From: Longispora albida DSM 44784
Lineage (GTDB): Bacteria > Actinomycetota > Actinomycetes > Mycobacteriales > Micromonosporaceae
Reading direction: 5' to 3'
NCBI RefSeq assembly: GCF_000379825.1
Contig: NZ_KB903833.1
Span: 187,022-251,021, forward strand
Length of the DNA: 64,000 nt
Numbering within the stretch: the stretch's first letter is position 1; every line of letters begins with the position of its first letter. Shown here piece by piece: positions 1-64,000 of the stretch. The notes below the pieces were generated by a model. That model saw nothing but the letters and a program-made list of their open reading frames with translations. It was not told the origin of the DNA and ran no database searches. A program made the position numbers and the translations under genes.

Positions 1-919
1 CGAGCGTCGGGGTTCCGCCGTGCCCCGCTCGGGCGGAGTACGCAGAGGACGGGTCGCCGGGACGCCGCCACAGTTCCGCGCCGTCCCGCTCCCGGCCCAC
101 CAGGGTCCATCCGGATGGGGCGAGGATGTCGGCCCAGGTGCAGCCGGCAGCGAGGGCGTCGAACGGGGTGCCGTCACCAGCGGGACCGGCAGCACGCGGT
201 TCCGGGGCCGGAAGGCTCGGAGCCAGCGGCGCGGGTGCGGGCTGGGCGGCCTGAGCAGCTTCCAGGGCGGCGTACAGCTCGGGCAGGGTGAACGACACCC
301 CATCGGCCCGCAGCAGCCTGCACGGACGCTGGAGGCCCTCTTTGCGGTTGACGGTGCCGGGGATGCGCAGCACCCGCGCCAGGTCCCCTACGCCGGTGCC
401 GTAGTGCCAGCCGAGCCGCTCGGCTGCCGCACCGATGGCCTGCTGCCAGCCTGCTGATAGGGCGGCGACCTGTTCGAGGTCCCCGTCAATGACGTGCGGC
501 ACGTCGAGCAGCCACAGTGGGTAGACGCCACCGCCGGAGTGGATCCACATCGATGGCTCGGGCAAGCCGGCGGCGGCGGCGATCTGGGCGGCGGCCTCGG
601 GGTCCGGGGGCAGCGGGATGGGGGTGGTGGCGTGCCCGGGACCGTTGATGTCGATGTCGGCCCACAGGCCCGGGAACGCGAGCGACAGCTCGGCGCCGCC
701 CCGGCCGGAGCGGGGACGTTCGGTCAGGGTGGTCATTCGGGCGTAGATGCCCTGGCAGCCCTCGGCGTCGAGCTGGGCGACGTAGTCGACGGCCTGGTCG
801 AGCTGATCGGGCGCGTACACCTTGCCCTGCCAATTGTCAGTGGCAACGATGTTGAGCAGGCCGGGCGTCTCGCTGTACATCAGGTCGAACCAGTTGGCGA
901 CGACTGCGCGATCGAACAC
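1..919 (-). CDS. Bifunctional primase-polymerase (prim-pol type), C-terminus cut by window edge
   Basis: The frame runs open from a GTG at 919 to the window edge, giving 306 codons without a stop. GAGGGG lies 7 nt before the GTG and supports this start. Residues 86-90 read WADID, the metal-binding acidic pair expected of archaeo-eukaryotic type primases. They are followed by HSGGGVYPLW (127-136) and DLARVLRIPGT (179-189), a motif series typical of mobile-element prim-pol replication proteins. The family primes and copies DNA for plasmids, phages and integrative elements, often fused to a helicase. That part, if present, lies to the left of the window. It is the most downstream gene seen of the leftward element operon. 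I am confident of the family, not of the exact role. Confidence 0.8.
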   Translation of the reverse strand, partial: MFDRAVVANWFDLMYSETPGLLNIVATDNWQGKVYAPDQLDQAVDYVAQLDAEGCQGIYARMTTLTERPRSGRGGAELSLAFPGLWADIDINGPGHATTPIPLPPDPEAAAQIAAAAGLPEPSMWIHSGGGVYPLWLLDVPHVIDGDLEQVAALSAGWQQAIGAAAERLGWHYGTGVGDLARVLRIPGTVNRKEGLQRPCRLLRADGVSFTLPELYAALEAAQAAQPAPAPLAPSLPAPEPRAAGPAGDGTPFDALAAGCTWADILAPSGWTLVGRERDGAELWRRPGDPSSAYSARAGHGGTPTL

Positions 920-1023
920 TGTGGCCCCTCCCCAGGGTTGTGCTGGTCTGTCTGTGCGGCGCTCGGCCAGATGGCACCGCCCACCGGCCCCCGTAGACCG
1001 ATGGACGACGCGAACGGGCCGGG

Positions 1024-1572
1024 CTACTGGGCGCGCTGCTGCGCTGCGAGCTGCTCGGCGAGGGCACGCGCCTCGGGTCCGAGCTGCGCGAGCAGGGCCT
1101 CGGGAATCCCGCCCGCCGCTGCGGCCGGAGCGGCAGCCGGAACGGGAACGGCGGGCGGCGGGCTGGCCGGGGCCGCGACGGTGCGGGCGAACGTCGGGTT
1201 TGACGCGATCCACGCCTCCGCGCGGGATACGGCTGCCGCATCGCCGGTGGCGTCCGCGAGGGCGTACCCGGGCTGCTTGCCGGGCTGCGGCGGCGTCATG
1301 ACGACCCGCCCGAGAACCAGATCGCCGAGCTGGCGCTTGAGGCTGCCGACCGTAGGCCCGTTGAACCACAAGACATCCCGGGCGATCACGCCAGGCAGGC
1401 CGGTGACCGGGTCAGGGCTGTCGAGGTCAGCAAAGTCGACCTTGATCGCGTCCTTCTCCCCGAAGGTCGTCGCGATCTTCTCGACATACTCCGTGGGCCT
1501 GACGATCAGCAGCCGGCCGACCAGATCACGCATCGGGGCTTTTTCGCCCCCCGCTGATGGTGCTGCGAACAT
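1024..1572 (-). CDS. Hypothetical mobile-element protein, 182 aa
   Basis: The start is the ATG at 1572, preceded at good distance by AAAGGAG. A longer reading from 1608 has no such site. The N-terminal half (about residues 1-120) looks globular, with MRDLVGRLLIVRPTEYVEKI near the start. The rest is a low-complexity Ala/Pro linker and a short helical tail ending in AEQLAAQQRAQ. I recognise the general type from actinobacterial phage and integrative-element replication regions but can name no function. It lies between the nuclease gene and the primase, 104 nt ahead of the latter and on the same strand, so a role in element replication or recombination is likely but inferred. Confidence 0.7.
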   Translation of the reverse strand: MFAAPSAGGEKAPMRDLVGRLLIVRPTEYVEKIATTFGEKDAIKVDFADLDSPDPVTGLPGVIARDVLWFNGPTVGSLKRQLGDLVLGRVVMTPPQPGKQPGYALADATGDAAAVSRAEAWIASNPTFARTVAAPASPPPAVPVPAAAPAAAAGGIPEALLAQLGPEARALAEQLAAQQRAQ

Positions 1573-1619
1573 GTGCGAACTCCTTTGTGGGTAGGGATTT
1601 GCAGCCAACGCCGCGCAGA

Positions 1620-2372
1620 TCAGGCAGCCAGAGCGCCAGGGCAGCCGTGGGCGTCAGCGGGGCCGGAGCCGGGCCGCCACGCCGGGCACCACGTGCAGGT
1701 AGCCGCAGGCGCGTCGGGCAGCAGCGCCCACCGCTCGGGGTGCGCGTCGAGATCGAGCAGCCGGGCCAGTGCACCGAGGCCGGACAGGCGGGCGAGGGCG
1801 TCCTCGGCAACAGCCGGGTCGTACGGCTCGGACCACACGTGCAGCCCGCTCAGCCACCCCGACCTGGGGTAGCAGGCCAGGGCGACCCGCTCGACGGAGA
1901 TGCCCTCACGGGCCAGCCCGTAGCCATAGAGCTGCACCTGCACCCTGTACTGGTCGCCAGGGCCGTCGCGCTTGATGGCCTTGAGGCTGTCCGCGCCGAG
2001 GATCTTGTGGTCGATCAGCGTGGCCGTGTCGGTGTCGTACAGGTCGCCGGTCCCGGTCAGGGTGTCGGTGATACGGACCCGCCGCTCGACGAGCCACCGC
2101 TCCCGCCCGAGGGCAGCGTTGTGGGCGCGGAAAGCGCGGGCCAGCCAGTCGTGCCCGGCGGTCCCGATGATGCTGGGCCACGGGTCGCCGCCGCTGTTGA
2201 CGGGTTCGACCCCGGCAGCCTCGTACGCGACTCGCCGCCCGCAGGGGTGCCCGACAGAGCTGGGTCCGATGCGCCGCTGACGGCTGCGCGGGGCACCGGC
2301 GGCGGCAGCCCGCACAACGTCCTGAAGGGACTGCGCGAGGCCGGACGAGCCTGAGGGGGCGTTGAAGATCAT
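1620..2372 (-). CDS. RecB/Cas4-like PD-(D/E)XK exonuclease with probable Fe-S cluster
   Basis: This 250-aa protein has the PD-(D/E)XK nuclease core: H74, D110 in GTGDLYD, D121 and K123 in LIDHK, and the downstream QYRVQVQLYGY helix (141-151) that matches the QxxxY motif of RecB-family nucleases. A cysteine at 44 plus C226, C229 and C244 reproduces the split four-cysteine arrangement that holds a 4Fe-4S cluster in Cas4 and AddB-type nucleases. Such proteins degrade or resect DNA ends, and in phages act in recombination. No cas genes are nearby, so a CRISPR role is unlikely. It lies in the leftward element operon. The 281 nt upstream hold no ORF I trust. Confidence 0.8.
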   Translation of the reverse strand: MIFNAPSGSSGLAQSLQDVVRAAAAGAPRSRQRRIGPSSVGHPCGRRVAYEAAGVEPVNSGGDPWPSIIGTAGHDWLARAFRAHNAALGRERWLVERRVRITDTLTGTGDLYDTDTATLIDHKILGADSLKAIKRDGPGDQYRVQVQLYGYGLAREGISVERVALACYPRSGWLSGLHVWSEPYDPAVAEDALARLSGLGALARLLDLDAHPERWALLPDAPAATCTWCPAWRPGSGPADAHGCPGALAA

Positions 2373-2653
2373 GACCCCACCGTCCCGGCCAGCTCGACGC
2401 CACGGCAGGGGGCAGCAGGGGGCACGAGGGGACCCGCCCCCGGCTGAACAGAGCGAACGTCTCGGTGGTCATGGGCTTCACGCTGCCGCCGGCCCGGTGT
2501 GCACCGGCAGGTTGCGACCCGTTGCGACCCGCAACGGTCACCGCTGCGACCAGCCCCGATCATGATCGTCATGGCCTCACCGTCCCCGGGCCAAGGCGGT
2601 GGCGGTAGTTGGCTGACGTGGTCCCGTGTAGTCCCGCCAGGTCCCGGGCCGGC

Positions 2654-2971
2654 TCACGCGGCGGCCTCGTCAACGAGGGAGAACCGGCGGCGGACGGTCT
2701 CGACAGTGCACTCCGCGACCAGTGCGGCCGGGGCCAGCTTGCGCAGCCGGGAAGCGTCGACCCGCCGGTCCGTGTAGGTGGAGAACCGCACGGCGACCCG
2801 GCCGGCGACGGTTCCGGCCTCAGCCTCGCCGAGCCTCGCCTCGATCACGCGGCGCAGCTCGTCACGGGCTGCGGCCCAGCGGCGGGCCTCGGCGTCGAGC
2901 TGGCGGAACGCCGTCAGCGTCGCAGTCAGGTCGTCGACGGCCAGCGTGGCCGGCGCGGGCTGCTCACTCAC
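2654..2971 (-). CDS. Small phage-type protein, probable nuclease partner
   Basis: The protein has 105 residues. The first half is a helical, charged segment (about 12-55) containing RRWAAARDELRRVIEARLGEA. The second half contains GRVAVRFSTYTDRRVDASRLRKLAP followed by a basic tail. This layout, with a predicted helix pair and then a short beta/basic segment, resembles small proteins found next to YqaJ or RecB-type nucleases in phage recombination modules; that link is from memory of the pattern. Its GTG start overlaps the stop of the LexA-like gene by 4 nt (GTGA), so the two are translationally coupled. The region after it (2373-2653) is probably untranslated. Function unknown. Confidence 0.6.
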   Translation of the reverse strand: MSEQPAPATLAVDDLTATLTAFRQLDAEARRWAAARDELRRVIEARLGEAEAGTVAGRVAVRFSTYTDRRVDASRLRKLAPAALVAECTVETVRRRFSLVDEAAA

Positions 2972-3204
2972 GCGACCACCCCCGCCCCTGCGGGCGTGAG
3001 CCGCAGCGTGCGGGCGCGGCTGGGGACGTGCTCGACCAGGCCGCCACTGGCGAGGCGGTCGACGTGGTAGCTGACGGTGGTGACGGATAGGCCGACTGCC
3101 TCGCCCAGGTCCCGCAGGCTCGGCGGGTATCCGCGCTCGGCCGTGTAGGCGTGCAGGGCGTGCAGCACGGCGACCCGCTCATCGGTCAGCACGTTCGTCC
3201 TCAT
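2968..3204 (-). CDS. LexA-type winged-helix DNA-binding domain without peptidase domain
   Basis: Residues 5-70 of this 78-aa protein match the N-terminal DNA-binding domain of LexA. LTDERVAVLHALHAYTAERGYPPSLRDLGEAVGLS (6-40) is close to actinobacterial LexA, and VTTVSYHVDRLASGGLVE (41-58) is the recognition helix and wing region. The Ser/Lys autopeptidase domain of LexA is absent; the protein stops after the wing. The start is ATG 3204, with AGGTGGGG just upstream. It overlaps the next gene by GTGA and an upstream 35-codon ORF by ATGA. It lies downstream of a promoter that carries an SOS box. A repressor of element genes that DNA damage cannot cleave is one reading; an activator or anti-repressor is possible. 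Confidence 0.75.
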   Translation of the reverse strand: MRTNVLTDERVAVLHALHAYTAERGYPPSLRDLGEAVGLSVTTVSYHVDRLASGGLVEHVPSRARTLRLTPAGAGVVA

Positions 3205-3308
3205 CGGACCCCACCTCTGCCGCTCACACCAGGCTTGCGGGCAAGGCGGGCGGGACTGCGCTGGCAAGCGCCGCGCGTCGCAGCGGAAGCTGCACAGGGA
3301 ACAGCCAT
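3201..3308 (-). CDS. Possible 35-codon leader ORF
   Basis: ATG 3308 follows GGAGG with 6-nt spacing, one of the best ribosome-binding sites in the element. The frame reads MAVPCAASAATRGACQRSP and continues to a TGA that overlaps the lexA-like ATG (ATGA). The peptide is basic, has two cysteines and resembles nothing I know. Good initiation signals and coupling argue that it is translated, perhaps only to deliver ribosomes to the next gene. Composition alone does not prove coding. Confidence 0.4.
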   Translation of the reverse strand: MAVPCAASAATRGACQRSPARLARKPGVSGRGGVR

Positions 3309-3361
3309 GATTCACCTCCATCAAATGGCCCGTTGGTTCTAACCGAGACCTGCGGGCCGAG

Positions 3362-3384
3362 AAAAAGCCGGGCGGGGACCCGGC
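3362..3384 (-). terminator. Intrinsic terminator in leader of lexA-like operon
   Basis: On the minus strand GCCGGG, a 6-nt loop and CCCGGC (3384-3367) are followed directly by TTTTT. It lies about 140 nt downstream of the SOS-box promoter and before the lexA-like gene. It should therefore end or attenuate transcripts starting there. Confidence 0.6.
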
Positions 3385-3523
3385 GGACAGCGCACCCCGG
3401 CCCGTCTCGCACGGGCTGCCGGCTCGGCCAGGCGGGGGCCACCCCGGCTGCACAAGGCGGCGGGGCTTGTAAAGCTTGGTGGCACTCTGGAGTTCTCAAG
3501 GGACGATCACAGCGGGTGATTCA

Positions 3524-3555
3524 TCGAACCTACGTTCGCATGATCGAACCGTCAA
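3524..3555 (-). promoter_or_regulatory. Promoter overlapped by a LexA (SOS) box
   Basis: Minus-strand -35 TTGACG (3555-3550), 17-bp spacer and -10 TAGGTT (3532-3527) fit the actinobacterial housekeeping consensus. TCGAAC-CTAC-GTTCGC (3524-3539) covers the -10. It matches the actinobacterial SOS box TCGAAC-N4-GTTCGA at 11 of the 12 conserved positions. A further half-site TCGAAC lies at 3544-3549. LexA bound here would block the promoter. Confidence 0.7.
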
Positions 3556-3702
3556 CTGTTTCAGCCGACGCATGGTGCGATGCGACCGAAAGGTTTAGTG
3601 CAGGCGTTCTAGAGACCTGGGAGCATGCATGAGCCAGCTCCCCCGGGGGAACCTCTCTGTAGAGCCTGGCGCCTGATGCAAAAAAGGTACCTTCGGAAAG
3701 TG

Positions 3703-3740
3703 TTGTGAGGGCACGCTAAGTTCTAGCTAAGTGCCGCTAA
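3703..3740 (+). promoter_or_regulatory. Three helically phased GCTAA repeats, possible operator of the double-HTH gene
   Basis: GCTAAG at 3715 and 3726 and GCTAA at 3736 are spaced 11 and 10 bp, about one helical turn each. They sit just before the double-HTH gene. TTGTGA (3703) and TAGCTA (3724) could be its -35 and -10, but the 15-bp spacer is short. A binding site for the neighbouring regulator is inferred. Confidence 0.4.
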
Positions 3741-3788
3741 CACAGGTGGCCAGCGGGTATGCGACCCGCTCAGGGGAGGAGGCCGCGC

Positions 3789-4631
3789 GTGCTGACGTTC
3801 ACCGATGTTTTCGAGGCCCAGCGCGCCGGGCGCTCGTACAAGGCTCTCGCCGATGAGGTCGGTATCCATCACACGGCGATCTTCAGCCTGGCGAGCGGGG
3901 CCAACACCGAGTTTCCCTCGCGGTCCACCATCGGCCCTCTCGCCGCCGCCCTGCGCGTTACCGAGCCGGGGCTGATCGCGGCCATAGCCCAGGGGCTCGG
4001 CATAGACATGGGCCTGATTGAGATCCCGCGCCTGACCCTCGCGCACGAACTTCCCCCCGAGTCCGACGAGCTGCGCGACCCGCTGCGGCGGAGCATCCTC
4101 GACACCATCTGGTCACTCGTCAGCCTCGCCGGGCATCCCCCGCGCCCCCGGCCCCACACGCCGGTCCAGATCGCTGCCGCCGAGCCCACCCCGACCTTGT
4201 CAGCCTTGATCAGGGCACACAAAGGGGACAGGACCGCCAAGGCACTCGCCGCCGGAATCGGTATCGGCACCACTACCCTGCACACCCTGACGACCGGCAC
4301 CAACACGGAGTTCCCCCGGCCCCTCACACTGATCGGAATCGCCGGCGCCCTGCGGGTACCTCAACGTCTCGTCGTCTCAGCCACCGCAGTCGGGCTGGGA
4401 TTCGACATGGACGCCGCCAGCCAGCCCGCTTCCCAGTTCGGCGCGGAAATCCCTCCCGAAGCCGACCAGCTCCCCGAAGCCAGCCGGCAGGCCATCATTG
4501 ACCTGGTGCTCTCGTCCCTGGCGATCATCTACGCCCCGTTTGCGCCGCAAACCGAGGACCCCGCGCAGCCAGCCCCGGAGACAGCGGATCAGGTCGCGGC
4601 AAGCGTCCGCCACCTACGCCGCGCACAGTGA
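3789..4631 (+). CDS. Regulator made of two tandem copies of one HTH-containing unit
   Basis: GTG 3789 is chosen because GGGGAGGAGG ends 6 nt before it; an ATG at 3759 has no such site. The 280-aa product is an internal duplication. Residues 3-74 and 136-207 align: SYKALADEVGIHHTAIFSLASGANTEF against TAKALAAGIGIGTTTLHTLTTGTNTEF, each ending LG(I/F)DM. The following tails also align (ELPPESDELRD at 87, EIPPEADQLPE at 220). Each unit contains a helix-turn-helix of the Xre/Cro type. A protein with two fused DNA-binding units probably binds paired or extended sites as a monomer. It is transcribed divergently from the lexA-like operon, the position of an element regulator. Its targets are unknown. 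Confidence 0.75.
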   Translation: MLTFTDVFEAQRAGRSYKALADEVGIHHTAIFSLASGANTEFPSRSTIGPLAAALRVTEPGLIAAIAQGLGIDMGLIEIPRLTLAHELPPESDELRDPLRRSILDTIWSLVSLAGHPPRPRPHTPVQIAAAEPTPTLSALIRAHKGDRTAKALAAGIGIGTTTLHTLTTGTNTEFPRPLTLIGIAGALRVPQRLVVSATAVGLGFDMDAASQPASQFGAEIPPEADQLPEASRQAIIDLVLSSLAIIYAPFAPQTEDPAQPAPETADQVAASVRHLRRAQ

Positions 4632-4856
4632 CGTTCACCACATCCCGTGACAGCATTGGCGCTCAATGGCGCTCATTGCCACGCATTCACACGAACCACA
4701 TCGTTCACTCTTTGCAATCACAAATTGTGAAGTCCCACGTGTCACAGAGTGCGGTTAGGATCAACCCCCTACCCGGCCCCACCGCTGGGGAGACGAGCAA
4801 ACCCGCCGGTCACTGACCTAACAGGACCTCCAGCGGGTGTAGGGGAGGCACACACG

Positions 4857-5336
4857 GTGGACAGCACGACCAGTAACGATCCGCTGCGCGGCGCAGCACT
4901 CGCCCACCACCCGATCGTGTGGTCCGGCAACGTCACGCGCGGCTGGTTCTCGCGCGAAGAGAACGCATACATTCTGCCCGACACCTGCGACACCGTGCGT
5001 ACCCGCGACGCCATCGCCTACGCCAAGGCGCGCGTCGAACTGATGGGCTCAAAGCTGCCCAGCCTCCACCGGCACATCGCGCGCCGCGCCTCGGCCAGCC
5101 TCATCAGCATCGAGACCCTCGCCGTTGCGATGGTGAGCTGCGACGGGCTCACCGCACAGGCACAGGCCCTCGGCGTGCTCCCCAGCACCCTCACCGACCG
5201 CATCGACACCCTCACCCTGCCCGAACGGCACAAGCTGACCCGCCTTATCGAGCAGTACCGCACCGACTGCGGTGGGCGCGTGTGGGAACTCCGCCGCCGG
5301 CTGCTCGTCGTATCCCCCCAAGACCTCGCCTCGTAA
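4857..5336 (+). CDS. Hypothetical element protein, 159 aa
   Basis: GTG 4857 follows AGGGGAGG at 8 nt. A longer reading from 4749 lacks a site and runs through the likely promoter area. The protein is mostly helical. The middle (RRASASLISIETLAVAMV, about 80-97) and the C-terminal TLPERHKLTRLIEQYRTDC segment look like a compact helical fold. I recognise no family and no catalytic motif. The 225 nt between this gene and the double-HTH gene contain TAGGAT (4756), a possible -10, and the small palindrome CACAAATTGTG. It converges on the integrase gene with a shared terminator between. A function in excision or regulation would be a guess. Confidence 0.6.
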   Translation: MDSTTSNDPLRGAALAHHPIVWSGNVTRGWFSREENAYILPDTCDTVRTRDAIAYAKARVELMGSKLPSLHRHIARRASASLISIETLAVAMVSCDGLTAQAQALGVLPSTLTDRIDTLTLPERHKLTRLIEQYRTDCGGRVWELRRRLLVVSPQDLAS

Positions 5337-5343
5337 ACACAGC

Positions 5344-5382
5344 TGAGGTGCCGCCCCGGGGTGTCACGGCGACGGCACCTCA
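5344..5382. terminator. Bidirectional terminator between convergent genes
   Basis: TGAGGTGCCG (5344-5353) pairs with CGGCACCTCA (5373-5382). The hairpin lies between the stop of the hypothetical gene and the stop of the integrase gene, so it can serve both. Confidence 0.6.
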
Positions 5383-5397
5383 CCCAGTCCTACGCGT

Positions 5398-6561
5398 CTA
5401 CGCCGCCGCTGAACGCTTACCCCGGCGGCGACTCTCCAGCTCGACGACCCCAGCAGCCGGTGCAGCCGGCTCAGGCTCGGCGTACATCCGCCGCCCCTGC
5501 AACAGCGCGCGCAGCTTGTCGCGGTGGGTGTCAACGCCGATGTACGCCATCGTGGTCGAGATGTTCGCGTGCCCCAGCAACGTCTGCACCATCACCAGCG
5601 CGTCATCCGTGCCGCTGTCCCTCAGCCGCTCGTACAGCGCTTTTGCGGCCGAACGGCGCAGGGTGTGACCCCCAACCTGCTTGAGGCCCCCAGGCTCCCA
5701 CCCGAGGGCCTTGAGCACGAACTTGATGGAGCGTTCGATGGTCTGCCTGCGCAGCGGCTTCTCAGGGTCAACCGGCCACTGTGGAACCATCCGCATCACG
5801 CCCGGCGCATTCCTAAGCCCCCGGGGCATGCCCGGCGATCCGCTGGGCAGCCGCGCCGGAAGCAGGTACCAGCCCGCAACCAGCCGGGTCCGGCCGGACA
5901 TCTGCCGGTACCACCCGAAGTAGGTCACCAGTTCTTCCAGCAGTTCAGCGCAGATGGGCTTGCGTTCCCGCTTCTGGGTCTTCGGGGACACCAGCTCAAT
6001 TTCCATCGCTGCGAAGTCCACCGACTCGATCCGCAGCAGTACCGCCTCACCCGGACGGCACCCCAGGTAGATCCCGAGCGCCGCCGCCATCCGCTCAACC
6101 GGGTGCCGCTGGCCAGCGGCCTCCAGCATCTCGGGCAGCCGCTCCGCCGGAACACGATGCAGCGTGTTCGCCACAGCCTTCCTCGCGTACTTCAACTCGG
6201 CGGTCGCGGTCAGCGTAGGCAGCACATAGGCCCGGTCCCGCGCCCACTCCAGGAACATGCTCAGGCTGGCGCGGTCGCTGTTAAGCGACGCCTGCGACTT
6301 TCCCGTGCGCCGCCCGCCGAGATGCGCGTCTCCCTGCTCGATGTCCTGCAAGCACAAGTCAATGTGCCGGGCGCGCAGATCGTCGGTACGCAGCCCAGCA
6401 GCGGCAGCCTGCAAGCGCTGCAGGGTCGCCCGCCGCTGCCGCTGCGTCGAGTCCGACAGCCGGGAGAACACCGACGACGACGTGTACTCCTCGATCGCGT
6501 CCGCGACCGGGATGCTGTAGATCATGGGGACAGCCCTTCGAGTGATCAGCGTGTCCCGCAT
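5398..6561 (-). CDS. int: Tyrosine recombinase (integrase) of the mobile element
   Basis: The 387-aa protein has an N-terminal SAM-like core-binding domain (about 18-115) and a catalytic domain with the full active-site set: R169 in LGCRPGEA, K194 in SPKTQK, H299 and R302 in GHTLRRS, H331 in LLGHAN and the nucleophile Y340 in TTMAYIGV. It would integrate and excise the element by strand exchange at an attachment site. ATG 6561 has GAGGG at 5 nt; ATG 6525 with AAGGG at 8 nt is an alternative giving 375 aa. Its place at the end of the element next to core genes suggests the attachment site lies in or near 6560-6990. Two palindromes overlap its promoter. Confidence 0.93.
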   Translation of the reverse strand: MRDTLITRRAVPMIYSIPVADAIEEYTSSSVFSRLSDSTQRQRRATLQRLQAAAAGLRTDDLRARHIDLCLQDIEQGDAHLGGRRTGKSQASLNSDRASLSMFLEWARDRAYVLPTLTATAELKYARKAVANTLHRVPAERLPEMLEAAGQRHPVERMAAALGIYLGCRPGEAVLLRIESVDFAAMEIELVSPKTQKRERKPICAELLEELVTYFGWYRQMSGRTRLVAGWYLLPARLPSGSPGMPRGLRNAPGVMRMVPQWPVDPEKPLRRQTIERSIKFVLKALGWEPGGLKQVGGHTLRRSAAKALYERLRDSGTDDALVMVQTLLGHANISTTMAYIGVDTHRDKLRALLQGRRMYAEPEPAAPAAGVVELESRRRGKRSAAA

Positions 6562-6593
6562 GTCGACCCTCGCCCCCTGTTCAGTTGGATAAG

Positions 6594-6649
6594 CACCTAC
6601 CTCACACTACATCTAGTGCAAAGTTTCTAGATCGGCACTACATCTAGTG
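6594..6649 (-). promoter_or_regulatory. Integrase promoter with two identical operator-like palindromes
   Basis: CACTACATCTAGTG occurs at 6605-6618 and 6636-6649, 31 bp apart (about three helical turns). Each is a CACTA/TAGTG inverted repeat. The minus-strand -35 TTGCAC (6621-6616) overlaps the first; -10 TAGGTG is at 6599-6594 (16-bp spacer). Repressor sites or integrase arm sites are both possible. Confidence 0.6.
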
Positions 6650-6990
6650 GTGAATGCTTATGTGGACGACGGAGCGGGGTGTGGACAACGTCGCGCGGCG
6701 CGCGCCTGGTCAGCCCATGATCGCGATTGGCGCAGCCAAACCCAGCCGGAGCAGACGACACCTGCTCGGCCACAAGCGCGGCCCCGCACACACACCGACC
6801 CACGGGCCCACGGACCCAGGCAACGGCCGGAAGCCAACACCGATCACAGCCCTCTGGCGTCCAGTACCGTTCAACACCCCGGTGCCTAACCCGGCCGGCT
6901 TACGCCCGGGGACCGGGCAACAGGGCCGGCGGGCAGAGCAGCGTCACGCGGTACCAGAGAAACCGGTGTCCGGAACCCGGTACCGAAGAA
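6650..6990. other. Gene-free junction between mobile element and core genome
   Basis: About 340 bp without a credible gene separates the integrase promoter from the DUF2469 terminator. No tRNA gene is visible. The attachment-site core probably lies here or within the integrase leader but cannot be fixed without the other end of the element. Confidence 0.5.
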
Positions 6991-7028
6991 AAAGGCCCGG
7001 CAGCCCCCGTCAGGGGACCGCCGGGCCT
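6987..7028 (-). terminator. Intrinsic terminator of the lepB-rnhB-DUF2469 operon
   Basis: On the minus strand AGGCCCGGCGG and GGGG pair with CCCC and CCGGGCCT around a short loop. The stem is followed by TTTTTCTTC, 23 nt after the DUF2469 stop. Stem and T-tract make it a clear rho-independent terminator. Confidence 0.85.
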
Positions 7029-7050
7029 GAACAAGCCTTGCCGCTGGTCG

Positions 7051-7374
7051 TCAGCTCTGGAAGCCGTTGTCCGTCGGCAGGGAGATGTCTGGCTTCTCGA
7101 GTTCCTCGATGTTCACGTCCTTGAACGTGACCACCCGGACATTCTTCACGAAACGCGCGGGCCGGTACATGTCCCAGACCCAGGCGTCATGCATCTCCAC
7201 CTCGAAGTACACCTCGCCGTCGCCGTTGCGGACCCTCAGGTCCACCTGGTTGGCGAGGTAGAACCGCCGCTCGGTCTCCACCACGTACGAGAACTGGCGG
7301 ACGATGTCGCGGTACTCCCGGTAGAGCTGCAGCTCCATCTCGGTCTCGTACTTCTCGAGATCCTCAGCGCTCAT
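7051..7374 (-). CDS. DUF2469 family protein
   Basis: This 107-aa protein begins MSAEDLEKYETEMELQLYRE and has the conserved centre FYLANQVDLRVRNGDGEVYFE. These are hallmarks of the actinobacterial DUF2469 family (mycobacterial Rv2901c type), of normal length. The function is unknown. The family sits almost always beside rnhB and lepB, as here, which suggests a link to that operon rather than a defined activity. It is the last gene before an intrinsic terminator. No membrane segment or signal peptide is visible. Confidence 0.9.
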   Translation of the reverse strand: MSAEDLEKYETEMELQLYREYRDIVRQFSYVVETERRFYLANQVDLRVRNGDGEVYFEVEMHDAWVWDMYRPARFVKNVRVVTFKDVNIEELEKPDISLPTDNGFQS

Positions 7375-7489
7375 CGCCCACCGCCGTCCATGCCTGCATT
7401 CTCGCTCACTCCACCCCCCGAACCCGCGCCGCCCCTCGCCGCCACGCCGGCACGCCGCCCCAGACGAACCCGGAACCGCCCAGACGAAC

Positions 7490-8164
7490 CTAGACGAGCG
7501 TCCCCTGAACGCTTCCCGCCGGCCGGCGCTCCGCAGCCCTCGCCACGTTCTGGTAGGACATGCGGTGTTCCGGGCAGGGGCCGTGCTCGGCCAGCGCCGC
7601 GCTGTGCTGGGCGGTCACGTAGCCCTTGTGCACCCCGAAACCGTACTCCGGATATCCGGCGTCCAGCTCAGCCATCCGGCGGTCCCTGGTCACCTTCGCG
7701 AGCACACTCGCCGCCGCGACGCACGCGGCGAACTGGTCGCCCTTCCACACCGCGAGGCCCGGCAGCCCCGTCCCGTCCACCTTGAACCCGTCGGTGAGGG
7801 CGTAGTCGGGGGTGACCGGCAGGGCGGCCAGCGCCCGCCGGAGCGCCGCGATGTTGCAGACGTGCAGGCCGTAACGGTCGATCTCGGCCGGCTCGATCAC
7901 CACGATCGAGTGGGCCGCCGCCCGGCGCAGGACCTGGGTGAACACCCGGTCCCTGGCCGCCGGGGTGAGCAGCTTGGAATCCGCCAGCTCCGGCACCTCA
8001 GCCGGGCCGAGGATCACCGCGGCGGCGACCAGGGGGCCAGCGCAGGCACCCCTGCCCGCCTCGTCGGCCCCGGCCACCGCGGCGAACCCGCGGCGGCGCA
8101 GGGCCTTCTCCAGGGCGTACAGCCCGCCGTCGCGGCGGATCACCCCTCGTGCCGGATAGATCAT
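7490..8164 (-). CDS. rnhB: Ribonuclease HII
   Basis: The enzyme removes ribonucleotides and RNA from RNA-DNA hybrids. The 224-aa protein shows the type 2 RNase H motif GADEAGRGACAGPLVAAAV (about 33-51), whose Asp-Glu pair binds metal, with further conserved ADSKLL, LTDGFKV and SVLAKVTRDR segments. I start it at ATG 8164, which overlaps the lepB stop (ATGA). The upstream extension to 8212 would overlap lepB by 50 nt. Translational coupling to lepB and the conserved neighbourhood make the call secure. Confidence 0.95.
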   Translation of the reverse strand: MIYPARGVIRRDGGLYALEKALRRRGFAAVAGADEAGRGACAGPLVAAAVILGPAEVPELADSKLLTPAARDRVFTQVLRRAAAHSIVVIEPAEIDRYGLHVCNIAALRRALAALPVTPDYALTDGFKVDGTGLPGLAVWKGDQFAACVAAASVLAKVTRDRRMAELDAGYPEYGFGVHKGYVTAQHSAALAEHGPCPEHRMSYQNVARAAERRPAGSVQGTLV

Positions 8165-8808
8165 GGTCCTGAGTTCGGCACCTTGTCGTACACGTCGGGC
8201 ACCGACAGCCACGTCGCGCGGCTGAACGGCCAGAACAGCACGAACGCCCGCCCGATGACGGCGTCCTCACTAATTGTGGCGCCTTCGGTGTTCCGGTTGC
8301 CCTGGAGGTAGTGCTCGCGGGAGTCACCGGAGTGGTAACGGTGGTCGCCCATCACCCACAGGCGGCCCTTGGGCACGACCACGTCGAAGGTCTGGGGGCT
8401 GGCGTCGCGGGTCTGGTCCGGCTCGTCGTAGACGTAGGAGGTCTCGTCGATCGGGTATCCGTTGACGGTGAGCCGGTTCTTGTCGTCGCAGCAGACGATG
8501 TGGTCGCCGCCGACGCCGATCACCCGCTTGATGAAGTCCTTCTCGTCCGGGTTGCTCCGCCAGGCCTGCGGGGCCTCGAAGACGATGACCTCACCGCGCT
8601 TGGGCGCACGGAAGCCGTACACCAGCTTGTTGACCAGCACCCGGTCGTTCTCGACGAGTGTCCGCTCCATCGACCCGGAGGGGATGTAGAACGTCTGCAG
8701 GACGAACCCCCGGACCAGCAGCGCCACGACGACGGCCACCACCAGCAGGAACGGCAGCTCGCGCCAGAACGATCCCGGTTTCTTCTTACTGGTCTCCTCG
8801 GCAATCAC
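8161..8808 (-). CDS. lepB: Signal peptidase I (second paralogue)
   Basis: A type I signal peptidase, which cuts signal peptides from exported proteins at the outer face of the membrane. The roughly 215-aa protein has one N-terminal membrane anchor (about 19-38), the serine nucleophile in IPSGSMERTL and the general-base lysine in DFIKRVIGVGGD, then VNGYP and a conserved VMGDHR. Only GTG 8808 or TTG 8811 can start it and neither has a strong ribosome site, so the start is uncertain. It lies 71 nt downstream of a longer lepB paralogue and overlaps rnhB by 4 nt. Confidence 0.92.
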   Translation of the reverse strand: MIAEETSKKKPGSFWRELPFLLVVAVVVALLVRGFVLQTFYIPSGSMERTLVENDRVLVNKLVYGFRAPKRGEVIVFEAPQAWRSNPDEKDFIKRVIGVGGDHIVCCDDKNRLTVNGYPIDETSYVYDEPDQTRDASPQTFDVVVPKGRLWVMGDHRYHSGDSREHYLQGNRNTEGATISEDAVIGRAFVLFWPFSRATWLSVPDVYDKVPNSGP

Positions 8809-8879
8809 CAAGGGAGCCTACGTCCCCGGCACGTGTGCGCCCGCATCGACACCACCAATGTTCCCCATCCCATAACGTG

Positions 8880-9686
8880 TCAGAGCCCCCGTCCGTCTTC
8901 CCGGTTCCGCGCCCAGGCGACGGGCACTCCGTCAAAGGTATCCGGAACGGTCAGGGAACCCCATCGTCCCACGGGGAGCGCGATAACACCCGCCCGGCCG
9001 ATGATGCTCTTGATGGGTACCTGCCCGTTGCACCGGGAGTCCTGCGACACGGCCCGGTGGTCGCCCATCACGAACACGTGGCCCGGCTGCACGATCACCT
9101 TGGCGAACTTGCGGGACCGGCACTCGCGGCCCGGCTGGGGGTCTTCGAGGAGGGAGTTGTTCTTGACGTACGGCTCGTTCAGCGGGAAGCCGTTGACGGT
9201 GACCCGGCCTTCGGCGTCGCAGCAGGCGACCACGTCGCCGGGGATGCCGATGATGCGCTTGATGAAGTCCTTCTCGCCGGGTTCGCTGACGCCGACCAGG
9301 TCGCCGAAGCCGCGGCCGATCCGGCCGAAGAAGCCCGGTTCCTCGGACTTCACGACCTCTGGTGCCCACTTGCCGTCGCCGCGGAACACGACGATCTCGC
9401 CACGCTCCGGCTTCCAGAAGTCGTAGACAATCTTGTTGACCAGGACCTTGTCGCCGACCTGGAGGGTGTCCTCCATCGAGCCGGACGGGATGTAGAAGGC
9501 CTGCACGAAGAACGTGCGGAGCAGGATCGCCAGGCACAGCGCGATCACGAGCAGCAGCGGCAGTTCCTGCCACCACGGCATCGCGCGGCGCTTGTCCCTC
9601 AGCCGCTGCCGGAGGCTGGCCCGGCGGGTGGTGCCACGCCCCTGCGGGTCGGCGGGGCCCTCTGCGGTGTCGGCTGGCTCGCTCAC
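8880..9686 (-). CDS. lepB: Signal peptidase I (first paralogue)
   Basis: A second signal peptidase I of about 268 aa from GTG 9686. It has a cytoplasmic basic tail (about 1-35), a membrane segment LPLLLVIALCLAILLRTFF, the nucleophile in YIPSGSMEDTL and the catalytic Lys in KDFIKRIIGIPGD. An insert containing EEPGFFGRIGRGFGDLVGV, absent from the paralogue next door, lies between the two motifs. The start is chosen to match family length; earlier in-frame starts give proline-rich sequence with no homology. Tandem lepB genes are known in actinomycetes with many secreted proteins. Substrate division between the two is not visible from sequence. Confidence 0.92.
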   Translation of the reverse strand: MSEPADTAEGPADPQGRGTTRRASLRQRLRDKRRAMPWWQELPLLLVIALCLAILLRTFFVQAFYIPSGSMEDTLQVGDKVLVNKIVYDFWKPERGEIVVFRGDGKWAPEVVKSEEPGFFGRIGRGFGDLVGVSEPGEKDFIKRIIGIPGDVVACCDAEGRVTVNGFPLNEPYVKNNSLLEDPQPGRECRSRKFAKVIVQPGHVFVMGDHRAVSQDSRCNGQVPIKSIIGRAGVIALPVGRWGSLTVPDTFDGVPVAWARNREDGRGL

Positions 9687-9791
9687 GAGTGCAGAGCCTA
9701 GAGAATCACCGGCCAGCCGGCCAGGGCCGGGTACCAGGGCTTCCTCACCCCGGACACGCACGTGCCCCAGCGAAGAGAGGACGCGAGAAAG

Positions 9792-9833
9792 CAGCAGCCG
9801 CCCGGGCACCCCACAGGGGCCGGGCGGCTGCTG
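9792..9833 (-). terminator. Distal stem-loop of a tandem terminator pair after rplS
   Basis: CAGCAGCCGCCCGG (9792-9805) pairs perfectly with CCGGGCGGCTGCTG (9820-9833). Together with the 9855-9880 hairpin it forms a tandem terminator for the rpsP-rplS operon. It separates that operon from lepB. Confidence 0.75.
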
Positions 9834-9854
9834 GAACGCTCAGGTTCTCCGCGA

Positions 9855-9880
9855 ACCCTGGAACCCGCAGGTTCCAGGGT
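9855..9880 (-). terminator. Proximal stem-loop after rplS
   Basis: ACCCTGGAACC (9855-9865) and GGTTCCAGGGT (9870-9880) form an 11-bp perfect stem with a 4-nt loop, 23 nt past the rplS stop. No T-tract follows. Confidence 0.75.
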
Positions 9881-9903
9881 ACTCGGAGTGAAGCGCGAAG
9901 ACC

Positions 9904-10275
9904 TTAGCTGGCGGCGTTCGCGACCGGCTTCGGGTCGCGACGCTCCTTGATCTTCGCCTTCTTGCCGCGCAGGTCACGCAGGTAGTACAGCTTGGCACGG
10001 CGCACGACGCCGTAGCTGACCACCTCGATCTTGTCGATCACCGGGCTGTTGATCGGGAACGTACGCTCCACGCCAACGCCGAAGCTGATCTTGCGGATAA
10101 CAAAGGTCTCGCGCAGGCCAGAGCCCTGGCGGGCGATCACGACGCCCTGGTAGGACTGAACCCGGGAGCGGTTACCCTCGACGACCCGAACGGACACCTT
10201 GAGCGTGTCGCCGGCACGGAAGTCCGGGATGTCGGTACGCCGGGACGCGGCGTCTAGGGTGTCCAGCGTGTTCAT
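9904..10275 (-). CDS. rplS: 50S ribosomal protein L19
   Basis: The 123-aa protein contains the L19 signature: [51 protein letters not shown] and [21 protein letters not shown]19 lies at the 30S-50S interface. ATG 10275 gives the family length and has GAGGGA about 10 nt upstream. Longer readings overlap trmD and are rejected. It is the last gene of the rpsP operon and is followed by two strong hairpins. A gap of 82 nt separates it from trmD. Confidence 0.97.
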
Positions 10276-10357
10276 CGCTGCTGCTTCCCTCGTGCTCAAG
10301 GCGCGCCGGAGCGCGCAAGGTCGGTCAAAACATCGGGAGCTGCCAGAGGCAACCCCA

Positions 10358-11119
10358 CTACTCTGCCACATCCAGGTCTGATACCTGAAATCCAGCATCG
10401 GCCAGGAAGGCCAGATCACGCTTGTCCAGCGTGTCCACGACACGTTCTAGCAGGTCAGGTCGCTGCTGTGCCGTGCGTAACAGCGCTTGATCACGCCGCC
10501 ACCGAGCAATTTTCGCATGGTCGCCTGAGCGGAGGATCTCGGGTACCCCATGACCGCGCCACTCGGCCGGCTTGGTGTACATCGGGGCCTCCAGCAGCCC
10601 GGCGGCGTGCGACTCGTCGAGCAGCGAGTCGGCGTTGCCGATCACGCCGGGCAGCAGGCGGACGACGGCCTCCAGGACGACGAGGACGGCCACCTCCCCG
10701 CCGAACAGCACGTAGTCACCGAGCGAGACCTCCTGTACCCGGCTGGTCCCCGCAGCGTGTTCCAGGACGCGCTGGTCGATGCCCTCGTACCGGCCGCACG
10801 CGAACACCAGGTGCTCCTCGGCGGCCAGCTCGTGGGCCATCGCCTGGGTGAAGGGCCGCCCCGCCGGGCTGGGTACCAGCAGGAGGCTCGACGGGGTCAG
10901 CACCGAGTCGAGGGCCTGGCCCCACGGCTCGGGCTTCATCACCATGCCGGGCCCGCCGCCGTACGGGGTGTCGTCGACGGTCCGGTGCACGTCGCTCGTG
11001 AACTCGCGGAGGTCGGTGACCCGGACGTCCAGCAGGCCGGTGGTCCGCGCCTTGCCGATCAGCGACAGTTCCAGCGGGGCCAGGTACTCGGGGAACACCG
11101 AGAAGACGTCGGCTCTCAC
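10358..11119 (-). CDS. trmD: tRNA (guanine37-N1)-methyltransferase
   Basis: TrmD methylates G37 of tRNAs next to the anticodon and prevents frameshifting. The 253-aa protein starts [13 protein letters not shown], and has [18 protein letters not shown], the SAM-binding trefoil-knot segments [15 protein letters not shown] and [13 protein letters not shown], and the late [19 protein letters not shown] 11119 overlaps the rimM stop (GTGA). The order rimM-trmD-rplS is the standard bacterial arrangement. Confidence 0.97.
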
Positions 11120-11634
11120 AGGTCGAACAGCCCGCCCGGCGGGGTAACGATGATCTTGCCGCCCTTGACGTCCACCTCCGGCACGATCGCCGTGACGAAC
11201 GGCACGAGCGCGTCGCTGGCACCCGGGCGGCGCACGACGAGCTGGTCGTGGGCCGGGCCGTGCACGACCCGCACGATCTCGCCGACCTTCTCCCCGTCCA
11301 CCATGACGGCCAGGCCGACCAGCTGGTGGTCGTGGAACTCGTCCGGGTCGTCCAGATCCTCGATCTCGTCGACCTCCACGCCCAGGAACACGCCGCGCAG
11401 GTCCTCGGCCTCGTCGCGCCCCGGTACCTCCTCCAGCGCGCACAGGAGGCGCTCCTTGCCGGCGGTGGTGTGCTGCCGGGCGTACTCCAGGGTCAGCGGC
11501 CCGTGGTCAGGCGGGTCGGTGACGAACACCGTGCCGGGGACGAACCGGCTGGCCGGGTCGTCGGTACGCAGTTCGACCACGACCTCGCCCCGCACCCCGT
11601 GCGGCCGGATCACCCGGCCGACGATGAGCAGCAT
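11116..11634 (-). CDS. rimM: 16S rRNA processing protein RimM
   Basis: RimM helps mature the 30S head and binds S19. The 172-aa protein has the N-terminal barrel [20 protein letters not shown] and the C-terminal PRC-type domain with [18 protein letters not shown] and [15 protein letters not shown] 11634 is preceded by GAGAGGAA; the longer reading from 11673 is not needed. It overlaps trmD by 4 nt. Between it and khpA lies a perfect 12-bp hairpin (11680-11710), so its expression may differ from that of rpsP. Confidence 0.95.
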
Positions 11635-11679
11635 CGCTTTCCTCTCTGAAGGAACCTCACAGGCTCTCAGCAAGCCAGA

Positions 11680-11710
11680 AGGCCCGCCCGAGTAAGTATC
11701 GGGCGGGCCT
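11680..11710 (-). promoter_or_regulatory. Strong hairpin inside the rpsP operon
   Basis: AGGCCCGCCCGA (11680-11691) and TCGGGCGGGCCT (11699-11710) form a perfect 12-bp stem with a 7-nt loop between khpA and rimM. No T-tract follows on the minus strand. An attenuator or an mRNA processing or stability site is more likely than a full terminator. Confidence 0.7.
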
Positions 11711-11724
11711 CATGGATGTTGACT

Positions 11725-11955
11725 CTAGTACGCGTCGACGATCTCGACCCGTACGCCACGGCCGCCGATCGAGCCGACGACCTGCCGGAGCGCGCGTGCG
11801 GTCCGGCCGCCGCGGCCGATCACGGTGCCGAGGTCGTCAGGGTGGACCCGGACCTCCAGGCGTGCGCCCCTGCGCGAGTCGACCATCCGTACCCGGACGT
11901 CGTCAGCGTGCTCGACGATGCCTTTGACCAGGTGCTCGAGCGCCGGGCGCAGCAT
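11725..11955 (-). CDS. khpA: KH-domain RNA-binding protein KhpA
   Basis: A single KH domain of 76 aa with the RNA-binding GxxG loop in TVIGRGGRTARALRQ (about 50-64). KhpA binds RNA with KhpB in firmicutes and related bacteria and affects cell division and ribosome-linked processes. The start ATG 11955 lies one base after the rpsP stop, so it is closely coupled with S16. Position between rpsP and rimM is the usual one for this family. Confidence 0.93.
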   Translation of the reverse strand: MLRPALEHLVKGIVEHADDVRVRMVDSRRGARLEVRVHPDDLGTVIGRGGRTARALRQVVGSIGGRGVRVEIVDAY

Positions 11956-11956
11956 G

Positions 11957-12427
11957 TCAGGCGTCCGCGCCTGCGTCCGCAACAGCCTGCTCCTCGGCCT
12001 TGACCTCGGTGGCGGCCGGGGCCTCTTCAGCCTTCGGCTCAGCCTTCTTCGGGGCCTTCTTCTCGGTCTTCGGCGCCTCGGCGAGACCCGCGGCGACCTT
12101 CGACTCGGCCTCGTACACGGCCTTCTTGTCGGTGCGCGGGGCAGCGACCTTCAGCGGGGCCGGAGCCTCAAGGCCCTTGAACTTCTGCCAGTCGCCGGTC
12201 AGCTTCAGCAGGGCGAGCACCGGCTCGCTCGGCTGGGCGCCAACGGACAGCCAGTACTGCGCCCGCTCCGAGTTGACCTGGATCAGCGAAGGCTCTTCCT
12301 TCGGGTGGTACAGGCCGATGAACTCGATCGCCTTGCCGTCACGCTTGGTGCGCGAGTCGGCGATGACGATGCGGTACTGCGGGTTGCGGATCTTGCCCAT
12401 CCGCAGAAGACGAATCTTGACAGCCAC
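11957..12427 (-). CDS. rpsP: 30S ribosomal protein S16 with long charged tail
   Basis: [20 protein letters not shown], the [20 protein letters not shown] block and the [18 protein letters not shown] segment identify S16. The core fills residues 1-85. The protein is 156 aa, with a C-terminal Lys/Glu/Ala-rich extension of about 60 residues, as in other actinobacteria. GTG 12427 has AGGAG about 10 nt before it; the longer frame upstream reads through non-coding sequence. First gene of the S16-KhpA-RimM-TrmD-L19 operon. The 291 nt upstream (12428-12718) carry no gene and should hold its promoter, which I could not place confidently. Confidence 0.96.
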
Positions 12428-12718
12428 GGTGTTACTGCTCCTGAGCGGTAGCTTCGGGTGGGCAGGTGCACGCCAGTGGGGTTTGGCGCTGCCTGACCGG
12501 GTGGACGAGACCAATACCCGGGGTTAGAGGGCGCCAGGCATGGTCTGTTACCAGCCGCCCATTCTGCCAGACCAGCCTGAGTGCCGCCGGCTCCGGGTGG
12601 TCAGTCCCACTTTTCCACCCCTTTTTCCTGGTACACCGGACCAGGCCCCGCCGCCCGCCGCCACCGGCCCACGATGCTGGCCGGCGACGGCGGGAGACGA
12701 TCATGAGGACGGAAAGTC

Positions 12719-13765
12719 CTAGTGGCGGACCACCAGCTTCGCCGCCCGGCCCTGGGCACCCGAGGCCCACACGTGTTTGCCGTCCGCGACCGAGACCGAG
12801 TCGAAGCTGCCCGAGTCGAACCGGTGCCACGTGACCCCGTCGGCGGAGTAGTCGCTGCCAGCCGGGCCGGCCGCGATGTACTCCCGGCCCGTCCACACCG
12901 CGCCCGAGCGGTACCCCTGCGGGGCGCCCTCCTCGATCGCCGTCCACGTGGCGCCGCCGTCGCGGGTGATCGCGAGCAGCTGGCCGGGCCGGTTCTCGTC
13001 GGCGAAGTCCCCGCCGATCGCGATGCCCTCGGTGGCGCTGCGGAACGCCAGGGAGAACACTCCGGCCGACGGCAGGCTGCGCAGCGGCGTGTCGGCCACC
13101 GTCCACGTCCGGCCGTGGTCGCGGGAGTGGAAGACGCGGGCCGCCGTACCGCCGCCGGTCGCGAACCACCAGTCCTCGCCCTGGGCCACGAGGCACGTAC
13201 CGCTCGCGGCGAACGCCGCCTCGTTGGCCAGGGCCGGCGGCATCCCTGCCGGGTCACGCAGCTCCCACGTCCGGCCGCCGTCCGTGGTGGCCTGGATGCG
13301 GAACTTGCCGCCGACCGGGTCGGACATGACGAGCCCGAGCTTGTTCCCGCTGAACGCCATGCAGTCGTAGAAGGCGTCCGGGTCGGTGTTGCGGAACGCC
13401 TCGGCCCACGTCCGGCCGGCGTCGGCCGTCCGGTAGATCCGCGAGTCCTCGCCCGGCCCGATCGACAGCGCGACGGCCTCCTTCGCGCTGAACGCCTGGA
13501 TGTCCCGGAACTGGAGCGTGTCCACTCCGGACGGCCCGACGCTCGACCAGGTGTGCCCGGCGTCGGTGGTCCGCAGGATCTTGCCCTGCGAGCCGGAGGT
13601 CCAGGCGATGTGGTGGTTGACGGCCGACAGGCCACGCAGCCGGGCCGTGGTGCCCGTGGGGTTCAGCTCCCAGGAGTACGTCCGGTGCGGGGCGGCCTCA
13701 GCGGGCACGGCGGCCGCCAGTACCAGCGAAGCCGACGCCACGCAGGAGACGATCTTCTTCATCAT
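12719..13765 (-). CDS. Secreted Asp-box beta-propeller protein (YCF48/sialidase-like fold)
   Basis: A signal peptide (MMKKIVSCVASASLVLAAAV, cleavage near PAEA-AP) leads a 348-aa exported protein. Five Asp-box type motifs are visible: TTDAGHTW, TADAGRTW, TTDGGRTW, SRDHGRTW and TRDGGATW, spaced about 45-60 residues apart. This is the mark of YCF48-like or BNR propellers. Catalytic residues of true sialidases are not evident. Such proteins are often annotated as oxidoreductase without evidence. No operon partner is obvious: the DUF402 gene ends 33 nt upstream on the same strand. Role in the envelope unknown. Confidence 0.8.
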   Translation of the reverse strand: MMKKIVSCVASASLVLAAAVPAEAAPHRTYSWELNPTGTTARLRGLSAVNHHIAWTSGSQGKILRTTDAGHTWSSVGPSGVDTLQFRDIQAFSAKEAVALSIGPGEDSRIYRTADAGRTWAEAFRNTDPDAFYDCMAFSGNKLGLVMSDPVGGKFRIQATTDGGRTWELRDPAGMPPALANEAAFAASGTCLVAQGEDWWFATGGGTAARVFHSRDHGRTWTVADTPLRSLPSAGVFSLAFRSATEGIAIGGDFADENRPGQLLAITRDGGATWTAIEEGAPQGYRSGAVWTGREYIAAGPAGSDYSADGVTWHRFDSGSFDSVSVADGKHVWASGAQGRAAKLVVRH

Positions 13766-13798
13766 GGCGGGAACGTACCGTGTGGACGGACGCCATAG

Positions 13799-14344
13799 CT
13801 AGGGCCGCAGTCCGCACCACGTGCCGTCGAAGGGGAAAGCCCCCGCCTCGATCAGCTTGACCACCCGCTCGCCCTCCGCCCGGATCTCCGCGGCCTCCGC
13901 CGCGTCCCAGAACCGGACATCGCCCGTCTTCGCGGCGAAGGACTCCTCGTCCTTCCACTCCCACGAGCGGTCCGGCTCGACCCAGATGTCGAGTTCCTTG
14001 TCGACGATGACGGCGTCGCCCTCGCTGCGCGTCTCCAGGTTCACGTACCAGCCGGCGAAGTCACCGGCGTCCGTGTAGAACCACCACACCGCGTGGCCGG
14101 CGCCCTTCGGCTGCCACATGAGGATGCCGTTGCCGAACCAGACATCGTCCACCAGCGGGTACCCGCCCTCGGGCCACTCGTCGCGCGGGATCTCGCGGAT
14201 CGGGCGGCCCGGGTTCACCCGCTTCAGCCGCGTACCACCGGCCAGGGCGAGCAGCCGGCCGTTCTCGTCCTCTTCGACCACCCGTACCGGAATCACCTGG
14301 CACAGCATCCCGCCGAACCAGATCCGGATCTCCGTATCAGACAT
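13799..14344 (-). CDS. DUF402 domain protein (FomD-like)
   Basis: The 181-aa protein has the DUF402 core: VWFGNGILMWQPKGAGHAVWWFYTD, FAGWYVNLE, then VDKELDIWVEPDRSWEWKDEESF. The Asp/Glu-rich set binds divalent metal in characterised members, which hydrolyse nucleoside di- or triphosphates or, in FomD, a CMP-linked fosfomycin intermediate. No fosfomycin genes are present here, so a general phosphatase role is more likely. It starts at ATG 14344, 26 nt before the proS terminator hairpin. Confidence 0.8.
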   Translation of the reverse strand: MSDTEIRIWFGGMLCQVIPVRVVEEDENGRLLALAGGTRLKRVNPGRPIREIPRDEWPEGGYPLVDDVWFGNGILMWQPKGAGHAVWWFYTDAGDFAGWYVNLETRSEGDAVIVDKELDIWVEPDRSWEWKDEESFAAKTGDVRFWDAAEAAEIRAEGERVVKLIEAGAFPFDGTWCGLRP

Positions 14345-14370
14345 CGGCCCACAGTAACCGGCGCACGGAA

Positions 14371-14403
14371 AAGGCGAGGCCCCGTAGCCCGGGACCTCGC
14401 CTT
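14371..14403 (-). terminator. Terminator hairpin after proS
   Basis: AAGGCGAGG (14371-14379) pairs with CCTCGCCTT (14395-14403), extended by an inner CCC/GGG. It lies 11 nt past the proS stop and before the DUF402 gene. On the minus strand TT follows the stem. Confidence 0.7.
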
Positions 14404-14413
14404 CCGTAACAAC

Positions 14414-15820
14414 CTAGTAAGAACGCGCCAGGTAGGCGACGAGACCCGGTTCATCCTGGCTGAGCGGGACGGAGCCGTCGGCGCGGACCAGGCAGCGGAC
14501 GCTGACCGCCGACTGGTTGGCCTTCGCCTCGCCCTCGACGCCGACCGCGTCCCACGAGATCTTCGCGAAGCCGTTCGCCGCGGCCTCGATCGCCTCGTCC
14601 ACTGTCGACACCTCGAACGTGCGGGCCTCGCGGTGCGCGAGAGCCGCGTCGTACAGGGCCTTCTGGTCGGCTTCGAGGGCCTCGATGACGGCCTTGACGA
14701 CGCCGTTCACCGGGACGGCCGTCTTGGTGCCCTCGATCCGGCGGGCCAGGGTCACGTTGCCCTCGGCCAGGTCACGCGGGCCGAGCTCGATCCGGATCGG
14801 GTAACCCTTGAGCTCGGCGTCGACGGCACGGCGGCCGAACGGCGTGTCGGTGCGGTCGTTGAGCTGCACCCGGACACCTGCGGCCTTCAGGTCGGCCACG
14901 ATCTGCGCCGCCGTCGCCGGGATGCCCTCGCCGTCCTTGACCACCATCACGTACGCCTGGATCGGGGCGAGACGCGGCGGGACGCGCATGCCGTTGTCGT
15001 CGCCGTGCACCATGATCAGCGCGCCGATCATGCGGGTGGTGACGCCCCACGACGTCGTCCACGCCAGCTCCTGGCCGCCGTCCTTGCCGGAGAAGGCGAT
15101 GTTGAACGCGCGGGCGAAGTTCTGCCCCAGCTCGTGGCTGGTACCGAGCTGGAGGGCCTTGCCGTCGCCCATCATGGCTTCCAGCGGGTAGGTGCTGGTC
15201 GCGCCGGCGAACCGCTCCCGGTCGGTCTTGCGGCCCACGTGCACGGGGATCGCCAGCTCCGACTCCATGAAGTCCTGGTAGACGTCGTGCAGGATGCGCC
15301 GGGCGTAGGTACGGGCGTCTTCCTCGTCGGCGTGGGCGGTGTGGCCCTCCTGCCAGAGGAACTCGCTGGTCCGGAGGAAGATCCGGGGCCGCATCTCCCA
15401 GCGGACCACGTTGGCCCACTGGTTGAGCAGCAGCGGCAGGTCACGGTAGGACTGGGTCCACTTGGCCATGAACTCGCCGATGACCGTCTCCGAGGTCGGC
15501 CGGACCACGACCGGCTCCTCCAGCTGCTTGCCGCCGCCGTGCGTGACGACGGCCAGCTCCGGGCTGAAGCCCTCGACGTGCTCGGCCTCGCGGGTCAGGT
15601 AGCTCTCGGGGATGAACAGCGGGAAGTACGCGTTCTGCGCGCCCGTGTCCTTGATCCGGCGGTCGAGGTCGGCCACCATGTTCTCCCACAGCGCGTACGC
15701 CGTCGGTCGGATCACCATCGTGCCGCGCACCGGCCCGTTGTCGGCCAGCTCGGCCTTGGAGATCAGGTCCTGGTACCAGCGGGGGAAGTCTTCCGCCCGG
15801 GGAGTGAGCACACGCGCCAT
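14414..15820 (-). CDS. proS: Prolyl-tRNA synthetase, short archaeal/eukaryotic-like type
   Basis: This class II synthetase charges tRNA-Pro. The 468-aa length, the lack of an editing insert between motifs 2 and 3, and the C-terminal end in ARSY identify the ProS type 3 form. Class II elements are visible: motif 1 around NAYFPLFIPESYL, motif 2 VVVRPTSETVIGEFMAKW with RWEMRPRIFLRTSEFLWQEGHTAH, and motif 3 near GALIMVHGDDNGMRVPPRLAP. A C-terminal anticodon-binding domain follows. It stands alone with its own terminator. Confidence 0.96.
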   Translation of the reverse strand: MARVLTPRAEDFPRWYQDLISKAELADNGPVRGTMVIRPTAYALWENMVADLDRRIKDTGAQNAYFPLFIPESYLTREAEHVEGFSPELAVVTHGGGKQLEEPVVVRPTSETVIGEFMAKWTQSYRDLPLLLNQWANVVRWEMRPRIFLRTSEFLWQEGHTAHADEEDARTYARRILHDVYQDFMESELAIPVHVGRKTDRERFAGATSTYPLEAMMGDGKALQLGTSHELGQNFARAFNIAFSGKDGGQELAWTTSWGVTTRMIGALIMVHGDDNGMRVPPRLAPIQAYVMVVKDGEGIPATAAQIVADLKAAGVRVQLNDRTDTPFGRRAVDAELKGYPIRIELGPRDLAEGNVTLARRIEGTKTAVPVNGVVKAVIEALEADQKALYDAALAHREARTFEVSTVDEAIEAAANGFAKISWDAVGVEGEAKANQSAVSVRCLVRADGSVPLSQDEPGLVAYLARSY

Positions 15821-15898
15821 GACGACCGATCCTACCGGCAGCCTGCTTCCGGCCCGGGCTCGGTGCCAGGTACGCCGCCTGCGCCCTCGCCGCCCGCC

Positions 15899-16882
15899 CT
15901 ACCTCGCGGCCCCGCGCCCGCGCCGCGCGCCCTGCTTCGCGGTCCCGCGCGGGGCGAGCTGTGCCGTGCGGCCGGAGCCACGGAGGCTCTGGACCGCGAG
16001 GGTCAGCACGCCGGCCGTGACGATCGCGGCCAGGTTGATCAGGAGCTGGACGGCGGAGCCGGCGGCCTCGTCCGGTGCCCGGTAGGCCAGGGCGACGGCG
16101 GCGTTGGCTGCGGCCGGGACGGTCGTCACGGAGATCAGCACGCCGACGAGCGCCCCGGACTTGGCCGAGGTCAGCGACAGCATCCCGGCCACCCCGGCCA
16201 GGAAGCCGACGATCCAGCTCAGCGCGTCCGGCCGCCAGATGAAGCCGGTCAGCGGGCGTTCGGCGAGGAGCATGTCCCTGCTGACCAGCCCGAGGGCGTC
16301 CAGCCCCCAGGTGGCGGCCATCGCGAACACCATCGACACCGCGAACCCGGCGGCCAGGGCGACGAGCGAGCCCCGGATCAGGTCGGCGCGGCGCCGGACG
16401 AGCCCGATGCACAACGCCGCGAGCGGGCCGAACTCCGGGCCGACGACCATCGCGCCCACGATCAGGATCGGCTGGTCGAGGAGCACGCCGATCGCCGCGA
16501 TGATCGTGGCGACGGTGAAGAAGGTCAGGTACGTGACGGACAGGTGGGTTTCCTCGCCCGTGCGGTGCTCCAGTTCCTCCCAGACGACCGCGTCGGCCCC
16601 CAGCCCCGGGGCTGCCTCGGCCGCCTGGTCGGCGGCCGCCGACAGCATCACGTCGACGCCCTCGATCGCGATGGAACCCTTCTCCTCGATGCCGAGCGCG
16701 CGCAGGGCGTCGAGGACGTCGTTGCTGCCCTCGCGGGCCACGTCGCAGAGGACGACATCGCCCTCGGGCTCGCGGGCGGCGCCGGGCAGGACGATGAGGT
16801 GGGTGACGGCCGGGTCCGCGCGGAGTACGTCGACGACCTGGTCGAGGTCCCCGTTCGGCGTGATGATCCTGAGGTGCAGCAC
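15899..16882 (-). CDS. DUF389 family membrane protein
   Basis: The 327-aa protein has a soluble N-terminal domain (about 1-110, ferredoxin-like in appearance) followed by about six membrane segments. The family core shows in TVATIIAAIGVLLDQPILIV, GAMVVGPEFGPLAALCIGL and SGALVGVLISVTTVPAAAN. DUF389 (TIGR00341 type) proteins are predicted membrane proteins without a proven substrate. The C-terminus is an Arg-rich tail. It starts 10 nt after the amidohydrolase gene ends and may be co-transcribed with it. Confidence 0.85.
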   Translation of the reverse strand: MLHLRIITPNGDLDQVVDVLRADPAVTHLIVLPGAAREPEGDVVLCDVAREGSNDVLDALRALGIEEKGSIAIEGVDVMLSAAADQAAEAAPGLGADAVVWEELEHRTGEETHLSVTYLTFFTVATIIAAIGVLLDQPILIVGAMVVGPEFGPLAALCIGLVRRRADLIRGSLVALAAGFAVSMVFAMAATWGLDALGLVSRDMLLAERPLTGFIWRPDALSWIVGFLAGVAGMLSLTSAKSGALVGVLISVTTVPAAANAAVALAYRAPDEAAGSAVQLLINLAAIVTAGVLTLAVQSLRGSGRTAQLAPRGTAKQGARRGRGAAR

Positions 16883-16892
16883 ACCGGGGAGA

Positions 16893-17987
16893 CTAGAGGA
16901 TCACGCGCCCCCGGAGGATGATCCGGGCTGGTTCACGGACCACGGTGAGGTCGGTGCGGGGGTCGCGCGGGTAGACGACGAGGTCGGCCGGGCCGCCTTC
17001 CGTCAGGGTCCCGAAGCCCAGCCACTCGCGGGCCTTCCAGGAGGCGGAGGCGATCACGTCAGCGGCCGGGATGCCCGCCCGCTCGTGGAGCAGGATCATC
17101 TCCTCGGCCGCGAGCCCGTGGTTGATGCCGCCGCCGGCGTCGGTGCCGACGAAGATCGGCACGCCGGCCTGGTGCGCGGCGGCCACCACGTCCGGGAAGC
17201 CGCGCTGGAGGGCCCGCATGTGGGCGGCGTACCCGGGGAACTTCCCGTCGGCCTGCGCCGCGATCCCCTCGAACGTCTCAATGTTGATCATCGTCGGGAT
17301 GAGGACGGTACCCTGGGCCGCCATCTGCCCGATCAGGTCCACCGACAGCCCCGTCCCGTGCTCCACCGAGTCGACCCCGGCCTCGACCAGGATCCGGACG
17401 GCCTCCTCGTCGAACGTGTGGGCTGCGACGCGTACCCCGGCGGCGTGTGCGGCTGCCACCGCGGCCTTCATGGTCGCCTCGTCCCAGGCGGGCGCCAGGT
17501 CGCCGGCCGAGCGCTCGATCCAGTCGCCGACGAGCTTCACCCAGCCGTTGCCAGCCGCCGCCTGCCGCTTGACGGCGTCGACGAGCGTGGCCGCCTCGTG
17601 CTCCTCGCCGATCCCCCGCAGGTACCGGCGGACAGGCGCCAGGTGCCGGCCAGCCCGGGCGAGCCTCGGAAGATCGTCGGCTTCGTCGAGCTCCGGATAC
17701 GGGAACGGCGAGCCGGCGTCGCGGATACCCAGCACGCCGGCGTCACGGTCGATCATGGCGAGCGCCCGGGCCTCGTCCACTGAGGAGATCGGTTCGCCGC
17801 CCCGCCGGATGCCGATGTGGCAGTGGGCGTCGACAAGCCCCGGGATGACGTACCCGCCATCGGCCACAGTGGTGGCTCCCGGAACAGGCTCGTAGGTGAC
17901 CCGGTCACCCGTCAGCCACAGGTCACGGACCTCGTCGCCGGGAAGCACCACCCCGCGGACATGCAGAACCGCCACACCATCGGTCAT
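16893..17987 (-). CDS. Amidohydrolase-family metal-dependent hydrolase
   Basis: The 364-aa enzyme has the amidohydrolase superfamily metal ligands: HxH in LVDAHCHIG (about 52-60), a possible carboxylated Lys in NGWVKLVGD, His in AAHTFDEEA, His in SVEHGTG and the catalytic Asp in FVGTDAGGG. The N- and C-terminal strands form the small beta-sandwich (GGPADLVVYPRDP near the end), as in imidazolonepropionase- and prolidase-like members. Substrate cannot be told. It probably forms an operon with the DUF389 gene downstream. Confidence 0.88.
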   Translation of the reverse strand: MTDGVAVLHVRGVVLPGDEVRDLWLTGDRVTYEPVPGATTVADGGYVIPGLVDAHCHIGIRRGGEPISSVDEARALAMIDRDAGVLGIRDAGSPFPYPELDEADDLPRLARAGRHLAPVRRYLRGIGEEHEAATLVDAVKRQAAAGNGWVKLVGDWIERSAGDLAPAWDEATMKAAVAAAHAAGVRVAAHTFDEEAVRILVEAGVDSVEHGTGLSVDLIGQMAAQGTVLIPTMINIETFEGIAAQADGKFPGYAAHMRALQRGFPDVVAAAHQAGVPIFVGTDAGGGINHGLAAEEMILLHERAGIPAADVIASASWKAREWLGFGTLTEGGPADLVVYPRDPRTDLTVVREPARIILRGRVIL

Positions 17988-18133
17988 AGCGCTTTTCTAC
18001 CAGGCTGGGTCTGGGAACGAGTCAGGGACGACGCGAAGTGATCCGCGCCGTCCCCGGTACAAAATGAGGCTCTTGAAGTGAGAAGAGTCCTTATGAGGGC
18101 AAACCCACGCCGGCAGCCCCACAGGCCAAGAAG

Positions 18134-19678
18134 CTACTTGTCCTTCTTGAACTTCGAGAAGTCGATACTGGGCAGCTTGAAACCAGGCGGAAGACCGTCA
18201 CCGGCACCACCCGCGCCAGCACCCGGCGGAAGCTGCGGAGGCAGACCCGGCGGCAGCGTCGGCATGCCGCCACGCGCACGGGCACCCGAAGCGCCGCCGC
18301 TCTTCTTCTTACCGTCCTTGCGCTTGTTCTTCTGGGACTTGGTGAAGCTGGCCTTGCCGCGGCCGGGCAGGCCCATCATGCCGCCCATCTGCTTCATCAT
18401 CTTCTGCGCCTCGGAGAACCGGGTGATCAGCTGGTTCACGTCCGTGACGGTGGTGCCGGAGCCGTTGGCGATCCGGGTCCGGCGGGAGGCGTTGAGCACC
18501 TTCGGGTCGGTGCGCTCGCCGGGGGTCATCGACCTGATGATCGCGGTGACCTTGTCGAGGTGCTTGTCGTCGACCTCGGCGATCTGGTCCTTCATCTGGT
18601 TCATGCCGGGCATCATCGACAGCAGGTTGGAGATGGGGCCCATCCGGCGGACCGCGAGGAGCTGGTCGAGGAAGTCTTCGAGGGTGAAGTTCATGCCGCC
18701 CATGAGCTTGGCGGCCATCTTCTCCTTCTGGTCGTCCTCGAAGACCTTCTCCGCCTGCTCGATCAGGGTGAGCACGTCGCCCATGCCGAGGATGCGGGAG
18801 GCCATCCGGTCCGGGTGGAAGACGTCGAAGTCCTCCAGCTTCTCGCCGGTCGAGGCGAACATGATCGGCTGGCCGGTGACCTGGCGGACGGACAGCGCGG
18901 CACCACCACGGGCGTCACCGTCCAGCTTGGACAGCACGACACCGGTGATCCCGACGCCGTCGCGGAACGCCTCTGCGGTGCTGACCGCGTCCTGGCCGAC
19001 CATCGCGTCGATGACGAACAGGACCTCGTCCGGGCTGGTCACGTCGCGGATCGCGGCGGCCTGGGCCATCATCTCGGCGTCGATGCCGAGGCGGCCGGCG
19101 GTGTCGATGATGACGATGTCGCGCATCTGCCGCTTGGCGTGCTCGATCGCGTTCTTCGCGACCTGCACCGGGTCGCCGACGCCGCTGCCGGGCTCCGGGG
19201 CGTAGACCTCGACGCCTGCCCGCTCGCCGAGCACCTGGAGCTGCTGGACGGCGTTGGGCCGCTGGAGGTCCGCGGCGACCAGCATCGGCTGGTGGCCCTG
19301 CTCCTTGAGGTGCAGGGCGAGCTTGCCGCCGAGCGTGGTCTTACCGGCACCCTGGAGACCGGCCAGCATGATGACCGTCGGGGGGTGCTTGGCGAACTGG
19401 AGCCGCCGCGCCTCGCCGCCGAGGACCGAGATCAGCTCCTCGTGCACGATCTTGATGACCTGCTGCGCCGGGTTGAGGGCCTTGGACACCTCCGTGCCCC
19501 GGCAGCGTTCCTTGATCTGGTGGATGAACGCCTTCACCACCGGCAGCGCGACGTCCGCCTCGAGGAGCGCCATCCGGATTTCCCGGGCTGTGCGGTCGAT
19601 GTCGGCGTCGCTGAGCCGGCCCTTGCCCTTGAGCTGGGCGAAGATGCCGGAAAGCCGGTCGGAGAGCGTGTCGAACAC
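18134..19678 (-). CDS. ffh: Signal recognition particle protein Ffh
   Basis: SRP54/Ffh binds signal sequences of nascent proteins and docks with FtsY. The 514-aa protein has the N domain, the GTPase with GLQGAGKTTLGGKLA, DLQRPNAVQQL, IDTAGR and LSKLDGDARGG, and the Met-rich M domain (LMGGMNFTLEDFLDQL, LLSMMPGMNQM, KMMKQMGGMMGLPGRG). A Gly/Pro-rich tail follows. GTG 19678 is preceded by AAGGA at suitable distance; the upstream reading to 19912 overlaps the divergent gene and is rejected. FtsY, its receptor, lies at 34479. Confidence 0.97.
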   Translation of the reverse strand: MFDTLSDRLSGIFAQLKGKGRLSDADIDRTAREIRMALLEADVALPVVKAFIHQIKERCRGTEVSKALNPAQQVIKIVHEELISVLGGEARRLQFAKHPPTVIMLAGLQGAGKTTLGGKLALHLKEQGHQPMLVAADLQRPNAVQQLQVLGERAGVEVYAPEPGSGVGDPVQVAKNAIEHAKRQMRDIVIIDTAGRLGIDAEMMAQAAAIRDVTSPDEVLFVIDAMVGQDAVSTAEAFRDGVGITGVVLSKLDGDARGGAALSVRQVTGQPIMFASTGEKLEDFDVFHPDRMASRILGMGDVLTLIEQAEKVFEDDQKEKMAAKLMGGMNFTLEDFLDQLLAVRRMGPISNLLSMMPGMNQMKDQIAEVDDKHLDKVTAIIRSMTPGERTDPKVLNASRRTRIANGSGTTVTDVNQLITRFSEAQKMMKQMGGMMGLPGRGKASFTKSQKNKRKDGKKKSGGASGARARGGMPTLPPGLPPQLPPGAGAGGAGDGLPPGFKLPSIDFSKFKKDK

Positions 19679-19856
19679 GTCAGGATCCTTCTTGCTGGGG
19701 CTGGGGTGCGCGCCGGTCCAGCTTACCCGTCCCGTTCCGCCTGACGGGTTTTGGCCGAACCGTGCATCCCGGCTCCGTCCGGCCCGTACCGAATCCGGGC
19801 AAAACGCGCGCGAGGGCCAGGCGGGAGTGCGGTGTGACGTAGCTAATAATGTTCCG

Positions 19857-20723
19857 ATGCACATCCCGTACGAGCGGTACTTCGACCTGCGCGCCATCCC
19901 CAAGGGCGGCATGGCGCTGGACTCCTACGAGTACCTGAGCCAGGTCACCGCTTCGGCTGTGGAGAGCTCGCCGATCTGGGACGCGCACACCCACCTGGGT
20001 ACCGACACGGACGGCAAGACGCTCACCGCCGAGGCGCTGCTGGCCGACCTGGCCCGGTTCGACGTGGCAGGGGCCGTCGTGTTCCCGTTCAACGACCCGG
20101 ACCAGGGCGAGGACTTCGGCGTGCCGAACCAGCGGATCTGGGACGCGTGCCTGCCGTACTCCGACCGGCTGGTCCCGTTCATGCGGCTCAACCCGCACGG
20201 GCCGTGGGAGGCGGAGTACGAGCGGTGCCTCGCCCGTGGTCACCGGGGCGTCAAGCTGCACCCGCGCGCCCAGGAGTTCGACATCGCGGCCGGCGTCGTA
20301 CGGGGGATCTACAAGCGCGCCGCTGACGACGGCCTGCCGGTGCTCGTGCACACCGGCTACGGCATGCCGGCCATCTCGCAGGACGTGGCGGCGGTGGCCG
20401 AGGCGTACCCGGAGCTGAAGCTGATCCTCGGGCACGCGTCGTTCATCGACATGCCCCGGGCGCTGAGTGTCCTCAAGCCCTACCCGAACGTGTACTTCGA
20501 GACGTCCGTCGTCCGGATGTACGACCTGTTCCAGGTGCTGCGCGAGGTCGACCCTGGCCGAGTCATGTACGGCTCGGACAAGCCGTACTCGTCGAGCACC
20601 GTGTCCCTCCAGGCGATGGGCATCATGGCCTCGCTGGCCGGCGTGGCCCCTGAGCGCCTCCCCGATCTGTTCGGCGGCAACCTGCTCCGGGTACTGGGCG
20701 TCACCTCGAAGGTCGCGGCATGA
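19857..20723 (+). CDS. TIM-barrel amidohydrolase (amidohydrolase 2 family)
   Basis: The 288-aa protein has metal-binding HxH in WDAHTHLG (about 42-49), His in VKLHPRAQEF, His in VLVHTGYGMP, His in LILGHASFID and Asp in VMYGSDKPYSSS, the layout of the PF04909 family (decarboxylases and hydrolases). ATG 19857 lies only a few bases after the -10-like TAATAAT, so the message may be leaderless; this is inference. The next gene overlaps by ATGA. Substrate unknown. The 178-nt space to ffh must hold two divergent promoters. Confidence 0.85.
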   Translation: MHIPYERYFDLRAIPKGGMALDSYEYLSQVTASAVESSPIWDAHTHLGTDTDGKTLTAEALLADLARFDVAGAVVFPFNDPDQGEDFGVPNQRIWDACLPYSDRLVPFMRLNPHGPWEAEYERCLARGHRGVKLHPRAQEFDIAAGVVRGIYKRAADDGLPVLVHTGYGMPAISQDVAAVAEAYPELKLILGHASFIDMPRALSVLKPYPNVYFETSVVRMYDLFQVLREVDPGRVMYGSDKPYSSSTVSLQAMGIMASLAGVAPERLPDLFGGNLLRVLGVTSKVAA

Positions 20724-21211
20724 GGACTGTCATCAAGGGCACCGACGTCCGCGAGGTCTGCCAGGAGGTCGTCGACCGGGGCCTGCACCCGGAGGAGGTC
20801 GACGTGGACCTCGGCGACGGCCGGGTGCTGCCGCTGGTCCTCGACGACCCGGCGCACTTCACCCTCTACGTCCGGCTGTACTCCCGCGCCCTCGCCGCCC
20901 GTAACCTCTTCCTCTCCGGGAACGTCCGCCGGACACTGTGGGAGATCGGCGCGGCCCTCATCGCCGCCGACGAGCCGCCCTGCTTCCTGGAGGGCGTGTA
21001 CCTGGCCGAGATCCGGGGCGCGCTCGCCAACGCGGAGGACGCGCTGCGCACCGGGCAGACGAGCAGCAAGCACCACGGGCCGTACGCGTCGATGACGATC
21101 GCCGAGAACTTGTGCCTGATGCGGTTGTTCCGCCGGCAGACGTTCCCGATGTCCGGCATCCCGCAGCAGGCTCAGCCATCGATTTCGGACTCGACGGCGG
21201 CGCGGGTGTAG
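20720..21211 (+). CDS. Unknown protein coupled to the amidohydrolase
   Basis: The ATG overlaps the amidohydrolase stop (ATGA), so the two are translationally coupled and probably work together. The 163-aa protein is alpha/beta in its first half (VDVDLGDGRVLPLVLDDPAHF) and helical in the second, with a striking TSSKHHGPYASMTIAENLCLMRLFRR segment (about 117-142) whose His pair could bind a metal or substrate. I recognise no family. Its last 40 nt are antisense to the end of glnD, and the C-terminal residues after about 150 look unstructured, so the true stop may have drifted. Confidence 0.75.
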   Translation: MRTVIKGTDVREVCQEVVDRGLHPEEVDVDLGDGRVLPLVLDDPAHFTLYVRLYSRALAARNLFLSGNVRRTLWEIGAALIAADEPPCFLEGVYLAEIRGALANAEDALRTGQTSSKHHGPYASMTIAENLCLMRLFRRQTFPMSGIPQQAQPSISDSTAARV

Positions 21212-23280
21212 CGGCCGGTCAGGTAGAACACGTCGACGGCCGAGCCGCCGTACGTCGCGACCCGGGCCGAGCGGACCTGCGCTCCGGCCCGGGCCAGCGC
21301 CGCGGCGATCCGGTGCAGGAGGCCGGGCGCGTCGGCGGCGCGGACCTCCAGGATCTCCGCGTCGGTGGCGTCCGCACACCACACCAGGCGCGCTCCGGGC
21401 ACCCCGGGCACGGCGAGCCCCGGCTGCGCGATGGCCTGCCGGAGCGTCGTGGCGGCGAGCGCGGGGTCTGGCGGATCGCCGTACCGTGGCCGGATCTCGC
21501 AGTCGAGCAGTGCGCGGCCGTCACGGCTGGCGATGTCGGCGGCCAGCACGTCCAGCCGGAGCCGGGCGAGGGCCCCGGAGACCGCGGCGAGCAGCCCGGG
21601 CCGGTCGTCCGCCCGCACGGTGACCCGGCCGGCGCCTATTTCCACGTCTGGTCCGGCGAAGCGGGCCGGGTCGGCGGCAGGTGCGGGCAGAGGTCCGCTG
21701 TCCAGGTAGGACCGCACCCGGCCAGCCAGTTCCGCTACCAGCTTGTCCTTCCAGCCCGACCAGGCAAGAGGCCCGGTCGCCGCCGCGTCCGCCAGGGTCA
21801 GTGCCCAGAGCAGATCGAGAAACCCCTCATCCTGTACCGCGTGAGCCACCGGAGGCACCGTCGCCGGGTCCCCCAGATCCCGCCGCGTCGCGGTGTCCGC
21901 GAGCAGCAGATGGTGCTCCACGAGCCGGGCGGTGACGTCAGCGTCACGGCCGGACAGCCCGATCCGGGCGCAGATCCGCCGGGCCGGGCCGATCCCCGCC
22001 AGGCTGTGGTCACCACCGAGCCCCTTGCCGATGTCGTGCAGGAAGGCCCCGAGGGCCAGCAGGTCCGGCCGGTTCACGTCGCGGGCCGAGCGGGCCGACT
22101 CGGCGGCGGCCTGCACGAGGTGACGGTCCACTGTGTACAGATGCACGGCGTCGTACTGCGGCAGGCACCGGATCCTGTCCCACTCCGGCAGCCACCGGCT
22201 CACCAGCCCGGCCCTGTCGCACGCCTCCCACGCGCCGACCAGCCCCTCCCCCGCGCCGAGCAGCGTCAGGAACGCCGCCCGCGCCTCCTCCGGCCACGGT
22301 TCCGGCAGCGGCGGGCTGTGCTCGGCCAGCCAGGCCAGCGTCGAGGCGGTGATCGGCAGCCCGTGCACGGCAGCTGCGGCGGCGACGCGGAGCGCGAGTA
22401 CCGGATCGTGCCGGCTGGCAGAGCGGGCCAGGCACACCTCGCCGCCGTACTCGACCACCCCGTCGGCGAGCGGCCGGCGCGGCTCCACCACAGCGGGTCT
22501 CCCCCACCGCGCGACGGCCCGCCAGGCATCGTCAGCCGCGTACGCGATTGTCCGGGCGTCGTCGGAGACGCGGCGGAGCAGGGCATCCCTGCCGGGTACC
22601 CCCAAAAGGGCGGTGACCGGATCTCGCAGCTCAGCGAGCATCCGGTCGCAACGGCGGCCCGCAGCGTGGTGCAGGGCCTCCCTGACGTCACGCAGGCGGG
22701 TGGCGGCGCGGGCTGCGGCACGCGAGGGGATGGTGATCTGTGCGAATCCGATGCCGCGCAGGACCACCGCGTCCCGCAGCCCGCCGCGTGCCTCCTTCAG
22801 ATCCCCTTCCAGGAGGAACGCGAGCTCGCCGCGATCACGCCACCGCTGCTCGGTGAGCTCGCGGAGCGCGGCGAGCCGCCTCGGTGCCCGCGCCCGCCAG
22901 TCGCCGGCGGCGGCCCCGCGCAGCCGGGCGGTCAGCGCGGGATCGCCGGCGATGTGCCGGGCGTCGAGCAGGCCGAGCGCGGCCTTCACGTCGCGTTCAG
23001 CGACGGCGAGGGCCTCGTCGACGGTGCGGACGGCGTGGTCGAGGGGCAGTTTCTCCGCCCAGACCGGATACCAGAGCTGGTCGGCGACGGTCGCGATGCC
23101 GGGCCAGCCGTCGTGCAGGAGCAGCAGGTCGAGGTCGGGGTACGGCGGGATCTCGCCACGGCCGAGGCCCCCCACGGCCACCAGCGCGATCCCGCCACCC
23201 CGCGGAAGGAGCCCGGCCAGCCAGCCATCGAGCATCCGGCTCCGTTCCGCGCCCTGAGCCCCCGCGACCCGTTCCCGCAC
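21172..23280 (-). CDS. glnD: PII nucleotidyltransferase/uridylyl-removing enzyme
   Basis: GlnD senses glutamine and modifies PII; in actinobacteria it adenylylates GlnK. The 702-aa protein has the nucleotidyltransferase motif AVGGLGRGEIPPYPDLDLLLL (about 35-55), the HD-domain motif LGAFLHDIGKGLGGDHS (about 425-441) and two C-terminal ACT domains (RVTVRADDRPGLLAAVSGAL and EVRAADAPGLLHRIAAAL). It is shorter than the E. coli enzyme (890 aa), mostly at the N-terminus. GTG 23280 follows AGGGG at 6 nt and begins 8 nt after the glnK stop. Confidence 0.95.
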   Translation of the reverse strand: MRERVAGAQGAERSRMLDGWLAGLLPRGGGIALVAVGGLGRGEIPPYPDLDLLLLHDGWPGIATVADQLWYPVWAEKLPLDHAVRTVDEALAVAERDVKAALGLLDARHIAGDPALTARLRGAAAGDWRARAPRRLAALRELTEQRWRDRGELAFLLEGDLKEARGGLRDAVVLRGIGFAQITIPSRAAARAATRLRDVREALHHAAGRRCDRMLAELRDPVTALLGVPGRDALLRRVSDDARTIAYAADDAWRAVARWGRPAVVEPRRPLADGVVEYGGEVCLARSASRHDPVLALRVAAAAAVHGLPITASTLAWLAEHSPPLPEPWPEEARAAFLTLLGAGEGLVGAWEACDRAGLVSRWLPEWDRIRCLPQYDAVHLYTVDRHLVQAAAESARSARDVNRPDLLALGAFLHDIGKGLGGDHSLAGIGPARRICARIGLSGRDADVTARLVEHHLLLADTATRRDLGDPATVPPVAHAVQDEGFLDLLWALTLADAAATGPLAWSGWKDKLVAELAGRVRSYLDSGPLPAPAADPARFAGPDVEIGAGRVTVRADDRPGLLAAVSGALARLRLDVLAADIASRDGRALLDCEIRPRYGDPPDPALAATTLRQAIAQPGLAVPGVPGARLVWCADATDAEILEVRAADAPGLLHRIAAALARAGAQVRSARVATYGGSAVDVFYLTGRYTRAAVESEIDG

Positions 23281-23288
23281 GACAACCC

Positions 23289-24973
<1,685 letters not shown>

Positions 24974-25114
24974 CGGCCGCCTCCTTTCATGACCCCCTCC
25001 CGGCAACGCCAGCCGAACCGTCCCCCGGCCACGGCCGGGGACGCTCAGCTGCGCTGGAAAGGGCCACGCTGCCCTGGCGGCCCCGCTCCTTAGGGGCCAG
25101 CGCCGGATGTCACC

Positions 25115-25170
25115 CACCTAACATCGCGGTTGTTTCAGCCACCTGCCAGCCACGATTTCCACCGTGTTAA
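25115..25170 (-). promoter_or_regulatory. amtB promoter with GlnR-like box
   Basis: Minus strand reads TTAAC-N6-GAAAT-N6-TGGCA-N7-GAAAC (25170-25132), close to the actinobacterial GlnR pattern GTNAC-N6-GAAAC repeated. TAGGTG (25120-25115) may be the -10. The third element and the last spacing are imperfect. The 24974-25446 space is otherwise gene-free apart from the repeats listed next. Confidence 0.5.
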
Positions 25171-25172
25171 TT

Positions 25173-25267
25173 GGGTTGGGCGGGCTGGCCGCTCCGTCTG
25201 GTTCCCTTCGCGCTCCGGCCCCAGGGGGCCTCCGCGCGAAGCGAACCGCGGCCAGCCCGCCCAACCC
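25173..25267. repeat. 95-bp hairpin-forming inverted repeat
   Basis: The 20-bp arm at 25173-25192 is perfectly complementary to 25248-25267. Inside, GGTTC and CTTCGCG (25200-25212) pair with CGCGAAG and GAACC (25234-25247), and GGCCCC with GGCC at the tip, with small bulges. Nearly the whole segment folds into one stem. It lies between the mycosin 3' end and the amtB promoter. It could be a MITE-like element or a structured transcription block. Confidence 0.7.
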
Positions 25268-25273
25268 GTGCCC

Positions 25274-25322
25274 GGGCGCCGTTACCCATGCGACGTCTGC
25301 CGGCGCTTCACGGTTAGACCGG
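25274..25322 (+). repeat. 49-bp dispersed repeat, copy 1
   Basis: 46 of 49 bases match 58353-58401 in the same orientation. The only differences are transitions at three positions. It adjoins the 95-bp inverted repeat. Read in one frame it encodes [15 protein letters not shown], but no credible ORF surrounds it. Confidence 0.75.
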
Positions 25323-25446
25323 TTGTGGTTGAGCTGTAGGAACCTCTGTGGTTGATGTGATTGGTTCGCTCTGAGCTACCCCGCTCTGGGGCGTCCTGAA
25401 AGCAAACCTGTGCGCAGGTCACCGCACAGGTCCAAGGCTGGCCCAC

Positions 25447-26553
25447 TCAGGCCCGCCGGCTGGCCCTCGACCTGGCGAAGGCCACCGCTGCCGCAGCCAG
25501 TACCAGCACCGCGACCCACAGCGGCAGGTACGAGGCCGGCCCGCTCCTGCCCCGCCGGGGAGAGGCGGACGGGCTCGCGGTGGGCAGCTCCGCCTCCGGT
25601 ACCGTCACGGCCTCGTACGGCGACAGGCGGCCGTAACCGTACTGCGGATCGCGCCCGGCCGGCCCCGCGTCGCGGGCGGTCGCCGTCAGCCGGCGCACGA
25701 CCCCGGCCGCGCTGAGTTCCGGATAGCGCTGGCGGATCAGGGCAGCCGTGCCGGACACCATCGCGGCTGCCGGGCTGGTGCCGGTCGCTGTCGAGTACCC
25801 GGTCGATCCGGCCACAGTCCTCGACGTGATGCTGGTGATGGACTCCGCCGGGGCGGACAGCGCGGCTTCGGGACCCTGGGCGGAGTACACGGAGAACGAA
25901 CCGTCCCGGCTGAGGCCCGTCACCGCCAGCACTCCCGGGGACTTCGCGGGCCACGCGAGGTTCGTGAAGCCGTCCGCCGTGTTACCGGCCGCCGCGACGA
26001 TCACGGCATCCCGGCTCGCCGCGTACGTGATCGCCGCGTCCAGTTCCGGCCCCGGCTCGTCGTCCGTGCCGATCGAGATGCTGATGACGCGCGCGCTCCG
26101 GTCGGCGGCCACCCGGATCGACTCGGCGAGGGCTTCGCTGAAGGAGCGCGCGCTGTTTCCGGGTACAACTGGCAAGATCTGGGCTGCCGGGGCAATGCCC
26201 TGGACCGCACCGTGGGCGGCGATGATCCCGGCCATCTCTGTCCCGTGCCCGGACGGGTCGGTCCGGCCGTCACCGGGGCCACCGGTGACCACGCCCGGGA
26301 GCACCGTGCCACCGCCCAGATCCGGGTGGCCACTGTCCACTCCGGAGTCGATCACGGCGACCGTCACGCCCTGACCCGTCACGCCCATCGCGTGCAGCTC
26401 GGGGACACGGAGCACGTCGAGATACCACTGCTTGGCCCTCAGGCCCGGGTCCGGATCGGCGTGAGCGGCAGACGCCGGGGCCGAGACAGCGAGGGCCACC
26501 AAGGCCGTCAGGAGGCAGGCACGGGGCCGGCGGATCGCAGTCATCCGCATCAT
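25447..26553 (-). CDS. mycP: Mycosin-type subtilisin protease of type VII secretion, MycP family (1)
   Basis: The 368-aa S8 protease has a signal peptide (about 1-32), catalytic Asp in TVAVIDSGVDSGHPDL (about 68-83), His in PSGHGTEMAGIIAA and Ser in ATGTSPAAAMVSGTAAL. A low-complexity Ser/Pro linker and a C-terminal membrane anchor (LPLWVAVLVLAAAAVAFA) follow. This is the mycosin layout. Mycosins sit in the membrane, stabilise ESX secretion complexes and clip substrates. It is the last gene of the ESX island, 4 nt after the 117-aa membrane protein. A second mycosin lies at 29248-30792. Confidence 0.92.
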   Translation of the reverse strand: MMRMTAIRRPRACLLTALVALAVSAPASAAHADPDPGLRAKQWYLDVLRVPELHAMGVTGQGVTVAVIDSGVDSGHPDLGGGTVLPGVVTGGPGDGRTDPSGHGTEMAGIIAAHGAVQGIAPAAQILPVVPGNSARSFSEALAESIRVAADRSARVISISIGTDDEPGPELDAAITYAASRDAVIVAAAGNTADGFTNLAWPAKSPGVLAVTGLSRDGSFSVYSAQGPEAALSAPAESITSITSRTVAGSTGYSTATGTSPAAAMVSGTAALIRQRYPELSAAGVVRRLTATARDAGPAGRDPQYGYGRLSPYEAVTVPEAELPTASPSASPRRGRSGPASYLPLWVAVLVLAAAAVAFARSRASRRA

Positions 26554-26557
26554 CCGG

Positions 26558-26911
26558 CTACTTCCGGGGCCCCTTGCGCTTCCGCGCCGCCCGCCGCCCC
26601 TCGTCGCGCTTCCTCGCCAGCTCTTCGTCGCGCTCGACCTCCGCGTCGGCGGCGCGCAGCTCAGCCGCGTATCCGGCGTCGGTGCGCTCCAGCCCAGCGA
26701 GATACCGCTCGCGGCGGCGGGACTCGCCCACGAAGATCCAGGCCAGCGTCGCGACGACGATCACGAACGTCAGGACGAAGTCCACCGCGGACGGGACGCC
26801 AGCGGCCCGCAGGCCGATCGTGACGAGCACCGCCGCCCCGATGCCCAGCGCGAGCCTGGCCACCGAACGGGCGAACGTGCCCAGGTGAACTCGCGCCGGG
26901 AGCGGTCTCAT
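26558..26911 (-). CDS. Small two-helix membrane protein of the ESX island
   Basis: ATG 26911 overlaps the stop of the upstream gene (ATGA), which decides the start. The 117-aa product has two membrane segments (LALGIGAAVLVTIGL and AVDFVLTFVIVVATLAWIFV), then a long charged cytoplasmic helix rich in Arg, Glu and Lys (about 63-117). I recognise no family. The charged tail and its place between a large substrate and a mycosin suggest an accessory or immunity-like membrane protein, but nothing in the sequence proves this. Confidence 0.75.
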   Translation of the reverse strand: MRPLPARVHLGTFARSVARLALGIGAAVLVTIGLRAAGVPSAVDFVLTFVIVVATLAWIFVGESRRRERYLAGLERTDAGYAAELRAADAEVERDEELARKRDEGRRAARKRKGPRK

Positions 26912-28008
26912 CTGTTCGGATCCAGCTTCTGGTCCAGCTCCTCGTCGGAGTACTGATGGGGATCCTTGCCGTAGTCGGCGCCCGACTTGCCGGCATTCGC
27001 CCCAGCGGTCAGCAGCTTGCCGCCGGCCGGGGCCCAGGTCCGCCAGTCGGTCACCATGTCCTTGAACATGTGGCCCGGCGTGTTCCAGCCCTTCATGAAC
27101 TGCCCGCCCGGGCCACGGCGCTGGAAGTTGGTCTGCACCCGGCGCATGATCCGCGGGTGCATCTTCTTCAGCACGCCCTGGAGCCGCTTCAGGATGTTCA
27201 CGATCTTCGTGATGAACGTGGCGGCCCGGCTGGTCGCCAGCGAGGCCTGCACCGTGGTCGCCGCACCGGCGGCGGCCGTCGAGGCGCCGGCCGTCGGCAC
27301 GGCAGCGGCCAGCGCCGCCGTCCACGTGTAGACCAGCCACTCGATGAACGTCGAGATCAGGCCGATGATGAAGGCCTGGGCCGCCTCCATGACCACCTTC
27401 GCGATGTTCATGATCATGGTGAGCTGCTTGACGTCGTTGCCGATCCCGGCGACCCCGTCGGCGAACTCCTCCAGCCGCTTGCGCGCCACGTCGGCGGTCT
27501 TGCCCTCCCACCCGATCAGGTCGTCCCTGGCGGCCTGGCGGATCTCCTCGGCGAGCGGGCCGAGCGCGTTGCCGACCCGCTCCCACTTGCCGACCTCGCC
27601 CTCCATCCGCTCCGGGTTCCCCGTGACCAGGCCGAGCAGGTCCTCCAGCGGCTGGACGATGTCGATCAGGAAGGTCAGCCCGGCGGTGATCAGGAAGTTC
27701 AGCGGGTCGGCGAAGTAGGTGACGGCGTTGAGGCCGATGGCGGCCGCGCTGCCGGAGATGTTGAACAGCTCCGACCAGTCGGCGTCGCCGTTGCGCATCT
27801 TGTCGATGGAGACCTTGATGGCCACGCCGTCCGAGACGACCGGCACGTCCTTCGTCGGGTCGACCCGGATGACGTCGGCACCGCCGGCCGTCACCGAACC
27901 CGAGCCGCCGTACCCGTCCCAGTCACCCTTGACCCCGAACGGCCCCCAGGAAGACTCGCCTTCCTTGACGTCGTTGGTGACGTCGCTGTCCTTCTTCGGA
28001 TTGGTCAC
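26908..28008 (-). CDS. Large WXG-type type VII substrate
   Basis: Residues about 145-215 of this 366-aa protein form a helix-turn-helix pair with the WXG motif in DLIGWEGKTADVARKRLEEF. The segment before (LNFLITAGLTFLIDIVQPL) and after (FIIGLISTFIEWLVYTW) are hydrophobic. The C-terminal third is basic and ends in YSDEELDQKLDPNR. The plan resembles EspA-like proteins and the N-terminal targeting half of type VII effectors. No known toxin domain is evident. It lies between an EspC-like gene and a small membrane protein, with a 4-nt overlap to the latter. Confidence 0.75.
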   Translation of the reverse strand: MTNPKKDSDVTNDVKEGESSWGPFGVKGDWDGYGGSGSVTAGGADVIRVDPTKDVPVVSDGVAIKVSIDKMRNGDADWSELFNISGSAAAIGLNAVTYFADPLNFLITAGLTFLIDIVQPLEDLLGLVTGNPERMEGEVGKWERVGNALGPLAEEIRQAARDDLIGWEGKTADVARKRLEEFADGVAGIGNDVKQLTMIMNIAKVVMEAAQAFIIGLISTFIEWLVYTWTAALAAAVPTAGASTAAAGAATTVQASLATSRAATFITKIVNILKRLQGVLKKMHPRIMRRVQTNFQRRGPGGQFMKGWNTPGHMFKDMVTDWRTWAPAGGKLLTAGANAGKSGADYGKDPHQYSDEELDQKLDPNR

Positions 28009-28040
28009 CGGCCAGCCCTCCCCTCACCGTCCACGATGGA

Positions 28041-28358
28041 CTAGTCCTTCAGCAGGCCACGGATACCCTTCAGGGCGTCCGCGATGGCCTTGTCGTTCTC
28101 CTTGTACTGGCTGGCGGAACAGGCCAGCGACACCGCACGGTCCTTGAGCGCGTCGCCCATGTCCCCGAGGTGCTCGTAGATGCCCTCCGCGTAGGACCAG
28201 TAGAGCTGGGCGAAGCCGCAGTACCCGAGGCCGCCCCAGATGTACCACTCCGGGTTCGCGTCCTGGGCCAGCTTCATGATCTCGGCGGCCTTGCGCTCGA
28301 TGTCGGCCAGCTTGCTGGCGCACTGCATGACCGCTTCCGGCTCGACCTTGTAGTTCAT
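28041..28358 (-). CDS. EspC-like/WXG100-superfamily secreted protein
   Basis: The 105-aa helical protein starts MNYKVEPEAVMQCASKLADI, the typical opening of ESX secreted helical hairpins. It has a central turn with WYIWGGLGYCGF (about 38-49) and a helical second half ending in IADALKGIRGLLKD. Size and pattern match EspC/DUF2580 or WXG100 relatives. The start overlaps the YbaB-like gene stop (ATGA). It probably pairs with the 366-aa protein next to it, as EspC pairs with EspA; that is inference. Confidence 0.75.
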   Translation of the reverse strand: MNYKVEPEAVMQCASKLADIERKAAEIMKLAQDANPEWYIWGGLGYCGFAQLYWSYAEGIYEHLGDMGDALKDRAVSLACSASQYKENDKAIADALKGIRGLLKD

Positions 28359-29251
28359 CGCCTGCCGCCCTCCGATCCGCCGTAGCCCGATCCGCTCTCG
28401 CCGGGGAGCATCCCCTCCGGGATCGCCGACTCGACCATCTCGCGGATGTTCAGCGCGGGGCCGGTCAGCTCCTGCACCAGGCTCGCCATCTTCAGCGAGG
28501 CCTCGACGTGCGCCTGCTGGACGGTCCCCTGGACGATCCGTGCCACGTTCGCCGGGCCGTGCCGGAGAACACTGTCCTCGATGGAGATCTCCGTGACGGC
28601 GCCCTGTGCGACCGTCACGCTGACCGCGCGGTCCGGTGAGGTCACTGTCGTGCTGAGCACCGCCAGCTCCTCGGTCAGCCGGGCATAGCCGGCCAGCTGG
28701 CGTTCCGCCTCGGCCTTCAGCCGCTGGGGCAGCTCGGCCAGCTCCGCCGGAACCTCGGGGCCCTCGCTGTCCGCCAGCTCCTCGGCTGCCAGCTCCTCAG
28801 CCTCCGGGCCGAGGTCCGGCAGCGGCTCGGCCGCCGGAACGGGCGGCAGGCCACCGCTGAGGATGTCCGCCAGGCCGGCGCCGGCCCGGGACAACCCGGC
28901 GGTCTCCGCCGCCAGCTGCTCCTGGAACCGCGCAGCGGCCGTCCGCAACGTCTCCGTGATGGCCTGGCCGAGCGCCTGCCCGCCGAGCGGGATCGCCCGG
29001 CTGCTCAGCTCCAGCTCGGTCAGCGCGCCGCCCGGGCCAGCCGTCACGGTCACCGCGTGGTCGGGCGAGGTGACGGTCACCGACATCCGTGCGACCTGCT
29101 CGGCGAAGGCGCGAGCCTCCGCGAGCTGCGCCTCCTGCCGGGCCCTGTCCCCGGGGCTGGGTGCGGGACCCGAGGGTCGCTGCCCAGCCCGCGCACCGAA
29201 CTGCCCGGATCCCTGCTGCCCAGATCCCGGCTGGCCGTACGGCGCGGTCAC
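28355..29251 (-). CDS. Protein with two YbaB/EbfC-like domains
   Basis: Two copies of a YbaB-like domain occupy about residues 38-125 and 185-275 of this 298-aa protein: VTVTSPDHAVTVTAGPGGAL followed by TELELSSRAI, and TTVTSPDRAVSVTVAQGAV followed by TEISIEDSVL. Each has the N-terminal helix, central sheet and C-terminal helix. A Gly/Gln-rich N-terminus and acidic linker (EELAAEELADSEGPEVP) complete it. YbaB family proteins bind DNA or serve as scaffolds. In ESX loci such proteins are common and their role is unclear; a cytoplasmic chaperone is possible. It overlaps genes on both sides by 4 nt. Confidence 0.75.
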   Translation of the reverse strand: MTAPYGQPGSGQQGSGQFGARAGQRPSGPAPSPGDRARQEAQLAEARAFAEQVARMSVTVTSPDHAVTVTAGPGGALTELELSSRAIPLGGQALGQAITETLRTAAARFQEQLAAETAGLSRAGAGLADILSGGLPPVPAAEPLPDLGPEAEELAAEELADSEGPEVPAELAELPQRLKAEAERQLAGYARLTEELAVLSTTVTSPDRAVSVTVAQGAVTEISIEDSVLRHGPANVARIVQGTVQQAHVEASLKMASLVQELTGPALNIREMVESAIPEGMLPGESGSGYGGSEGGRR

Positions 29252-30792
29252 CGCCCGCTGCCCGGCGGGGGCGGCGGGAACCCAGGCGGCGGCACGCTAC
29301 CGGGAGGAAGGCCCCCCGGCGGCTGCCCGCCAGGAACCTGCCCGGGAGCCTGCCCTGGGAACTGACCAGGCACCCCACCAGGGAACTGCCCGGTGATCTG
29401 CCCGGTCTGCGGACCCTGCGGACCTGGGATCTGCCCGGTGGAGAACTGCCCCGTCGGCGGCTGGCTGCCCGGCCCGAAACCGCCCTGCGGCGGAGGCTGG
29501 CTGCCCGGCGGAGGCGGCGGGAAGCCCGGGCCGCCACTGCCCGGCGGCGGGAACGGCGGGCCTGCGCCACCCTTGGGGCCCTTGCCGCGCGACCGGCGGC
29601 GGAGCAGCACCACGAGCAGCACGATCGCGGCGATCACCACCAGCCCGATCAGGCTGAAGACGATCGTCGGCACGATCCAGTCGTCGCTGGTGTCACCAGG
29701 GTCGGCGTAGTCGCCCTCGAAGCCGCCACCGGCCCGGGGCGTGGTGCTCGCGCTCGAACCCGGGCTCGCGCTGCCGGAAGCCTTCGGGCCCAGCAGCGGG
29801 TTGGCCTGCACATCCGGCACGTTCGCCGTGAGAGCGCCCTCGGGGTTGACCACACCGAAGCCGTACTGGGCGTCGCGGCCGGCCGGGCCCTTGTCCGTTG
29901 CCGTCCTGATCAGCCGGTTGACGACGCTCGCCGCGTTCATCTGCGGGTACTTGGAGCGGACCAGGGCCGCCACGCCCGAGACGATCGCCGTCGAGTCACT
30001 CGTGCCGCTGCCGGCCGAGTAACCGGTGGCCCCGCTCGGGGCCTGGCGGGAGTCGACGTTCGCGATCTCCTGGGCCGGGGCGGCGATGACCGCCTGCGGG
30101 CCCTGTGCGGAGCCGGACCAGAAGCTGCCCTGCTTGTCCGTGCCGGTCACCGCGATCACGCCGGGCAGCGCTGCCGGGTACTGCACGGTCCGCTGGCCGG
30201 CCTTGGTGTTGCCGGCCCCGGCGACCAGGACGACGTCCTTGGAGATGGCGTACTGGATCGCCGACTCCAGGTCCGAGTCCGTGTTGGCGCCGGCGAAGGA
30301 CATGCTGATGACCTTCGCGCCCTTGTCGGCGGCCAGCCGGATCGCCCGGGAACTCGAAGCCGTGCCGGTGTTGTGGTAGATCGAGAGGATCTTGGCGCCC
30401 GGGGCGACCCCGAGCGCGTTACCCGGGCCGCCGCCCTTGGCCGCGATGATGCCGGCCATATGGGTGCCGTGCCCGTCGGTGTCACCGGAGTGCGGGGCGC
30501 CGGAGTTGTCCAGCGCCGCGCTGACCTGGCCCGCCAGGTCCGGGTGCCCGGCGTCCACGCCCGTGTCGATCACGGCGACCAGGACACCGGAACCGGTGGA
30601 GATCTTCTGGGCCGCCGGGATCTTGAGCTGGTCGAGGTACCACTGCATCTGGCGGATCTCCGCCGCGGCGGCCGGCTGGGCGCTGCCCAGCAGGACCGCC
30701 GCGACGGTGACCAGGGTGGCCGCCAGCGTGGCCGGCCCGGTGCGCGCGATGCGCCCGGACCGGCCACCCTGGCGGGACACGCCAGAACTCAC
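29248..30792 (-). CDS. mycP: Mycosin-type subtilisin protease of type VII secretion, MycP family (2)
   Basis: The start is GTG 30792, overlapping the upstream stop (GTGA). The 514-aa protein has a signal segment (ATLAATLVTVAAVLLGSAQPAAAAE), catalytic Asp in VAVIDTGVDAGHPDL, His in TDGHGTHMAGIIAAKGG and Ser in GSGTSDSTAIVSGVAAL. A membrane anchor (IVPTIVFSLIGLVVIAAIVLL) follows near residue 380, and then a long cytoplasmic Pro/Gly/Gln tail of about 120 residues, which is unusual for mycosins. The catalytic serine context is TSDS rather than the more usual TSPA seen in the first copy. Two mycosins in one operon is uncommon. Confidence 0.9.
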   Translation of the reverse strand: MSSGVSRQGGRSGRIARTGPATLAATLVTVAAVLLGSAQPAAAAEIRQMQWYLDQLKIPAAQKISTGSGVLVAVIDTGVDAGHPDLAGQVSAALDNSGAPHSGDTDGHGTHMAGIIAAKGGGPGNALGVAPGAKILSIYHNTGTASSSRAIRLAADKGAKVISMSFAGANTDSDLESAIQYAISKDVVLVAGAGNTKAGQRTVQYPAALPGVIAVTGTDKQGSFWSGSAQGPQAVIAAPAQEIANVDSRQAPSGATGYSAGSGTSDSTAIVSGVAALVRSKYPQMNAASVVNRLIRTATDKGPAGRDAQYGFGVVNPEGALTANVPDVQANPLLGPKASGSASPGSSASTTPRAGGGFEGDYADPGDTSDDWIVPTIVFSLIGLVVIAAIVLLVVLLRRRSRGKGPKGGAGPPFPPPGSGGPGFPPPPPGSQPPPQGGFGPGSQPPTGQFSTGQIPGPQGPQTGQITGQFPGGVPGQFPGQAPGQVPGGQPPGGLPPGSVPPPGFPPPPPGSGR

Positions 30793-32201
30793 TTGAGTAC
30801 TCCGCCGGAGAGGTTGTCGTTGTCCGCGCCCCACGGGTCCTCGTCCTCCCTGAGCCAGGTCGCCTGCTCGCCGCCCTCAGGACCTCCGTGGCCCCCGGCG
30901 CCCATGCCGCCACCCATCATGCCCATGCCCATGCCTGCCGCGCCACCGCGCATATCCGCAGCGTACTTACCAGGCGAGGACAGAACCGGCCCACCGGCAC
31001 CGCCGCCCACCGCGCCCGGCACGCCGCCACCAGCACCGCCGGACCCGAAGGCACCCGTACCGGAGCCCACGCCGCCACCGCCGCCGTAACCGCTGGTCGA
31101 GGACAGCCCCGTGTTGGGGTTGGCGCCGGCCAGACCGGTGTTCTCCGGGTTCGGCCCGTCCCACTCCGGGTACGGGCTGGGCGTGAAGCCACCCGGGTCA
31201 CCCGGCTTGTACCCGCCGGGGTACTCCGGGGTGTAGTCCCCCGGCCGCCCGCCCGGAGGCAGGGTGCTGTCCGGGTACTTCGGGTCGAAGCCCGGGGGCT
31301 TGGTGTCGAAGCCGGGCGGCTTGGTGTCGTAGCCCGGGGGCTTCGAGTCGAAGTTCGGCGGCTTGCTGTCGAAGTTCGGCGGCTTGGAGTCGAAGTTCGG
31401 CGGCTTCACCCCGGGCGGCGTGCTGCCAGGCGGCGTCGTGCCGGGTGGCGTGGTGCCGATCGGGGTCCGGTCGTCGACCTTGAGGTCGGTGGCACCGGGC
31501 TGGAGCTCGACGTAGATCCGCGGCCGCTCGGCGTCCATCGCGCCCGGCAGCTTGACGGCGTTGCCGGAGGTGCAGTAGCCGAGGTTGTCGTTGTACCAGT
31601 TCGCGATGTGCCCCTGGGTGTCCCAGACGCCACCGCGCGCGTTGGAGTGGTTCTTCTCGCCGGGCTTCATCGAGTACTCGAGGTCGATGTCGTCGGCGAT
31701 CCGCTTGAACGCGCCGTCCTCGTAGGAGGACGGGTCCTTGGCGTAGTCGCTCAGCAGGGAGCTGAGGAGGCCGCCACGGTCGGCACCGTCGTCGGCGCCG
31801 TCGAGGTTCGTGTCGTTCGGCAGGCTGTACTCGTGGTAGCCGGCGTCGTCGCGCAGCGGGATCGGGATGCCGTTGATCCCGTCCACGATGTTCTTCGACA
31901 GCAGCTCGAGGGCCTTGCCGACGTCGGTGGCGTCACCGGACATCTTGGTGACCTCGCCGGCCAGCTTGCCGACCCGCTCGCGGTACGCGTCGGCGCCCTT
32001 GCCCGTCCAGGAGGCCAGCGCGCCGGTCAGGCCCATCGTGGGGCTGCCGCTCGGCGTGTTGGTCTCGCCGGTCAGCGCGTCCTGGAGGTGGTCGATCATG
32101 ATGCCCAGGTCCCGCCACACGACCGCGAGTTCCGCGACCTTGTCCGGCTCGGACACGAGCGTGATGTTGCGGATGAAACCTTCCCAGCTCATCTTCGCCA
32201 C
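30789..32201 (-). CDS. Large WXG-type secreted protein with proline heptad repeats
   Basis: The 470-aa protein has an N-terminal helical WXG-like domain (about 1-115, with SWTGKGADAYRERVGKL), a middle region (120-235) and a proline-rich part with six heptads KPP(N/G)(F/Y)D(S/T/P). A Gly-rich low-complexity segment follows. It ends in WLREDEDPWGADNDNLSGG, the Trp/Asp-rich tail typical of actinobacterial ESX-linked PPE-like proteins. It is probably exported and surface-bound. It sits between the 146-aa helical protein and the second mycosin, whose start it overlaps. Confidence 0.78.
   Translation of the reverse strand: MAKMSWEGFIRNITLVSEPDKVAELAVVWRDLGIMIDHLQDALTGETNTPSGSPTMGLTGALASWTGKGADAYRERVGKLAGEVTKMSGDATDVGKALELLSKNIVDGINGIPIPLRDDAGYHEYSLPNDTNLDGADDGADRGGLLSSLLSDYAKDPSSYEDGAFKRIADDIDLEYSMKPGEKNHSNARGGVWDTQGHIANWYNDNLGYCTSGNAVKLPGAMDAERPRIYVELQPGATDLKVDDRTPIGTTPPGTTPPGSTPPGVKPPNFDSKPPNFDSKPPNFDSKPPGYDTKPPGFDTKPPGFDPKYPDSTLPPGGRPGDYTPEYPGGYKPGDPGGFTPSPYPEWDGPNPENTGLAGANPNTGLSSTSGYGGGGGVGSGTGAFGSGGAGGGVPGAVGGGAGGPVLSSPGKYAADMRGGAAGMGMGMMGGGMGAGGHGGPEGGEQATWLREDEDPWGADNDNLSGGVLK
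31281..31406 (-). repeat. Six tandem 21-bp repeats coding KPPxxDx heptads
   Basis: The segment encodes KPPNFDS three times, then KPPGYDT, KPPGFDT and KPPGFDP. The first three units are also nearly identical at DNA level, so the array may change length by slippage. It lies within the coding sequence of the large WXG-type protein. Confidence 0.85.
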
Positions 32202-32218
32202 GATTGCATCCTTTCCGG

Positions 32219-32659
32219 TCAGGCGGGCGGTACGGGCGGCGCGCCAGCGGCCTGTGGCGGCGTGACGGTGTCGAGGATCCGCTCGATGTCCTTGCTGTTC
32301 GCGTGGTTGCGTTCCTCGACCGTCTTGTAGTTCTCGACGATCTTGCGGGTGCCCTCGGCCAGCGTCGCGAGCTTGGTCTCGAGGGCCTTGAGCGAGGCCT
32401 CCATGTTGCCGTTGGCCTTGATCAGCCCGTCCCAGCGCTCCTTGGCCTCGACGAAGCCGCCGAACGGGGTCACCTCGGCCTCCACCTTCACGGCCTGCCG
32501 GGAGCTTTCTGACTTGCTGAGCGTCTTGATCCGGGTGACCTTGGTCGCCAGGATCTCACCGACGTACTCCTTGAGCTGGTCGATGTACTTGGCAGCGTTT
32601 TCCAGGTGCTCGACGTCGACGTGTGAGTTCTTGACGTCCGCTGGCCTGCTAGTGCCCAT
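32219..32659 (-). CDS. Helical ESX-island protein, 146 aa
   Basis: ATG 32659 is preceded by AAAGGGA about 10 nt upstream; longer readings enter low-complexity sequence. The protein is almost wholly helical (VDVEHLENAAKYIDQLKEYV, then GNMEASLKALETKLATLAEGTRKIVENYKTVEE) and ends in a Pro/Ala tail. It has no clear WXG turn but the length and helices fit the ESX secreted-helix family. It lies 18 nt before the large WXG protein gene and probably forms a pair with it. The 247 nt upstream (to the WXG100 gene) hold a hairpin at 32840-32871. Confidence 0.7.
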   Translation of the reverse strand: MGTSRPADVKNSHVDVEHLENAAKYIDQLKEYVGEILATKVTRIKTLSKSESSRQAVKVEAEVTPFGGFVEAKERWDGLIKANGNMEASLKALETKLATLAEGTRKIVENYKTVEERNHANSKDIERILDTVTPPQAAGAPPVPPA

Positions 32660-32839
32660 CGGTGGCGTCCCTTTCCTGCGATCCGGGCCTGTGGCGTGCG
32701 CGCCAGGCCACCGGGCACCGGGCGCACGGACCCGGGCACCCGGCACCGCTGTCAGCTTGTTCTCGGCGAAGCTCTCAGCGCACCGGGCCGGGACCTCGCC
32801 GCGGGCGGCACAGGATCACTGTGCCCCGCCAGGCGAGGC

Positions 32840-32871
32840 GGCCCCGGGCCACCACAGTGGCGGCCGGGGCC
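32840..32871 (-). terminator. Hairpin between WXG100 pair and rest of ESX island
   Basis: GGCCCCGG (32840-32847) pairs with CCGGGGCC (32864-32871). No T-tract follows. It may attenuate transcription after the two WXG100 genes, which would then be made in excess. Confidence 0.4.
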
Positions 32872-32906
32872 GTGCCCGATGCACTGGTGTTACCAGCGGC
32901 AGCTGG

Positions 32907-33182
32907 TTACCAGAGGTTCGCGTTGCTGTTCTCGGTGTCCATGTAGTTCTGCTTGGCGACACCGACGGCCGCGCCGATCTGGTTCAGGATCGTGTTCAGG
33001 TCCTTGATCGACTCGTCCCACTTGCGCTGGTGCGTGTCGTAGGCCTCGCGGTCCGAACCCTGCCAGTCGAGCTGCTGGAGCTTGGCGCGCAGCGCGTCGA
33101 GCTTCTCGTCGATCTGGCCGGACAGCGTCTTCATCTGGCCAGCTGCGTGCTCAAGGGTGGCGTAGTTGACTTCGATCGTCAT
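32907..33182 (-). CDS. WXG100 (ESAT-6-like) protein 1
   Basis: A classic WXG100 protein of 91 aa: helix MTIEVNYATLEHAAGQMKTL through residue 38, WQG turn at about 40-42 (QLDWQGSDREAYDTHQRKW), second helix to residue 75 and a short tail. These proteins leave the cell as folded dimers through type VII secretion. It is paired with the other WXG100 gene 13 nt upstream, the normal EsxA/EsxB arrangement. Confidence 0.9.
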   Translation of the reverse strand: MTIEVNYATLEHAAGQMKTLSGQIDEKLDALRAKLQQLDWQGSDREAYDTHQRKWDESIKDLNTILNQIGAAVGVAKQNYMDTENSNANLW

Positions 33183-33195
33183 GATGCTCCTCCGC

Positions 33196-33525
33196 TCAGC
33201 CGGCCCGGTGCGGGCTCAGCGCACCCAGGATCTTGTTCATCTGCTGGCCCTGCTCCTCGTCGTTCACCTGGTGCTTGGTGCCCGACTTGTCCAGCAGGTC
33301 AGCGATGTCGGAGAGGGCCTTCAGCAGGTCCTTGGCCTCGATGTCCCACTGCTCCATGAGCTTCTGGAACGCTCCGGCCGCCTGGCCCTTCCATGCCGGG
33401 CCGAGGTCGCCCACGACGACACCCTTGATCTTGCCCAGCAGGCCGTCCACCTCGCTGCGCGCCGACCGGACTTCGCCGGCCGATGCATGCAGCGTGTCGT
33501 GACCGACCCTGATTGGCTGACTCAT
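33196..33525 (-). CDS. WXG100 (CFP-10-like) protein 2
   Basis: The 109-aa protein starts at ATG 33525 with GGGGG upstream. It has the WXG100 plan with WKG in LGPAWKGQAAGAFQKLMEQW (about 44-63). Its first helix is DTLHASAGEVRSARSEVDGLL. The C-terminal tail (DKSGTKHQVNDEEQGQQMNKI) is longer than usual and could carry the secretion signal. First gene of the ESX island. A perfect palindrome lies at its ribosome-binding site. Confidence 0.9.
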   Translation of the reverse strand: MSQPIRVGHDTLHASAGEVRSARSEVDGLLGKIKGVVVGDLGPAWKGQAAGAFQKLMEQWDIEAKDLLKALSDIADLLDKSGTKHQVNDEEQGQQMNKILGALSPHRAG

Positions 33526-33532
33526 CACACCC

Positions 33533-33548
33533 CCAGGTCAAGACCTGG
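33533..33548 (-). promoter_or_regulatory. Palindrome at the ribosome-binding site of the first ESX gene
   Basis: CCAGGTC-AA-GACCTGG (forward strand) is a 7+2+7 perfect palindrome. On the mRNA its 3' arm runs into the GGGGG ribosome-binding site of the WXG100 gene. It may be an operator or a structure limiting translation. Confidence 0.45.
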
Positions 33549-33681
33549 CCGGAGCCTCTCTCCAGCCGTCTGCGGGACAGGTTAGCCCACGCATGCAACC
33601 CTCCATTGAGGCCAATTTCCCGACAGCTTTCCGACGATGCGCTTCCGCCGGGAATATCCGGACATAATCCGCAGGAAACGG

Positions 33682-34470
33682 TCAGCGGAGGGCGTATTCC
33701 AGCATCGCCCGCTCGTGGTCGATGAGCTGAAGGTCACGCAGCGGGCGGCGCAGGTGTCCCTTGTGGACGATCCGCACGAAGGCCGGGTCGCCGACCCTGG
33801 CCATCCGCTGGATGCCCTCGATGTGGTCGGCGATGCGCTTGCGGATGGTCCGGACCAGCCGGTGCCGGTCGGCGGGGATCAGCCCGTAGGCGTCGGCGAA
33901 CAGCCGCAGCCGCCGGGGCCGGTCCGGCCTGGTCCAGCCGAGCTGCACCGAGTCGCGGTCGGAGAACAGCGGCACCCACGTCCACGCCGCGTACGCGACG
34001 TCGTAGATCCGCGCGCCCGGCGAGGCCAGGTCGAAGTCGATCAGGGACAGGGTGCCGTCGGGCCGCCAGATCACGTTGTGCGGGGCGGCGTCGTGGTGGC
34101 ACACCACCTCGGTGTCCGGGGGCGGCGGGCCGAACGAACGCCAGACGGCCCCCGGCGGCGGCCGGAAGCCGTACTGCGCGTCGTGGTACATCCGCAGCAT
34201 GGTCGCCACGGTCACCAGGGCCTCGTCGGTCACCCAGTGCGGGGCGAGCGGGTACTCCCCGCACTCCCCGGCCGTGAAGGACAGCACCTCGCGGCCCTGC
34301 TCGTCGAGCCCGTACGCCTTGGGTGCGCCCGTGAAGCCGACCAGGTCGAGGTGCCGGAGCAGGGCGTGCACGGCAGGGGTCCACGGCCCGGTGTTGCGGC
34401 GCACGGTGTCACCGATCCGGACCACCGTGGACGTGTTCCCGCCGTAGAGCGGGATCTCCTGCTGCGTCAA
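33682..34470 (-). CDS. Aminoglycoside phosphotransferase-like kinase (APH family)
   Basis: The 262-aa protein has the APH/choline kinase catalytic loop VVCHHDAAPHNVIW (about 124-137) and the metal-binding DFDLASPGARIYDVAY. A nucleotide lobe with little conservation precedes it. The family phosphorylates small hydroxyl compounds; resistance is only one use and cannot be claimed here. TTG 34470 has AGGAG at 5 nt, overlapping the ftsY stop region (TAGGAG), so it is coupled to ftsY. The ESX promoter must lie in the 156 nt after this gene. Confidence 0.85.
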   Translation of the reverse strand: MTQQEIPLYGGNTSTVVRIGDTVRRNTGPWTPAVHALLRHLDLVGFTGAPKAYGLDEQGREVLSFTAGECGEYPLAPHWVTDEALVTVATMLRMYHDAQYGFRPPPGAVWRSFGPPPPDTEVVCHHDAAPHNVIWRPDGTLSLIDFDLASPGARIYDVAYAAWTWVPLFSDRDSVQLGWTRPDRPRRLRLFADAYGLIPADRHRLVRTIRKRIADHIEGIQRMARVGDPAFVRIVHKGHLRRPLRDLQLIDHERAMLEYALR

Positions 34471-34478
34471 CGCGACTC

Positions 34479-35660
34479 CTAGTCCCCCAGGAGGGCGTCC
34501 ACGAAGGCCGCCGGCTCGAAGGGTGCGAGATCGTCCGGGCCCTCGCCCAGGCCGACGAGCTTCACCGGGATGCCGAGCTTGCGCTGGACAGCGATCACGA
34601 TGCCTCCCTTGGCCGTGCCGTCGAGCTTGGTCAGGACGACGCCGGTGACGTTCACCGCGTCGGTGAAAACCTGTGCTTGTGCCAGCCCATTCTGACCTGT
34701 CGTCGCATCCAGCACGAGCAGGGTCTCCGCCACGGGGCCGTGCTTCTCCACGACCCGCTTGACCTTGCTCAGCTCGTCCATGAGGCCGACCTTGTTCTGG
34801 AGGCGGCCGGCGGTGTCGACCAGGACGGTGTCGACGCCGGTCTCGGTGCCACGCTTGACGGCGTCGAAGGCCACGCTGGCCGGGTCGCCGCCCTCGGGGC
34901 CCCGGACGATCTCGGCCCCGACGCGCCCGGCCCAGGTCTGGAGCTGGTCGGCGGCCGCGGCGCGGAAGGTGTCCGCGGCGCCGAAGAGCACCGAGCGGCC
35001 GTCGGCGATCAGCACCCGGCCGATCTTGCCGCAGGTGGTGGTCTTGCCCGCGCCGTTCACGCCGACGACGAGCACGACGGCCGGCTTGTCGCCGTTCACG
35101 TTCAGCGAACGGTCCATGCCGGGGTCGAGTGCGGCGGTCAGTTCCTCGGCCAGCAGTGCCCGCAGGTCCGCGGAGGTCTTCGTGCCCAGCACCCGGGTCC
35201 GCTCGCGGAGCCTGCCGACGATGTCGGTGGTGGCGTCCAGGCCGACGTCCGCCGTGATCAGGGTCTCCTCGATCTCCTCCCAGGCGTCGTCGTCGAGCCG
35301 GTCACGGGAGAGCAGGCCGAGCAGGCCCTTGCCGAACGCGTTCTGCGACCGGGCCAGGCGGGCGCGCAGCCGGACCAGCCGGCCGGCGGTGGGTTCCGGT
35401 TTCTCGGGTGCCGCCGGCGCCGCCTCGGCTTCCGGTTCCTTTTCCTTTGTACCGGTTCCGGAGGTCTCCGCCGTCGCGGACGGCTCGGCGCTGGGCTGCT
35501 CCGGCAGGGCCTCCGGCGCGGCTGGCGCGGCAGGCTCGACGGGTACCGGCCGGGCCGGGGCTTCGATTTCCGCCTGCTTGCCGCGGCGGCTCACCACGAG
35601 GCCGATGCCCCCGGCGAGCAGCACGACACCCAGGATGACGGCGATGACCAACAAATCCAT
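34479..35660 (-). CDS. ftsY: Signal recognition particle receptor FtsY
   Basis: FtsY receives SRP-ribosome complexes at the membrane. The 393-aa protein begins with a membrane anchor MDLLVIAVILGVVLLAGGIG, followed by an acidic, Pro/Glu-rich linker (A domain, about 30-95). The N domain and the GTPase follow: VNGAGKTTTCGKIG, DTFRAAAADQL, LVDTAGRLQNK and LTKLDGTAKGG. ATG 35660 has AGGA upstream; the reading from 35726 is not needed. Its partner Ffh is encoded at 18134. The N-terminal anchor is common in actinobacteria. Confidence 0.96.
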   Translation of the reverse strand: MDLLVIAVILGVVLLAGGIGLVVSRRGKQAEIEAPARPVPVEPAAPAAPEALPEQPSAEPSATAETSGTGTKEKEPEAEAAPAAPEKPEPTAGRLVRLRARLARSQNAFGKGLLGLLSRDRLDDDAWEEIEETLITADVGLDATTDIVGRLRERTRVLGTKTSADLRALLAEELTAALDPGMDRSLNVNGDKPAVVLVVGVNGAGKTTTCGKIGRVLIADGRSVLFGAADTFRAAAADQLQTWAGRVGAEIVRGPEGGDPASVAFDAVKRGTETGVDTVLVDTAGRLQNKVGLMDELSKVKRVVEKHGPVAETLLVLDATTGQNGLAQAQVFTDAVNVTGVVLTKLDGTAKGGIVIAVQRKLGIPVKLVGLGEGPDDLAPFEPAAFVDALLGD

Positions 35661-35726
35661 GCACTGATCCTGACAGACGCCAGCCCGGTCGCCGATCCCC
35701 ACTCTGGCCTGGGGCAGGATGGTCAC

Positions 35727-36428
35727 ATGTCGTCAGCATCGCGCCGCACCGCCGGCCTGATCGGGTACGCGGGGCTGGCCGTCCTCGACACCCTCGCCAT
35801 CCTGGCCAGCAAGCCGAAGGCCCGCCGCCTCGTCAAGCCCGCCCTGATGCCGGCGCTGGCCGGGTCCGTGGCCTCCTCGTCGCCGGTCGGCAGGAAGGTC
35901 AGCCGGGCGCTGGCCCTGTCGGGCGCTGGCGACGCCGCGCTGCTGGGCAAGAGCCGCTGGGCGTTCCTGAGCGGCGCGGCCTCCTTCGCCGGCGCCCACG
36001 TCACGTACCTGAGCGCGATGAAGGACCTCGGCGACCGTCCCGGCATGCTCCGGTACCGGCCGTGGCTCGCCGCCCCGTACGCCGTCGCCCTCGCGGGTTT
36101 CGCCGCGGTAGTCCCCAAGGTCGCCAAGCGCACCGGCTGGGGCGAGGCCGCCGCCGGGCTCGCGTACGCCGGCCTGCTGACCTCGGTCGCGACCGTGGCT
36201 CTCGACCTGCGTGGCCGCCGTGGTGACGACCCGGAGTGGGACCGGGCGGCCACCCGGGCCGCCGCGGGCGGCGCGCTCTTCGTCGCCTCCGACTTCCTGG
36301 TCGGCCTCCAGCGCTACCTGAAGTCGGACAACCGTGCGATCGGCGCCGGCGTCATGATCACCTACACGGCAGCCCAGGGCCTCCTGGCAACGGGCCTCAC
36401 GGAGCTGGCTGAGCGCTCGGAGTCCTAG
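35727..36428 (+). CDS. Lysoplasmalogenase-type membrane protein (YhhN/TMEM86 family)
   Basis: The 233-aa protein has about seven membrane segments and the family motifs: SKPKARRLVKPALMP near 28-42, the SGAGDAALL motif (about 65-73), FLSGAASFAGAHVTYL and the late ALFVASDFLVGLQRY. Characterised members hydrolyse the vinyl ether bond of lysoplasmalogens. It starts 66 nt from ftsY, divergently. Its last 32 nt overlap the end of the convergent membrane gene. Confidence 0.85.
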   Translation: MSSASRRTAGLIGYAGLAVLDTLAILASKPKARRLVKPALMPALAGSVASSSPVGRKVSRALALSGAGDAALLGKSRWAFLSGAASFAGAHVTYLSAMKDLGDRPGMLRYRPWLAAPYAVALAGFAAVVPKVAKRTGWGEAAAGLAYAGLLTSVATVALDLRGRRGDDPEWDRAATRAAAGGALFVASDFLVGLQRYLKSDNRAIGAGVMITYTAAQGLLATGLTELAERSES

Positions 36429-36831
36429 ACCCAGCGGCCCTGGCCGGGATCATGACGGCAGCCAGCACGTACGCGGCAACCGGCACCAGCGCTCTGGCCA
36501 CGTCCGGCCAGATCCGCTCGTCGGGGCCGAGCGGGCGGCTGTCGACGGTCACAACGGCCAGGGCCACCGTGAGCAGCAGTGTCAGGGTCCAGCCGACCAG
36601 CGCCACCGGGGCCGCCCGGCCGATCCGGCCCAGTGCCAGCACGGCCCAGCCGGCGAGCAAGGTGGCGGCCAGGCCGGCTGGCAGGCCATACAACACCCCG
36701 CCAAGCCTGCCCACGTCGTCCGGCGCCAGCTGGCCGTAATGAAGATCGACAACGAAGGACGTGGCGGCCCAGGCTGCGCAGACGGCCAGGCCCGCGAGGC
36801 AGGCGAAGGCGATACGAGGAAAACGGCTCAT
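36397..36831 (-). CDS. Four-helix membrane protein of unknown function
   Basis: The 144-aa reading from ATG 36831 has four membrane segments (IAFACLAGLAVCAAWAATSF, VLYGLPAGLAATLLAGWAVL, VALVGWTLTLLLTVALAVV and VARALVPVAAYVLAAVMI). A longer in-frame start at 36882 is possible. I recognise no family. The ATG lies inside a perfect 16-bp inverted repeat, so initiation may be controlled by RNA structure. Its 3' end overlaps the lysoplasmalogenase gene by 32 nt in antisense. Confidence 0.65.
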   Translation of the reverse strand: MSRFPRIAFACLAGLAVCAAWAATSFVVDLHYGQLAPDDVGRLGGVLYGLPAGLAATLLAGWAVLALGRIGRAAPVALVGWTLTLLLTVALAVVTVDSRPLGPDERIWPDVARALVPVAAYVLAAVMIPARAAGSRTPSAQPAP

Positions 36832-36870
36832 GCCCTCAGCCTGCCGAGGGGCTGGGCTGAGGGCATGAGC
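36826..36870. repeat. Perfect 16-bp inverted repeat over a start codon
   Basis: GCTCATGCCCTCAGCC (36826-36841) and GGCTGAGGGCATGAGC (36855-36870) flank a 13-nt loop. The left arm contains the start codon and leader GAGGGC of the 144-aa membrane protein gene. It may act as an operator or as an mRNA hairpin hiding the start. Confidence 0.75.
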
Positions 36871-36895
36871 GCTTGTACTCACAACTCGCTAGGTA

Positions 36896-38080
36896 TCAGA
36901 CGCTGGCGAGTTCCCGGGTCTCGCGGCGTTCGGACGTACCGGTGACGGTGCCTGCCGGGGTGAGGCGGGAGCCGACGGCGATCGCGACCGCCACGGCGAC
37001 GACGATCCACAGGGCGGTCCGCAGGTCGCTGTGGTCGGCGGCGAAGCCGAGCGCGACCGGCCCGAGCAGCAGCCCGGTGTAGCCCATCGCCCCGACCTGG
37101 GCGACGGCCGCCCCGCTCTGGGTTCCGCCTGCCGTACCGGCGAGCGACATCGTGATCGGGATGACGGTGCAGATCGCGAACCCGGCGAGGAACATCGCGC
37201 CCAGCCCGGCCACCGGCCCCGGCGCGGCGATCAGGCCGGTGAGGACGACGGCGGTGGCGACGCCGGAGCCGATCAGGAGGTTCCGGGTGCCGTAGCGCAC
37301 GCGCAGCTTGTCGCCGAACAGCCGGCCAATGATCATGGACAGCTCGAACATCGGGTACCCGAGGGCCGCGGTGGCCTCGGCTGCCCCGAGCCCGTCGCGC
37401 AGGTACAGGCCGGACCAGTCGGCGATCGAGCCCTCGACGAGGAAGGCGGCGAAGGCCAGCGCGCCGATCAGGTACACGGTGCGCGGGAGCTTGCGGGCTG
37501 GAGTGCCGGCCTCGGCCTCGGTACGCGAGGAGAAGTCGGGCAGGTAGGTGAAGCCCAGCGCGAGGGCGGCAGGCAGGCCGAGCACCGCGGCGGCCAGCAG
37601 CGCCTGGCTGAACGTCATGCCGATCGCTGCCGTACCGGCCCCGGCCAGGCCGCCGGCCAGCGCGCCGAACGACCAGCCGGCGTGCATGCCGTTCATGATC
37701 GAACCGCCGTGGGCCTGCTCGACCGTGACGGCCTGCGAGTTCATCCCGATGTCCGTCATCCCGAAGACCATGCCGTAGAAGGCGACAGCGGCCAGCAGTA
37801 CCGGGAAACTGGGGGCGAAGGCGATCAGGACCAGCGACAGGGCGGTGAGCGGCGCCGCGATCCGCAGGACGAGGTCGCTGCCGGCCCGCAGCATCACGCC
37901 GCGCATGGACTGCATCGCGACCAGCGCGCCGAGACCCCAGGTCAGGACGGTGAGGCCGACCTGGCCGGAGTCGAGGCCGAAGGTGTCGGACAGCGCGGGG
38001 ATCCGCACCACCCACACGCCCATCAGCAGGCCAGCCAGGGCGAAGGTCAGCGTGGTACCCCACCGGGCACGGGTGATCAT
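36896..38080 (-). CDS. MFS transporter
   Basis: The 394-aa protein has about twelve membrane segments in two halves and MFS-type loops (MQSMRGVMLRAGSDLVLR after the second helix, FGDKLRVRYGTRNLLIGSG in the second half). The segment GMTDIGMNSQAVTVE resembles the sugar and drug MFS group that includes FucP-like and YbjJ-like transporters. Substrate unknown. It lies 35 nt after a tetR gene on the same strand, so the pair is probably one operon repressed by the TetR protein and relieved by a ligand the pump exports. Confidence 0.88.
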   Translation of the reverse strand: MITRARWGTTLTFALAGLLMGVWVVRIPALSDTFGLDSGQVGLTVLTWGLGALVAMQSMRGVMLRAGSDLVLRIAAPLTALSLVLIAFAPSFPVLLAAVAFYGMVFGMTDIGMNSQAVTVEQAHGGSIMNGMHAGWSFGALAGGLAGAGTAAIGMTFSQALLAAAVLGLPAALALGFTYLPDFSSRTEAEAGTPARKLPRTVYLIGALAFAAFLVEGSIADWSGLYLRDGLGAAEATAALGYPMFELSMIIGRLFGDKLRVRYGTRNLLIGSGVATAVVLTGLIAAPGPVAGLGAMFLAGFAICTVIPITMSLAGTAGGTQSGAAVAQVGAMGYTGLLLGPVALGFAADHSDLRTALWIVVAVAVAIAVGSRLTPAGTVTGTSERRETRELASV

Positions 38081-38115
38081 GGAACGCCTTTCGGGGCAGA
38101 ACTGAACGAGAAGAT

Positions 38116-38619
38116 CTAGAGGAGGGTGAGCAGGCGCTCGCGCAGCTCGGCCAGCCGTTCGGGGCTGTAGGCGCCGGGAGCCATCACGCAGACCTCCCAG
38201 ATGCCCTCGGCTGCCGCCCGGACGAGCTGGCTGGTCACCGCGTCGGCGTCGTTGTCCTCGGCGTGCCAGCGGCGGAAGGCCTCGCGGAGCGGCGCGGAAA
38301 TCCCGGTGTCGGTGGCCGCAGCGGTCGCCACAGCCCAGCGCCGGCCGGTACCCGCCGGGTCGCCGGTGACGACCTCGAAGGTCGCTTCCAGGTACGCGCG
38401 GGCGTAACAGCCGGTGTCGTGGGCGGCGATCCGCGCGTCGAACTCGGAGATCAGCCGCTCGATCAGCGCCGTGACCAGGGCTTCCTTCGAGTTGAAGTGG
38501 TAGAGCAGGCCGCCTTTGCTGACGCCGGCGTGCTCGGCGACCTTGGCGAGCGTGAACGCCCCGGTGCCCTGCTCGGCGAGCAGGGATTCGGCGGCGTCGA
38601 GCAGGCGGTCGCGAGTCAT
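38116..38619 (-). CDS. TetR-family transcriptional regulator
   Basis: The 167-aa protein has the TetR HTH at about residues 5-48: RLLDAAESLLAEQGTGAFTLAKVAEHAGVSKGGLLYHFNSKEALV. A C-terminal helical ligand domain (about 60-165) follows, close to the TetR_C type with the conserved GISAPLREAFRRWHAEDN. ATG 38619 starts directly at the HTH, and the operator palindrome lies 7 nt upstream. The upstream reading to 38727 would run through the operator and is rejected. Confidence 0.92.
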   Translation of the reverse strand: MTRDRLLDAAESLLAEQGTGAFTLAKVAEHAGVSKGGLLYHFNSKEALVTALIERLISEFDARIAAHDTGCYARAYLEATFEVVTGDPAGTGRRWAVATAAATDTGISAPLREAFRRWHAEDNDADAVTSQLVRAAAEGIWEVCVMAPGAYSPERLAELRERLLTLL

Positions 38620-38625
38620 GGGATG

Positions 38626-38649
38626 ACTGTACCGTCCGGTCGGTACAGT
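38626..38649 (-). promoter_or_regulatory. TetR operator
   Basis: ACTGTACCG-TCCGGT-CGGTACAGT is a perfect 9-bp inverted repeat with a 6-nt centre, containing the ACCG/CGGT halves common in TetR-family operators. It lies just before the tetR ATG, so it implies autorepression of the tetR-MFS operon. It may also affect the divergent propeller gene. Confidence 0.75.
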
Positions 38650-38706
38650 ACGGCAGGGGGAGTAAGCCGGTTCACAAGCGTGATGTATTTGTGTTCGACG
38701 ATGTGG

Positions 38707-38719
38707 AAGATCCATTGTG
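38707..38719. repeat. Left 13-bp inverted repeat flanking the propeller gene
   Basis: AAGATCCATTGTG here is the exact inverse of CACAATGGATCTT at 39684-39696, so the pair brackets the 38746-39681 gene. No target duplication is visible. By chance about one such pair within 1 kb is expected in a window this size. Confidence 0.45.
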
Positions 38720-38745
38720 AACCTCACACGTCACAGGAGCCGCAC

Positions 38746-39681
38746 GTGAAACGACGTCACCTGCTGTCCACCCTCGTCCTGGCCGGAGCGGCCGGCGCGC
38801 TCGGCACCACGTCACCCGCCACCGCCGCCAGTACCGGGGTGCTGCCGTCCCGGGTGCCGCTGCCCGGCGGGTTCGCGCCGGAGGGCATCGCGATCCGGGG
38901 CGCGACCTTCTACACCGGCTCGCTGACCGGCGGGGCGATCTACCGTGGCGACCTGGTCAGCGGCGAGGGCTCCGTCCTCGTACCGGGCTGGGACGGCGGC
39001 TGCGCCATCGGCATGCACACCGACCCGCGCGGGCGGCTGTGGGTGGCGCGCGGCTGGCACGGGTACGCCGAGGTGCTCGACGGGCGGACCGGGAGCCGGC
39101 TCGCCAAGTACCCGCTGACCGGCGACCTCGCGAACACGTTCGTCAACGACTGCGTGATCACGCGGGACGCCGTCTACTTCACCGACTCCGGCCGGGCCTG
39201 CCTGTACGTGGTCCCGCTCGGGCCGGGCGGCCGGCTGCCGTCACCCGGCGCCGTCCGCACCATCGAGCTCACGGGCGGGGCCGCCGACGTCAGCGGCTTC
39301 AACAACGGGATCGAGGTACTCCCCGACGGCCGCCTCATCCTGGTCCAGATGCTGTCCGGGAAGCTGTTCACCGTCGACCCGCGTACCGGGCAGTCCACAG
39401 TGGTCGACACGGGCGGCGCCTCGCTCGCGCAGGGCGACGGGCTGGTGCTGCGCGGCGCGAACCTGTACGTCTGCCAGAACTACACGGCCAACAAGATCTC
39501 GGTCGTCGAGCTGTCCCGCGACGCCCGGTCGGGCCGGCTCACCCGCGAGATCACCGACCCGCGCTTCGACTCGCCGTCGACCATCGCACCGTTCGGCCCG
39601 CACCTGTACGCGGTCAACGCCCGCTTCCTGGCACCACAGGAGCCGAGCACCACGTACGAACTGCTGCGCGTGCACTCGTAG
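38746..39681 (+). CDS. Secreted SMP-30/gluconolactonase-like beta-propeller
   Basis: GTG 38746 follows AGGAG at 6 nt. The 311-aa protein has a Tat-like signal peptide (KRRHLLSTLVLAGAAGALG, cleavage after ATAA). The six-bladed propeller is typical of SMP-30/NHL-like proteins: GFAPEGIAIRG, FVNDCVITRDAVYFTDSG, GFNNGIEVLPDGRLILVQ, LYVCQNYTANKISVVEL and DSPSTIAPFGPHLYAVNARF. The N-D-C and F-T-D-S motifs line the central metal site. In streptomycetes similar proteins are labelled superoxide dismutase without support. It is divergent from tetR. Confidence 0.82.
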   Translation: MKRRHLLSTLVLAGAAGALGTTSPATAASTGVLPSRVPLPGGFAPEGIAIRGATFYTGSLTGGAIYRGDLVSGEGSVLVPGWDGGCAIGMHTDPRGRLWVARGWHGYAEVLDGRTGSRLAKYPLTGDLANTFVNDCVITRDAVYFTDSGRACLYVVPLGPGGRLPSPGAVRTIELTGGAADVSGFNNGIEVLPDGRLILVQMLSGKLFTVDPRTGQSTVVDTGGASLAQGDGLVLRGANLYVCQNYTANKISVVELSRDARSGRLTREITDPRFDSPSTIAPFGPHLYAVNARFLAPQEPSTTYELLRVHS

Positions 39682-39683
39682 TA

Positions 39684-39696
39684 CACAATGGATCTT
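39684..39696. repeat. Right 13-bp inverted repeat flanking the propeller gene
   Basis: CACAATGGATCTT begins 2 nt after the propeller gene stop and is the exact inverse of 38707-38719. It lies before the terminator hairpin. Confidence 0.45.
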
Positions 39697-39720
39697 TGCT
39701 TTTGATCTGTGAAACAGTGC

Positions 39721-39752
39721 GGTGGAGGTCTCCGCGATCGGAGACCTCCACC
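39721..39752. terminator. Bidirectional terminator between propeller and HAD genes
   Basis: GGTGGAGGTCTCCG (39721-39734) pairs perfectly with CGGAGACCTCCACC (39739-39752), a 14-bp stem with a 4-nt loop. It is placed between two convergent genes. Confidence 0.85.
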
Positions 39753-39763
39753 GGAAACGCTGG

Positions 39764-40453
39764 TCAGCGGGCGGGCAACCCCAAGGCCTTACGGATGTAT
39801 GCCAGGTCCTTGTGGCCCGTGTAGCGGTAGGCCGCTGTGCCGGACACCCTGGCGCCCTGCACGTTCGTGTGGCTGTCGTCGACGAGCAGGCAGAGCTTCG
39901 CCGGGACGCCGAGCTTCGCCGCGGCTTCCAGGTAGTAGGCCTTGTCGGGCTTGCGGAGGCCGATCACCGACGAGTTGATGACGACGTCGAACTCGCCGGC
40001 GACACCCAGCTCGGCCAGGTCCGCGTCGAGGCGGTCGGTCGCGTTGGAGCACAGGGCGACCGGGATGCCGGCCGCGCGGACCTCGCGGACGAAGTCGAGG
40101 ATCACCGGGTCGACGGTGCCGTGGTGGGCCTGCCAGTCCGCGACCGCCGCGCGGGCCCGCTCCAGCCTGCCGTCGGTCCGCGCCGCTTCCTGCTCGCCTT
40201 CCGGCAGCGGGGCGCGCAGGTCGTGCGGCGGCCAGGCGCGGGGGGCGAGGGCGTCGGCGGTGAGTTCCTGCCACTCCGCGTGGCTGATCTTGCCTTCGAC
40301 CAGCGGGTAGCCCAGCGAGTGGTGGAAGGCGATCTCCGCCAGCATGCCCGGCGGCAGGTCATGGGCGGCCTCGACCTCGATGAGCCGCTCGGCCGGGAAG
40401 TGCCGGAGCACCCCGTCGAAGTCGAGCAGCAGCGCCCGGCAGTTGTCCCTCAT
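39764..40453 (-). CDS. HAD-superfamily hydrolase
   Basis: HAD motifs are complete in this 229-aa protein: LLLDFDGVLRHF (motif I, two Asp), ALCSNATDRL (motif II, Ser), the Lys in LRKPDKAYY (motif III) and LLVDDSHTNV (motif IV). The helical cap between motifs I and II is of the C1 type. Family members are phosphatases or haloacid dehalogenases; the substrate is unknown. ATG 40453 overlaps the smc stop (ATGA), and the gene ends before a strong terminator, so it is co-transcribed with smc. Confidence 0.9.
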   Translation of the reverse strand: MRDNCRALLLDFDGVLRHFPAERLIEVEAAHDLPPGMLAEIAFHHSLGYPLVEGKISHAEWQELTADALAPRAWPPHDLRAPLPEGEQEAARTDGRLERARAAVADWQAHHGTVDPVILDFVREVRAAGIPVALCSNATDRLDADLAELGVAGEFDVVINSSVIGLRKPDKAYYLEAAAKLGVPAKLCLLVDDSHTNVQGARVSGTAAYRYTGHKDLAYIRKALGLPAR

Positions 40454-43400
40454 TCCTGCTCCTTCTTCAGCTTCTGGCTGATCACCTGGGACACGCCGCC
40501 GCGCATGGTCACGCCGTAGAGCGCGTCGGCGATCTCCATTGTCCGCTTCTGGTGGGTGATCACGATGAGCTGGCTGGTGTCCTGGAGGAGGCGCATCACG
40601 TCCAGCAGGCGGCCGAGGTTGACGTCGTCGAGCGCGGCCTCGACCTCGTCCATGATGTAGAACGGGCTGGGCCGGGCGCGGAAGATCGCGCACAGCAGGG
40701 CCACAGCCGTCAGCGAGCGCTCGCCGCCGGACAGCAGCGACAGCCGCTTGACCTTCTTGCCCGGCGGGCGCGCCTCGACCTCCACGCCGGTGAGCAGCAG
40801 GTTGTCCGGGTCGGTGAGGACGAGCCTGCCCTCGCCGCCCGGGAAGAGCGTCTGGAACACCACCTGGAACTCGCGGGCGGTGTCCTCGTAGGCGTCGCGG
40901 AAGACCTCGAGGATCCGGTCGTCGACCTCCTTGACGACCGTCAGCAGGTCGCGCCGGGTCGCCTTCAGGTCCTCCAGCTGGTCGGAGAGGAACTTGTAGC
41001 GTTCCTCCAGCGCGGCGAACTCCTCCAGCGCCAGCGGGTTGACCTTGCCCAGCAGGGCCAGTTCCCGCTCGGCGCGGGCCGCGCGCTTCTCCTGCACCGG
41101 GCGCTCGAACGGGATCGGGTCGCTGTCCTCGACGGGGATCAGGGTCGCCGGGCCGTACTCGGCGATCAGGACCTCGGGGTCGATGCTGTAGTCCTCGACG
41201 GCCTTCTGTTCCAGCTGCTCGATGCGCAGGCGCTGCTCGGCCCGCGCGACCTCGTCCTTGTGGACCTGGCTGGTCAGGCGGTCGAGTTCCGCCGTCAGCT
41301 CACGGGTCCGGCTGCGGACACCGGACAGGGACTCCTCGCGGGCCGCCTTCGCCGCCGTCGCCGCGTCGCGCTCCTGGGCCGCGACCGACAGCGTGCCGCC
41401 GATCCGCTCCAGGGTCAGTGCCGCACCGATCTGGACGGCGTTGGCGATGCGTGCGCCCCTGGCTCGTTCCGCCCTGCGGGCCGCTGCCTTCTCGCGGGCC
41501 ACCCGCTCCTGCCTCGCCTGACGGGAGAGTGCCTCCGCGCGGCCGGAAAGAGCCAGGACCCTTTCTTCCGCGGTACGCACGGCGAGGCGCACCTCCATCT
41601 CCGCCTGCCGGGCCGCCTGCGACTCGGCCATGAGGTAGTCGCGCTCCTCAGTGGAGGGTTCCTCGTCGACCGGTGTCGCTTCCGCGATCTCCAGCCGCTC
41701 CTCCAGCTCGGCGAGGCCGGCGAGGTCACGGTCCCTGGCTGCCTGGGCCTTCTCCGCCGAGGCGGCGATCCGGTCCGTCTCGGCCTGCGCGCTGCGGGCG
41801 GCGGCACCCAGCTCGGCGAGGCGGCGCTGGACGGCGTTGCGCTGCGCGTCGGCCTCCCGCCGGGCGCTGGCCACGGCCGTCACGGCCTCGCGCTTGGCGG
41901 CCAGTACCGTCCTGGCCTCGTCGAGCTGGTCGCGCAGCCCCTCGACCTGGTCCTCGAACTCGGCGCGGCGCTGCCGGGCCTCGTCCACCGCAGCCTGGAC
42001 CTCGATGTAACTGGGCGCCTTCGCCGAGCCACCGGCCGCCTGGCCAGCACCGATCAGGTCACCGTCCGGCGTGACCGCGACCAGCGCCGGATGCGCCTCG
42101 GCCAGGCTCCGCGCCTCGGCGAGCCCCGCGACGAACACGACACCGCCCAGCGCGTGCGCCAGCGCGCCCCGCAGCTGTTCCGGGGCGACCACGACATCCA
42201 GCGCCCAGCGCGCCCCGGCCGGCAGAGGTACCCGCCCGGCCGCCGGTGCGGGCATGCCGCCGACGAGCAGCGCGGCCCGCCCCGCGTCGTCAGCCTTCAG
42301 CATCTCGATCGCCGCGACCGCCGAGCCGGGCGAGTCCACGGCGACAGCGTCGGCCAGGGTACCGAGGGCTGCGGCCAGCGCGGCCTCGAAACCCGGCTCC
42401 ACGGTCAGCAGGGCTGCCACGCTGCCCAGCGTCTGGTGCCCGGACGCGAGCAGCGCACCGGCACCGTCCTTGCGGCGCAGCCCCAGTTCCAGGGCCTCGC
42501 CCCGGGCCTTCCACGCCGAGACCTCACGCTCGGCGGAGCGCTCCAGATCCGTCAGCTCCCGTACCCGCGCCTCAGCGAGCCCGGCCGCGTCCTTGGCCGC
42601 CGTGTGCCGCTGGTCGAGGTCGGCGTCGCCCTCGTCGAAGGCCTCGCCCTCGCCCTGGGCCTCCGCGAGCGCGATGGCAGCGTCCTCGGCGCGCTGGCGG
42701 GCCTCGTTCAGGGCCAGGGTGAGGCGGGACAGCTCGTCGGCGGCTGCCGCCACCCGGCTGCGTACCGCGCCCACCTGGCCGGACAGCTTGGCCAGCCCCT
42801 CACGCCGGTCGGCGACGGCCTTCACGGCCGCGACCAGTGCCCGTTCGGCGTCGCGGAGCCGGACCTCCAGCTCCTGCCGGGCGAAGACCGACTCCTTCAG
42901 CCGGGCCTCGTCCTCTTCCAGGGACTCCCGGAGCGCCGTCTCCTGCGCCTTGATCTTCTCCGCCTCGGCCTCGAGCTGCTCCGGGTCGCGGCCGGGCCGC
43001 TCGTCCGGCTGCTCCGCCGACAGGTACCGCAGCTTCTCGGCGGCGAGCTGGCTGGTCGAGCGCAGCCGCTCCTGGAGGGCCGACAGCCGGTACCAGGTCT
43101 CCTGGGCCCGGGCCAGCGCCGGAGCGTCGGCGGCCAGCTTCGCCTCCAGCTCGGCCAGCTCGGCCTCTGCCTCGGCGGAGGCCTCCTCGACGATCACGCG
43201 GCGCTCGCGCAGCGCGGTCTCGTCGGCCACTTCCTTGTTCAGGGTGCCGCGCAGGGTGTGCAGGTCGTCGGCGAGCAGCCGCAGCCGGGCGTCGCGCAGA
43301 TCCGACTGGATACCGGCGGCGCGGCGGGCCACCTCTGCCTGCTTGCCGAGCGGCTTGAGCTGGCGGCGCAGCTCGGTGGCCAGGTCACCGACCCGGGTCA

Positions 43401-43962
43401 GGTTCGCCAGCATCGCGTCGAGCTTGCGGAGCGCCTTCTCCTTGCGCTTGCGGTGCTTGAGGACGCCGGCGGCCTCCTCGATGAACGCGCGCCGGTGCTC
43501 CGGGTTCGCGTGCAGGACGGCGTCGAGCTGCCCCTGGCCGACGATCACGTGCAGCTCGCGCCCGATACCCGAGTCGCTCAGCAGTTCCTGGATGTCGAGC
43601 AGGCGGCACGAGTCACCGTTGATCTCGTACTCGCTCTCGCCGGTCCGGAACAACCGCCGGGTGATCGACACCTCGGAGTACTCGATCGGCAGGGCGCCGT
43701 CGGCGTTGTCGATCGTCAGCGTGACCTCGGCCCGGCCGAGCGCCGCGCGCCCCGTCGTACCGGCGAAGATGACGTCTTCCATCTTGCCGCCGCGCAGAGA
43801 CTTCGCGCCCTGTTCACCCAGGACCCACGCGATGGCGTCGACGACGTTGGACTTGCCCGAACCATTCGGCCCGACCACGCAGGTGATCCCCGGCTCCAGC
43901 CGGAGCGTGGTGGCGTTGGCGAAGGACTTGAAACCCTTCACGGTCAGGCTCTTGAGGTGCAC
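40450..43962 (-). CDS. smc: Chromosome segregation protein SMC
   Basis: SMC condenses and segregates the chromosome with ScpA and ScpB. The 1170-aa protein has the Walker A VVGPNGSGKSNVVDAIAWVLG at about 30-50, a long coiled coil, a hinge around residues 500-660 with LASGHQTLGSVAALLTV and GGSAKAPSYIEVQ, a second coiled coil, and the C-terminal head with the signature LSLLSGGERSLTAVALL and the Walker B FYIMDEVEAALDD. GTG 43962 gives the normal N-terminus MHLKSLTVKGFKSF. scpA and scpB are not in this window. Confidence 0.97.
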   Translation of the reverse strand: MHLKSLTVKGFKSFANATTLRLEPGITCVVGPNGSGKSNVVDAIAWVLGEQGAKSLRGGKMEDVIFAGTTGRAALGRAEVTLTIDNADGALPIEYSEVSITRRLFRTGESEYEINGDSCRLLDIQELLSDSGIGRELHVIVGQGQLDAVLHANPEHRRAFIEEAAGVLKHRKRKEKALRKLDAMLANLTRVGDLATELRRQLKPLGKQAEVARRAAGIQSDLRDARLRLLADDLHTLRGTLNKEVADETALRERRVIVEEASAEAEAELAELEAKLAADAPALARAQETWYRLSALQERLRSTSQLAAEKLRYLSAEQPDERPGRDPEQLEAEAEKIKAQETALRESLEEDEARLKESVFARQELEVRLRDAERALVAAVKAVADRREGLAKLSGQVGAVRSRVAAAADELSRLTLALNEARQRAEDAAIALAEAQGEGEAFDEGDADLDQRHTAAKDAAGLAEARVRELTDLERSAEREVSAWKARGEALELGLRRKDGAGALLASGHQTLGSVAALLTVEPGFEAALAAALGTLADAVAVDSPGSAVAAIEMLKADDAGRAALLVGGMPAPAAGRVPLPAGARWALDVVVAPEQLRGALAHALGGVVFVAGLAEARSLAEAHPALVAVTPDGDLIGAGQAAGGSAKAPSYIEVQAAVDEARQRRAEFEDQVEGLRDQLDEARTVLAAKREAVTAVASARREADAQRNAVQRRLAELGAAARSAQAETDRIAASAEKAQAARDRDLAGLAELEERLEIAEATPVDEEPSTEERDYLMAESQAARQAEMEVRLAVRTAEERVLALSGRAEALSRQARQERVAREKAAARRAERARGARIANAVQIGAALTLERIGGTLSVAAQERDAATAAKAAREESLSGVRSRTRELTAELDRLTSQVHKDEVARAEQRLRIEQLEQKAVEDYSIDPEVLIAEYGPATLIPVEDSDPIPFERPVQEKRAARAERELALLGKVNPLALEEFAALEERYKFLSDQLEDLKATRRDLLTVVKEVDDRILEVFRDAYEDTAREFQVVFQTLFPGGEGRLVLTDPDNLLLTGVEVEARPPGKKVKRLSLLSGGERSLTAVALLCAIFRARPSPFYIMDEVEAALDDVNLGRLLDVMRLLQDTSQLIVITHQKRTMEIADALYGVTMRGGVSQVISQKLKKEQE

Positions 43963-43994
43963 CCGCCGAGGTTACTCGGCTCCTGGAACAACAC

Positions 43995-44028
43995 TGCGCG
44001 CCGGCCCCACAACCAGGGACGGCGCGCC
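43995..44028 (-). terminator. Hairpin after the 64-aa coiled-coil gene
   Basis: TGCGCGCCG and CGGCGCGC (44020-44027) form a stem of about 8 bp with a 16-nt loop between the small gene and smc. No T-tract follows, so it may only attenuate. Confidence 0.45.
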
Positions 44029-44051
44029 AGAGGTCTCGCGTGCGTTGCGTG

Positions 44052-44246
44052 CTAAGCCAGCACCGGCTCTGAGAGGCGGAGCAGCTCTTCTTCACTGGAC
44101 ACCGCGGCGGCCAGCCGGTCGTTCTCGGCGCGCAGCCGGGTCATCTCGAATTCCAGTGCTTGCACGGTGGCACGCAGTTTGGTGACCTCATCGAGCAGCC
44201 GGCGATCGGGCAGGCTGCCGACGTGGCCATAGAGGGCCTTCGCCAT
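44052..44246 (-). CDS. Small coiled-coil protein upstream of smc
   Basis: ATG 44246 has AAGGAG at 6 nt, which fixes the start of this 64-aa protein; longer readings lack it. It begins MAKALYGHVGSLPDRRLLDEV, then has leucine-zipper-like heptads (LRATVQALEFEMTRLRAENDRLAAAV) up to about residue 50. The pattern resembles a conserved small actinobacterial protein of unknown role. A strong promoter lies 100 nt upstream, so it is probably highly expressed. It is not the same as any SMC partner I know. Confidence 0.75.
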   Translation of the reverse strand: MAKALYGHVGSLPDRRLLDEVTKLRATVQALEFEMTRLRAENDRLAAAVSSEEELLRLSEPVLA

Positions 44247-44352
44247 AGCATCTCCTTGATGAAAATACGTCGCTGTTGCAGATGTGCCAGTTGGGCCAGG
44301 ACCCGCACCCCGGGCGGCTGGAGCTGAACGCACTAGGGCGCGACTAGCGACC

Positions 44353-44381
44353 CCTATATCGTCCACCGGCCCCCCAGGCAA
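44353..44381 (-). promoter_or_regulatory. Promoter of the 64-aa coiled-coil gene
   Basis: On the minus strand -35 TTGCCT (44381-44376), a 17-bp spacer and -10 TATAGG (44358-44353) fit the housekeeping consensus. The leader would be about 100 nt. A partial inverted repeat GAGTGA...TCTGTCACTC (44394-44422) lies upstream. Confidence 0.6.
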
Positions 44382-44522
44382 GTCAAGTTAAGGTGAGTGA
44401 AACAGACTCAACTCTGTCACTCTTACTTGTCCCAAGTCCGACAAATACGCACTCACAGCGCGTGAGCGTCGTTGAGTCAGCATGACATGCCGGGGCGGAC
44501 AAACAGTCGGGGCGGCGACACT

Positions 44523-45578
44523 GTGCTGAGGATCGCACTGCTGGCCGGCTCCCTGGGCACCGAGGCGTCCGCCCTGCTGCGCGGGCTGCGCCGGGCCGAG
44601 TTCCACCTCGTGACGTTCGCCGAGCCAGCCGGACGCGCTGTGCTGCCAGCCAATGTACTGTCCGTGACGCACCTGCCCGGCCGCCTCGCACCGCCGCCCA
44701 CCGGCTGGCGGGTCATGGACGCCGCTGCCCACCAGCTCGGCCGGGGCAGCAGCGGGCTGGCCAGCGGGCTGCGCATGCTCTCCGGGCTGGTGGCCTCTTT
44801 CCCGGTACCGGAAGCGCGCGAACCCTCCTTCGGCCCCGAACCGCTGGGCGGCCTGCGGCTGACGCCGTACGGGGTGCCCGGCGGGTACCGGAAGGCCGTC
44901 CGGCCGCTCGCCCTGCGCCTGCCGCCCGTCCACCTCGTGCACGCGATCGGGCCCGACGCGGCGCTGGCCGCGCTCGCGCACAACTGGCGGCACGGGACGC
45001 CGTACATCCTCACGGGAGACCAGGGGCCCTTCGGGGCGTTGTGCCGGGCCCGGGCGGACGCGGTGATGAGCCTGCCGCCGGTACTCGACCCGTCCGACTA
45101 CCCGCCGCGCGCCCCCGGTTCCGTGCTGCTCCAGATCAGCCACGCCGGGCACGGGCCGCTCGGGGCGGAGTTCTTCGCCGGCGGGTCGGTCGTGGCGCTC
45201 ACGTGCGGCGTCTCGTACCCGCTGATCGAGGCCATGCTCTCCGGCCTGCCCGTCGTGGCGGCCGAGGCCCCCGGCGTCGCGGAGATACTGGGCGGCGGCG
45301 GGCTCGTCGTACCCGCCGCCGACGTCACCTCCGCCTGCCGCCTGCTGCTGTCCGACCCGGAACTGCGGGCCGAGATGGGGCTGGCCGGCCGGCAGCGGGC
45401 ACTCGCCCGGCACACCATCGCGCCGTGGCTCGCCGCCCACGAGACGGCCTACGAACTGCTCAGCGAGCCGGCGGCTGGCAGGTGGGGCACGAGTAGGCCG
45501 ACCGGTTCATCCACGGGTCGCGGCGGATCGGCGTGGCACAGCGGTGACACGGCTGGCCTTCCCGCCCGTACGCGCTGA
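44523..45578 (+). CDS. GT-B glycosyltransferase (GT4-like)
   Basis: The GTG 44523 reading has 351 aa. The N-terminal half is a Rossmann domain ([22 protein letters not shown]). The C-terminal half carries the GT4 donor-binding motif in [34 protein letters not shown] (about 236-270) with the E(x)7E-like pattern. A linker domain in the middle is short. Acceptor and sugar are unknown. The last 119 nt overlap mutM in antisense; the extra C-terminal residues ([16 protein letters not shown] onwards) look like read-through into the neighbour. Divergent from the 64-aa gene. Confidence 0.82.
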
Positions 45579-46302
45579 TCACCAGGGCGAAGTAGCCGCC
45601 CTCGCCCTCCACGTTCACGTACTGCGCGTCGAAACTCGTCCCGCCCTGGCTGACCGCCTCGCGCAGCACGTCACGGACGTGGCCGAGCAGCTCGGCGACC
45701 TTGGCCTCGCTCAGCTCCGCGACGGGGTGGCTCCAGTGCAGGCGTGAGCGCCACAGCGCCTCGTCGGCGTAGATGTTGCCGATGCCCGAGATCAGGGTCT
45801 GGTCGAGCAGCGAGCGCTTGACCTCGGTCTTCTTCCGCCGCAGCCGCCCGGAGTACTCCGCGTCGTCGAAGAGCGGGTCCAGCGGGTCGCGGGCGATGTG
45901 CGCGACGGAGGCTGGCAGCTCGGCGCCACCCTCGGCGTAGTCCAGGTACCCGAAGATGCGCTGGTCGACGAAGCGCAGCTCCGGCCCGTCGTCAGCGAAG
46001 GACAGCCGGACACGCAGATGCTTCTCGGCGGGCTCCTCGGCCGGCTTCAACAGGAACTGGCCCGACATCCCGAGATGGCAGAGCAGGGCGTCACCGGAGT
46101 CGAGCGGCAGCCACAGGTACTTGCCGCGCCGGGCCGTACCCACGATCTTGCGGCCGGCCAGCAGCGCGGCGAAGTGCCCGGGACCGGGCTCGTGATTGCG
46201 GACCGACCTCGGGTGCAGCACCTGTGCGGCGGTCACGGTCCGGCCCGGCAGGTAACGCTGGAGACCGGCCCGGATCGTCTCTACTTCGGGGAGTTCGGGC
46301 AT
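45460..46302 (-). CDS. mutM: Formamidopyrimidine-DNA glycosylase
   Basis: MutM removes 8-oxoguanine and related lesions. The 280-aa protein begins with the catalytic [14 protein letters not shown] (Pro2 and Glu3 after Met removal). It has the Lys in [10 protein letters not shown], the helix-two-turn-helix [16 protein letters not shown] and the C-terminal zinc finger [13 protein letters not shown]...YSCPTC with all four cysteines. It is the downstream end of the conserved coaD-sepIVA-DUF177-rpmF-rnc-mutM run. The 3' 119 nt are antisense to the glycosyltransferase gene. Confidence 0.96.
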
Positions 46303-46367
46303 GCGCCCAGCATCCCACGGAAGAGGCTAGGGCCTGTCCGATAGATCTTGCCGGTGCGAGGCGAGTC

Positions 46368-47099
46368 TCAGGAGGCTTCGGTGCCTTCGGCAGCCGACGT
46401 GCGGGCGGTCAGCTCGCGCCAGGCCAGCTCGGCGGCCTCCTGCTCGGCGTCCTTCTTCGTCCGGCCCACGCCGGAACCGAAGCGCTCGCCGGCCACCACG
46501 GCCCACGCGGTGAACGTCTTGGCGTGGTCGGGGCCCTCTTCCGCGATCGCGTACTCCGGGACGCCCAGGCCGTTGTTCGCCGTCAGCTCCTGCAGGCTCG
46601 TCTTCCAGTCCAGGCCAGCCCCGCGCTGGGCCGCCACGGCGAGCACCGGGTCGAACAGCCGGTGGACCACCTTCGAGGCGATCTCCAGCCCGTACTGGAG
46701 GTAGATCGCGCCCAGCAGCGCCTCCAGCGTGTCCGCGAGGATGCTGGCCTTGTCCCGGCCGCCGGTGATCTCCTCGCCCCGGCCCAGGTACAGGTGCGGG
46801 CCGAGGCCGGCCGGGCCCAGGCCGCGAGCCACGCCAGCCAGGGCGCGCATGTTCACCACGCTGGCCCGGAGCTTGGCGAGCTGGCCTTCGGGAAGGTCGG
46901 GATTGTCCAGGTACAGCGCGGTGGTGATCACCACGCCCAGCACCGAGTCGCCCAGGAACTCCAGCCGCTCGTTGGTCGGCAGGCCGCCGTTCTCGTAGGC
47001 GTAGGACCGGTGGGTCAGCGCCCGCTCGACGAGCTCCCGGTCCAGTGGCACCCCGAAGGCGTCCTCCAGCAGGGTCAGTGCCGGGCGGTTCTGAGCCAT
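46368..47099 (-). CDS. rnc: Ribonuclease III
   Basis: RNase III cuts double-stranded RNA in rRNA and mRNA processing. The 243-aa protein has the signature [13 protein letters not shown] (about 43-55) with the catalytic Asp/Glu, further [13 protein letters not shown], and a C-terminal dsRNA-binding domain ([20 protein letters not shown], then [16 protein letters not shown]). ATG 47099 has AAGGGG at 5 nt; the reading from 47192 is rejected. The neighbours rpmF and mutM are the standard ones. Confidence 0.96.
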
Positions 47100-47180
47100 C
47101 GGTCCCCTTCCTCGGACTACGGGCGCATACGTTCCTGGTACGGGTGTGTCGAGGACATTACCGGCATACCAGAAAAGACT

Positions 47181-47219
47181 GGGGTTGCCCACGCGTTACA
47201 AGGACACGCGGGCAACCCC
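47181..47219 (-). terminator. Terminator after rpmF
   Basis: GGGGTTGCCC (47181-47190) pairs with GGGCAACCCC (47210-47219), extended inside by CGCG. It lies 20 nt past the rpmF stop and before rnc. Confidence 0.75.
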
Positions 47220-47238
47220 GAAAGAACTAGCTGAGGTC

Positions 47239-47412
47239 CTAGACCTCGACGACCTGACGGCCGTTGTAGGTGCCACAGGTCTGGCACACGGCGTGCGGCA
47301 GCTTGTCGGCCTTGCACTGCGGGCAAGCGACGGTCGCGACGACAGCAGCCTTCCAGTTGGCCCGGCGCGACCGGGTGTTGCTGCGCGACATCTTCCGCTT
47401 CGGAACGGCCAC
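47239..47412 (-). CDS. rpmF: 50S ribosomal protein L32 (zinc form)
   Basis: The 57-aa protein reads VAVPKRKMSRSNTRSRRANWK at the start and CPQCKADKLPHAVCQTC later, the four-cysteine zinc-binding form of L32. GTG 47412 has GAGGAG at 7 nt, and that site spans the DUF177 stop (GAGGAGTAG). The DUF177-rpmF pair is conserved in most bacteria. Followed by a hairpin terminator. Confidence 0.96.
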   Translation of the reverse strand: MAVPKRKMSRSNTRSRRANWKAAVVATVACPQCKADKLPHAVCQTCGTYNGRQVVEV

Positions 47413-47416
47413 TGGT

Positions 47417-47968
47417 CTACTCCTCGGATGCTTTGATCTTGCCAAGCGCGGCCCAGCGTGGGTCGACCGCCTCATGGCTGTGGTCATCAGGCAGATCGTC
47501 CCAGTGCACTCCGCACTCGGAGCACAGCCCTGGGCAGTCGGCACGGCACACCGGATTGGTCGGCAGAGCCAACACCACCGCGTCCCGCAGCGCCGGCTCC
47601 AGGTCGAGCAGATCGCCCTCCAGCCGGCTGACCTCTTCCTCGTCGGTCGTCTCCGCCGTGGTGCTGTCCGGGTAGGCGTACAGCTCGGCGAGGTCGACGA
47701 CCACGGTGTCACTGATCGGGCGCAGGCACCGGCCGCACTCACCCTCGACCGGGGCGGTCACCGAACCGCTCACGAGGACACCCTCGGAGACGGACTGCAA
47801 CCGCAGGTCAAGCGCGAGCTCCGCACCGGCGGGCACGCTGATCAGCTCCACCCCGAGGTCACCCGGTGCCTGAGCGGACCGCCGCACCTCACGCATCGCC
47901 CCAGGGCTACGCGGCAGCTCCCGGGTATCCAGGACCAGCGGCGCACGGGGATCAAGATGAGCAGGCAT
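47417..47968 (-). CDS. DUF177 family protein (YceD-like)
   Basis: The 183-aa protein has the DUF177 core: GSVTAPVEGECGRCLRPIS with CxxC, acidic middle EEEVSRLEGDLLDLEPALRDAVVLALPTNPVC, then ADCPGLCSECG with three more cysteines. The two cysteine clusters could bind a metal. YceD is tied to 23S rRNA metabolism in plants and E. coli. Its stop lies 4 nt before rpmF, so the two are co-translated. Confidence 0.93.
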   Translation of the reverse strand: MPAHLDPRAPLVLDTRELPRSPGAMREVRRSAQAPGDLGVELISVPAGAELALDLRLQSVSEGVLVSGSVTAPVEGECGRCLRPISDTVVVDLAELYAYPDSTTAETTDEEEVSRLEGDLLDLEPALRDAVVLALPTNPVCRADCPGLCSECGVHWDDLPDDHSHEAVDPRWAALGKIKASEE

Positions 47969-48057
47969 TGTATCCGTTTACAGGCATCGTGAGACCTCGA
48001 CCAGGGATTGGCCGACACGCAAGACTACCTGACCGGCCCCCGCCAGCCCAACTCGCC

Positions 48058-48104
48058 CTCGTACCGGGCCGGGCCCTGTGAGGGCTGTCTCGGCCCGGTA
48101 CGAG
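48058..48104. terminator. Hairpin between sepIVA and DUF177 genes
   Basis: CTCGTACCGGGCC (48058-48070) pairs perfectly with GGCCCGGTACGAG (48092-48104). It lies 9 nt past the sepIVA stop. AAAAGATC follows on the plus strand; the minus side has no T-tract. Confidence 0.65.
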
Positions 48105-48113
48105 AAAAGATCT

Positions 48114-48611
48114 CTAGAACGGCAGCGGCCGGTCGCCGTCGTCCGGCGTGAAGGAACCGATCTCGCGCAGGGCGTGCATCTTGTCCCGGCCACGCTCGAT
48201 CGCGGCGAGCGCCTTGGTGAGGAACTGCTCGAAGTTCGCGAGGGTGGTGTCGACGTAGTCGTCGACCTCGTCCCGCAGCCGCTGTGCCTCCTGACGGGCC
48301 TCGCCGACGATCCGGGAGGCCTCGTGCTCGGCCGAGACGGTGATCTCGTTCTGCGAGACCAGCCGGGCGTGCTCGGCCTCGGCCTCGGTGACGATCCGGT
48401 CGGCCTCCCGCTGCCCCGCCGCGATGATCTTGTCGCGCTCGTCGAGCAGCGCCTGCGAGCGGCGCAGGTCCGAGGGCAGCTCGCCCCGCAGCTCGTCGAG
48501 CAACGCGATCAGCTCCGCCCGGTCGACGACACAGTTGCTCCGCGACATCGGTGACGAGCGCGCGTTCTCCACGTACGCGACGAGCTCGTCCAGGCGGTCA
48601 AGCGGGTCCAT
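48114..48611 (-). CDS. sepIVA: SepIVA/DivIVA-like cell-division coiled-coil protein
   Basis: ATG 48611 is chosen since the AGGGGAG site is 9 nt away; the first ATG at 48620 abuts it. The 165-aa protein begins MDPLDRLDELVAYVENARS. A long coiled coil (about 28-130) with LIALLDELRGELPSDLRRSQ, GQREADRIVTEAEAEHARL and EHEASRIVGEARQEAQRLR follows. Mycobacterial SepIVA (Rv2927c) is needed for division and has the same neighbours (DUF177, rnc, coaD side). Older labels call it an ATP synthase b-like protein. Confidence 0.88.
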   Translation of the reverse strand: MDPLDRLDELVAYVENARSSPMSRSNCVVDRAELIALLDELRGELPSDLRRSQALLDERDKIIAAGQREADRIVTEAEAEHARLVSQNEITVSAEHEASRIVGEARQEAQRLRDEVDDYVDTTLANFEQFLTKALAAIERGRDKMHALREIGSFTPDDGDRPLPF

Positions 48612-48653
48612 CCGAGACATCTCCCCTAGTCCGAAGTAGCTTCTTCAGATCCC

Positions 48654-49127
48654 TCAGGCCAGCTTCTCGGCCAGCCGCCGCGCGACGACGTCCGGCACGT
48701 ACGCCGAGACGTCGCCACCCCACTTCGCCACTTCCTTGACGAGACTGGACGCGATGAAAGAGTAGAGCGGATTCGTCGTCATGAAGAGGGTCTCCACGCC
48801 CGCGAGTCCCAGATTCATCTGTGCCATCTGGAGCTCGTAGTCGAAGTCGCTGGCCACGCGGATGCCCTTGACGACCGCCGTCACGCCGTTGGCCTTGCAG
48901 TAGTCGACGGTCAGGCCCTCGAACGAGTCCACGCGGACGTTCGGCATGTCCGCCGTGGCCTCCCTGAGCATCGCGAGCCGCTCGTCCGTCGTGAACAGAC
49001 CGCGCTTCGCCGGATTCACGGCTATGGCGAAGATGACCTCGTCCGCCAGCCGGGCTGCCCGCTCGGCGATGTCCAGATGACCTTTGGTGACCGGGTCGAA
49101 GGATCCCGGCACGAGCACTCGTCTCAC
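48654..49127 (-). CDS. coaD: Phosphopantetheine adenylyltransferase
   Basis: CoaD joins ATP and 4'-phosphopantetheine in coenzyme A synthesis. The 157-aa protein starts MRRVLVPGSFDPVTKGHLDI (nucleotidyltransferase (T/H)xGH motif region), has GLTVDYCKANGVTAVVKGIRVASDFDYE, and the late LYSFIASSLVKEVAKWGGDV. Alternative bases at the ISSS loop (IASS here) are minor. It stands between sepIVA and rsmD. Confidence 0.96.
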   Translation of the reverse strand: MRRVLVPGSFDPVTKGHLDIAERAARLADEVIFAIAVNPAKRGLFTTDERLAMLREATADMPNVRVDSFEGLTVDYCKANGVTAVVKGIRVASDFDYELQMAQMNLGLAGVETLFMTTNPLYSFIASSLVKEVAKWGGDVSAYVPDVVARRLAEKLA

Positions 49128-49168
49128 GAGCCGGACCGTACCAAAGCCTGGCGGGTCAGCGGGTGCGG

Positions 49169-49236
49169 GTGACGGCCCGGCGCGCTCCCCCCGGTGCGCC
49201 GGGGGTGCCTGCCGGACACCCCGGCCGGGCCGTCAC
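49169..49236. terminator. Long hairpin after rsmD
   Basis: GTGACGGCCCGGC (49169-49181) pairs perfectly with GCCGGGCCGTCAC (49224-49236). Nested complementary GCGC/GGTGCGCC segments lie within. It lies 5 nt past the rsmD stop and before coaD. Confidence 0.75.
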
Positions 49237-49241
49237 ACCGC

Positions 49242-49820
49242 TCATGACGGCTCGGCCTGCGGTTCATGACGCGCATACCACAAAGTTGTCTCGCCATATT
49301 TCTTCGGCTTGTCGCCGTACAGCCCCTCCGGCCACTGTGGCTCCGGCGAGCGGCGGCCACGCTCGATGACGACGATGGCGTCCTCGGCCAGCCAGCCGTT
49401 GCCGGCGAGTCCACTGAGGAGAGCGGAGATCTCCGCCTCGGTCACCGCGTACGGCGGGTCGGCGAAGACGATGTCGTACGGCTGGCCTGGCGGCATCTTC
49501 ACCGCCTGCTGAGCTGTCGACACGAGCAGCTCCACGGACTGGCCTGCCCTGAGGGCGACGATGTTCTCCCGGATGACCCGGGCGGCCTTCGCGCCCGACT
49601 CGACCAGCAGCACCCGCTCGGCGCCCCGGCTGTGGGCCTCCAGGCCGATCGCGCCCGAGCCGGCGTAGAGGTCGGCGAACCGGGAGCCCGCCAGCCCGTA
49701 CCGCGACTCCAGCGCGCCGAACAGCGCCTCGCGCACCCGGTCGGAGGTCGGGCGGGTGTCGCGGCCCTCGGGGACGGCCAGCCGCCTCCCGCCGTGCGTA
49801 CCGGCGACGATCCTGGTCAT
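49242..49820 (-). CDS. rsmD: 16S rRNA (guanine966-N2)-methyltransferase
   Basis: The 192-aa SAM-dependent enzyme begins MTRIVAGTHGGRRLAVPEGRD with RPTSDRVREALF. It has the Rossmann FADLYAGSGAIGLEAHSRG and the target-base motif DIVFADPPYAVTE. This is the standard RsmD layout. Its start is 5 nt after the recG stop, so both are in one operon. Confidence 0.95.
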   Translation of the reverse strand: MTRIVAGTHGGRRLAVPEGRDTRPTSDRVREALFGALESRYGLAGSRFADLYAGSGAIGLEAHSRGAERVLLVESGAKAARVIRENIVALRAGQSVELLVSTAQQAVKMPPGQPYDIVFADPPYAVTEAEISALLSGLAGNGWLAEDAIVVIERGRRSPEPQWPEGLYGDKPKKYGETTLWYARHEPQAEPS

Positions 49821-49825
49821 GCCAT

Positions 49826-51979
49826 CTACCCCTTCTCCAGGAACTCGGCGCGTTCCTCGCCGACCAGGGTGGCCACGGTGGCGGCCAGCGCCGGGTAGCC
49901 TGCCAGGTCGACGTCCTCGCTGACCAGTTCGGCTGCGGCGGCCCGCGCCTCGGTGATCAGGTCGGCGTCCTTGATGACGGACAGCAGCCGTACGGCCGAG
50001 CGTTTGCCGGACTGCGCAGCGCCGAGCACGTCACCTTCGCGGCGCTGCTCCAGGTCCAGCTCGGCGAGCCGGAAACCGTCCGTTGTGGACGCCACGGCGG
50101 TCAGCCGCTCGTGCGACGGGCTGCCCGGCATGGCCTCGGAGACCAGCAGGCACAGGCCGGGAGCTGTGCCACGGCCCACACGGCCGCGCAGCTGGTGCAG
50201 CTGCGACACGCCGAACCGCTCGGCGTCGAGGATCACCATCATCGTGGCGTTGGGCACATTCACCCCGACCTCGATGACGGTGGTCGCGACGAGCACGTCG
50301 GTGTCGCCCGCCGCGAAGGAGCGCATCACCGCGTCCTTGTCCTCCGGGGCCATCCGGCCGTGCAGGATGCCGACCCGCAGGCCGTGCAGCGGGCCGGACG
50401 CCAGGAACGGCCCGATGTCGAGGACGGCGAGCGGCGGGCGCTTGTCCCCGGCACCGGACGAGGGCTCGTCACCGATCCTGGGGCACACGACGTAGGCCTG
50501 GTGGCCCTTGCCGACCTCCTCGCGGAGCCGCTGCCACGACCTGTTCAGCCAGCGCTCGTCGGTCGCGGGGACGACGTGCGTGGCGATCGGCGAACGGCCG
50601 GCCGGCAGCTGGGTGAGCGCCGAGACCTCCAGGTCGCCGTAGACGGTCATCGCGACGGTACGCGGAATGGGTGTCGCCGTCATGACCAGCGTGTGCGGCG
50701 GCTGGCTGGCCTTGGCCCGCAGCACGTCCCGCTGCTCGACACCGAACCGGTGCTGCTCGTCGACCACGACGAGCCCCAGGTCGTGGAAGTCCACGCCCTC
50801 GGAGAGCAGGGCGTGGGTACCGACGACGAGCCCGCTCTCCCCGCTCGCCAGCCTGGCCAGCACCCGGCGGCGGGCCGCGGCGCCCAGCGAGCCGGTCAGC
50901 AGCTCGACCCCGAGCGTGGCGTCCCCGGCGAGCAGGCCGGCGTCACCGTCGGCCCCAAGCGGGCCGAGCAGCTCGATGATGCCCCGGTGGTGCTGGGCTG
51001 CGAGGACCTCGGTGGGGGCCAGCAGCGCCGCCTGCGCGCCAGAGTCGGCTGCCTGGAGGATCGCCCGGAGCGCGACGAGGGTCTTGCCGGCACCCACATC
51101 GCCCTGGAGCAGCCGGTGCATGGGATGCGCCGTGGCCAGGTCGGCCGAGATCTCCGCGCCGACCTGGACCTGGCCCTCGGTCAGCTCGAACGGCAGCGAC
51201 TTGTCGAACGCGGCCAGCAGCCCGTCCGGCCTGCCCGGCCTGGGAACGGCAGGCCAGCCGGCGGCCCGGAGCTTGCGCTGCACGAGGGTGACCTGGAGCG
51301 CGAAGGCCTCGTCCCACTTGAGGCGCTTGCGGGCCGCGTACAGCGCCTCCTTCGCCGGGGGCCGGTGGATGTCGCGGAGCGCGGTCTCCAGGCCGGCGAG
51401 CTTGCGCTCGGCGCGCATCCGCTGTGGCAGCGGGTCGGGCGGGGTCTCCAGGTGCTCCAGCGCGAGGCGTACACACTTGGAGATCACCCAGGTCGGCAGG
51501 CCAGCGGCCGCCGGATAGACCGGGATGATCGCCCCGGCGAACTCCTCGATCTCGCTGGCGGCGTCGCCCTCCGGGTCGAGCAGCACATACTCGGGGCCGT
51601 TGAGCTGGCGCTTCTCCCGGAACTCCGTGACCTTGCCGGCGAACAGGCCCCACTTGCCGACCTTCAGCTCGCGCTCGCGCCACGGCTGGTTGAAGAAGGT
51701 GGCGGTGATCGTGCGGATGCCGTCGCCGATCACGACCTCGAGGATGCTGCCCCGGCGCTGCTTCATCTGCTTGGCCGTGACCCGCTGGACCTGGGCCATC
51801 AGCGTCACCTCGTCGCCGATCTCCAGCGCTGCGAGGTCGGTGTGCTCGCCCCGCTCGTCATACCGCCGGGGGTAGTGCCGGAGCAGGTCACCGACCGTGT
51901 GCAGGTCAAGCCCCTTGTCGAGCTTGCCGGCAGTCGTGCCGCCGACGATGCCCTTGAGGGGAGTATCCAGCGTCGCCAC
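49826..51979 (-). CDS. recG: ATP-dependent DNA helicase RecG
   Basis: RecG drives branch migration and rescue of stalled forks. The roughly 717-aa protein has an N-terminal wedge domain with an OB fold (DEVTLMAQVQRVTAKQMKQRR, about 65-85), Walker A in RLLQGDVGAGKTLVALRA, DEQHRFG (DExH-like), MTATPIPRTVAMTVYGDLEVS and the C-terminal RecG motif GRVGRGTAPGLCLL with a TRG-like tail. GTG 51979 gives VATLDTPLKGIVGG, the expected start; TTG or other starts up to 52009 add ten residues. Confidence 0.95.
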   Translation of the reverse strand: MATLDTPLKGIVGGTTAGKLDKGLDLHTVGDLLRHYPRRYDERGEHTDLAALEIGDEVTLMAQVQRVTAKQMKQRRGSILEVVIGDGIRTITATFFNQPWRERELKVGKWGLFAGKVTEFREKRQLNGPEYVLLDPEGDAASEIEEFAGAIIPVYPAAAGLPTWVISKCVRLALEHLETPPDPLPQRMRAERKLAGLETALRDIHRPPAKEALYAARKRLKWDEAFALQVTLVQRKLRAAGWPAVPRPGRPDGLLAAFDKSLPFELTEGQVQVGAEISADLATAHPMHRLLQGDVGAGKTLVALRAILQAADSGAQAALLAPTEVLAAQHHRGIIELLGPLGADGDAGLLAGDATLGVELLTGSLGAAARRRVLARLASGESGLVVGTHALLSEGVDFHDLGLVVVDEQHRFGVEQRDVLRAKASQPPHTLVMTATPIPRTVAMTVYGDLEVSALTQLPAGRSPIATHVVPATDERWLNRSWQRLREEVGKGHQAYVVCPRIGDEPSSGAGDKRPPLAVLDIGPFLASGPLHGLRVGILHGRMAPEDKDAVMRSFAAGDTDVLVATTVIEVGVNVPNATMMVILDAERFGVSQLHQLRGRVGRGTAPGLCLLVSEAMPGSPSHERLTAVASTTDGFRLAELDLEQRREGDVLGAAQSGKRSAVRLLSVIKDADLITEARAAAAELVSEDVDLAGYPALAATVATLVGEERAEFLEKG

Positions 51980-52024
51980 GCGCGCAAGCCTAATCGCCGG
52001 GTACGACAACCATCGCCAAGGCGT

Positions 52025-53530
52025 TCATTCCACGCCGACCGTCAGGTAGCCCGGCTGGCCGCCCGGGTAGGCGCGGACCTCGACGAAGGGCCAGCGGCGG
52101 GCCAGGTGGCTGGTCAGTGCCGGGCCGAGCGGGGCTGGGGCCTGCGCGCCGAGCAGGAGCGTGACGAGTTCACCGCCTGCGGTGAGCAGCCGGTCGATCA
52201 CGGTCTCGCATGCCGAGGTCAGGTCGTGGGCGACCAGGTTCACCTCGCCGTCGATCATCGCGAGGTAGTCGCCGGGGCGGCACGGGCCGGCCATCGTCAG
52301 CCCCTCGTGCGTGGCGAGGACCACGGACGCTGCCCTGCAGGCCGCCGCGGCCTCCGCCATCGCGATCACGTCGTCGTCGAGCGGCCGGGTCCGGTCGTGG
52401 ACGGCGAGTGCGGCGAGGGCCTGCACGGGAGAGCGGAGCGGGATGACGCGGGCGCGGTCCGGCAGGTACGGCGGCGCGCCGAGGATCACCACCTGCCCGG
52501 TCACGCCGTCGAGGCTGGTCAGCGCGCCCTCGGCCCGCAGGAGCTCGCCCAGGCCCTCGCCCTCGGCGAAGGCGACGACCGTCCGGCCGGGGAGGGCTGG
52601 CGTGTGGTCGTCGGCGAAGCGGGTGACCCGGATCTCGTAGATCCGCCCGGCGCGCACGCCGGCCTCGATCGCCGCGCCGATGTCGTTGACGTGGATGTGG
52701 ATGTTCCACGAGCCGTCGCCGGTACCGACGATGACGAGCGAGTCGCCGAGGCCGGCCAGCTCGGCGCGGAGGGTGCCGGTGGCCGGGGCGTCGAGCAGGT
52801 ACTGGACCTCGTAGGCGTACTCCTCCGACCCGGCCTCGCGGGCCGCGAGTGCCGGTGAGCCGGTGACCCGGGCCAGCGGCGTACGGGGCGGCGCGGCCCC
52901 GGTGACGACCTCGACCAGGGAGTGCAGGAAGACGCACAGGCCGCGCCCGCCCGCGTCGACCACTCCGGCCTCGGCGAGCGCCGGGAGCTGCTCGGGGGTA
53001 CGGGCCAGCGCCTCGTCGGCGCCCCGCGCGGCGGCTGCGGCCACCTCGGCGAGGTCATCTGAGTCACATTCCTCGGCGGCTTCGGCTGCTGACCGGGCGA
53101 CGGACAGCACAGTGCCCTCGACCGGGGACGGCACGGCCGCGTACCCGGCCTCTGCCGCGTTGCGCAGTGCCCAGGCCAGCGCCCGGCCCCGCGCCTCGGG
53201 GCTGGCGCCGATGGCCTCGGCGATGCCGACGAGCAGCTGCGCGAGGATGGCACCGGAGTTGCCGCGGGCGCCGAGTACGGCGGCCCTGGCCATGCAGTGC
53301 AGGACTTTCCCCAGCTCAGCGAGGTCGGGCTCGGCGAGCAGCGCGCGCTGGGCCGCGTCGAGCGTGTGCACCATGTTGGTGCCGGTGTCGCTGTCGGGGA
53401 TCGGGTACACGTTCAGCTCGTCGATCTCCCGCTGATGACGGCGCAGGGCGTCGAGCGCGGCCGTGAGCCAGCGGCGGACCGCGCCTGCATCGAGACTGTC
53501 GAGCACGGCTGACAAGCCTATCGGTGCCAC
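52025..53530 (-). CDS. DAK2-domain protein, fatty-acid kinase FakA-like
   Basis: The 501-aa protein has an N-terminal DAK2 domain with ELNVYPIPDSDTGTNMVHTL (metal-binding Asp trio) and GARGNSGAILAQLLVGIAEA, and a C-terminal YloV/FakA-like portion (SLVIVGTGDGSWNIHIHVND and PLDDDVIAMAEAAAAC). FakA phosphorylates fatty acids delivered by FakB (DegV) proteins. None is adjacent, so the activity is inferred. Start could also be at 53506. It stands next to recG, the usual place in Gram-positive genomes. Confidence 0.88.
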   Translation of the reverse strand: MAPIGLSAVLDSLDAGAVRRWLTAALDALRRHQREIDELNVYPIPDSDTGTNMVHTLDAAQRALLAEPDLAELGKVLHCMARAAVLGARGNSGAILAQLLVGIAEAIGASPEARGRALAWALRNAAEAGYAAVPSPVEGTVLSVARSAAEAAEECDSDDLAEVAAAAARGADEALARTPEQLPALAEAGVVDAGGRGLCVFLHSLVEVVTGAAPPRTPLARVTGSPALAAREAGSEEYAYEVQYLLDAPATGTLRAELAGLGDSLVIVGTGDGSWNIHIHVNDIGAAIEAGVRAGRIYEIRVTRFADDHTPALPGRTVVAFAEGEGLGELLRAEGALTSLDGVTGQVVILGAPPYLPDRARVIPLRSPVQALAALAVHDRTRPLDDDVIAMAEAAAACRAASVVLATHEGLTMAGPCRPGDYLAMIDGEVNLVAHDLTSACETVIDRLLTAGGELVTLLLGAQAPAPLGPALTSHLARRWPFVEVRAYPGGQPGYLTVGVE

Positions 53531-53658
53531 CCGATTGGGCGTTGACCGGCCACGTCAGGTAGCCTTGCCGAGTTGCCCTGCACCCCGGGGCGGCTCCGCC
53601 CTGCGAGTTGTTGTTGGAGCACGGGCGGCGTACCGATTCACATCCCAGGAGAGCAACC

Positions 53659-53850
53659 GTGTCTAGCGTGTGCGACGTCTGCGCCAAGAAGCCGAGCTTC
53701 GGCCACAACGTGCCCTGGTCGAAGAAGAAGACCAACCGCATGTGGAAGCCGAACATCCAGGCGGTCCGCACGCCGGCCGGTGGTGGCACCACGAAGAAGA
53801 TCAACGTGTGCACCTCCTGCCTGAAGGCTGGCAAGGTCACCCGGGCCTAG
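53659..53850 (+). CDS. rpmB: 50S ribosomal protein L28 (zinc form)
   Basis: The 63-aa protein starts with GTG 53659, AGGAGAG 6 nt upstream. It has CDVC near the N-terminus and CTSC near the C-terminus, the zinc-binding form, with the L28 segment KPSFGHNVPWSKKKTNRMWKPNIQ. It is the normal rpmB beside the FakA-like gene, divergent from it, with its own hairpin terminator. Confidence 0.96.
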   Translation: MSSVCDVCAKKPSFGHNVPWSKKKTNRMWKPNIQAVRTPAGGGTTKKINVCTSCLKAGKVTRA

Positions 53851-53893
53851 TCGCCCAGATCTGCCAGCGGCCTCTTCGGCCTTCGATCTTCCA

Positions 53894-53920
53894 GCCGGTG
53901 ATCCCTCGTGGATCACCGGC
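53894..53920 (+). terminator. Terminator of rpmB
   Basis: GCCGGTGATCC (53894-53904) and GGATCACCGGC (53910-53920) make an 11-bp stem with a 5-nt loop, 44 nt after the stop. TAGATCTTTATCTT follows. Confidence 0.85.
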
Positions 53921-53966
53921 TAGATCTTTATCTTCCCTAGATCGTTCTTCGGTACTGTGTGAGCCC

Positions 53967-54818
53967 GTGCGCCCTTCCCGCTGGCTACCAGCCGTGCTCG
54001 CAGCCGTGATCCTCGCTGGCTGTGCTGCCCAGGAACCGGTGGGCCGGTTCGCGGGCCCGGCCCGGACGACCCCGCCGGCCCCGCTGACCCAGCCGGCCCC
54101 GACGGAGGCGACGGCCCAGCCGGCCGCTTCACCGACGCCCCGGAAGATCTGGCCACACTGGGACTCCGCTGGTCCCGGTGGTTCCTCGGCGAGTACCGGG
54201 CTGCCCGGGATCGCGCTGACCTTCGACGACGGGCCCGATCCGGCTGTCACGCCGCGGCTGCTCGACCTGCTCGGCGCGCACGGGGTCAAGGCGACGTTCT
54301 GCCTGACCGGGTTCCGGGCGAAGGCGCATCCGGCGATCGTCCAGCGGATCGCGGCCGAGGGCCACACCCTGTGCAGCCACTCGTGGCAGCATCTCGGGGA
54401 CCTGGCGCGGCGGGATGTCGCGTACCAGCGCTGGGATCTGACCAGCACCAACGACGCGATCCGGGCCGCGGTGCCCGACGCGGCGATCAAGTACTTCCGC
54501 GCGCCGTACGGCTGGTTCACCCCGGAGCTCGTCGGGCTGGCCAGGGAACTCGGCATGCGCTCGATCTACTGGAACGCCGACGACCGGGCCTACAACGACC
54601 ACCTGTACGGCCGGGGGCAGCGGATGCTGGAGTACATGCAGAACGAGGTGCACCGGGACGCGAAACCCGGGGCGATCGTCCTGTCGCACGACCTCGACCG
54701 CCCGCACGTGATCCGCGCCTACCAGCTGCTGCTGCCCTGGCTGACCAGCCGCTTCACCCTGGTCGCGCTGCCTGCGGAGGACAGGCCTCGCCGGGTGCCC
54801 GGCGGCCGGGAGATCTAG
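53967..54818 (+). CDS. Lipoprotein polysaccharide deacetylase (NodB homology)
   Basis: The 283-aa protein has a lipoprotein signal with lipobox LAGC (about residue 16-19), a Pro/Thr-rich linker, and a NodB domain: IALTFDDGPDPAVTPRLLDLL (motif 1), HTLCSHSWQHLGDL (motif 2 HSWQH), YFRAPYGWF (motif 3, R-A-P-Y), SIYWNADD (motif 4) and GAIVLSHDLDRPH (motif 5, H). The family removes acetyl groups from cell-wall glycans in a metal-dependent way. GTG 53967 gives the complete signal peptide. Confidence 0.93.
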   Translation: MRPSRWLPAVLAAVILAGCAAQEPVGRFAGPARTTPPAPLTQPAPTEATAQPAASPTPRKIWPHWDSAGPGGSSASTGLPGIALTFDDGPDPAVTPRLLDLLGAHGVKATFCLTGFRAKAHPAIVQRIAAEGHTLCSHSWQHLGDLARRDVAYQRWDLTSTNDAIRAAVPDAAIKYFRAPYGWFTPELVGLARELGMRSIYWNADDRAYNDHLYGRGQRMLEYMQNEVHRDAKPGAIVLSHDLDRPHVIRAYQLLLPWLTSRFTLVALPAEDRPRRVPGGREI

Positions 54819-55274
54819 CTACAGGTCGCGGCCGAGGTGCCGGGCGCTCTCGTAGTCCTTGTAGAAGCCGAAGGGCTCGACCGGCCGGTACCCGAGCTTG
54901 GTGTAGAGGGCGATCGCCTCTGGCTGCTTCTCGCCGGTCTCCAGGATCATCCGCTTGCGGCCGGCGGCCCGCGCGTGGTTCTCCAGCTCGGTGAGCAGGG
55001 CGATCGCGACGCCCTTGTTCCGGGCGGCCGGGACGGTGAACATCCGCTTCAGCTCGGCGTCGTCCTCGTGGCTGCGCCAGGCCGCGCACCCGAGCACCTC
55101 CCCGCCCTGCCAGACGGTGAGGAACACCCCGTTGGGCGGCGCGAACTCGTCCGCCGACAGCACCGTCTCGTCGGGGCTGCCGTACCGGACGGTCTGGTCG
55201 GTGAAGATCTGGCTGATGAGATCCACCACGACCGGGTGGTCATAGGGCAGGGCCCTGAACTCAAGATCCGTCAC
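54819..55274 (-). CDS. GNAT-family N-acetyltransferase
   Basis: The 151-aa protein has the GNAT fold: GVFLTVWQGGEVLGCAAW strands, acetyl-CoA-binding loop motif A FTVPAARNKGVAIALLTELENHARAAG (R/Q-x-x-G-x-G/A form as RNKGVA), then LYTKLGYRPVEPFGFYKDY. Substrate is unknown. Its stop is next to the stop of the convergent deacetylase (54818/54819). It is separated from thiL by 26 nt. Confidence 0.9.
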   Translation of the reverse strand: MTDLEFRALPYDHPVVVDLISQIFTDQTVRYGSPDETVLSADEFAPPNGVFLTVWQGGEVLGCAAWRSHEDDAELKRMFTVPAARNKGVAIALLTELENHARAAGRKRMILETGEKQPEAIALYTKLGYRPVEPFGFYKDYESARHLGRDL

Positions 55275-55300
55275 CGGTGAAGCTTAGCCAGGAAGCCTGG

Positions 55301-56242
55301 CTAGGACCGGAAGTGGTCCCAGCCGCGCTGCCCGGTGAACGTCTTGCCGTCCACGGTCACGCCGCTGCCGTGCCCGACCCGCCCGATCACCCGCCACTCC
55401 TCCGGCAGCTCCGCGTACGGCGGGAACGTCGCGGCCAGCGCGTGATCGTCGCCACCGGTCAGCACCCAGGTGTACGGGTCCACGCCCAGTGCCTTCGCCG
55501 CGTCGAGCATCGCGCCCGGCAGGTCCAGGGCCGGGCGGTGCACGTCGATCGCCACCCGGCTCGCCGCCGCGATGTGCCCGAGGTCGGCGAGGAGCCCGTC
55601 GGAGATGTCCAGCATCGCGGTCGCGCCGAGCTGGCGGGCCTGCGGGCCTGCGGCGTAGGGGACCTCTGGCCGCCGGTACGCGTCCACCAGCAGCTTCGGC
55701 GAGCGGAATCCCCGGGACAGGACGGTGAGGCCGGCTCCGGCGTACCCGAGCCGGCCGGCGACAGCCAGCACGTCGCCCGGCCGGGCCCCGGTGCGCAGTA
55801 CCGGCTTGCCGCCGCGCAGGTCACCGAGCGCCGTGACGGCGATGGTCAGCACCGCGCTCGACGAGATGTCCCCGCCGACCACGGCGGCCCCGGTCAGGGC
55901 CGCCTCCTCGGCGAGCCCGGCCGCCATGTCCTCTGCCCAGGCGACGTCGAGGTCCGGCGGGCAGCAGAGCGCGACGAGCAGCGCCGTCGGCGTACCGCCC
56001 ATCGCCGCGATGTCGGCCAGGTTCGCCGCGGCTGCCCGGTGACCGATCTCCTTGCCCGTCGCCCAGTCGCGGCGGAAGTGCCGCCCCTCGACCAGCACAT
56101 CCGTACTCGCCAGCACCCGGCCGTCGGACGCAGCCACCAGCGCCGCGTCGTCGCCGGGGCCGAGAAGAACCCCCGGCCCGGTGCCCAGCCGGGCCGTGAT
56201 CCGGGCAATCAGCCCGAACTCGCCCGTCTTGGCGACACTCAT
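55301..56242 (-). CDS. thiL: Thiamine-monophosphate kinase
   Basis: ThiL makes thiamine pyrophosphate from thiamine monophosphate. The 313-aa protein has the ATP/Mg motif LLGPGDDAALVAA (about 26-38), STDVLVEGRHFRRDW, NLADIAAMGGTPTALLVAL and AVVGGDISSS, with MLDISDGLLADLGHIA later. ATG 56242 has AGGGAG at 8 nt. It lies next to ddl and a stand-alone RAM domain in many actinobacteria, as here. Confidence 0.96.
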   Translation of the reverse strand: MSVAKTGEFGLIARITARLGTGPGVLLGPGDDAALVAASDGRVLASTDVLVEGRHFRRDWATGKEIGHRAAAANLADIAAMGGTPTALLVALCCPPDLDVAWAEDMAAGLAEEAALTGAAVVGGDISSSAVLTIAVTALGDLRGGKPVLRTGARPGDVLAVAGRLGYAGAGLTVLSRGFRSPKLLVDAYRRPEVPYAAGPQARQLGATAMLDISDGLLADLGHIAAASRVAIDVHRPALDLPGAMLDAAKALGVDPYTWVLTGGDDHALAATFPPYAELPEEWRVIGRVGHGSGVTVDGKTFTGQRGWDHFRS

Positions 56243-56337
56243 CGTGTGCTCCCTCTCCACTCCGTGGTCCGTATCGTGCCCCGCTGCGGTAGTTTCACAG
56301 TTCGCACCCTGTGCGTCGACGGCAAAGGAGTCGTGTC

Positions 56338-56571
56338 GTGGTCCAGGCGTACATCCTCATCCAGACCGAGGTCGGCAAGGCGCGGGACGTGGCCGCCGCC
56401 ATCGCTGACATATCCGGGGTCACCCGGGTCGACGCGGTGACCGGCCCCTACGACGTGGTCGTGCTCACCGAGGCCCAGACCGTCGACGAGCTCGGCAAGA
56501 TGGTGGTCAGCAAGGTCCAGGCGGTCGGGGGCATCACCCGGACGCTCACGTGTTCCGTGGTTCATCTGTAG
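56338..56571 (+). CDS. Stand-alone Lrp/AsnC ligand-binding (RAM) domain
   Basis: GTG 56338 follows AAAGGAG at 7 nt. The 77-aa protein is a single RAM domain with the beta-alpha-beta-beta-alpha-beta pattern: VQAYILIQTEVGKARDVAAAI, ISGVTRVDAVTGPYDVVVL and TLTCSVVHL. No HTH is present. Such SIALM-type proteins form rings and bind amino acids. It probably senses a metabolite. It is divergent from thiL and convergent with the DUF3515 gene, with a hairpin between. Confidence 0.88.
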   Translation: MVQAYILIQTEVGKARDVAAAIADISGVTRVDAVTGPYDVVVLTEAQTVDELGKMVVSKVQAVGGITRTLTCSVVHL

Positions 56572-56579
56572 GTGGTGCC

Positions 56580-56625
56580 GGCCCGCTGAGGTGGCCGATG
56601 TGCGTGTTGCCGGGCTCAGCGGGCC
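56580..56625. terminator. Bidirectional terminator between RAM and DUF3515 genes
   Basis: GGCCCGCTGAG (56580-56590) pairs perfectly with CTCAGCGGGCC (56615-56625). It lies between two convergent genes. Confidence 0.75.
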
Positions 56626-56662
56626 ACCTCGCCTGAGATCAAGAGCGAAAGATCAAGATCAA

Positions 56663-57214
56663 TTACTTCGTTGGTACCGCGCAGGCGGCCGGCGGGTTCG
56701 CGGCTGCCGGGATCGCCGTGGCCACCGGGGCGGAGAACTCGGCGATGAGCTGCCCCTCGTAGAACCTCGGTACCGTCACCCGCACGGTGACCGCCCGGTC
56801 GACCGAGGCGAACACCGTGGATTCGGCCTTCGACTCGCCGTACCAGCACATGCCGTTCAGCGGCCACAGCATCCCGGTCGGCGGGAAGGTCGCGGCCGGG
56901 CCGCCGCAGGTCAGCACGATGGCGGGCTCGCCGTACGCCGCCGCCTGCCCCGACGCGCCCGACACCCAGCGCCGGGGTTGCCCGGCGACCGTGTCCGGCA
57001 GCCGGCCGACCAGCTTCGCACAGGGCTCGGTCTCGGCCGGTGCCAGCGGGCTGGGCGAGACCGTCACCGGCCCGGCGACGGGTGCGGGCCTGCTGCCGCC
57101 CGGTTCGCTGTCGCGGTTCACGTACCAGAATGCTCCGGCGGCTACGGCCAGCGCGACGGGCACGGCCACGAGGGTCGCGGTACGGGCTGCCGCCCGGCGG
57201 TCTGGGTCGGACAC
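56663..57214 (-). CDS. DUF3515 membrane-anchored protein
   Basis: The 183-aa protein has one N-terminal membrane segment (TATLVAVPVALAVAAGAFWYV, about 12-33) and an extracytoplasmic domain with CAKLVGRLPDTVAGQPRRWV, VLTCGGPAATFPPTG and LNGMCWYGES, typical of DUF3515. Four cysteines are present, which may pair. The family lies next to ddl in actinobacteria and a cell-wall link is likely but unproven. Its start is 4 nt from the ddl stop. Confidence 0.9.
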   Translation of the reverse strand: MSDPDRRAAARTATLVAVPVALAVAAGAFWYVNRDSEPGGSRPAPVAGPVTVSPSPLAPAETEPCAKLVGRLPDTVAGQPRRWVSGASGQAAAYGEPAIVLTCGGPAATFPPTGMLWPLNGMCWYGESKAESTVFASVDRAVTVRVTVPRFYEGQLIAEFSAPVATAIPAAANPPAACAVPTK

Positions 57215-57218
57215 CGCG

Positions 57219-58307
57219 TCAGGACCTCTTGCGCAGTGCCGTGCGGATCATCCGCGACACCAGCTTCGGGTAGTCGAGGCCGGACGCCGCCCACATCTGC
57301 GGGAACTGGGAGATCGGCGTGAAGCCCGGCATCGTGTTGATCTCGTTGATGTAGATGTCGAGTTCCGGGGTGACGAAGAAGTCGACCCGGGCCAGGCCCT
57401 CGCAGTCGAGCGCGCCGAAGGCCCGTACGGCCATCGCCCGGATCCTGCCGGCGAGCTCGGCCGGCAGGTGTGCCGGGATGTCGTACTCGCAGGCGTCGTC
57501 CAGGTACTTGGTGTCGAAGTCGTACCACCCGGCGGCGCTGTTCACGATCCGGATCTCCGACAGCAGGCTGGCCTCGGGCTCGCCGCCGTACTCGCCTTCG
57601 AGTACCCCGCACTCGATCTCCCGGCCGGCGATCCCGGCCTCGATGACGACCTTGGTGTCGTGCTGGCGGGCGACGGCGATGGCCGCGTCCAGTTCCGCCC
57701 AGTCGTCCACCTTCGAGATCCCGATGCTCGAACCGCCCCTGGCCGGCTTGACGAACACCGGCAGGCCGAGGCGCTCCTGGTCAGCCTCGCTCAGCGTGTG
57801 CTGCCCGGCGCGCAGGACAGCCCACGGCCCGATCGGCAGGCCCTCGGCGGCCAGCAGCTTCCGGGTGAACTCCTTGTCCATCCCTGCGGCGGAGGCGAAC
57901 ACTCCGGCGCCCACGTACGGAACGCCGGTCATCTCCAGCAGGCCCTGGATGGTGCCGTCCTCGCCGTACGGGCCGTGCAGGATCGGCAGCACCACGTCCA
58001 CGTCACCCAGGCTCGCGACGCCAGCGGCCGGATCCAGCGGTACGACGGAGCCGTTGCCCCACAGCGCGACGGCACTACCGGAACCGGCGGTGACCTCCGG
58101 CAGCTTGCGATCTTCGATCGCGAGGTTGCCCGGGTCGCCGGGCAGCATCACCCACTGGCCCTCCCGGGTGATCCCGATCGGGACGACCTCGAACTCGTCC
58201 GGGTCCAGCGCGGCGAAGACACTGCCGGCGCTCACGGCGGAGATGGCGTGCTCACTGCTCCGGCCCCCGAAGACGACCGCGACTCTGATCTTTCGTGCGC
58301 TGTTCAC
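57219..58307 (-). CDS. ddl: D-alanine--D-alanine ligase
   Basis: Ddl joins two D-alanines for peptidoglycan. The 362-aa ATP-grasp enzyme has [20 protein letters not shown] at the start, [48 protein letters not shown] and the late [17 protein letters not shown] (metal and substrate loop). No van genes are close. It starts near ATG 58307. The intergenic space behind it (58308-58437) carries the second copy of the 49-bp repeat. Confidence 0.96.
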
Positions 58308-58352
58308 GGAGCTGAGCCTATGGGGTTGAGTGGAGCTGAGCTTGCTGGGGTT

Positions 58353-58401
58353 GGGCGCCGTTACCCGTGCGACGCCTGCCGGCGCTTCACGGTCAGACCG
58401 G
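58353..58401 (+). repeat. 49-bp dispersed repeat, copy 2
   Basis: It matches 25274-25322 at 46 of 49 bases in the same orientation, and like that copy it lies between two minus-strand genes. One frame encodes [15 protein letters not shown]. The 95-bp hairpin next to copy 1 is absent here. Confidence 0.75.
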
Positions 58402-58437
58402 AATGTGCGGGCTCAGAACGGCGAGGTGAGCGGTTTG

Positions 58438-59538
58438 TCACTCCGCGGCTTGCAGGCCGCGTTGGAGGTCCGCCAGCAGGTCTGCCGGGTCCTCACAGCC
58501 GCAGGACAGGCGGACCAGCCCCGGTACGGCTGTCTCCCCCGGCCACTGCGCGCGGCGGTCGGCGGTGCTGTGCAGGCCGCCGAAGCTGGTCGCCGGCCGG
58601 ATCAGCTCACAGCCCGACAGGAACCGGACGGCGGTCTCCTCGTCGGCGAACTCGACCACCAGGACACCCGGCGGGCGGCGGAGCTGCTTCATGGCTTCCG
58701 GGTCGGCACCGGGCCAGACGGCACGGCGCACGGCCGCCGAGGACCGCAGCAGCTCGTACGCGGCTCCAGCGTTGCTGGCCTGCCGGGCGAGGCGCAGGTC
58801 GAGTGTCCCCAGTGAACGGTGGGCCAGCCATGCCTCGAACGGGCCGGGCAGGGCTCCGGTGCGCGTCCGCCAGGCTCGTACCGCCTCCAGTCCGTCCACA
58901 CTGGACGCCGCCACGTAGCCGAGGAGGATGTCGGAGTGCCCGGTGAGGGCCTTGGTGCCCGACGCGACGGCGAAGTCAGCGCCGAGGACCAGCGGCTGCT
59001 GCCCGAGCGGGGTGGCCGTCGTGTTGTCGACGGCGATCAGCGCCCCGGCCGCGTGGGCCTGGGCCGAGAGTGCGGCGATGTCGCAGACTTCGAGGCCCGG
59101 GTTGGCCGGGGTCTCCAGCAGGGCGAGGCGGACGCCGGTGAAGTCGTAGGGCCCTTCGGTCGGCACGGCGGCCACCTCGATGCCGAACTCCGCGAGTTCC
59201 TTCAGGGCGAAAAGCCTGGTCAGGTAGTACCCGTCGGCGGGGACGACAACCTTGTCGCCCGGCCGGAGCACGCTCAGCAGCAGGCCGGTGACGGCCGCCA
59301 TGCCGGAGCTGAACACGACACAGCCCGGCGCGCCTTCGAGCCCGCCGATCGCCGATTCGAGGGCGCGGAGGGTGGCGTTGCCCGCCCTGCCGTACGAGTC
59401 GCCGTCACCCGGGCCCTGCGGGCTGATCGCGAACGGCGCGGCGAACTGGGGGCCGGGCATGAACGGCTGGCCGGGTACTGGCTCCGGAAGTCCAGCGTGG
59501 ACGGTCCGGGTGCCGTCCGACCACTCGCCGTGACTCAT
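58438..59538 (-). CDS. Cystathionine gamma-lyase-like PLP enzyme
   Basis: The 366-aa protein belongs to the Cys/Met metabolism PLP family: SYGRAGNATLRALESAIGGLEG near the N-terminus, FSSGMAAVTGLLL, DYVTETPANPGLEV-like LLETPANPGLEVCD, DNTTATPLGQQPL and the PLP-lysine in ASGTKALTGHSDILLG. The family includes cystathionine gamma-lyase and synthase and methionine gamma-lyase; the exact reaction cannot be fixed. No other sulfur genes lie nearby. Start at 59538 gives MSHGEWSDGTRTVHAG, which fits the family. Confidence 0.88.
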   Translation of the reverse strand: MSHGEWSDGTRTVHAGLPEPVPGQPFMPGPQFAAPFAISPQGPGDGDSYGRAGNATLRALESAIGGLEGAPGCVVFSSGMAAVTGLLLSVLRPGDKVVVPADGYYLTRLFALKELAEFGIEVAAVPTEGPYDFTGVRLALLETPANPGLEVCDIAALSAQAHAAGALIAVDNTTATPLGQQPLVLGADFAVASGTKALTGHSDILLGYVAASSVDGLEAVRAWRTRTGALPGPFEAWLAHRSLGTLDLRLARQASNAGAAYELLRSSAAVRRAVWPGADPEAMKQLRRPPGVLVVEFADEETAVRFLSGCELIRPATSFGGLHSTADRRAQWPGETAVPGLVRLSCGCEDPADLLADLQRGLQAAE

Positions 59539-59569
59539 GTCAGCCTCACAAGGTACAAGGGAAGAGGTC

Positions 59570-60562
59570 TTATTCGGGTTTGGTTTCCCTGCGCATCAGG
59601 GCGACCACTGCCTCGCGGGGATCGAGGCCCTCGTGGCAGACCCGCTCGACCTGCTCGGTGATGGGCATCTCGACGCCGTGCTGGCGGGCCAGGTCACGGA
59701 TCGCCAGGCAGCTCTTCACGCCCTCGGCGGTCTGGCGGGTGACGGCCTGGGCCTCGGCGAGAGTGGCTCCCCTGCCGAGTTCCTCGCCGAAGGTGCGGTT
59801 GCGGGAGAGCTTGGAGGAGCAGGTGGCGAACAGGTCACCGAGGCCGGCCAGGCCAGCGAAGGTCATCGGGTCGGCGCCCAGCTTCACGCCCAGCCGGGCC
59901 GTCTCGGCGAGCCCCCGCGTGACCAGGGTGGCCTTCGTGTTGTCACCCATGCCCATACCGGTGCAGATGCCGTAGGCCAGGCCGATCACGTTCTTCACGG
60001 CGCCGCCCAGCTCGCAGCCGATGACGTCCGTGTTGGTGTACGGCCGGAAGTAGTGGTTGGCGATCGCGTCCTGGACCAGCTCGGCGCGCGCCGGATCGGT
60101 GCAGGCGATCACGCCGGCGGTCGGCTGCTCGCGCGCGATCTCCGGGGCGAGGTTGGGGCCGGTCAGCACGCAGATCCGCGACGGGTCGACCTGGGCGGCC
60201 TCCTCGATCACCTGGCTCATCCGCAGCCCGGTGCCGACCTCGATGCCCTTCGCGAGGCTGAGCAGGGTCGCGTCCGGCGGGATGAGGTGGCGGATCGCGA
60301 CGAGATTCTCCCGGAGGGTCTGGGCGGGGAAGCCCAGCACCACCAGCTCGGCGCCTGCCAGCGCCTCCTCGGCGTCGGACGTCGCCACGAGGTTGTCCGG
60401 CAGGACGATGCCCGGCAGGTAGTCCGGGTTCTCGTGCCTGGTGTTGATCAGCGAGGCGACTTCGGGGCGGCGGGCCCACAGCGTCACGTGCCGGCCGGCG
60501 TCGGCCAGTACCTTCGCGATCGTCGTGCCGAACGAGCCCGCCGTGAGCACCACAGCCTTCAT
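59570..60562 (-). CDS. gpsA: Glycerol-3-phosphate dehydrogenase [NAD(P)+]
   Basis: GpsA makes sn-glycerol-3-phosphate for phospholipids. The 330-aa protein has an NAD-binding N-terminus ([20 protein letters not shown], a slightly variant GxGxxG), [50 protein letters not shown], the catalytic Lys in [18 protein letters not shown] and [28 protein letters not shown] 60562 overlaps the plsC stop (ATGA). Both act in phosphatidic acid synthesis. Confidence 0.96.
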
Positions 60563-61290
60563 GCGCTTCCCTCCGGGGAGTCCGGGTTGGTGTCGTGCCT
60601 GCTGCCCGGCGAGTACAGCTCCGGGGCTTCCTCGCCGCGGATCTCGGCGAGCAGGTCGCGGATCGCGTACATGATCTCGTCGGTGACTTCCTGGAGCACG
60701 GTGGCGGTGAGCGGCTTGTCCCGCCACGGGCTCAGGTCGACCGGCGGGCCGGCCACCACGCTCAGGTGGTTGCGGAACCTCAGCCCGACCTTCTTCGTCA
60801 GCGGGTCGAACATCTTCTGCGCCCCCCACTGGGCGATCGGGATGACCGGGGCGCCCGTGATCAGGGCCAGCCGGGCCACGCCGGTCTTGCCGCGCATCGG
60901 CCAGTGCGAGGGTTCCTTGCTGACCGTGCCCTCCGGGTAGATGATCACGATCTCGCCGCGGTCGATGGCCGCCTCGGCTGCCGACAGCGACTTGGAGGCG
61001 TCGGCCGTGCCCCGGTACACCGGGATCTGCCCGACGGCCTTCAGCCACGGCCCGATCACCTTGAGATGGAACAGGCTGGCCTTGCCGAGCAGCTGCGGCC
61101 AGCGGCCGGCGTCGTAGACGTAGTGCGCCAGGCCGAACGGGTCGGCGTGCGAGATGTGGTTGACCGCGAGGATCGCGCCGCCGGAGGCCGGAATGTGCTC
61201 CATCCCCCGCCATGTCCGCCGGGTGAACGCCAGAAGCGGCGGCTTGACGACGCTCACTGCCGCCCTCCGCCAGAAGCCCAGCCTGCGCAC
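60559..61290 (-). CDS. plsC: 1-acyl-sn-glycerol-3-phosphate acyltransferase (PlsC family)
   Basis: The protein has the acyltransferase HX4D motif in [12 protein letters not shown], the glycerol-phosphate site [18 protein letters not shown] and [16 protein letters not shown] 61290 has GGGAG at 9 nt and gives the usual [21 protein letters not shown] start (243 aa). An ATG at 61338 would add 16 residues. It is coupled by ATGA to gpsA, so lysophosphatidic acid and its precursor are made from one message. Possible promoter lies in the space to cofC. Confidence 0.92.
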
Positions 61291-61424
61291 CAGTCCACTC
61301 TCCCTATCCCTGCGACCTGCCTGCTGATCGTCGTGCATCGGACCTGGCCTGTCCATCTGGGGGTGCTGTGTTTCTCGGCTCCGGCCCGCCCGGATCTCCC
61401 CCGGCTGGAGGTAGCCTCGCTCGG

Positions 61425-62045
61425 GTGTCCCGCTGGTCCGTGATCATTCCGGTGAAGCCGGCCGCGCTCGGCAAGTCCCGGCTGCGCGGCGGCGTGCCCG
61501 GCCATGCCCACGAGGACCTCGCCCGGGCGTTCGCGCTCGACACGATCTCGGCGGCGCTGGCCTGCCCCGTGGTCGGCGCGGTCGTCGTCGTCACCGACGA
61601 CCCCGTCCTGCGCACAGCCACGGATGGTGGTGTGCGCATCGTTGGCGACCCGCCCGCCGGAGATTCCCTTCATCCGGTACGCGACCTCAATCATTCGGTA
61701 CGCCACGGCGAGCTCACCCTCCACGGCCCCCGGGCCGCGCTGACCGCCGACCTCCCGGCCCTCGGCCCGGCCGACCTCGCAGCGGCGCTCACGGCCGCCG
61801 CACGGCACCCGCGGTCGTTCGTCGCCGACGCCGCCGGTACGGGGACCGTGCTCCTCGCCTCGGCTGGCCCGCTCCAGCCGCTCTTCGGGGCCGGCTCGGC
61901 CGGGGCACACGCCGGATCCGGTGCCGTGCCGCTGCCCGGGACCTGGGCCTCGCTCCGGCAGGACGTGGACACCCCCGCCGACCTCGCGGCAGCGATCCGT
62001 CTCGGAGTCGGCCGCCACACCGCAGCGGTCCTCGCAGGTTTGTGA
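61425..62045 (+). CDS. cofC: Phosphoenolpyruvate/2-phospho-L-lactate guanylyltransferase (F420 synthesis)
   Basis: The 206-aa protein has the family pattern: SVIIPVKPAALGKSRLRG near the N-terminus (nucleotide loop), GAVVVVTDDPVLRTATDG and LTADLPALGPADLAAAL, VADAAGTGTVLLAS and RQDVDTPADLAAAIRLG. CofC/FbiD activates PEP (in mycobacteria) or phospholactate for the F420 side chain. This shows that the organism makes coenzyme F420, as actinobacteria do. GTG 61425 has GGAGG 13 nt upstream, which is distant. Other F420 genes are elsewhere. Confidence 0.9.
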   Translation: MSRWSVIIPVKPAALGKSRLRGGVPGHAHEDLARAFALDTISAALACPVVGAVVVVTDDPVLRTATDGGVRIVGDPPAGDSLHPVRDLNHSVRHGELTLHGPRAALTADLPALGPADLAAALTAAARHPRSFVADAAGTGTVLLASAGPLQPLFGAGSAGAHAGSGAVPLPGTWASLRQDVDTPADLAAAIRLGVGRHTAAVLAGL

Positions 62046-62064
62046 CCTGGCTGTACGCTGCGGC

Positions 62065-62730
62065 ATGGATGATCTTGGGAATCAGCTGACGTACTGGGAC
62101 ACCGCCGGAGCCACCAAGACCTTCACCCACCCCGTCGTCCCGGCCTGGCTGGACCGCCTGGCCCCGGGCGCGCGCATCCTCGACTACGGCTGCGGGTACG
62201 GCCGGGTGATGGCGGGCCTGGCCGGCCAGGGGTACACCAGCGTGCACGGCGTGGACATCTCCCCGGCCCTGATCGCCCGTGGCCGTACTCTCCACCCTGG
62301 ACTGGACTTCGCCGTCCTGGAGCACCCGCCAGCCGTGCCTGCCCCGCCGGCCAGCTTCGACGCCGTCCTGCTGCTCGCCGTCCTCACCTGCGTACCGGAC
62401 CCCGGCGCGCAGCAGGCCCTGGTCGCCGAGGTGAGCCGGCTCCTCGTACCCGGCGGCCTGCTCTACGTCAGTGACCTCCTGATCGCCGCCGACGAGCGCA
62501 ACCGGGAGCGCTACGCCGCAGCCCCGGGCGACCTCCCGTACGGCGTCTTCACCACCGCCGACGGGGCGGTCTGCCGTCACCACGACCCGGAGGCCCTGCG
62601 CGCGCTGCTGTCGGGCAACGGGTTCGACATCGCCGCCGAGCACCGGCTCGACGTCGCCACCATGAACGGCAACCGGTCCCCCGCCATCCAGTTCCTCGCC
62701 CGTAGGCGGGACGGGGAGAAAGTAGGCTGA
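62065..62730 (+). CDS. SAM-dependent methyltransferase
   Basis: The 221-aa class I methyltransferase has motif I in ARILDYGCGYGRVMAGLAGQG (about 38-57), VHGVDISPALIARGRTL as motif II, and FDAVLLLAVLTCVPDPGAQ as post II, with LLVPGGLLYVSDLL as motif III. The substrate is unknown. It is read 19 nt after the cofC stop and 5 nt before the cold-shock-like gene, so the three may be an operon. Confidence 0.9.
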   Translation: MDDLGNQLTYWDTAGATKTFTHPVVPAWLDRLAPGARILDYGCGYGRVMAGLAGQGYTSVHGVDISPALIARGRTLHPGLDFAVLEHPPAVPAPPASFDAVLLLAVLTCVPDPGAQQALVAEVSRLLVPGGLLYVSDLLIAADERNRERYAAAPGDLPYGVFTTADGAVCRHHDPEALRALLSGNGFDIAAEHRLDVATMNGNRSPAIQFLARRRDGEKVG

Positions 62731-62735
62731 CGGCC

Positions 62736-62933
62736 ATGCAGGGAACAGTCGCCACGTGGAATCCGGAAACGCACGCCGGCACCGTGCTGCTCGACGACGG
62801 CCGGGAGCTCGAATTCCCAGCCAGCGCCTTCGAAGCCTCGGGGCTGCGGCTGCTGCGGCTCGGGCAGCGCGTGACGCTCAACACCGATGAGCAGGGCGGA
62901 ATTAACCGGCTAGTCATCCCGACGTTGCCTTAG
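62736..62933 (+). CDS. Small cold-shock-domain-like protein
   Basis: The 65-aa protein resembles the cold-shock fold (MQGTVATWNPETHAGTVLLDDGRELEFPASAF and LRLGQRVTLNTDEQG). The aromatic RNP1/RNP2 residues of true CSPs are missing: HAGTVLLD replaces the GFGFI type. RNA binding by the standard surface is therefore doubtful. It starts 5 nt after the methyltransferase stop, and may be coupled to it. Confidence 0.72.
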   Translation: MQGTVATWNPETHAGTVLLDDGRELEFPASAFEASGLRLLRLGQRVTLNTDEQGGINRLVIPTLP

Positions 62934-62951
62934 CCGGGTGATGATGAGCGG

Positions 62952-64000
62952 GTGATCAGCTCACCCGCTCTGCCCGCCGGCCGCTTCCTGAACCGGGAGC
63001 TGTCCTGGCTGGATTTCAACGCGCGGGTGCTCACCCTTGCCGAGGACCCCAGCCTGCCGCTGCTGGAGCGGGCGAAGTTCCTGGCCATCTTCGCCAGCAA
63101 CCTCGACGAGTTCTACATGGTCCGCGTCGCCGGACTCAAGCGACGCATGTCGATGGGCCTGTCCGTGCTGAGCATCGACGGCCTCACCCCGCGCGAACAG
63201 CTCGAACGGGTCGGCCGCCGGGGCAACGCCCTCGTCACGCGGCAGGCGCGCTGCCTGACCGTCGACCTGCTGCCCGCACTCGCCGCCGAGGGCATCCACA
63301 TCGTGACCTGGGCCGAGCTGGAACCTGCCGAGCAGGACCGGCTGCGCGGCTACTTCCGCGACCAGATCTTCCCGGTGCTGACCCCGCTGGCCGTGGACCC
63401 GGCACACCCGTTCCCGTACATCTCGGGGCTGTCGCTCAACCTCGCGGTGATCGTGGAGCCGCCGGGTGGCGGGCCGCAGCGGTTCGCCCGGGTCAAAGTG
63501 CCCGACAACGTGCCCCGGTTCGTCAGCGTGACCGCCGGGCGCTTCCTGCCCGTCGAGGAACTGATCGGCGCGCACCTCGACCAGCTCTTCGGCGGGATGG
63601 CCGTCGTCGAGAAACACGCGTTCCGGGTCACCCGCAACGCCGACCTCGAAGTCGAGGAGGACCGCGACGAGGACCTGCTCCAGGCGCTCGAACGGGAGCT
63701 GGCCCGGCGCAGGTTCGGCCCGCCCGTGCGGCTGGAGGTCTCCGCCGCCGTCTCCGACGACGTGCTGGAACTCCTGATCCGTGAGCTCGACATGGACGCG
63801 CACGACGTGCTGCGCGTGCCGGGACTGCTCGACCTGTCCGGGCTGTGGCAGCTCTACCACGACATCGACCGGCCAGACCTCAAGGACCGGCCGTTCGTCC
63901 CGGCCACGCATCCGCAGTTCGCGGAGGCCGAGCAGCCCAAGAGCGTGTTCGCGACGCTGCGCGAGGGCGACATTCTCGTGCACCACCCGTACCACTCGTT
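62952..64000 (+). CDS. ppk: Polyphosphate kinase, N-terminal part (cut by window edge)
   Basis: The frame from GTG 62952 is open to the window end (349 codons). It has the N-terminal PPK1 signature [48 protein letters not shown] (about 14-60), then [25 protein letters not shown] and [17 protein letters not shown]. The catalytic histidine and phospholipase D-like domains lie beyond the edge. PPK1 makes polyphosphate. The start is judged from the family; the nearby GATGATGAGCGG region lacks a strong ribosome site. Confidence 0.95.

Follow-up and report, generated by a model that had tools for sequence, protein, structure and literature searches.

The early region of an apparently complete actinomycete prophage (P1) contains a minus-strand promoter, divergent from the prophage's repressor gene, whose −10 hexamer is covered by an SOS (LexA) box and whose leader carries, at about +20, a sequence that we read as an rRNA-type boxA/boxC (nut-like) signal of actinobacteria. 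As the best explanation of this arrangement we favour, with little more than even confidence, a LexA-gated early leader that would recruit host Nus factors for read-through by the polymerase. What can be read from the sequence itself is the prophage context, the conservation of promoter, SOS box and boxA, and the rarity of the motif together with its identity with a stretch of the rRNA leaders. The original prediction had named two possible products, a small damage-inducible RNA of about 150 nt and an attenuated leader with conditional read-through. The second is the option favoured here, with its condition now specified as the rRNA-type boxA/boxC signal at about +20, which was absent from that prediction; the first may persist as a by-product, nothing beyond the hairpin speaking for its stand-alone form.

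Gene calls suggest that P1 extends roughly from −34 kb to 6.6 kb in coordinates of the window (the whole 64-kb stretch of DNA that was analysed), and Pfam and PHROGs matches assign it terminase, portal, major head, tape measure, primase, integrase, exonuclease and repressor-type genes. A second prophage with the same layout, P2, lies in the same genome (contig C1, from about 873 kb), and two similar ones, P3a and P3b, are present in one other genome of the genus (G040). Since the leaders of P3a and P3b are 95% alike, the comparison comprises three lineages, not four. Early genes lie directly 3′ of the leader in all four prophages. P1 (window 6600–7400) and P3b (G040:C1, about 7798000) occupy the same neighbourhood, beside a DUF2469-type gene, and P2 and P3a share a different one.

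The first ORF 3′ of the leader hairpin with a good Shine-Dalgarno sequence encodes 35 aa (3201..3308, minus strand, ATG at 3308); no such ORF was seen in the other prophages, P2 and P3, whose helix-turn-helix (HTH) gene comes directly. In P1 this HTH gene (2968..3204, minus strand) encodes a LexA-type winged-helix protein of 78 aa comprising the DNA-binding domain only (PF01726, E = 7e-12), which shares 34% identity over 68 residues with the N-terminal part of host LexA. The protein has no peptidase domain and could be a competitor of host LexA for SOS boxes or, alternatively, a regulator of its own promoter. Further early genes on the minus strand encode a protein of unknown function (phrog_1956, 2654..2971) and a phage exonuclease (phrog_1674, 1620..2372) with homologues in 369 phage records. 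The divergent repressor-type gene (3759..4631, plus strand) has two HTH-like regions and matches phrog_12831, “transcriptional repressor”, with an E-value of 7e-38, its Pfam HTH matches falling just under the cut-offs. Neither Pfam nor PHROGs reveals a peptidase domain in it, and direct control by LexA could therefore supply the link to DNA damage. The tyrosine integrase of the prophage (5398..6561, minus strand) was recognised with both Pfam and PHROGs. Compared with named phages, the LexA-like HTH protein gave seven distant matches only and the repressor none.

The −35 hexamer TTGACG (3550..3555) and the −10 hexamer TAGGTT (3527..3532) are separated by a spacer of 17 nt (TTGACG 3555–3550 to TAGGTT 3532–3527, minus strand), placing the predicted transcription start, as read from the sequence, at about 3520 on the minus strand. 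By its position, this would be the early lytic promoter. All four prophages have TTGAC-N18-TAGGTT in common, with TTGAC kept and TAGGTT invariant. A hexamer scan of positions 1–9000 found no promoter (0.6 expected) and missed this one because TAGGTT matches only three of the six consensus bases; we identify it as a promoter because it is conserved in P2, P3a and P3b. A consensus promoter with a near-perfect SOS box had been predicted, and both elements are indeed present and conserved in the relatives.

The 16-bp SOS box gCGAACgtagGTTCGa (3524..3539, minus strand), located over the −10 by core matching and prophage comparison, agrees with 11 of the 12 half-site bases and, at the promoter (3539–3524), fits the 16-bp motif published for Streptomyces LexA, tCGAAC-N4-GNNCGa (PMC9380542). 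The 64-kb window contains its exact core, CGAAC-N4-GTTCG, a single time, and the 6.8-Mb genome has 18 sites with it, compared with five for the reversed control. According to a crude gene caller, 11 of the 18 lie inside genes, while the non-genic sites include positions upstream of lexA and ruvC (labels from reading the proteins), of a SAV_6107-type HEPN gene and of dcd (both by Pfam), as well as one site in P2 and that of P1 itself. Of the four prophages, only P2 departs from the exact core, by a single mismatch (CGCACATAGGTTCG). Moreover, the left half-site CGAAC is kept in P1, P3a and P3b although the neighbouring spacer bases have diverged, so that the half-site itself has arguably been selected. 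Comparison with the relatives thus makes SOS control of the promoter a well-supported reading, and the box itself suggests that LexA would bind there and that damage would trigger the start.

The palindrome could instead be the phage repressor's own operator, its likeness to a LexA box being coincidental. It does overlap a promoter that diverges from the repressor gene, and in P1 alone a second 16-bp palindrome, GTTCGATCATGCGAAC (3534–3549, minus strand), overlaps the SOS box in the promoter spacer. We regard this as unlikely, because boxes matching the first palindrome precede the host lexA, ruvC and HEPN genes and because P2, P3a and P3b lack the second one. P2 and P3b each have a second SOS-type box (CGAACAGGCGTTCG and CGAACAAGCGTTCG; L058:2494 and L080:1724) near the start of a gene between repressor and integrase; P1 has no second SOS-type box within two mismatches.

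The leaders of the four prophages carry (T/C)TTGAGAACTCC at about +20, in the form CTTGAGAACTCC in P1 (3489..3500, minus strand) and TTTGAGAACTCC in P2, P3a and P3b, at distances from the −10 of 26, 27, 26 and 26 nt in P1, P2, P3b and P3a. Within the 6.8-Mb genome, TTGAGAACTCC has three sites (reversed control, none), namely P1, P2 and C22:317601, all of which are leaders of mobile elements. The shorter description TTTGAGAACTC has six genomic sites (reversed control, none), comprising four 16S rRNA leaders, P2 and the element on C22; Rfam confirms the four as 16S rRNA leaders and, over the boxA loci, returned 16S only. The host rRNA form is TGTTCTTTGAGAACTCAACAG, a stretch that we take, by similarity, to be host boxA plus boxC. 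The core TTTGAGAACTC is common to the four rRNA leaders, P2, P3a and P3b, and P1 differs from the rRNA form by one base (CTTGAG for TTTGAG); TGTTC, the upstream part of the rRNA form, is not kept in the prophage leaders. The C22 site (locus L101) precedes genes for a NUDIX protein, an RRQRL zinc protein, an FtsK-like protein and a prim-pol, an element that we read as AICE-like. In its leader, the signal follows a TTGACC promoter-like sequence with CCTAGG repeats by about 100 nt.

Beyond the genus, the evidence for the signal is thinner. A BLAST search of the P1 leader against 300 family genomes matched 40 of them and missed G040, the genome that holds P3a and P3b, so its sensitivity was low; the second match in the own genome was P2. 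The 29 other loci from this search (L023–L051) were discarded, as none has GAGAACT in the vicinity of its match and they look like G+C-rich chance. Among 29 loci found through the exonuclease, the box is present in three (P1, P2 and P3b), and the remaining 26, mostly more distant relatives, had no such box upstream in the DNA examined. The motif CTTTGAGAACTCC occurs at 11 places in eight of 200 family genomes, compared with six reversed-control places. Members of the genus account for five, including L108, which is coding by eye, and outside the genus the six sites show no excess over the six of the control; three of these six are non-coding, L103 following a promoter-like sequence and L104 and L105 lying among tRNA genes, and the other three look coding. 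The sequence at these tRNA genes of two other genomes is CTTTGAGAACTCCACAGTGGATG (L104:1501, L105:1501), as if boxA served untranslated tRNA operons.

The SOS box followed by TTGAGAACT was found at four places in three (the own genome, G040 and G118) of 354 family genomes, and in viral contigs only in P1 and P3b; the G118 place, which by eye adjoins the end of a coding frame, looks like chance and was set aside. Across 394 genomes of the class, CTTTGAGAACTCCA has 12 places in eight genomes (reversed control, six places), some of them coding or in low-G+C genomes; five of the 10 outside the own genome are non-coding according to the gene caller, and G+C-rich. One genome, G491, has four CTTTGAGAACTCCATAG sites (L181, L188, L189 and L190), each 80–146 nt 3′ of one apparent kind of gene, the product of which resembles a DUF222/13E12 HNH protein.

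Viral contigs scanned for the promoter together with TTTGAGAACTC gave 49 stretches, of which we examined the four with a G+C content above 0.55 (P2, P3b, Refuge and Yecey3), the other 45 having 0.53 or less. The Refuge and Yecey3 sites lie in non-coding right ends. We then compared 22 mycobacteriophage right ends, which had been selected for their resemblance to the Refuge leader or for being named in papers and are hence not a random sample (L5 and StarStuff are not among them). The exact 11-mer is present in three of the 22 (Refuge, Yecey3 and Vanisoa) and a one-mismatch form in four (Pharaoh, Jeeves, Gail and SororFago); eight have two-mismatch matches only, some away from the early promoter, and seven have nothing within two mismatches (Bxb1, IronMan, D29, Kampy, RedRock, Elephantoon and Bactobuster). 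In 10 of the right ends a box with at most two mismatches follows a promoter-like −10 by 23–26 nt, and the corresponding distances in Yecey3 and Vanisoa are 32 and 38 nt. Direct BLAST of the P1 leader against named phages gave no match. L5, D29 and StarStuff are known to produce abundant, stable and toxic non-coding RNAs from their early promoter, and Kampy and RedRock are named as similar to them (PMC5712189); the terms “boxA”, “Nus” and “antitermin” are absent from the main text of that study. As D29, Kampy and RedRock are without the motif, it is not needed for an abundant early RNA.

Downstream of the signal, P1 has an intrinsic-terminator-like hairpin with T5 (3362..3384, minus strand; −12.7 kcal/mol, z = −2.97), in which GCCGGGTCCCCGCCCGGC (3384–3367) is followed by the T tract to 3362. 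The original prediction was right to place a terminator with T5 before any good ORF, as the 35-aa ORF (3308) and the HTH gene (3204) both lie beyond it. An RNA from about 3520 to 3362 would measure about 158 nt. Terminator-like sites as a class show no excess over the 9 kb scanned (two found, 2.7 expected). Across the prophages, a hairpin before the genes keeps its position but not its sequence, ending in T5 in P1, T4 in P3a and P3b and no T tract in P2.

These features, an SOS promoter and a T5 hairpin before any good ORF, could mark a small regulatory RNA of about 158 nt that is induced by SOS and stands alone, with an incidental boxA-like sequence and minor read-through, and the abundant early non-coding RNAs of L5, D29 and StarStuff (PMC5712189), with D29 lacking a boxA-like motif, lend such an RNA a precedent. 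However, promoter and boxA have been kept among the relatives, whereas the hairpin is the least conserved part of the leader, varying in sequence and having lost or never had its T tract in P2; each of the four prophages has its early genes immediately 3′ of the leader, and Rfam gives no match at the gathering threshold. On these grounds a stand-alone small RNA appears improbable.

A possible conserved fold precedes the hairpin (3390..3465, minus strand). RNAalifold of the four leaders predicts a hairpin, then an outer stem enclosing two hairpins (a three-way junction) and finally the terminator hairpin. In the alignment, 93.5% of 139 cells pair, compared with 37–46% when the structure is slid. 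Of 500 shuffles, four attain the observed value for pairing, four that for changed cells, four that for covariation and 10 that for changed pairs. The covariance comparison in relatives that the original prediction had proposed gave a divided outcome: four of the 36 pairs (terminator helix included) change on both sides, but further pair types are no more frequent than in shuffles, 287 of 500 of which reach their count. Single-sequence folds of the leaders are not clearly better than shuffles (z from −0.9 to −2.5), and the minimum-energy fold of P1 differs from the consensus. Coming from four related rows, these values weakly suggest a three-way-junction fold. A covariance model (R1) run on 36 chosen loci matched P1, P2 and P3b, its own building set, and also L104 (E = 0.003, the tRNA array) and L079 (E = 0.017); a match at L027 (E = 0.005) was dropped, as it lies between chromosomal genes and has no boxA.

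The doubly changed pairs and the loss of pairing upon sliding are what could be cited for a conditional attenuator, in which the leader fold itself would sense a ligand, a protein or translation and boxA would play no part. We consider this quite unlikely. Only four sequences, two of them 95% alike, stand behind the fold, and their further pair types are as in shuffles; boxA is the more strongly conserved block; and the leader belongs to no Rfam family, the 64-kb window containing no match at the gathering threshold and the best sub-threshold match, dauA, scoring 19 bits against a gathering threshold of 45. A leader peptide was likewise dropped, as no start or leader ORF with a ribosome site was seen by eye in P2 or P3.

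We therefore return to the favoured explanation, a leader that recruits Nus factors, for which the components are known from rRNA transcription. boxA binds NusB/E, boxC-like RNA is cited as a ligand of an M. tuberculosis NusA fragment, and in E. coli both Rho-dependent and intrinsic termination are suppressed by the rRNA complex with SuhB (PMC6614801). The nut sites of M. tuberculosis lie just downstream of the rrn start, but recent findings, which speak against the favoured explanation, describe NusA binding to paused complexes as sequence-nonspecific (PMC12781872). From the arrangement in P1 we infer LexA binding, Nus recruitment, read-through and a short RNA, as follows. Host LexA on the box over the −10 would hold the promoter off until DNA damage removes it and transcription starts. 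About 20 nt into the RNA, the polymerase would transcribe the copy of the host rRNA boxA/boxC, on which NusA, NusB, S10/NusE, NusG and partners would be expected to assemble as on rRNA leaders. The modified polymerase would then pass the terminator-like hairpin about 140 nt downstream and continue along the early operon, and polymerases without the factors would stop there, releasing the RNA of about 158 nt as a product of failed read-through.

The same signal might also recruit Nus factors for an end other than passage of the hairpin, namely repression, an action on Rho, or stabilisation or processing of the leader RNA. At E. coli suhB, for instance, Nus factors at a boxA in the 5′ UTR promote Rho-dependent termination within the gene (PMC5725501). 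In P1, however, about 180 nt and a terminator-like hairpin separate the box from the first ORF, whereas the boxA considered in that study lies within 50 bp of gene starts (PMC5725501). This use of boxA is thus unlikely in our view; Rho-dependent effects could nevertheless be the real target of the signal, a point that we counted against the favoured explanation, together with the one-base departure of the P1 box from the rRNA form, the missing T tract in P2, the lack of an excess outside the genus, and the exonuclease loci and mycobacteriophage right ends that have no such box.

The closest known system is the actinobacterial rRNA leader, with the same core TTTGAGAACTC, exact in the four 16S leaders of the host. 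In the prophages, by contrast, the signal follows a LexA-boxed phage promoter and precedes protein genes and a terminator-like hairpin, and the core is followed by C instead of AAC, with one further change in P1. Lambdoid phages use N-dependent nut sites, in which an early phage promoter is followed by a boxA-type RNA signal, a terminator and early genes. P1 is alike in outline, but no boxB/N pair was recognised and the signal matches the host rRNA leader; Pfam and PHROGs scans of the early proteins gave no N-family match, short basic proteins being easily missed by such scans. The mycobacteriophage Pleft leader RNA of L5, D29 and StarStuff likewise combines an early lytic promoter with a long non-coding leader; unlike P1, it measures about 500 nt and has phage repressor operators and no evident stem-loop terminator (PMC5712189). 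boxA outside rRNA, at suhB and other genes, provides a precedent for Nus factors acting on mRNA leaders, with examples from E. coli and Citrobacter and a main text in which “Actinobacteria”, “Streptomyces” and “Mycobacter” do not occur (PMC5725501). In Streptomyces venezuelae, the LexA targets with the strongest induction by mitomycin C include prophage genes, and the main text of that report is without the term “small RNA” and, as far as we found, describes no leader signal (PMC9380542). The earlier statement that no SOS-controlled small RNA has been described accordingly needs narrowing, since LexA-target prophage genes (PMC9380542) and early non-coding RNAs of actinophages (PMC5712189) are known.

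Control through boxA is already known outside rRNA and in lambdoid phages, and processive antitermination in actinobacterial phages seems hardly described. At the level of titles and abstracts in the open-access literature, we found no title or abstract opening that joins boxA or antitermination with actinophages, and no precedent for a LexA-boxed promoter combined with an rRNA-type boxA in actinobacterial prophages. A wider proposal, which we put forward tentatively and regard as doubtful, is that actinobacterial mobile elements (temperate phages, AICE-like elements and perhaps tRNA arrays) have repeatedly taken over the rRNA boxA/boxC of their hosts and, with no phage N protein involved, use the ribosomal antitermination machinery for their early operons. 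In the present case, LexA would gate initiation, and read-through would depend on how many Nus factors are free. If this is true, prophage induction would be coupled to both DNA damage and the growth state of the host. As the signal is a short, mutable sequence at a known place, the question is directly testable. The leader described here suggests that prophage induction might also respond to growth state, and it makes boxA a candidate function for the non-coding early leaders of those actinophages that carry the motif.
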